Part shown: positions 1 to 22,393 of the stretch, one piece after another
How the letters are laid out: the number at the start of each line of letters is the position of its first letter
Numbering within the stretch: the first letter of the stretch is position 1
Virus record (IMG/VR): IMGVR_UViG_3300020477_000697
Location: 1 to 22,393 of that record
Source of the DNA: a virus
Reading direction: 5' to 3' (one strand)
DNA: 22,393 nt
The notes under the pieces: generated by a model
The model's database searches: none
What the model was told of the DNA's origin: nothing
The model's input: only the letters and a program-made list of their open reading frames with translations
Made by a program: the position numbers and the translations under genes

Positions 1-441
1 ATGATTCTAAGAAGGTGCAGTCAGGGCCATCGTGTCCGCATTTATAGAAATACCACACCGGGTATCTCACGTACTAAAAAGTATAAAGATGGGAGTACGG
101 AGGTTCTGACTTATCCTTCATCTTATAGTTATTTTGTTGAAGTAGATGGTAATGTAGAAAAGAAAACAAATAGTTTTAAAACTGCTGAAGAGTTTTATGA
201 TGCTGAATGTGTTAAAAAACATAGCGATAATCATGGAAGATTAGTGATTGGTAAACATCATTTAATAAATAATGTAGCCACTTCGCAATCAGATTATCCT
301 ACAGACAGTAGTACAAAAGCAGAGATACAAGCTTTTTATGATGTTAGAAATATTAATTATAGCGCTAGCGATACAAAAGCAGAACTATTAAGTAAGATAG
401 AAGTAAATGATTTTACTGGCGCTAAAAGTATTAAAAAATAA
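1..441 (+). CDS. Phage protein with C-terminal HeH/LEM-like motif (possibly 5'-truncated)
   Basis: A 146-residue protein of unknown role. Residues 1-70 are basic and rich in Tyr and Thr, with no motif I recognise. Residues about 104-133 (STKAEIQAFYDVRNINY, then DTKAELLSKI) fit the short helix-extended-helix (HeH/LEM) pattern: two Lys-Ala-Glu helices joined by a short Tyr/Ser turn. In phages this small motif often sits at the end of virion or head-tail proteins, where it is thought to mediate binding. It heads the plus-strand late operon, and its TAA shares a base with the next ATG. The ATG is the first base of the window, so no ribosome site can be judged and the true start may lie further upstream. 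The HeH call is by eye; the overall function is unknown. Confidence 0.6.
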   Translation: MILRRCSQGHRVRIYRNTTPGISRTKKYKDGSTEVLTYPSSYSYFVEVDGNVEKKTNSFKTAEEFYDAECVKKHSDNHGRLVIGKHHLINNVATSQSDYPTDSSTKAEIQAFYDVRNINYSASDTKAELLSKIEVNDFTGAKSIKK

Positions 442-728
442 TGGCAAAAGATTCTTTTATAAATTGGGAAAATGCTCCAGTAAAGAAAGAGGGTTTTATA
501 GCTATCTTTATATTTATGAGCGGATTAATTGGAGAAGGTGTTTATTTTTATAATCGCTTTATTACATTGGAAACTGATATGATACAAGCAAATACAAAGA
601 TAGAAGAATTACTGTCTAAACATATTGAAGATGAAGAAGAAGAATTTGCAAAGCTGGAAGAACGAGTAAAGTTTTATGAAAAAGAATTTAATATTAATCC
701 ATTAAGCTGGAGAAAGAAAAAGAAGTGA
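441..728 (+). CDS. Small membrane protein with coiled coil (i-spanin-like topology)
   Basis: A 95-residue protein with one hydrophobic span at residues about 18-37, followed by a strongly charged helix at 42-82 (runs of Glu, Lys and Leu with coiled-coil spacing) and a basic tail ending in four Lys. One membrane span plus a long charged helix is the layout of inner-membrane spanins (Rz-type), and also of some holin accessory proteins. It sits among several small membrane proteins just upstream of a lysozyme-like gene, which supports a lysis role. Its ATG overlaps the previous stop by one base, and its TGA overlaps the GTG of the next gene (725-728), so the pair is probably translationally coupled. 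Function is inferred from topology and position only. Confidence 0.6.
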   Translation: MAKDSFINWENAPVKKEGFIAIFIFMSGLIGEGVYFYNRFITLETDMIQANTKIEELLSKHIEDEEEEFAKLEERVKFYEKEFNINPLSWRKKKK

Positions 729-1135
729 AAAAAGTCTGGGATATAGTAGAGTTTATATTAGTTCTTCTTGTTTTTAGCTGTATTGGATTAGCTTTTATAG
801 CATGTGAAGATAAGTATTTAACTGTTGAGCGTAGAGTTGTTGACGCAGAAAACAACATACCAATTTATTTTCAAGCAACAGCGGAACAAGATGGTGTAAA
901 TACATGGCGCCCGGTGTTTACATATTATATATATCAAATGCAAGAAGGTGTATATGATGCTTACTTTCATGCTTATATAATGGTAAATGACTCTGTAGTA
1001 TTCTCTGGAGTTCAGCCTATATCTATTGAAGGCGGAAAAAAGATTTGGGGTGAATATATTGCAGTAGGCGCAAATTTTTCTCCAGAATTAATAGTGAATA
1101 GCACTCCAATGGCTTATGTGAGTGTGGAGTATTAA
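725..1135 (+). CDS. Small exported or membrane-anchored protein, possible lipoprotein
   Basis: A 136-residue protein from a GTG start overlapping the preceding TGA. Residues 1-5 are basic or polar, 7-26 are hydrophobic, and Cys27 follows Phe-Ile-Ala, an imperfect lipobox. The remaining roughly 110 residues look beta-rich and soluble (several Tyr/Phe/Val strands, a Gly-Gly turn near 103), with no enzymatic motif I recognise. The sequence fits a lipoprotein or a signal-anchored periplasmic protein. Its overlap with an i-spanin-like gene makes an outer-membrane spanin partner thinkable, but classical Rz1 proteins are shorter and proline-rich, so this is weak. It could equally be an exported accessory protein. 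The gene is well supported; the role is not. Confidence 0.6.
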   Translation: MKKVWDIVEFILVLLVFSCIGLAFIACEDKYLTVERRVVDAENNIPIYFQATAEQDGVNTWRPVFTYYIYQMQEGVYDAYFHAYIMVNDSVVFSGVQPISIEGGKKIWGEYIAVGANFSPELIVNSTPMAYVSVEY

Positions 1136-1156
1136 TAATATAAATGGGAACAATAT

Positions 1157-1471
1157 ATGGCAGAAATGTATGCAGAATATGGCGTAATAGGCGTAGTTGT
1201 CATACTGTTTTCTGGAATGCTTTATTGGTTTAGGGGATTTGTAGAAAGACTTGTAAATAATAAGCTAGAAGATTTAGAAAATGAAATTCAACAAAACAGA
1301 GAAATAATGATTAAACTCATAGATAGATGGAATAAAGAAACAACTAAAGCCGACAGAAGACATGAATCTGTAATAGAAAACGCTGAAAGAAGACATGAGA
1401 AATTAACATTTGAATTGCGAACACAGAGTGAAGCATTAAATTTTTTAAGAGGAAAGTTAGATAAAAGTTGA
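1157..1471 (+). CDS. Small membrane protein with charged coiled-coil tail
   Basis: A 104-residue protein with a hydrophobic span at residues about 8-25, then a long highly charged helix to the end. That helix contains a near-repeat (RRHESVIENA followed by RRHEKLTFEL). A GGGAA ribosome site lies about 6 bases before the ATG. An N-terminal anchor with a long coiled coil resembles holin-associated or spanin-type proteins, and it sits between other small membrane proteins in the putative lysis cassette. No family-specific residue was recognised. An open frame on the opposite strand over the same bases (1288-1542) is Ser/Cys/Phe-rich and looks like a shadow. Confidence 0.55.
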   Translation: MAEMYAEYGVIGVVVILFSGMLYWFRGFVERLVNNKLEDLENEIQQNREIMIKLIDRWNKETTKADRRHESVIENAERRHEKLTFELRTQSEALNFLRGKLDKS

Positions 1472-1476
1472 AAAAG

Positions 1477-1560
1477 ATGAAAAAAACAAGAATCGGACAT
1501 GGTCGCGGTACTAAAAGTAAATATAAGAATTATCGTGGTCAAGGCGGAAGGAAACGATGA
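1477..1560 (+). CDS. 27-residue Arg/Gly/Lys-rich micro-protein
   Basis: A very short frame, ATG at 1477 to TGA at 1558-1560, encoding 27 residues beginning MKKTRIGHGRGTKSKYKNYR and ending GQGGRKR. Two facts support it as a real gene. It fills the gap between the stop at 1471 and the next start, and its TGA overlaps the ATG of the next gene (ATGA at 1557-1560), a coupling used elsewhere in this genome. The product would be strongly basic with glycine between the charged residues, which suggests nucleic-acid or anionic-surface binding. No family was recognised. The ribosome site is weak (a run of A and G before the ATG). Confidence 0.5.
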   Translation: MKKTRIGHGRGTKSKYKNYRGQGGRKR

Positions 1561-1811
1561 AACAATCTGAAATAGATAATTGGCGTGTTAATATGCAGAG
1601 TAGAATGGAAGAATTAACTGTTCTAAATGCAAAACATAATCAAGATATTATGCATGTAAAAGAATCTGTAGATGAATTAAAAGAATTAATCAAAGAACAA
1701 AATGGTCGAGTAAGAGAACTAGAAGGTAATATGTCAGGAGTAAGAGCTATAGGAGCAATGCTATCTGTTGTATTTTCTGGTTTATTTGGCTATTTATTTA
1801 CGAAAGGGTAA
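1557..1811 (+). CDS. XhlA/holin-like protein: coiled coil plus C-terminal membrane span
   Basis: An 84-residue protein. Residues 1-60 form a charged helix with heptad-like spacing, and residues about 62-82 are a hydrophobic span rich in Gly, Val and Phe, ending in a short basic tail. This soluble helix followed by a C-terminal anchor is the layout of XhlA-type haemolysin/holin accessory proteins, which act at the cytoplasmic membrane in phage lysis. A good ribosome site (GGAAGG at 1546-1551) lies 5 bases before the ATG, and the start overlaps the micro-gene stop. The lysozyme-like gene follows one gene later. Size and topology fit the family; sequence identity to it cannot be judged here. Confidence 0.55.
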   Translation: MKQSEIDNWRVNMQSRMEELTVLNAKHNQDIMHVKESVDELKELIKEQNGRVRELEGNMSGVRAIGAMLSVVFSGLFGYLFTKG

Positions 1812-1814
1812 AAC

Positions 1815-2042
1815 ATGAATCTAAAAGAAATGCTAATGGCGGCGGCGGAAGCTCAAGCTGATAAAGTAAAAGACGATATGATGAGTCAATTAAATTCCGA
1901 AGAAATGGAAAAAAAGATTGCCTCAGCTATCAACGCTAAAATAGATATTCCGTTTGTATCGGAAGATAAGGAGCAGATATTTTTTGAAAAAGTCGTTGAT
2001 GTTGTTACTGATTTGTTGCATGGTCTTTTTGAGGGGAAGTAG
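1815..2042 (+). CDS. Small helical protein of unknown function
   Basis: A 75-residue protein, mostly predicted helix, with Met/Ala/Glu-rich residues 1-40, a short IDIPFVSED turn near 43-51, and an amphipathic helix at 55-72 ending in LLHGLFEGK. No membrane span, signal or catalytic motif is evident. Its start follows the previous TAA by 3 bases, with AAAGGG upstream as ribosome site. Its own tail carries the GAGGGGAAG that serves the TTG start of the lysozyme-like gene at 2044. Position inside the presumed lysis cassette is the only hint to its role. Confidence 0.55.
   Translation: MNLKEMLMAAAEAQADKVKDDMMSQLNSEEMEKKIASAINAKIDIPFVSEDKEQIFFEKVVDVVTDLLHGLFEGK
2031..2039 (+). promoter_or_regulatory. 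Ribosome binding site that fixes the TTG start at 2044
   Basis: GAGGGGAAG lies 4 bases before TTG 2044-2046. It is the strongest Shine-Dalgarno match nearby and is the main reason for choosing TTG over the in-frame ATG at 1954. Confidence 0.65.
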
Positions 2043-2043
2043 T

Positions 2044-2511
2044 TTGTTAAACGAACCTCAAGTAAAAGATTTAATTAAAAGAGTTCTAGATAGTATGGAT
2101 TTATACTCTCCAGAGGCTCTAGATTTGGTCTATAAGACTGGAAAAGTAGAAAGTGGATATAAGTATCTACGCCAGATAAAAGGGCCTGCTAGGGGCTTAT
2201 TTCAATGCGAAGCATGGGTGGCAGTAGATATATGTAAAAACTATCTAGCTTATAGAAAAAAGCTAATGAAGAAGGTTGCTGAAGCTACGAATGTTAAGTT
2301 ATCTTATTTTGTAGACCCAAAAGAAGAAGACTGGGATTTCATATTAGAAACTAACATAGCCGCTCAGATAGCTATGTGTCGCTTACACTATAGACGCATA
2401 CCTAAGCCTTTACCGTCTAGTCTTGAAGGACAAGCTAAATATTGGAAAAAATACTATAACAGTATGGCAGGACGTGGTACTGTTGAGGATTTCTTGGTGA
2501 GGTCAGCTTAG
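2044..2511 (+). CDS. Putative peptidoglycan hydrolase (lysozyme/transglycosylase-like)
   Basis: A 155-residue protein from a TTG start. A strong ribosome site (GAGGGGAAG, 2031-2039) lies 4 bases upstream. The same frame stays open to an ATG at 1954, but that lies inside the preceding gene and would add a spurious Cys/Leu-rich leader, so TTG is preferred. Residues 34-37 (KVES) with ARGLFQCE at 49-56 recall the catalytic Glu and Gly-Leu-Phe-Gln of lysozyme/soluble transglycosylase folds: an E-S-G followed about 14 residues later by G-[LI]-[FY]-Q. Residues 115-155 carry the CRLHYRRIPKPLP and KYWKKYYNS patterns of a phage family I recall as lysozyme-like. Glu36 is the candidate acid. The role may be host lysis or wall penetration during entry; it lies directly before the virion genes. 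Confidence 0.6.
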   Translation: MLNEPQVKDLIKRVLDSMDLYSPEALDLVYKTGKVESGYKYLRQIKGPARGLFQCEAWVAVDICKNYLAYRKKLMKKVAEATNVKLSYFVDPKEEDWDFILETNIAAQIAMCRLHYRRIPKPLPSSLEGQAKYWKKYYNSMAGRGTVEDFLVRSA

Positions 2512-5135
2512 TGCCAAAGCAAACACTTACATTAAATGATTTTTCTGGAGGTTTAAATACAGTTAAAGACCCTAGAGACATTGCTATGAATGAGCTTTCA
2601 GCAGCTACCAATATAATGGTAGATAAGCAAGGAGCTATACGAACTGTTGGCAAATGGGTTGCTCATGGCACTGTACAGTCTCAAGCTGCTACGCTTTCTG
2701 GCGGTTATGGTATGGCTATATTAGAATCTGACTATGAAACACAACCTATATCAATAACAGGAGCATCTGATATAGATTTTGCAAGTGTTAAATTAAGTGG
2801 TGGCACTTCTTTAACAGGTGGTAATGCTAGATATATAACTAGGTCTGTTTTTAATGATGGTTTTTCATATTCTAGTCCAGATGTAACTGTTACTACAACA
2901 GCAGCTCATGGGCTTTCTGTTGGTGATTCTGTATTTATTGATGGTGTGGTTAGCGATAAATATGAAGGCGTTCATACAGTAAAAGCAGTGCCGAGCACTA
3001 CAACATATACTTCTGAAGTTTCTGACGCTAGTTATTCTTCTGGAAATCCGGGAGCTACTTTTCATAGATTAGGTTTAGCTGTTGCTGCATCAGGTGGAGG
3101 AACAGGATTTGTTAATGGTAGTGAAATACTTGTTACTGGTACAAGTAATAATGATGGATATTATACTGTTAAGTCAACAAGAAATAGTGATAGTCAATTA
3201 ATAGTTCAAAAAGATTTAACCGCTGAAGTTGGTACATCTGCTGTTGTAAAGAGTTTGCCAAAAGAAGATTATTTATTATTATTATCTGACGCTGATAATG
3301 GAAAGATAGATATATATTCTAAAAATAGAGATACATGGACAGCTGACCAGATAACTATTGATTCTACAGGAGGAAAATTAAGTGGAGTAACTCAACCTGT
3401 TTATTATTCTGTTGATAACGCTATAAGGGCAAGCGATGCTAATTTTGCTCTTGGAAACGATACTAAATGGTTTGGTTTTATTAAAAGAACGCATTTTGAA
3501 GGATGTACAGCTGAAGATAAATTTTTAGGTTGGTTTGAAAAAGATAATAAACTTTCTCCTCCTACAGATGGAGCTGTTGGAGATACTTATCCAGTAGATA
3601 ATGTAGGATTTGATTTAGAAATAGCTACACCTGCAAATACAGATAGTTTATGGACAGCAGGGACATATCAAGTGGCTTCTACTTTTATATATGATGGAAA
3701 TCAAGAATCATTATTATTTGAGTATCCTTCGTCAACACATGATTTTGATGTAGCTGAAGGAGATAGTGTTACTATAAGTGTTCATGCTCATACAGATGGC
3801 ACTGGATATAATCCTAGAATTAGCGGAGCAAGAATATATACTAAAATAGATGGCTCAGATGACCCTTGGTTTTTATTATGTGATATTGATATGAGAAGAG
3901 GGGGAAGAGCTACGTTAGATGGAGATTATATAGCTTGGACAAATGGTTCTTCAGCAGCAACAGATATAGATACTGGAACAATTACATCTTTGTCTCAAAA
4001 TATAGATACCTATGAATCTTTAAATGGATATGCTCACGATGTTGAATCTAATTCTTTAGGAGATGAGGGTGAACAATGGAAGAATGCTGTTGTTGCTAAT
4101 AGAAGGGCTTTCTTAGCGGGTGTAAGAAGAATTGATGTTAGCACAGGCTTACATACAACATATGGAGATAGAATATATTATTCAGAAATAGGTAGATATG
4201 ATACATTTCCTTCTCATAATTATATAGATGCTGTATTAGGAGATTCTGAATCTTATATTGGTATACAAGAGTATGCAGATAGATTGTTAGCATTTAAAGA
4301 AAATTCAGTACAAATAATTAATGTTGCTTCATCTTCTGACTCTGGCTGGTTTTTAGAAGAAAATTTAAAGTTTCATGGTATTAGACATCCATCAGCGGCT
4401 ACTAAGACACAGTATGGTATAGCGTGGATAAATGATGGCGGATGTTATTTGTATAATGGTAGAAGAGTGGTAAATTTAATAGATGATAAAATAGATGATG
4501 ATGAGTGGTCTTCTTTTATTGGTGTAACAGAAACTCATGCTTCTATTATAGGATATGAAAGACATAAAAAACAACTTATTATTATGAAAGACTGTACAGG
4601 AACTACAGCTTCTAGCGGAGATGCTTATTTATATGATTTTAAAATAAAATCTTGGGTAAAATTGTTAGACGCATTTACTGATAGCATAGTATATTCAAAT
4701 TTTGTACATGATTGGAATGGAGATTTACTTATATCTAGAGAAAATAGTAGTAATATTGATTTTTATAAATGGGATAGCGATGATACATCAAACAAATCAA
4801 ATATATCTTTCACAACAAAAGATATTGATTTTGGTAATCCAGCTGTTATTAAAAAAATATATAAAGTATTTGTAACATATAAATCAGATGCCGCTGATGC
4901 CACTCCATTTGATTATGCTGTTGATGGTAAAGGAAATTTTTCAGGGGATGGTGGCGGAGCATTAACAGGTAACTTTGCTGATACTTCTGATAAATGGGAT
5001 GTGCTCACGGCAACTCCTTCATCTACGCTATCTGTTCAAAGTTTACAATTAAAGCTCACAGCTCCTGACGCTAGTTTTTTTGATATAAATGATATAACTA
5101 TAGAATATAGACCAATACATAAAAGAGTATCGTAA
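2511..5135 (+). CDS. Virion neck/tail structural protein, beta-propeller type, with inserted beta domains
   Basis: An 874-residue protein from a GTG sharing its first base with the preceding TAG. The N-terminus (LNDFSGGLNTVKDPRDIAMN, residues 8-27) is the FSGGLN signature seen at the start of many phage neck/tail ring or packaged-DNA-stabilising proteins. Residues about 250-760 hold repeated beta-rich units with typical propeller turns, for example YGDRIYYSEIGRYDTFP, then DRLLAFKENSVQIINV. Residues about 123-180 and 186-248 look like two small inserted beta domains (HGLSVGDSVFIDGV and NGSEILVTGTSNNDGYYTV). The C-terminus (about 770-874) is another beta domain. The protein probably closes the head-tail junction or forms the short tail tube. 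The gene is certain; the exact virion position is inferred. Confidence 0.7.
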   Translation: MPKQTLTLNDFSGGLNTVKDPRDIAMNELSAATNIMVDKQGAIRTVGKWVAHGTVQSQAATLSGGYGMAILESDYETQPISITGASDIDFASVKLSGGTSLTGGNARYITRSVFNDGFSYSSPDVTVTTTAAHGLSVGDSVFIDGVVSDKYEGVHTVKAVPSTTTYTSEVSDASYSSGNPGATFHRLGLAVAASGGGTGFVNGSEILVTGTSNNDGYYTVKSTRNSDSQLIVQKDLTAEVGTSAVVKSLPKEDYLLLLSDADNGKIDIYSKNRDTWTADQITIDSTGGKLSGVTQPVYYSVDNAIRASDANFALGNDTKWFGFIKRTHFEGCTAEDKFLGWFEKDNKLSPPTDGAVGDTYPVDNVGFDLEIATPANTDSLWTAGTYQVASTFIYDGNQESLLFEYPSSTHDFDVAEGDSVTISVHAHTDGTGYNPRISGARIYTKIDGSDDPWFLLCDIDMRRGGRATLDGDYIAWTNGSSAATDIDTGTITSLSQNIDTYESLNGYAHDVESNSLGDEGEQWKNAVVANRRAFLAGVRRIDVSTGLHTTYGDRIYYSEIGRYDTFPSHNYIDAVLGDSESYIGIQEYADRLLAFKENSVQIINVASSSDSGWFLEENLKFHGIRHPSAATKTQYGIAWINDGGCYLYNGRRVVNLIDDKIDDDEWSSFIGVTETHASIIGYERHKKQLIIMKDCTGTTASSGDAYLYDFKIKSWVKLLDAFTDSIVYSNFVHDWNGDLLISRENSSNIDFYKWDSDDTSNKSNISFTTKDIDFGNPAVIKKIYKVFVTYKSDAADATPFDYAVDGKGNFSGDGGGALTGNFADTSDKWDVLTATPSSTLSVQSLQLKLTAPDASFFDINDITIEYRPIHKRVS

Positions 5136-5887
5136 TGCCTAGAGAAGACAGAAGAGTAACTAATATTAAACAGGACGCTATTACTGAGATAGATTATTAT
5201 CCATCTAAACAAAATGTTCCTGAAGGAGAACTAACTATTGCTAGTCCTAAAGGTAAACCTGCTAGGTTGTATAAAAAATTAAAAGGTATGTTATGGTGGA
5301 GTAATTTTACTCAAGATGGTAATCAGTATGTTGATAAAAATTTGAATGTGGATAATGATTTAATATATAAAGGATATTTAAGAAATAGTAATTATCCAGC
5401 ATTTAGCGTTTATCAAGGAGATTCAGCTATAGGACAAACAATAGCTAATAATTCCAGAGTAAGACTAATTTTTGATACTGAAACTTATGATATAGGTGGA
5501 AATTTTGATACAAGTAATTATAGGTTTACAGCTCCAGTAGATGGTATATATCATTTCGATATAAAATTATTATGGGATAACGATAAAGACCCTACAGCTG
5601 GAGATTGGTCTGCTGAAGAAAGACACGATATTCAAATATATAAAAATGATACTCAAGGAGCTACTAAATCAAATGTGGATGATAGAATAGCTTCAAATTT
5701 AAAAGTTATAAGCGGAACAATAACAGATTATTTCGCTATGAACCATGTGTCTGTTGATATAAAATTAGATTCTGGTGATTATATTGAAGTTGTTGGTTAT
5801 CAAAATTCAGGAACAAATCAGTATACGTATGAATCAAATGACCCAGAGTGGACATCATGGTCAGGACATTTAATAACAGCTATATAG
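5135..5887 (+). CDS. Tail appendage protein with C1q/TNF-like C-terminal domain
   Basis: A 250-residue protein. Residues 1-75 (DRRVTNIKQDAITEIDYYPS through GNQYVDKNLNV) form a phage-type N-terminal attachment region. Residues about 88-250 have the C1q/TNF jelly-roll pattern: AFSVYQG, then a VRLIFDTETYDIGGNFD strand pair, YRFTAPVDGIYHFDIK (the characteristic F-x-A-P-x-x-G-x-Y-x-F core), and a final WSGHLI strand. Such domains trimerise and occur at the tips of phage appendages and at other surface-recognition sites. Host receptor binding or particle decoration is the likely job. The ATG overlaps the preceding TAA by one base, so it is coupled to the neck protein gene. Absence of a long fibre shaft suggests a short spike or a protein bound to the neck. 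Confidence 0.72.
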   Translation: MPREDRRVTNIKQDAITEIDYYPSKQNVPEGELTIASPKGKPARLYKKLKGMLWWSNFTQDGNQYVDKNLNVDNDLIYKGYLRNSNYPAFSVYQGDSAIGQTIANNSRVRLIFDTETYDIGGNFDTSNYRFTAPVDGIYHFDIKLLWDNDKDPTAGDWSAEERHDIQIYKNDTQGATKSNVDDRIASNLKVISGTITDYFAMNHVSVDIKLDSGDYIEVVGYQNSGTNQYTYESNDPEWTSWSGHLITAI

Positions 5888-5900
5888 ATAGGAAGATATT

Positions 5901-7451
5901 ATGGCGTATAAAAACAATTTATTAGAATATTATGGTGGAGGTTCAGTCCCGTACCGACAAGGTTATGAAGAAGGTGGGGAGGTTCCTAGATTTAAAAGTA
6001 AAAAAGATTTTGCAAAGTATTATAAAGATGTAATGAGTACATTAAAAAGCGATAAAGAAATGGGTGGTGATGAGTATGGAATATCTTTATATGAAGGAGT
6101 TGACAGTTCTAGAGTTAGCTTACTAGATAAAATGTCAGAACAATTTTGGCAAGATAATAGAAAAAAACTTTTAGATAAAACTGGATTTGATGCTGGATAT
6201 GAACGCTCAAAAAATATTTTTACTGGAAAGTATCCAGTAGGAAAGGAATTAAAAAATTTAGAAGAATATTATCTTAATAAAAAATATGGTGAAGGGCTTC
6301 AAGATTCATTAAATATATATTCAGAATTTAATAAAGGCGGTTCAGTAGGAAATAGTTTACTAGGTATGCAAAGAGGCGGATATACTGGTGGATTTGGCGG
6401 AGGTAGGGTTCGTGCAAATTTAGCAAGGTATAGAAAAATAAGAGATGCTAGTGAAGATGTATCAAGAAGAGCTAAAGAAATAAAAGAAAAGAAAGCAAAG
6501 TCAGGACTGTTTGGAAAGATATTAGGTAAAGCAGCTGAGTGGGGTACTGGAGCATTACTTGCTCCTATATTAGGACCGGGTGCTTTAATAGCAGCTAAAG
6601 CTGTAGGAAGAGGCATCGGTAGTTATGCAGGCGCTAAAGCTGGTTACGGAGATAAAGTGGGTTCAGGGTTAGAGCAAACTAAATGGTTAGCATCTGATAG
6701 AAAAAAATTAGAAAGGTCTGAAAAAGGTTTAGAAGAATCATTTAAAGGCGCTGGGTATGCAGGAGTAGCTGCTGGAGCTATGAAAGGTGTTACAGATTAT
6801 GCTAAAAGCCAAGGAGCTGATAGTGTAGAAGATTGGTTGCAAGCTAAGACAGGTATAAAAAGAAATCCTTTTGAAACTCCAAATTATATGCAAGGCCCTG
6901 ACGCAACAATAGCTCAACAAACTTATGAAAAAGCTTTAGCTGACCCTACCTCTAGAACAGCAGCGGCTGAAATGGGCACATCTATACAAGAAGGTTTAGA
7001 TAAAACAATGGCTTCTTCTAAAATGGGCGGTTGGAAAATAAATCCTGAAATGGAAATAACTAAAACTGGATTTAAAGATTATTCTTTAAACCCTTCTATG
7101 GGGGGATTTAATCTTCCTTCTATGGGAAGTCCTACAGCAGCTACAGACCCATTTCAATATGCACAATCTGGCTTTGGTGCTCAGGAAGGACAAAAAGGTC
7201 TTCTTGGAGGATTGTCTGGATTAGCTGAAGGACAGTCAAGTTTATTAGCTCAACAGCCTTGGGCTCAAGAAGGATTTCAATTTGCTCAAGAACCTAGCGT
7301 TGGACAAAATCTTTTTAATCAATTAGCAGAAACTTCTGAACAAGGCAACCCTCTTGAATGGATGACTAACGCAGCTTTTGCAGCTCCATACGCTGGAGGT
7401 GGTATAGTAAGAGATGATAACGCTTTAATAGATATGATATATAGGAGATAA
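5901..7451 (+). CDS. Gly-rich internal virion protein with GG-x-V motifs
   Basis: A 516-residue protein, probably a virion component judging by its place between appendage and ejection-type proteins. It has short GG-x-V motifs at residues 13-16 (GGSV), 25-28 (GGEV), 146-149 (GGSV) and 500-503 (GGIV), and a related RGGYTGGFGGG stretch. Residues about 203-250 form a Gly/Ala-rich hydrophobic segment (LAPILGPGALIAAKAVGRGI) that could insert in a membrane or pack as a glycine zipper. The C-terminal half is rich in Gln, Gly, Met and Pro and looks flexible. No enzymatic motif is seen. It ends 2 bases before the next gene, which carries motifs that often follow GG-x-V segments within one protein, so the two may be split parts of one ancestral protein. 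Confidence 0.6.
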   Translation: MAYKNNLLEYYGGGSVPYRQGYEEGGEVPRFKSKKDFAKYYKDVMSTLKSDKEMGGDEYGISLYEGVDSSRVSLLDKMSEQFWQDNRKKLLDKTGFDAGYERSKNIFTGKYPVGKELKNLEEYYLNKKYGEGLQDSLNIYSEFNKGGSVGNSLLGMQRGGYTGGFGGGRVRANLARYRKIRDASEDVSRRAKEIKEKKAKSGLFGKILGKAAEWGTGALLAPILGPGALIAAKAVGRGIGSYAGAKAGYGDKVGSGLEQTKWLASDRKKLERSEKGLEESFKGAGYAGVAAGAMKGVTDYAKSQGADSVEDWLQAKTGIKRNPFETPNYMQGPDATIAQQTYEKALADPTSRTAAAEMGTSIQEGLDKTMASSKMGGWKINPEMEITKTGFKDYSLNPSMGGFNLPSMGSPTAATDPFQYAQSGFGAQEGQKGLLGGLSGLAEGQSSLLAQQPWAQEGFQFAQEPSVGQNLFNQLAETSEQGNPLEWMTNAAFAAPYAGGGIVRDDNALIDMIYRR

Positions 7452-7453
7452 TT

Positions 7454-8635
7454 ATGGCAGAGAGAAATACAGACACAGTACCAGCAATGCTTACACCGGG
7501 TGAGTTTGTAGTGACAAAAGATGCTGTTGATAATGCTGGCGGTCCCGGCTTTTTTTACTGGCTTATGAATGCATTAGACCCCGGTTCTAAAAAACCTAGT
7601 AGAAATGAATATCAACATGGTGGAATAGTACATTCATTATTAAGCAGAACACAGAATAAAAATAATAATTATAAAGATGTAGCTGCTGAATTAGAAAGCG
7701 TGTTACCTCGTGAAGAATTAATGGAAATGGTTATGCCTATGGGAGCAGCTCAAATGGGAAAAGGCGGAATAAGAGCTATTATGTCATCTAACAAAGATGA
7801 TATAAAAAAAATGATAACTAAATTAAGTCAGACTGGTAAAGGCGGTAAGGAAGTAGCTGAAAATGTAGATTGGCAAACTGAATTAATGAAATATTTAAAA
7901 GAAGCTACATCAAGGCGCTTTACTAACCCTGTTGTTAAAAAACAAAAAGGTGGAAGTGTAGAAGACTATTCTTTAATGGATTATATGATGCCAACTATGG
8001 ATAAGCGCTTAGGTAAGCCTTTAAAGAAAATGCAAAGCGGAGGATTGGTTGGAGGATACTCTCTAGATTATCAAGGTAATCTTATGAGCGGTAATGTTAC
8101 TACTCAACAAGACTATCAACAGGGGGTAGGTTCTGGAAGTTCATCTACTCCAGCTAGCACAGGGCTACCAAGTACTCCAGCAGGCAGTACAGGTTTTGGA
8201 GGAAGTTTAACAGGTACAGCTCAACAAACTTTAGGCTCAGCGCTTGGAACAGCTACAGCGTACACTGCTCCAGTAGGAGCTCAAGAATCACTACTACAAC
8301 CTAGTACTTCAACGTCAACTGGTATAGAAAGTATTTTTCAAGAAATGGGTTTTAAAACTCCGGGAGAAGAATATTTAAGTACAGTACAAGCGTATGACCC
8401 TACACAACAAAATAGACTTAGAGAAAAAATAGGTAGAGGAATGTCAGGCGTAGAAAAAAGTTCTTTCGCTGGTTCTGGAGCTGAAAGAAGAGACATAGGA
8501 CAACAAAGAGATTTATTAACTGAACAATATCAAATGGGCGCTGGTGACTATAGAAAACAATATAGAGAAGAAGTAATGGCAGGCGTATTAGATGACCTGA
8601 CTCAAGGCACATATGATTTTGAAGATTTAGCTTAG
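7454..8635 (+). CDS. Virion protein with DTVPAMLTPGEFVV motif
   Basis: A 393-residue protein. Residues 7-20 (DTVPAMLTPGEFVV) match a motif familiar from the C-terminal part of tape-measure and related virion proteins in many phages. GG-x-V motifs recur at 56-59 (GGIV), 166-169 (GGSV) and 196-199 (GGLV), as in the upstream gene. Residues about 215-290 are Ser/Thr/Gly/Gln-rich and low in complexity. The last 90 residues are more charged and helical (YDPTQQNRLREKIGRGMSG). AGGAGA lies 6 bases before the ATG. A structural or ejected internal-protein role fits the context; a tape-measure function is possible but the protein is short and lacks a long helical rod. Confidence 0.6.
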   Translation: MAERNTDTVPAMLTPGEFVVTKDAVDNAGGPGFFYWLMNALDPGSKKPSRNEYQHGGIVHSLLSRTQNKNNNYKDVAAELESVLPREELMEMVMPMGAAQMGKGGIRAIMSSNKDDIKKMITKLSQTGKGGKEVAENVDWQTELMKYLKEATSRRFTNPVVKKQKGGSVEDYSLMDYMMPTMDKRLGKPLKKMQSGGLVGGYSLDYQGNLMSGNVTTQQDYQQGVGSGSSSTPASTGLPSTPAGSTGFGGSLTGTAQQTLGSALGTATAYTAPVGAQESLLQPSTSTSTGIESIFQEMGFKTPGEEYLSTVQAYDPTQQNRLREKIGRGMSGVEKSSFAGSGAERRDIGQQRDLLTEQYQMGAGDYRKQYREEVMAGVLDDLTQGTYDFEDLA

Positions 8636-8645
8636 GAGAAATATA

Positions 8646-9980
8646 ATGGCTATACAACCACAAGACATAGAAGAATATCAAAAGATAGTAATGCAAGAAC
8701 CTCCTCAAAAATGGCAATCAGTAGCTGCTGCTGTTGATGAGTATTTTGACCCTGAACTTAAATTGGCAAGAGAAGATTTAGCATTAAAGAGAAGAGAAAG
8801 TAACGATAGAAAACAACAGGCTGAAAATCTTTTGGCTATGCAACATAAAAAACTTGACGCAGACATTCAATCTGATATTAGAAAAGATAATTTAGCTAGT
8901 AAAGCTCAAGACCTTGATGTATATACAAGCGCAACACAGGGTCTTCCTTTTTCTCTTTCAGCTTCAGTGGCTAAAGGAATGGAACTTGATGATTTGGCTG
9001 ATATTAATACAGACTTAGCTGGAAGAGTATCAGAAGCTAATCAAGCTTTTAGTAATGCTGTTAGTAGTAATGATTATAAAGAAGCTAATAAAATATTTGA
9101 TGAAAATTCTATACTATTTGCAAGAAATAATGTTGATTTCAAATCTAAAGAAAAACAATTACAAGGTATGTATGCTAAAAGTATATTACCATCCTTGCTG
9201 TCTATAGGAGGAGTTAAAGATTTAATTGGAGAAGATTTATACAATAGATGGAGCAATCCAGAAATTAGTAATGCAGGCGCTCTTAATGCTTTTAATTCTT
9301 TTGCACCAACTTTATCAATAGCTAAAAGTATGGATGAAAAAAATATTACAGCTTTAAAAACATTTTTACAACTAGCTCCACAACTTTACGAAGGAGCTGT
9401 TGACGCTAACAGTCAAACTACAATAAACAAGCTTAATGAAGAAGTCCCAAAGGCTATTAATAGATTAACTCAAAATGTCCTTAGAACTGGTGGAGCTGGA
9501 GGTGGTGCAGGTGGTGGTGCAGGTGGTCGTAAAACTAAAGAACCTATTAAAACAGCAACCATTGAACCTAAATTTAGAAGTGATGTAGCTAAAGTTCAAA
9601 GCTCGCGCTTATGGGATAATAAAAACTTCACAGTGCCCGGACCGGGTAATAGAAGAATATTTGATAGTAGAAAAGCTAAACAAACTATATCTAAAATATT
9701 AAATAGAAATGTAAGTGAAAAAGAAGCTAGAGCTATTTATGCAAGGTTAGAAGGTAAAGTTGGAAGAACTGTTGGAGCAGCTCAAGATTTAGCTGTGGAT
9801 ATAGGAAGAGGAGCTTTAGCGGGAACAAGGGCAATAGCGGCAACTGCTCAAGGAGTTCCTCCAGAATTAGCTTTTCAAGGGGTCGGTTCTCCTCCTGCAA
9901 ATACTATGATGGCTGAACCTTCAACTGATGTAAATGCAGCTTTTGACCTTATAGAAAATCAAAATATTTTTCCTGATTAA
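8646..9980 (+). CDS. Putative internal virion protein, coiled coil with poly-Gly/Ala linker
   Basis: A 444-residue protein. Residues about 1-90 include a charged helix with coiled-coil character (ELKLAREDLALKRRESNDRK), residues 95-280 are mostly helical and Asn/Ala-rich, a linker GGAGGGAGGGAGG spans 282-294, and a basic Ala/Gly-rich C-terminal region follows. AGGAG at 8635-8639 precedes the ATG. The position immediately before the giant protein, with a one-base stop/start overlap (9978-9982), suggests a partner in the ejected internal protein set, by analogy with internal core proteins of short-tailed phages. No sequence motif identifies it more closely. Confidence 0.6.
   Translation: MAIQPQDIEEYQKIVMQEPPQKWQSVAAAVDEYFDPELKLAREDLALKRRESNDRKQQAENLLAMQHKKLDADIQSDIRKDNLASKAQDLDVYTSATQGLPFSLSASVAKGMELDDLADINTDLAGRVSEANQAFSNAVSSNDYKEANKIFDENSILFARNNVDFKSKEKQLQGMYAKSILPSLLSIGGVKDLIGEDLYNRWSNPEISNAGALNAFNSFAPTLSIAKSMDEKNITALKTFLQLAPQLYEGAVDANSQTTINKLNEEVPKAINRLTQNVLRTGGAGGGAGGGAGGRKTKEPIKTATIEPKFRSDVAKVQSSRLWDNKNFTVPGPGNRRIFDSRKAKQTISKILNRNVSEKEARAIYARLEGKVGRTVGAAQDLAVDIGRGALAGTRAIAATAQGVPPELAFQGVGSPPANTMMAEPSTDVNAAFDLIENQNIFPD
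9489..9527 (+). repeat. Short GGT/GCA-rich coding repeat (Gly-Ala linker)
   Basis: Imperfect tandem units of GGTGGTGCA-type sequence encode GGAGGGAGGGAGG inside the 444-aa protein. It is GC-richer than the surrounding sequence and likely marks a flexible linker prone to length change. Confidence 0.7.
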
Positions 9981-12900
9981 TGTCTGAAGTTTACGATAGA
10001 CAGAGAGTATTAGATTCTTTAAGAACTAGAATTCCTGAGCTTTCTAATTATACTGATGATACAGTATGGGAAGCGTATACTAGAAAACAGGAATTAAGTC
10101 CTACAGGGCTGCCTACCATAAAAAAGAAAATGGAAGAAGAGCCTCCTATTTATAAACCAATAAGTATTCCAGAACAAACAAGCGCTATGGGTCGTTTTGG
10201 AAAAAGATTTGTTGAAGCAGCTGTACCTTTTGGTTTATATGAACCAGAACTGGAAGAAGCTGAAGGGTTTACAGAACAATTTGCTGGAGCTATGGGGAGT
10301 GGTTTCGGATTTTTTGCAGGAGCTCTACCTATAACTATTTTAACTGGAGGGGTAAGCGTACCATTAAAATCCGCTCAAGCTGTAAGCAGGCTTGGTAAAA
10401 TAGTTGATAGGGCTAAGAAAGCTGAGTTAGCAGGTAAAAAAGGATATAGAACAGTTGATGAAACATTAAGCTGGATTGATAAATTTGTTGAAGGTAAAAA
10501 AGGGAATAAAATTAAAAATATGTTTCCTCAAGAAGCAATGATACCGGGCACAGGATTGTTAGGTCGTTCTGATTTATATAGAAGGGGTATGCAATCTTTA
10601 GCTTATAGCGGTAGGATGAAAACGGCTAAAGCTTTAGATATGGGTATACGAAATTTAACTACATTTTCTTTATATGGACAAACGCATATGAAGCCTAATA
10701 GCCCTCTTGAACAGCGCTGGGAATCTTTAAAAGCTGATGTTGCTACAGCAGGTCTTTTTACAGGTTTAGGCACACTTAGTACTAGAGTTTTATTTCATAA
10801 TGGTTTATTTGGTGTAAAATCAGAACCCGCTCTTATTGCAGGTGAAACTGCTTTAATGGGTATTGCTGGTGCATATATGTCTGATATGGGACAAACAGAA
10901 ATACCTTTTGAAGAGCGCTTAGCTCATGGAGTGACATTATCTTTAATGCATTTAGCTGGCATAGGGCTTGATAAGAAATCAAGAAAAAAACAACAAGTAA
11001 ATGTTTTAATGCAAAAGGGTATGTCGCTAGAACAGGCTAAAAGATTGGTTTATAAATCTGGAGTAGTTGATGACCTTGATAATGTAGTTATTAAATTTAT
11101 GAAAGATAGTGAAAGTCTTTTTGTAGATAATGAATATATTGCAAGAAGAAAAAAATCTCACTTAGGCAAAGCTTCTGAGTATCCTGAATTAGGTGAACAT
11201 CTAACTAATTTTGTAGAAATAGTTAATAATCCTAGAGATGGAAGCGCTCCATATGTATTAATAGAGCATTTTAAACCTAAAAATTTTAAAGGGAAAGACC
11301 AATTAGAAGTACTAGGAGAGCCTAAATTAGAAAAAATAAGAGGAGAAGAGGTAAAAGATTCTTTAGGAAATGTTGTTAAAACTCCAGCTGAAAATGCTTT
11401 AGATAAATTTAATGAACGCTTTGTAAGATTTCGCGATGCTTATCCTGAAGTAGTGCCTGAAGCAACCGTTAGAAAAGCCGTACCTGAAGGTGTGACTGAA
11501 CAAGCTAAGGTTGAATTGGAACAAGTAAAAGCGGAAAAAAAGGATATAGAAAGATTTATACCAAAGCCGGGTAGGACTGTTGAAAGAGCCATTGAAATTG
11601 TTGAAACTCCTATAGTAAAAACAAAGGGAGATATAATACCTAAAACAGGTACTATGATAACTCAAAAAGAATCTATACAAATGCAAATTGACCAAATAAA
11701 TAAAAGGATTGAAAACTTAAAATGGGTAGAAAAAAATCCTGATAAAGCTTATTTGTCAGGAGAATTATTATTTAATAAAGATGTACCTTGGCATTTAATG
11801 GATAAAAAAGATATAATGGCTCTTTCTTTACATCATGCTAAAGGAAGAAAGCCTGTTCTTCCTGAAACAGTGTTTGAACAGCCTAAATGGCAAGACAGAA
11901 TTATAGGGGATATGAATAAGCTTAAAGGTCTTAGGCAAAAACTAAAAACAGCTGATGGTAAAAATAAAACATTTCCAATAGCTGAAAACTATGAATTGGG
12001 TGACTGGGTAAGAATTCCTCTTTATTTAGGTGATGGCAAATACAGTTTAACAGAAGCAAGCCTTGGTAGATATGAAGGTAAGTATGGAGAACTTACTGAA
12101 GGTAAATATCCGACATTTCCAAAAGAAGAGATAAATACTAGAGGTTTAGACCCAAGAGCTGAGTTAAATAATGCTGATGTATTTTCTACTATTACGCCTC
12201 AAGGTATAGAGCGCCTTGAAAAAATAGCTGTCAGGCCAATGAACGCAAAAGCTGAAATGGCTCCTGAGTTTAAAGCTGAGAATATAAAATTAAGATATCT
12301 TCGTGAAACAAATATAAAAAAACTTGACGCTACGCCAGCAGACTCATCTATACCAAAAAATATTAATGAAATATCAGTTTTAGATGCTCTTTCTAAAGAC
12401 TATAAAAGATTTTCACTTCCAAAAAATTTAACAAAAGGTTTGCCTGAAAATGCTTCTGCTTCTCAAAAAACTATGATTAAAAGAATAGAAAGCGCTGGTC
12501 TAACACCAAAGCAATTTTTAAATACTCTTAAAAAAGATGGAATTATAACTATTACAACTAAAGAAGGTAAGGGAACAAGTTATACATACCGCTATGGAGG
12601 AGAAAAAAGCCTTCAAATACCAAGAAATAATATTAGTATACAGCAAGTAAAAGAAGGGCCAAGCGCTGGTTTATTTGAAATAGTTGTTGAGCGTACTCCA
12701 ATACGGACTGAACTTTTAAAAGAACAAAAGTATGCAGAAGCGGCTCGTTCTGATATAAAACAAGTATTACAAGGTAATATTATTAGTGTTGATAAAATTG
12801 GAAATGTTGTTTCTTCTATAGACTGGGCTCTTGAAGGCGGTCTTGGTGGAAGTTCGCTAATTATACCGAGAGAGCGTTTTGGTCAGAATAAACCTGTTCA

Positions 12901-15900
12901 ACTCTCTGCGTCTCAAGTTTCTGAAGCTGTACTTCTTAATGCTACTCTACCAAAAGATGGTTATAAAATGAAAGAAATTGGTAAGAGATTTAAAACTAAA
13001 GCTGAAGCTGAAAAAGCATTAGAAAAATATTTAAAATCAAAACATCCTGTTTATGAAGAATTTTATATAGAACCAAAAGAAATAACAAAAGGTACGAAAT
13101 ACAGATTGGTAGAAGAAAGAGTAAAAGATTATAGAAGACTGCAAGAAGATTATAAAGAAGCAAGAGAAAAAGGCGGAGAAATATACGAAGCTAGAATAGC
13201 TGAAGAAAGTTACAATAAAGGAATTTCTCCTGAAAGAGAACTAGCTAGCGCTCAAAATCTTTCAAATGCTACTCCATATAACCCTAGCGTTGTAAACAGA
13301 TTGTCTGATATTTTAAATATAAATTTTGGTAAACCAGTAAAATTACGTTTAACTAAATTAGATAGAAGAGGAAATAAACAGGGTGAAAATAGAGATTTTA
13401 AATATGGAAATATATTAAGCAGAGAAACAGATTTTGCTTTAGGTTTCGATACTCGTAGACAGGCTAAAGATTTTGCTGATAAGTATTGGTTGGGTGAAAA
13501 AGCAGGAATAAAATTATCAGAGCTAGCAAGAGATAGAGATATTATGCTAGAAACTTTTGGTAAAAGCCCTGAATTTATAGAATATTCACAAGCGAAAAGA
13601 AAAGCATCTAATGTTTTAAATAAAGCTGGTATACCTATTAATCCGAAAGGTTATCAAGGTGGTAGATATTTAGCTGAAGTACTTGACACATTTTTTCCTC
13701 AAGCTAATCGCGACTTTAACAATTTAAATACAAGTGAGCTTAATCGCTTATCAGGATTATTTAGAAGAACTAAAGATGTTGATTTCCTACCTGAACAAGT
13801 TGATGTGTTGAGTCCTGACAATCTATCTTTTAGCGGTGAGATTAGTAGACCTATGATGAAACTTGTACAAAGTTTTAACCCTGCATTACCTATAGCGCCT
13901 GTTTTAGATACAGCTGGCTCTTTTGGTAGGACTTTAGCAACAAGAGGAATGTTAAGGTCTTCTATAGAAAGAAAATTAAAAGGTCTTTCTCAAGAATTTA
14001 GTGAAAATTTTTTTAAAAGAAAAACTCGTTTAAAAGAAAAAGATATGGATACTTTTTTAATTGAGATTGATTCAAAATTTAAAGAAATGCGCTTAGGGTC
14101 AGAACATATAAAAGAAGTAGAGCGCTTGCAGACTACAATGATTGATGTAAAATTACCTTTGTTAGGTAAAGATGGTAAAACAACTATGGTACCGGAAAGA
14201 ATATCTTTATACGACTATGGAACTAGATTGATAAGAGATTTTTATGATTTATTTGCAATATCTCAAGCTAATTATGGCGTAGAAGTTTTTAATGCAAAAA
14301 CTAATAAAAAAACTCCTTATTTAGAAGTGCTTATAAAAACTAAAAGGATAAATAAACAGACAGGTAAAAAGGAAGATATAGTTGGCAAAGCAAAAATTGA
14401 TACAATATCTCCAACTGATGTATTATTAATCTTAAAGAAAGAAAAAGGTAAAGGTAAAAAGATTGAAATAGCAACAAAGAAAGAAGGGTTTAAAAAATTT
14501 GAAATAGCTGAAGTTAGTCATAATGCTTATAAACCTGATTTCTTTCATAGAGTTTTAACTCCAGAGTTCTGGGATTTAGTTACATCTAAAAAAGCTGATG
14601 GTTTTTTATTAAATAGAATTATAGCTAATGACCCTATACTAAGAAATAACTATATACTTGATAAAGATGGTAATCCAAGAAAAGCTACAAGAACTGAGGT
14701 CTTAGAAGAAGCTTCAAAATATTTAGACACTATTACAGACTACGCTCACAATACTAATAAAATAGTTGATGGTCAAATATTTAGCCGCGTTGCTAACATA
14801 TCGCCATATATATATTATGGTAAAGATGGTATACTTATAGAGCCTGCAAAATATTTTAATAAAGAAGGAAAACCTTTTAAAGTTGGCGATAAAATAGAAA
14901 AAATAAATGGTGAAAAAGATGTTGTAACTAAAGCCATACAAACATATAGTACAAATGCTGCAGATATTATTAATAAATATACATCTAAAGCATCAAAGTC
15001 AGCAGCTACTTATGGAGCATATGAAAAACCAGATGTTATAGTTAAAACTCCTACTGGAGAAGCTGTAAAAACTGGCTCAAGAGTTCTATATGAAATAGAA
15101 CGTATGAAAATGGATGTAATAAAAGCTAGTAAGAATGAAGTTGAAGGAAAGAAAAACGCTGAGTTTTATGAAAATTTAGTACATCGTATGCTTAATGACC
15201 ATATAAGAGGTAGAGATTATAATCATCCTTATTTAGGAGAAACCTTAGGACCTAAGTTTGATTATCTTATAGGTAAAATAACAAGAGGAAGTTCCGCTGT
15301 TGGTCTTTCTTTTCCTATAAGTGCATATAAAAATTTAATCTTAGGACAAGGTCAGTTAGCTGTTCTTTCCAGCAGAGAGTTAATGAAAACATGGTACAAA
15401 TATGCGACTGATAAAAGTTTTAGAAAAGAAGCTAGGGATTATGCAGTTCAAGTTGGAGCAAATTACTCAGGAAACTATGATTTATTTATTAAACCTACTA
15501 CGCCATTAAATATTTTACATAGTAAAAGCGCTAAAGAAGCTGTTGGAACAGGCTTTACTCTTGGTAAAGAGTTATTAATTACAACTGGTGGTATGCGACC
15601 AACTGAAATGTTTAATAGAACAATAGCGTCTGTTATGGGAACTAGAATGCTCGACATACATTTAGACAATATGAATGGTGTTAAGAATTTTTCTACGAAA
15701 GGAGTTCCTTTTTCTTATTCAAGGTCAATACTTGAAAATGTACTTCGATTTTCTCCTAAAGAAATAGATAGTATGTTAAAAATGAAAAAAGCAGGAGGCT
15801 CTCCAACTGAAAAACAAAAATTATGGGCCGCTGATAGAGCTCATACTGTAACTCAAGGAATAGGCGATTTACCATATATACCGTATTGGATGGGTAATAA

Positions 15901-16825
15901 AGGATGGAAACCTTTAACTTTGTTTTACCGCATAGCATATAGAATGACAGATAATATAGCTAATAATGTTATAAAACCTGCGTATGAATATGGAAATATA
16001 TGGCCTGCTATGAAATATATAGGCATGTCTGTAGCTGCTGGAGAATCTTTGTACGCATTATATTGGTACGCTTTTGGAGAAGAGAGAAAAAATAAGTTGA
16101 AGGATGCGCCTGCTCAGTTTTGGTCTAATTTCATAAGAGCTGAAGGACTTGGTATTATGAGCAACGCTTTTGATGAATATGGAAATTCTGTTTCGGATGC
16201 TTACACTCCTGTTGTCTTTAGAAATATGACTACGCTGACAAACGAAGCTTTACACATTATGAGAGGTGAGAAAACAGTAAAAGAAGGTGTTAATTCAGGA
16301 TTAAAAAGAGTTGTAGCTTTATACAATGGTAGCCGCAGAGTTGTAAATAATATGATAAAAGATACAGAAAAAAGAGTTACAGACTCTAAGCGCAGACAAT
16401 CTCAGTTTTTAGATGTTTATTTTCCTGATTATAACGCTTCTATGGATGAAGGAGATTACTTAACGAAAAATAGCCCTTACTATCAATCTATAAGAGACGC
16501 TTTTTGGACTGATGACCCTAAATTAAAAGCGGATACATATGAAGTAGCTCTAAATTATCTTACAGATGTAATTATAAGAGATAATGCAGCTCTAGCTAGG
16601 AATCCTATGCAAGCTAGAAAACAAGCCAAAGCGCGTATTAAAAATATAATATCAAGGATGCAACCAATACCTTCTTCTTGGAGAGATAGAAAAAAAGGCG
16701 ATAGGTTTACAAAATATAATTTATATATGTCTAAGCTAACACCTGAACAGATTAGAGAAGAAAAAGAACTTGAAACTTTATTTAAACAAAAGAAGGCAGA
16801 CTTCTGGCGTTCTACACGCTTATAA
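9980..16825 (+). CDS. Giant (2281-aa) putative DNA-ejection / internal virion protein
   Basis: One uninterrupted 6.8-kb frame, nearly a third of the window. Residues about 1-60 are helical with a VLDSLRTRIPELSNYTDDTV start. Gly/Ala-rich hydrophobic segments lie at about 101-127 (FAGAMGSGFGFFAGALPITI), 252-300 and 312-328, and could enter the host membrane. A long Lys/Glu-rich middle (about 340-1750) alternates helical and beta stretches. Residues about 1770-1833 (GSSAVGLSFPISAYKNLILG onward) and the Trp/Tyr-rich region about 1960-2040 resemble C-terminal parts of very large internal proteins known in several phage groups. The end is basic and helical. I see no polymerase, nuclease or clear peptidase motif. 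Last gene of the late operon, following a candidate partner with one-base overlap. The size and place fit an ejected channel protein; this is inference. Confidence 0.65.
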   Translation: MSEVYDRQRVLDSLRTRIPELSNYTDDTVWEAYTRKQELSPTGLPTIKKKMEEEPPIYKPISIPEQTSAMGRFGKRFVEAAVPFGLYEPELEEAEGFTEQFAGAMGSGFGFFAGALPITILTGGVSVPLKSAQAVSRLGKIVDRAKKAELAGKKGYRTVDETLSWIDKFVEGKKGNKIKNMFPQEAMIPGTGLLGRSDLYRRGMQSLAYSGRMKTAKALDMGIRNLTTFSLYGQTHMKPNSPLEQRWESLKADVATAGLFTGLGTLSTRVLFHNGLFGVKSEPALIAGETALMGIAGAYMSDMGQTEIPFEERLAHGVTLSLMHLAGIGLDKKSRKKQQVNVLMQKGMSLEQAKRLVYKSGVVDDLDNVVIKFMKDSESLFVDNEYIARRKKSHLGKASEYPELGEHLTNFVEIVNNPRDGSAPYVLIEHFKPKNFKGKDQLEVLGEPKLEKIRGEEVKDSLGNVVKTPAENALDKFNERFVRFRDAYPEVVPEATVRKAVPEGVTEQAKVELEQVKAEKKDIERFIPKPGRTVERAIEIVETPIVKTKGDIIPKTGTMITQKESIQMQIDQINKRIENLKWVEKNPDKAYLSGELLFNKDVPWHLMDKKDIMALSLHHAKGRKPVLPETVFEQPKWQDRIIGDMNKLKGLRQKLKTADGKNKTFPIAENYELGDWVRIPLYLGDGKYSLTEASLGRYEGKYGELTEGKYPTFPKEEINTRGLDPRAELNNADVFSTITPQGIERLEKIAVRPMNAKAEMAPEFKAENIKLRYLRETNIKKLDATPADSSIPKNINEISVLDALSKDYKRFSLPKNLTKGLPENASASQKTMIKRIESAGLTPKQFLNTLKKDGIITITTKEGKGTSYTYRYGGEKSLQIPRNNISIQQVKEGPSAGLFEIVVERTPIRTELLKEQKYAEAARSDIKQVLQGNIISVDKIGNVVSSIDWALEGGLGGSSLIIPRERFGQNKPVQLSASQVSEAVLLNATLPKDGYKMKEIGKRFKTKAEAEKALEKYLKSKHPVYEEFYIEPKEITKGTKYRLVEERVKDYRRLQEDYKEAREKGGEIYEARIAEESYNKGISPERELASAQNLSNATPYNPSVVNRLSDILNINFGKPVKLRLTKLDRRGNKQGENRDFKYGNILSRETDFALGFDTRRQAKDFADKYWLGEKAGIKLSELARDRDIMLETFGKSPEFIEYSQAKRKASNVLNKAGIPINPKGYQGGRYLAEVLDTFFPQANRDFNNLNTSELNRLSGLFRRTKDVDFLPEQVDVLSPDNLSFSGEISRPMMKLVQSFNPALPIAPVLDTAGSFGRTLATRGMLRSSIERKLKGLSQEFSENFFKRKTRLKEKDMDTFLIEIDSKFKEMRLGSEHIKEVERLQTTMIDVKLPLLGKDGKTTMVPERISLYDYGTRLIRDFYDLFAISQANYGVEVFNAKTNKKTPYLEVLIKTKRINKQTGKKEDIVGKAKIDTISPTDVLLILKKEKGKGKKIEIATKKEGFKKFEIAEVSHNAYKPDFFHRVLTPEFWDLVTSKKADGFLLNRIIANDPILRNNYILDKDGNPRKATRTEVLEEASKYLDTITDYAHNTNKIVDGQIFSRVANISPYIYYGKDGILIEPAKYFNKEGKPFKVGDKIEKINGEKDVVTKAIQTYSTNAADIINKYTSKASKSAATYGAYEKPDVIVKTPTGEAVKTGSRVLYEIERMKMDVIKASKNEVEGKKNAEFYENLVHRMLNDHIRGRDYNHPYLGETLGPKFDYLIGKITRGSSAVGLSFPISAYKNLILGQGQLAVLSSRELMKTWYKYATDKSFRKEARDYAVQVGANYSGNYDLFIKPTTPLNILHSKSAKEAVGTGFTLGKELLITTGGMRPTEMFNRTIASVMGTRMLDIHLDNMNGVKNFSTKGVPFSYSRSILENVLRFSPKEIDSMLKMKKAGGSPTEKQKLWAADRAHTVTQGIGDLPYIPYWMGNKGWKPLTLFYRIAYRMTDNIANNVIKPAYEYGNIWPAMKYIGMSVAAGESLYALYWYAFGEERKNKLKDAPAQFWSNFIRAEGLGIMSNAFDEYGNSVSDAYTPVVFRNMTTLTNEALHIMRGEKTVKEGVNSGLKRVVALYNGSRRVVNNMIKDTEKRVTDSKRRQSQFLDVYFPDYNASMDEGDYLTKNSPYYQSIRDAFWTDDPKLKADTYEVALNYLTDVIIRDNAALARNPMQARKQAKARIKNIISRMQPIPSSWRDRKKGDRFTKYNLYMSKLTPEQIREEKELETLFKQKKADFWRSTRL

Positions 16826-16838
16826 TATATACAAATAA

Positions 16839-16868
16839 GGCGTTTAAAGGGGTCTACACGCCACTTTT
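16839..16868. terminator. Weak candidate bidirectional terminator between convergent operons
   Basis: GGCGT (16839-16843) can pair with ACGCC (16858-16862) over a 14-base loop. On the plus strand ACTTTT follows; on the minus strand TTATTT follows. The stem is only 5 base pairs, so this is weak, but it is the best candidate in the 67-base gap where the two operons meet. A smaller GCGT/ACGC hairpin (16807-16819) lies in the last codons of the giant gene. Confidence 0.3.
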
Positions 16869-16892
16869 AAGTACACTAACGACACATCATAC

Positions 16893-17114
16893 CTAACTAT
16901 CAATATCACGCTTTTTATACAGTCTTCTCAACTCTATTAATAATTTATTAAGTTTATGAATACTGCAATCATCTAAACTTTCATCGCCAATTATTATAGC
17001 TTTGGCTTTTAACGTAATATCAACACCTAAGTATGACTGTGCCGTTGCATACTTACCTATTAATTCCCTTCGCTTAGAAGGGTACTTCGCTACTGTCTTC
17101 TTCTTTACTTCCAT
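16893..17114 (-). CDS. Small helical protein of unknown function, last gene of early operon
   Basis: A 73-residue protein from the ATG at 17114; an alternative ATG at 17162 would give 89 residues but overlaps the preceding gene by 89 bases instead of 41. Neither has a strong ribosome site, so the start is uncertain. The conserved-looking part is KRRELIGKYATAQSYLGVDI, followed by a charged C-terminal helix (HKLNKLLIELRRLYKKRD). It is basic overall and lacks Cys pairs, membrane spans or catalytic motifs. It is the promoter-distal gene after a methyltransferase and a small SSB-tip protein, which suggests a DNA-metabolism accessory, though nothing in the residues proves it. Confidence 0.5.
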   Translation of the reverse strand: MEVKKKTVAKYPSKRRELIGKYATAQSYLGVDITLKAKAIIIGDESLDDCSIHKLNKLLIELRRLYKKRDIDS

Positions 17115-17307
17115 CTTTTTCGCGAGGTTCGGATACAGATACCGATAGGTAATCGTTACCATTCTTGGAGGTATTACTCCAAGCGGCTAAGGCCCATTCT
17201 TTACCTTCTACTGTAACAGTACCAGTAAAGTCAGGACGCTTATCCCCTTCCTCTTTGTATTTGTTTGGAAATAAGACACCGCGCATGTCGTTTTCGTAAT
17301 CGCTCAT
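17074..17307 (-). CDS. Small DNA-metabolism protein with SSB-like acidic C-terminal tip
   Basis: A 77-residue protein. Residues about 8-58 (RGVLFPNKYKEEGDKRPDFT, then GTVTVEGKEWALAAW, then SVSVSEP) follow a pattern of small phage beta-barrel-like proteins: R-G-x-L-F, a charged loop, G-x-h-x-V-x-G-K, Trp, and a final strand. The tail after residue 60 is disordered and acidic and ends EEDSSEVPF, closely like the Asp/Glu-rich Pro-Phe tip by which single-stranded DNA-binding proteins recruit partners. GGAG lies 9 bases before the ATG, and that ATG overlaps the methyltransferase TGA (17304-17307). An ssDNA-binding or partner-recruiting function is likely but unproven; it is shorter than canonical SSB. 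Confidence 0.55.
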   Translation of the reverse strand: MSDYENDMRGVLFPNKYKEEGDKRPDFTGTVTVEGKEWALAAWSNTSKNGNDYLSVSVSEPREKDGSKEEDSSEVPF

Positions 17308-18452
17308 ATGAACATCTCCATTTGTGAGGTTCTTTGTTTAATTAAAGCGTGATACTCTTCATTGAGTTCAACGCCTGTGTAAAGTCTTCCTAATCTTTTA
17401 GAATATTCAGCGATAGTACCTGAACCCATGAATGGGTCTAATACTATACCGCCTTCTCTAGACCCTGCTATTATACAATCTGTTATAAGTTCTGGCGGAA
17501 ACGTAGCAAAATGCGCTCCAGCATATGGCTTAGTTGGTACTGTCCATACGGAACGCTTATTACGTTTCTCATACGTTTTGAAATTTCCTGCTCCTACAGC
17601 GGCAGCACCTTGCAGCCCATGTCGCATGGGTTCTCCGTCTAACTTGCGCTGTTTCCATGAAGTACCTGTGTTAGGGGTTATACTAGGTTCTTTAATAGAA
17701 TCAGCGTCAAAGTAGTATTGCGGGTTTTTAGACAAGAGAAACATATATTCATGTGATTTAACACATCTATCGTTAGCGGGCTCAGGCATAGGATTAGGCT
17801 TATGCCAAATAATATCCTGTCTTAAATACCAACCATATTTCTGCAAGGCAAACGCTGCTCGCCAAGGAACACCAATTAAATCTTTTCTTTTTAATCCAGC
17901 CACCTTTGCTGGTCTAAGAGAACCAATAGAGCCTGTGTCTAATTGTCTCTTTACGCTTTGTATTTCGCTTACGCCTCCAGACTTACCTGTAGAACCTGCA
18001 TATGAATCACCTAGATTAAGCCATAGAGTACCATCATCTTTAAGTATGCGATGTACTTCACTAAATACATCAACTATTTGTTCTATATAATCACTAACTT
18101 CATCTTCAAGTCCTATCTGATTATCAACTCTCTTTGCACCGCATCGTTTACATTCTGATTTATATATAGCATCACCAACGCCTAGCATTTCATCAAAATT
18201 CTTATGTCCTGTTATACATTTGTCAGATTTCTTTGTATCTCTGCGATGAGTACAGTTTTTATCGCCATCTACCCAAGTAGATGTACCATAGTCTCGCAAA
18301 CCCCAATAAGGAGGCGAAGTTATACAAGTGTCAACACATTTGTCAGGAAATTCTTTTAAAACTTCCCTAGAGTCGCCAAGAAAAACTTTATTGGTTATTT
18401 CTTTAACTTTTTTTCTCAACGGAATCTTGTTGTTCTTTATTATCGCTATCAA
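17304..18452 (-). CDS. Beta-class DNA methyltransferase (N4-cytosine or N6-adenine), orphan
   Basis: A 382-residue S-adenosylmethionine-dependent DNA methyltransferase. The catalytic motif IV TSPPYW (residues 45-50) comes first and the SAM-binding motif I DPFMGSGT (339-346) last, the order of the beta class. SPPY is common in N4-cytosine enzymes but also occurs in N6-adenine ones, so the base is unresolved. An insert at about 67-105 holds Cys67, Cys79, Cys101 and Cys104 (CKRC), a possible zinc site. WHKPNPMPEP and HEYMFLLSK are family hallmarks. No cognate nuclease is adjacent, so it probably protects phage DNA or marks it. The start is uncertain: only TTG codons (18452 or 18419) are available before the core, neither with a good ribosome site, suggesting coupling to the upstream gene it overlaps. 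Confidence 0.85.
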   Translation of the reverse strand: MIAIIKNNKIPLRKKVKEITNKVFLGDSREVLKEFPDKCVDTCITSPPYWGLRDYGTSTWVDGDKNCTHRRDTKKSDKCITGHKNFDEMLGVGDAIYKSECKRCGAKRVDNQIGLEDEVSDYIEQIVDVFSEVHRILKDDGTLWLNLGDSYAGSTGKSGGVSEIQSVKRQLDTGSIGSLRPAKVAGLKRKDLIGVPWRAAFALQKYGWYLRQDIIWHKPNPMPEPANDRCVKSHEYMFLLSKNPQYYFDADSIKEPSITPNTGTSWKQRKLDGEPMRHGLQGAAAVGAGNFKTYEKRNKRSVWTVPTKPYAGAHFATFPPELITDCIIAGSREGGIVLDPFMGSGTIAEYSKRLGRLYTGVELNEEYHALIKQRTSQMEMFI

Positions 18453-18735
18453 AATTCGATTTTTTTAATTGCAAATTTTTATTAGAGTCACTTTTTGGCG
18501 TTTCGTTAAGATGATATTTATTTAATATAGCATCTGAAACTTCTCTAGCATCCATACAGTCTACTAAAAAGTTTGTTAAGTATGCGCCACCTTTATAAGG
18601 AAAAGGATATATTTTGTCCTCATTCTTACAGAGTTGTACGCATATTTCAGCCAATTCTTTAAAAGTAAGCTGATGACCATTCACTCTTACGATTAAATCG
18701 CCTTCTGCTTTTTTTCCTTTTGTGTATTCAATCAT
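18403..18735 (-). CDS. Hypothetical early protein with Ser/Asn/Lys-rich tail
   Basis: A 110-residue protein starting at the ATG at 18735, one base after the upstream stop; the frame also stays open to a TTG at 18765, but that would overlap the previous gene. Residues about 10-80 look folded (GDLIVRVNGHQLTFKELAEI, then YPFPYKGGAYLTNFLVDCMD, then REVSDAILNKYHL). Residues 80-110 are a low-complexity Lys/Ser/Asn/Gln tail that overlaps the methyltransferase start by about 50 bases. No family was recognised. The compact N-terminal part with a Phe-Lys-Glu-Leu helix might bind nucleic acid, but this is only an impression. Confidence 0.5.
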   Translation of the reverse strand: MIEYTKGKKAEGDLIVRVNGHQLTFKELAEICVQLCKNEDKIYPFPYKGGAYLTNFLVDCMDAREVSDAILNKYHLNETPKSDSNKNLQLKKSNFDSDNKEQQDSVEKKS

Positions 18736-18736
18736 T

Positions 18737-18928
18737 TTATTTCTCACTTTCTGGTATTTTCTCAAATCGATAATACCCTTTTGTTACATATAAGCGAAGT
18801 TTTGCAAGTCTTCTAGCAGCAGCTCCATCTTTCTGTATCTTACCTTTCTTTAACAGTCGCTCATACAATACTATTGTTTCAATAATTGATATTTTGTCTA
18901 TTGTTCTATGTATGTCGTGTATTCTCAT
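18737..18928 (-). CDS. Small basic helical protein of unknown function
   Basis: A 63-residue protein rich in Lys, Arg and Ile, apparently all helix (RTIDKISIIETIVLYERLL, then GAAARRLAKLRLYVTKGYYR). A clear ribosome site (AAGGAAAGG read on the minus strand) lies a few bases before the ATG at 18928, downstream of the 146-base structured gap. No family recognised. It is the first gene of the promoter-distal half of the early operon, so its expression may be set by the structured leader before it. Confidence 0.55.
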   Translation of the reverse strand: MRIHDIHRTIDKISIIETIVLYERLLKKGKIQKDGAAARRLAKLRLYVTKGYYRFEKIPESEK

Positions 18929-19074
18929 ATTACCTTTCCTTATTATATGAGGCCGCTATTTCCCGGGAGCGGAGAAAAGGATTTAAACTCCGCAGCGACC
19001 CCATACATTGCCAACCAAACAAACAGCCTTTTTTGCTGTCCGTGCTCCCTTTTAAACAGTGCCACATACCTTTA
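18929..19074 (-). other. GC-rich, hairpin-dense intergenic region inside the early operon
   Basis: This is the only sizeable gap within the tightly packed minus-strand operon. Positions 18949-19049 hold about 54 G+C in 101 bases by hand count, against about one third around it. Possible pairings are GCGGAG (18969-18974) with CTCCGC (18988-18993); CCGCT (18953-18957) with AGCGG (18968-18972); ACAGC (19023-19027) with GCTGT (19035-19039); and a long-range GGGAGCG (18965-18971) with TGCTCCC (19043-19049). The first, second and fourth share bases and cannot all form. A structured leader, small RNA or decayed gene are all possible. Two overlapping short frames (18930-19067 and 18943-19065) run through it. 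Confidence 0.45.
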
Positions 19075-19082
19075 TCACTGTT
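19055..19082 (-). promoter_or_regulatory. Hairpin over the nuclease stop codon
   Basis: AACAGTG (19055-19061) pairs perfectly with CACTGTT (19076-19082) around a 14-base loop, spanning the TGA (19075-19077) of the nuclease gene. No U-tract follows, so it is more likely an RNA-stability or translation-limiting element than a terminator. Confidence 0.35.
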
Positions 19083-19407
19083 CAAATTGTTTATCTAATA
19101 ATGATATTAGCAGTAAATAGTGTTCTAGCGGGACAGAAATATATGGACTCATTCTATCAGCTCTAAACACTACGCCAATTTCTTTCTTTTCCGGTAAAAC
19201 CCATCTAGGTACAACTTTTCTACGCTTACAACCATAGTATTTACCGTTTATTTCTACGTCCCCTTTTTCGTGTTGCGCTCCCCCTCTGTCTCTGTTGTGT
19301 GCTTCTAGGTTGAAGCTCTTTGCCATCTTTACTGCTTGTCTTTGCAGTTCCGCTCCCCTCTGTCGGTTGCGTCTGCCCCTCTTCTGATGCTCTTTTGATT
19401 TGCTCAT
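19075..19407 (-). CDS. PD-(D/E)xK-like nuclease (Holliday-junction-resolvase-like)
   Basis: A 110-residue basic protein with the layout of small phage PD-(D/E)xK nucleases: a basic N-terminus with RQRGAELQRQAVKMAKSF (Glu20 as the helix-1 acid), then RDRGGAQHEKGDVEING (Asp50), then YYGCKRRK (Lys61), and a conserved-looking VVFRADRMSPYISVPL end. Such enzymes cut branched or packaged DNA by metal-dependent hydrolysis. The E of the E-x-K half is Gly59, with Glu52 two residues after the Asp, so either the acid has moved or activity is weakened. Its first 167 bases lie within the preceding gene in another frame; the ATG at 19407 keeps the whole domain. Family call is by pattern only. Confidence 0.55.
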   Translation of the reverse strand: MSKSKEHQKRGRRNRQRGAELQRQAVKMAKSFNLEAHNRDRGGAQHEKGDVEINGKYYGCKRRKVVPRWVLPEKKEIGVVFRADRMSPYISVPLEHYLLLISLLDKQFEQ

Positions 19408-19588
19408 CTACTTTTTCACTTATCCTTTCTGTAAAGGGTTCTAAGTCATTTTTATATTCAAGATATTGCTCAAACATATTCATTGTAGCGTTTAAGTTTG
19501 GATTTATCACTTTTTGTAGATAAATCTCTATCATACCTATTCGCTTTTCAAGTTCTTTTATCGTAGGTTTTCTATTCGCATTTTTCAC
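19241..19588 (-). CDS. Coiled-coil protein of unknown function, long overlap with nuclease gene
   Basis: A 115-residue protein from a GTG with a strong ribosome site (AAGAGGAG on the minus strand, 6 bases upstream). Residues 1-60 form a convincing helical region (RKPTIKELEKRIGMIEIYL, then MFEQYLEYKNDLEPFTERIS). Residues 61-115, encoded where the nuclease gene also runs, are low in complexity and basic (Gln/Ser/Thr/Arg, ending RKRGRRNKR). The N-terminal half therefore looks selected as protein, while the tail may be dictated by the nuclease frame. No family recognised. It lies between helicase and nuclease, so an accessory role in replication or recombination is plausible. Confidence 0.55.
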   Translation of the reverse strand: MKNANRKPTIKELEKRIGMIEIYLQKVINPNLNATMNMFEQYLEYKNDLEPFTERISEKVDEQIKRASEEGQTQPTEGSGTAKTSSKDGKELQPRSTQQRQRGSATRKRGRRNKR

Positions 19589-19793
19589 AATATGCTCCTC
19601 TTGCTTCTTTTTCTGATATAAGTTTTTCTTCTTTTATAGTTTCGGCTTTACCGCGCTCAGCTTTTTTTATAGAAATCCTTAGCTTTGAAAGTATTAAGCT
19701 AGAATTACCATAATACTTTTTAACTAAACGCTTATAATCTTTTAAACACTCAAGTATAAATTCAGCTTCTTTCTTGTTATACCTTACTACCAT
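19572..19793 (-). CDS. Small Lys-rich protein with C-terminal CxxC
   Basis: A 73-residue protein with a good ribosome site (AAAGAGGAG on the minus strand) about 8 bases before the ATG. Residues 5-55 are helical and basic (KKEAEFILECLKDYKRLVKK, then LRISIKKAERGKAETIKEE). The last residues are YCEKCE, a Cys-x-x-Cys pair that might bind metal, perhaps only as a dimer. It overlaps the helicase gene by 17 bases and the next gene by 17 bases. No family recognised. Confidence 0.55.
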   Translation of the reverse strand: MVVRYNKKEAEFILECLKDYKRLVKKYYGNSSLILSKLRISIKKAERGKAETIKEEKLISEKEARGAYCEKCE

Positions 19794-21117
19794 TTTCTTT
19801 TCTCCTCTTTAAAATCTGATACATATCCTTTAACGCAGTATCTGTATCGTTAAATATACTACATCTATCGCCTTGAACACCAAGCCTAACTGAACCTGTC
19901 CTACCATAACGATTTTTACCTAGTATAACTTCAAGTTCATTTTCTCCGCCATCACTTTCATGAAAATTATATCTGTAATCATAATACATAAACAATACGC
20001 TTTCAGCATCTTGTTCAATAGAGCCAGAATCCCGTAAGTCTCGTAATATAGGGCGTTTATTGGCTCTTGACTCGCATTCTCTGTTCAACTGAGAGACTAA
20101 TAATGCACACATATTATGTGTTTTAGCGGCTCTCTTGTACTGTTTCATAATTGCATCAACACGAAGTCTATTATCATCAACACCAAATACATCTATTAAA
20201 CCAATATAGTCATCAACAACTACATCGGGTTTGTGTTTTCTAATTTCACGCATTGCTTGGTCTATATCAAATATATTATCAAACATCATTAGGTTTTGAA
20301 AATTATCTTTAATTCTGTCTTTGGATACTTCTAAATCTTTTTCTTCTGCACTGCTCATAGATTCTGAGCGTAGTGTTCCATAACTAATAAAGTCTGATTC
20401 CATAACAATAAGTTTCTTCATCATCTCTACATTAGACATTTCTCTATTAAACACTATAACTTTTTGTCCTGTGTAGACTAAATTTCTGACTATGTTTAAC
20501 ATCATTGTAGATTTAAAGTGCCCGGGTCTGCCCGCTATCACTGTAATCTCACCACGCGTCATTCCACCTGTCAGTTTGTCAAGATTACCATAGTTATATG
20601 GTATCAATGTATTGTGCGCTTTAATGCTTTCAATAGTATTATCAACTAGAGTGCTTAAGTCAAATTTCTCTCTAGTCTTTAAGTTTAATATATCTTCTAT
20701 TTCATTGTTTAATTTCTGTAATACTTCATACGCTTTTTCTCCGCCAATACCCATGAGACTTTTAATCTCTTGAGATTTTCTAACAACTTTGCGTATTAAC
20801 CATTTTTCATACAATATCTTTGCGTAATTCTCTGCATTTGCAGTCGTAGGTACATCTTCCATTAAACCTGTTAAATAATAAGCAGTAACTTTATCATCAT
20901 TTGGTTTAAATTTTGATAGTAGTGTAACTGTATCAATTACACCTTCTCCGTTTCTACGCATAGAACTCATAGCTTCCCATACTAAACGATTTGTATCAGT
21001 ATAAAATACTTCCGGGTCAGGTATAAGTCCACCAACTTTATCTATTACATCATTATTAATTAGTATTTGCCCTAATAATGCTTTTTCAGTTTCAGGCGAG
21101 TGTATTGCTAATTGCAT
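19777..21117 (-). CDS. DnaB-like replicative helicase
   Basis: A 446-residue protein with DnaB architecture. The N-terminal helical domain starts SPETEKALLGQILINNDVID and runs to about 110. The RecA-like core carries LDKLTGGMTRGEITVIAGRP (179-198), Walker A GRPGHFKS (196-203), FNREMS (223-228, catalytic Glu), Walker B DVVVDD (298-303), VSQLNRE (341-347), LRDSGSIEQDAESVLF (361-376) and the Arg-rich KNRYGRTGSV (401-410). It unwinds DNA ahead of the phage fork as a ring hexamer. The glycine that normally precedes the P-loop lysine is Phe201, which is unusual. No primase domain is fused and no separate primase is seen here, so priming may come from elsewhere in the genome or from the host. At 446 residues it is near normal DnaB length. 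Confidence 0.9.
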   Translation of the reverse strand: MQLAIHSPETEKALLGQILINNDVIDKVGGLIPDPEVFYTDTNRLVWEAMSSMRRNGEGVIDTVTLLSKFKPNDDKVTAYYLTGLMEDVPTTANAENYAKILYEKWLIRKVVRKSQEIKSLMGIGGEKAYEVLQKLNNEIEDILNLKTREKFDLSTLVDNTIESIKAHNTLIPYNYGNLDKLTGGMTRGEITVIAGRPGHFKSTMMLNIVRNLVYTGQKVIVFNREMSNVEMMKKLIVMESDFISYGTLRSESMSSAEEKDLEVSKDRIKDNFQNLMMFDNIFDIDQAMREIRKHKPDVVVDDYIGLIDVFGVDDNRLRVDAIMKQYKRAAKTHNMCALLVSQLNRECESRANKRPILRDLRDSGSIEQDAESVLFMYYDYRYNFHESDGGENELEVILGKNRYGRTGSVRLGVQGDRCSIFNDTDTALKDMYQILKRRKENGSKV

Positions 21118-21118
21118 A

Positions 21119-21388
21119 TTAATCCCTTATAATTGTCCATTCATGCGAATATTTCATAAAACCTAATTTTATTCTTTCGTATTTAAATTTATATCCTACG
21201 CTTTTAAGCATATCTATCTTTGAAGCGACCGCTATTTCTCCATATTGGATTAAAGCAGACGCTTCGCTGATAGTGTCGTATTTCTCAAAATGACTTGCTA
21301 TTCTGTATGTGGAAGGGTAGTTAGCTAGTTCAGGGTTCTTGTAAGGGTCGCCACAATAGCCTTTTTTCTTCCTGTTTTTGACATCCAT
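21119..21388 (-). CDS. Small winged-helix/HTH-like DNA-binding protein
   Basis: An 89-residue protein with a clear ribosome site (GAGGA on the minus strand) before the ATG at 21388, overlapping the previous gene by 64 bases. Residues about 33-80 (FEKYDTISEASALIQYGEIA, then VASKIDMLKSVGYKFKYERI) follow the small phage helix-turn-helix pattern in which a helix with Ala-Leu is followed by a recognition helix ending in L-[RK]-x-x-G-[YH], then a beta wing. Such proteins bind DNA and may serve as regulator or replication accessory. Its place directly before the helicase gene, with a single base between them, would suit helicase loading or operon control. The fold call is by pattern only. Confidence 0.55.
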   Translation of the reverse strand: MDVKNRKKKGYCGDPYKNPELANYPSTYRIASHFEKYDTISEASALIQYGEIAVASKIDMLKSVGYKFKYERIKLGFMKYSHEWTIIRD

Positions 21389-21798
21389 GTTTCCTCGTGT
21401 ACTGTTATCATTACTTCTTTATTAACTATCATTTCATCAAGTAGCGGCGGTAGTTCATAAACAACCTTATCCTGCTCTTTGACCTTCTTTAATTCAATCC
21501 CAAGTTTATCGAGGAACTTCTTGTAATATACGTTGCGATGAGGTTCGCATTCTTTGTAACGAAATAAACCGTTGTCGCGTACAAACATACCGCCAAACTG
21601 AGGATGGTCTTTGTCTATTTGATAGCGAGGCCAGTATATATCGCACTCAGCACCACTTTTTACTTTTGTTGAAAGCTTACTGCGTAAACCAACAATAGTA
21701 GACTTATATGTGCCGGGTTGTATTTCTTCTACAAGTTCTTCTTCATAGTACGCCTTTTTTGGCGTAGCATTACCGAGGATATCGTTTACGCTACTCAC
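21325..21798 (-). CDS. Probable single-stranded DNA-binding protein paired with the annealing protein
   Basis: A 157-residue protein from a GTG overlapping the previous TAG by 8 bases. Residues about 25-130 have the features of beta-barrel ssDNA-binding proteins found next to phage recombinases: EEIQPGTYKSTIVGLRSK, a Lys-x-Gly turn, IYWPRYQID, FRYKE, and a closing VMITVHEETWMSKTGRKKAI strand pair. An aromatic- and Lys-rich surface is apparent. It is the second gene of the operon, directly after the annealing protein, the usual place for such partners. It lacks an obvious acidic Pro-Phe tip, ending LTRTLN. The identification rests on context and general pattern, not a diagnostic motif. Confidence 0.5.
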   Translation of the reverse strand: MSSVNDILGNATPKKAYYEEELVEEIQPGTYKSTIVGLRSKLSTKVKSGAECDIYWPRYQIDKDHPQFGGMFVRDNGLFRYKECEPHRNVYYKKFLDKLGIELKKVKEQDKVVYELPPLLDEMIVNKEVMITVHEETWMSKTGRKKAIVATLTRTLN

Positions 21799-22390
21799 TT
21801 GCAGCTGTTTTTAGCTCTTGCATTCTTTTAATTGATGCTTCCCAATTATTACTGTTGATTTTATTTGTTGATAAAGCATCAAGAACAGTAGCTTTTTGTT
21901 CATCAGATAAAGTATTAGCTTCCGTAACTACTTTATCACGCCATTTCGGGTCAACAGTACTACGGCTAAACTCTTTTTTAAGCGTACTAACATATTTATT
22001 ATCATCAAATAAACCCATAAATACATCAGCATTAAAACCAAGTTTAGATAATCCTTTAGTCATAGCGTCTGTCGCTACCTTTTTTGCAAAGTCATCATCA
22101 ACTCTACTGTTTGCGTGGTATTTAATAGAAGAATGAATTGGAACTTCTCCAACATCCTTACCATATTTATACCATAGCGTTCCTTGATACAGAACAAGAC
22201 CTGTATCTTCATAGCGCTGAAAAGATTCTTCTTTAACGCCCCAACCAATACCAAAAGGGCCGAACGCTTCTGTGGCTTTATGCACTTGATATTGAGCGCC
22301 AATAGCAGTGAAACCGCCACGTTGATTAACCTTTTTAGTAAACTTTGGGTCTGTCTTTTCTACGCTATCCCATAGTTTAGTATTACTCAT
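21791..22390 (-). CDS. Single-strand annealing protein (Rad52/Sak-like recombinase)
   Basis: A 199-residue protein. LWDSVEKTDPKFTKKVNQRG (6-25), followed by FTAIGAQYQVHKATEAFGPFGIGWG (27-51), is the pattern of phage annealing proteins in the Rad52/Sak-type group. VDDDFAKKVATDAMTKGLSK (97-116) and LGFNADVFMGLFDD (117-130) match their second conserved block. The C-terminal 60 residues are helical and probably bind a partner. Such proteins coat and anneal complementary single strands in phage recombination-dependent replication. It is the first gene of the early operon within the window; its ATG lies 3 bases from the window edge, so an upstream promoter is not visible and a longer start cannot be excluded. 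Confidence 0.75.
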   Translation of the reverse strand: MSNTKLWDSVEKTDPKFTKKVNQRGGFTAIGAQYQVHKATEAFGPFGIGWGVKEESFQRYEDTGLVLYQGTLWYKYGKDVGEVPIHSSIKYHANSRVDDDFAKKVATDAMTKGLSKLGFNADVFMGLFDDNKYVSTLKKEFSRSTVDPKWRDKVVTEANTLSDEQKATVLDALSTNKINSNNWEASIKRMQELKTAASE

Positions 22391-22393
22391 TTT

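Follow-up and report, generated by a model that had tools for sequence, protein, structure and literature searches.

A structured gap in a minus-strand operon

The window, by which we mean the whole 22,393-nucleotide stretch of viral DNA analysed here (IMG/VR record IMGVR_UViG_3300020477_000697), carries an operon on the minus strand, so that the transcript corresponds to the reverse complement of the window. Within this operon, a gap of 146 bases (18929-19074) separates the minus-strand ORFs p110 (19407..19075) and p63 (18928..18737), and the order beyond p63 is p120, a methyltransferase gene and then a DUF736 gene. The p110 gene also forms an overprinted pair with p115 (19241-19588, minus strand), which overlaps p110 (19075-19407) by ~167 bases in a different frame; this long overlap is retained in the close relatives L001 and L006 and is shorter in L003 and L005.

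The sequence-only reading had singled out the gap as a GC-rich island of hairpins that share bases. Its base count was exact, with 54 G+C among the 101 bases of 18949-19049, a value reached by 19 of the 22,293 segments of the same size in the record; across the full gap, G+C amounted to 66 of 146 bases (45%). All of the stems that it named were located in place, including GCGGAG (18969-18974) with CTCCGC (18988-18993) and GGGAGCG (18965-18971) with TGCTCCC (19043-19049). The third stem required a different partner: CCGCT is present at 18953-18957, and its homologous partner is AGCGACCCC at 18994-19002, a pairing that produces an 11-bp minus-strand stem including G-U pairs. The strand had to be corrected as well, since the hairpins of a minus-strand operon are to be taken on the reverse complement, where the following features were assigned.

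19075..19407, minus strand: p110, upstream gene of 110 aa, resolvase-like nuclease by a weak PHROG match
18929..19074, minus strand: complete intercistronic element, lying between p110 and p63 (63 aa)
19044..19069, minus strand: 5' competing arm GTATGTGGCACTGTTTAAAAGGGAGC, can pair with 18945-18970 and thereby exclude the class-A hairpin; only in the window, L001 and L006
19019..19043, minus strand: small hairpin ACGGACAGC-AAAAAAG-GCTGTTTGT; letters vary and pairing is largely retained in L001 and L006
19008..19019, minus strand: TTTGGTTGGCAA, invariant in the window, L001 and L006; carries the UUGGUUGGC motif
18994..19004, minus strand: class-A hairpin, outer stem P1 5' strand ATGGGGTCGCT, pairs with 18947-18957; covaries in eight phages and matches model R1
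18988..18993, minus strand: class-A hairpin, inner stem P2 5' strand GCGGAG
18975..18987, minus strand: pyrimidine-rich loop UUUAAAUCCUUUU (UUAYGCCUCCUUUCCU or similar in L018-L022)
18969..18974, minus strand: inner stem P2 3' strand CTCCGC
18958..18968, minus strand: 3'-side bulge TCCCGGGAAAT (TTCCGGA or similar in L018-L022)
18947..18957, minus strand: outer stem P1 3' strand AGCGGCCTCAT
18945..18970, minus strand: 3' arm of the competing long-range fold, overlapping P1b, the bulge and part of P2b
18933..18941, minus strand: Shine-Dalgarno (SD) sequence AAGGAAAGG of the next ORF
18737..18928, minus strand: p63, downstream gene, 63 aa, function not assigned

Folding of the minus strand of the gap gave -44.7 kcal/mol (z -2.4, with 3 of 200 shuffles equally good), and folding of the plus strand gave -30.8 kcal/mol. 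Some coding tiles of the operon had a lower z than the gap, indicating that folding energy alone was not exceptional and that the case for an element rests on its relatives. No Rfam 15 family scored at or near its gathering threshold, the best E-value matches lying far below the gathering scores, and ARAGORN returned no tRNA or tmRNA match. Neither an intrinsic terminator (G+C stem plus T run) nor, in a scan with the sigma-70 consensus only, a promoter was found in the gap. INPHARED contained no match to the DNA or to p110, and no description of such an element was found in the open-licence literature.

Conservation and covariation of the class-A hairpin

Two close relatives, L001 and L006, were recovered through DnaB and p110 searches. 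In the downstream half of the element, pairwise identities among the window, L001 and L006 were 60/62, 59/62 and 61/62, compared with 62-67% at the fourfold-degenerate sites of p110 and 60-74% at those of DnaB; the probability of 60 matches in 62 given 65% identity is ~1e-9. Relative to the window, L006 has lost one base and gained two and one bases at separate points, which destroyed the only open frame, and an unrelated 80-aa ORF (7201-7443) has replaced p63 while the element was retained. The letters are thus kept for a non-protein role that is independent of the particular downstream gene, and conservation of the hairpin beyond its flanking genes, which the earlier reading had left to be checked, was borne out. 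A coding gap, suggested by a 51-aa open frame that crosses it in the window, was rejected, the frame being broken in L006 and absent in the distant carriers L018-L022; on these comparisons the element is non-coding. Two further peculiarities of the relatives were recorded, a 4-codon ORF (ATGAAGAAAGAATGA) overlapping the start of the 80-aa ORF in L006 and, in the N6/N4 methyltransferase of L001 (7753-9006), a stretch of ~43 residues bounded by a repeated NKRSVWTV and lacking from the window and L006.

The distant carriers L018-L022 (p110 protein identity to the window 75-78%) have the same hairpin at the same place directly after p110, in which an 11-bp stem, a 3' bulge of 7-8 bases and a 6-bp stem lead to a loop of 16-17 bases. 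A covariance model (R1) built from these five sequences only and run over 63 sources (442 kb) recovered its five training elements and L126, followed by the gap itself in L006, L001 and the window, with E values of 0.005-0.007 for these three. In whole-record scans, R1 gave one match per record in eight carriers and none in eight other records. The window, L001 and L006 conform to the class-A definition of an 11-bp stem, a 3' bulge, a 6-bp stem and a pyrimidine loop directly after p110. The L126 sequence and its counterpart in L128, which score 26.5 bits with R1, had been found through the loop pattern in an unrelated structural operon, and their selection by loop letters led us to treat them as probable convergence. 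In L126 (2416-2458, identical in L128), a GC-rich phage, a 12-bp hairpin with a CCTCCTTTCCT loop lies between structural genes and is followed by a second strong hairpin.

Pair counts were taken from a manual structural alignment of the eight phages and from alignment A7 of the five distant carriers; the MAFFT alignment A4 misplaced the inner stem of the window relative to L018-L022, and its RNAalifold result was therefore discarded. In A7, all 85 cells were paired and five pairs had changed on both sides. The covariation score was reached by none of 500 shuffles, and shifting the partner by 1-3 columns lowered pairing to 44-59%. Among the eight phages, 135 of 136 pairs were formed and none of 5000 permutations was as good, although such permutation counts are not readable as probabilities because the sequences are related. 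Covariation of the local hairpin, the check proposed in the sequence-only reading, was therefore found in both sets. The loop and bulge letters are also conserved, which suggests recognition by a binding partner rather than a plain stem. The hairpin is retained in front of different next genes (p63, the 80-aa ORF, a p120 homologue and a MGNFDID-type ORF). The sequence AAGGAAAG is common to the window, L001, L006, L018 and L019, where it precedes three different genes, and is absent in L020-L022, which have the hairpin and no recognisable SD after it.

Read on the transcript strand, the stems had 16 cells with G-U and none with A-C, and the sense strand was the more stable one in 31 of 33 elements, compared with 394 of 602 control tiles (65%). 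The presence of G-U together with the absence of A-C indicates selection on the mRNA-sense strand, and favours RNA, or single-stranded DNA of this strand, over a repeat in duplex DNA.

In the window, the minimum-energy fold consists of GGGAGC/GCTCCC plus the long-range stem. Forcing the local hairpin cost 2.9 kcal/mol in the window, 0.9 in L001 and 3.7 in L006, so that the gap between the two folds is within model error. The suggestion that the stems compete for shared bases is upheld by these mutually exclusive and near-isoenergetic folds in all three phages, and the element in the window clade is predicted by the energy model to be bistable. The arms of the long-range fold hardly vary and show almost no compensatory changes; covariation across the distant phages supports the local hairpin only, not the long-range fold. 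The SD of the next gene lies outside nested pairing in both folds. Simple leader-type sequestration is thus not evident, as the SD is unburied in either fold. The proposal of a regulatory leader or small RNA with exclusive pairings consequently survived in part: conservation, covariation and near-isoenergetic folds spoke for it, and SD sequestration, a promoter and a terminator were not found.

Further structured elements at this boundary

An 80-locus set was assembled around p110 relatives. At this boundary, dozens of these relatives have structured elements other than the class-A hairpin, a UGGC-loop hairpin being frequent among them, and in many of the 80 loci a structured gap follows p110 or a p63 homologue and usually precedes a DUF736 gene. 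A typical gap of this kind combines a long outer stem, often starting from the upstream stop codon, with internal hairpins, an A-rich stretch and a strong SD; in L058 and L062, ~25 stacked pairs with a 3/3 internal loop are followed by an unstructured A-rich stretch and a strong SD. The UGGC (UGGU) loop recurs among hairpins with different stems. Stems of at least 4 bp surrounded TTGG in 27 of 27 elements and at 25% of control TTGG sites, a contrast somewhat inflated by taking the best of several TTGG sites for each element and single sites for the controls. In many relatives, the UGGC-loop hairpins that follow p110 or p63 share the UUGGUUGGC motif; the window has UUGGUUGGC / UUGGUUGGCAA at the corresponding position without a canonical UGGC-loop hairpin, and common descent of these classes and the window's element is at most a possibility.

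SD sequestration by a UUGGC-GCCAA pseudoknot was considered as a rule for class B and rejected, as it fitted the B1 leaders by eye and did not fit B2 or B3. The elements could belong to DUF736 as a leader or to p110 as a 3' UTR. A scan from the DUF736 side returned mostly the same contigs with p110 upstream, and DUF736 genes that stand behind other genes had no motif-bearing leader, a pattern that does not separate the two readings. L003, L005, L007, L010 and L012 have no gap at the boundary, indicating that the element is not essential to the gene order. Individual loci showed further arrangements: two tandem elements in a single gap after the p110 stop (at or near 3315) in L071, where a UGGC-loop hairpin closed at the stop is followed by a CCGGGGG/CCCCCGG hairpin, and a perfect GGGGTCCCGATATCGGGACCCC hairpin upstream of 2001 in L152, just before a DUF736-like gene. 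One p110 relative lies on a Candidatus Marinimicrobia MAG contig (L134), a weak host clue that may reflect a misbinned phage contig.

Possible roles of the element

Our best reading of the comparative evidence is a cis-acting structured intercistronic RNA element in the early mRNA, with a probable role in controlling the expression of the genes that follow or in partitioning it. Its indifference to the next gene, together with its position at the boundary, fits control of processing, stability or translation. The element would act post-transcriptionally where the replication genes, of which p110 is the last, meet the following cassette, most likely as a translational or mRNA-stability control site. 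A putative phage or host RNA-binding factor would recognise the conserved loop and bulge, its binding would bias the choice between the two folds, and the output of the downstream cassette could then be set independently of the upstream genes. We give about an even chance to the reading in which the hairpin is a control site for a putative protein, and favour it over a plain processing or stability hairpin.

The translational operator of gene 32 in T4 and RB69 occupies an intercistronic leader of early phage mRNA, in which a folded portion gives way to a less ordered A/U-rich segment containing the ribosome site (PMC535899), a layout that the elements described here resemble. It is the nearest well-studied analogue of the class-B elements, and its defining features are lacking in the window. 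Like this operator, the class B1-B3 elements of many relatives directly precede a gene, DUF736, that PHROGs names single-strand DNA binding protein. In contrast, the window has no UUAAA repeats and no established pseudoknot, the sequence and fold are unrelated, and the DUF736 gene comes only after p63, p120 and the methyltransferase. In a gp32-type operator, a pseudoknot nucleation site lies ahead of the SSB gene under control; no such arrangement was found in the gap, which is followed by p63.

An RNase processing or mRNA-stability hairpin is the strongest of the alternatives, possible although not the likely one: the stem would be either cut or block an exonuclease, leaving the replication genes and the cassette on mRNA pieces of different lifetimes without any switching. 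The intercistronic position, the independence from downstream gene identity and the long stems at the same boundary in many relatives (such as L058 and L062, with the 5' arm from the upstream stop codon) are all compatible with it. However, a double-strand-specific nuclease would not need the conserved letters of the class-A loop and bulge or the UGGC loop of many other elements, and the class-A stem has just 11+6 bp. The intercistronic RNase III sites of T7 are hairpins with internal loops between early genes of one polycistronic mRNA. The elements described here resemble them in occupying such positions and in having internal loops, and differ in the conserved loop and bulge letters, the shorter class-A stems and the competing fold of the window clade.

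A bolder proposal, which we regard as rather unlikely, extends the control-site reading to a new family of bistable phage riboregulators. In the window clade, a competing arm would have been added to a conserved hairpin module at the replication-block boundary, creating a two-state switch that responds to a phage protein or to a signal of the infection stage, and related phages would use a UGGC-loop version for the SSB gene.

A pseudoknot hiding the ribosome site, with the loop CCUUUUCU or CUUUCCU pairing with the downstream SD AGGAAAG(G), would be compatible with the 6-8 possible pairs seen by inspection in the window, L001, L006, L018 and L019, where the same SD stands before three different genes. 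Yet the loop is unchanged in L020-L022, which have no such SD, and some complementarity to any SD is to be expected of pyrimidine loops; we consider this candidate improbable. Still poorer prospects attach to a trans-acting small RNA processed from the transcript, whose C-rich loop might, as in CUCCUCCC-type RNAs, pair with the SDs of further mRNAs. The L018-L022 hairpin does resemble the CUCCUCCC-loop (cuckoo-type) sRNAs in its anti-SD-like pyrimidine loop, CCUCCUUUCCU, which is invariant. Unlike those RNAs, it is not a free-standing transcription unit, its motif differs, the loop in the window lacks CCUCC and no Rfam sRNA matched; the negative search of the gap for a promoter or terminator also weighs against an independent small RNA.

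Marginally less probable again is a DNA-level element, a hairpin serving as a replication start or as a recombination or resolvase substrate. The conserved inverted repeat does adjoin the DnaB helicase and resolvase-like genes, but in a duplex cruciform the two strands must pair equally well, at odds with the 16 G-U and no A-C on the mRNA-sense strand. An ordinary spacer or a decayed small gene, to which the 51-aa frame might point, retains almost no probability given the letters conserved across the broken frame of L006, the absence of the frame from L018-L022 and conservation above that of silent sites.

The structured RNAs of uncultivated marine-type phages are poorly charted, and the intercistronic element described here has clear comparative support and a fixed genomic address that eases the collection of more members. 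If it were a true switch, it would offer a simple handle on separating replication-gene output from that of the methyltransferase cassette.
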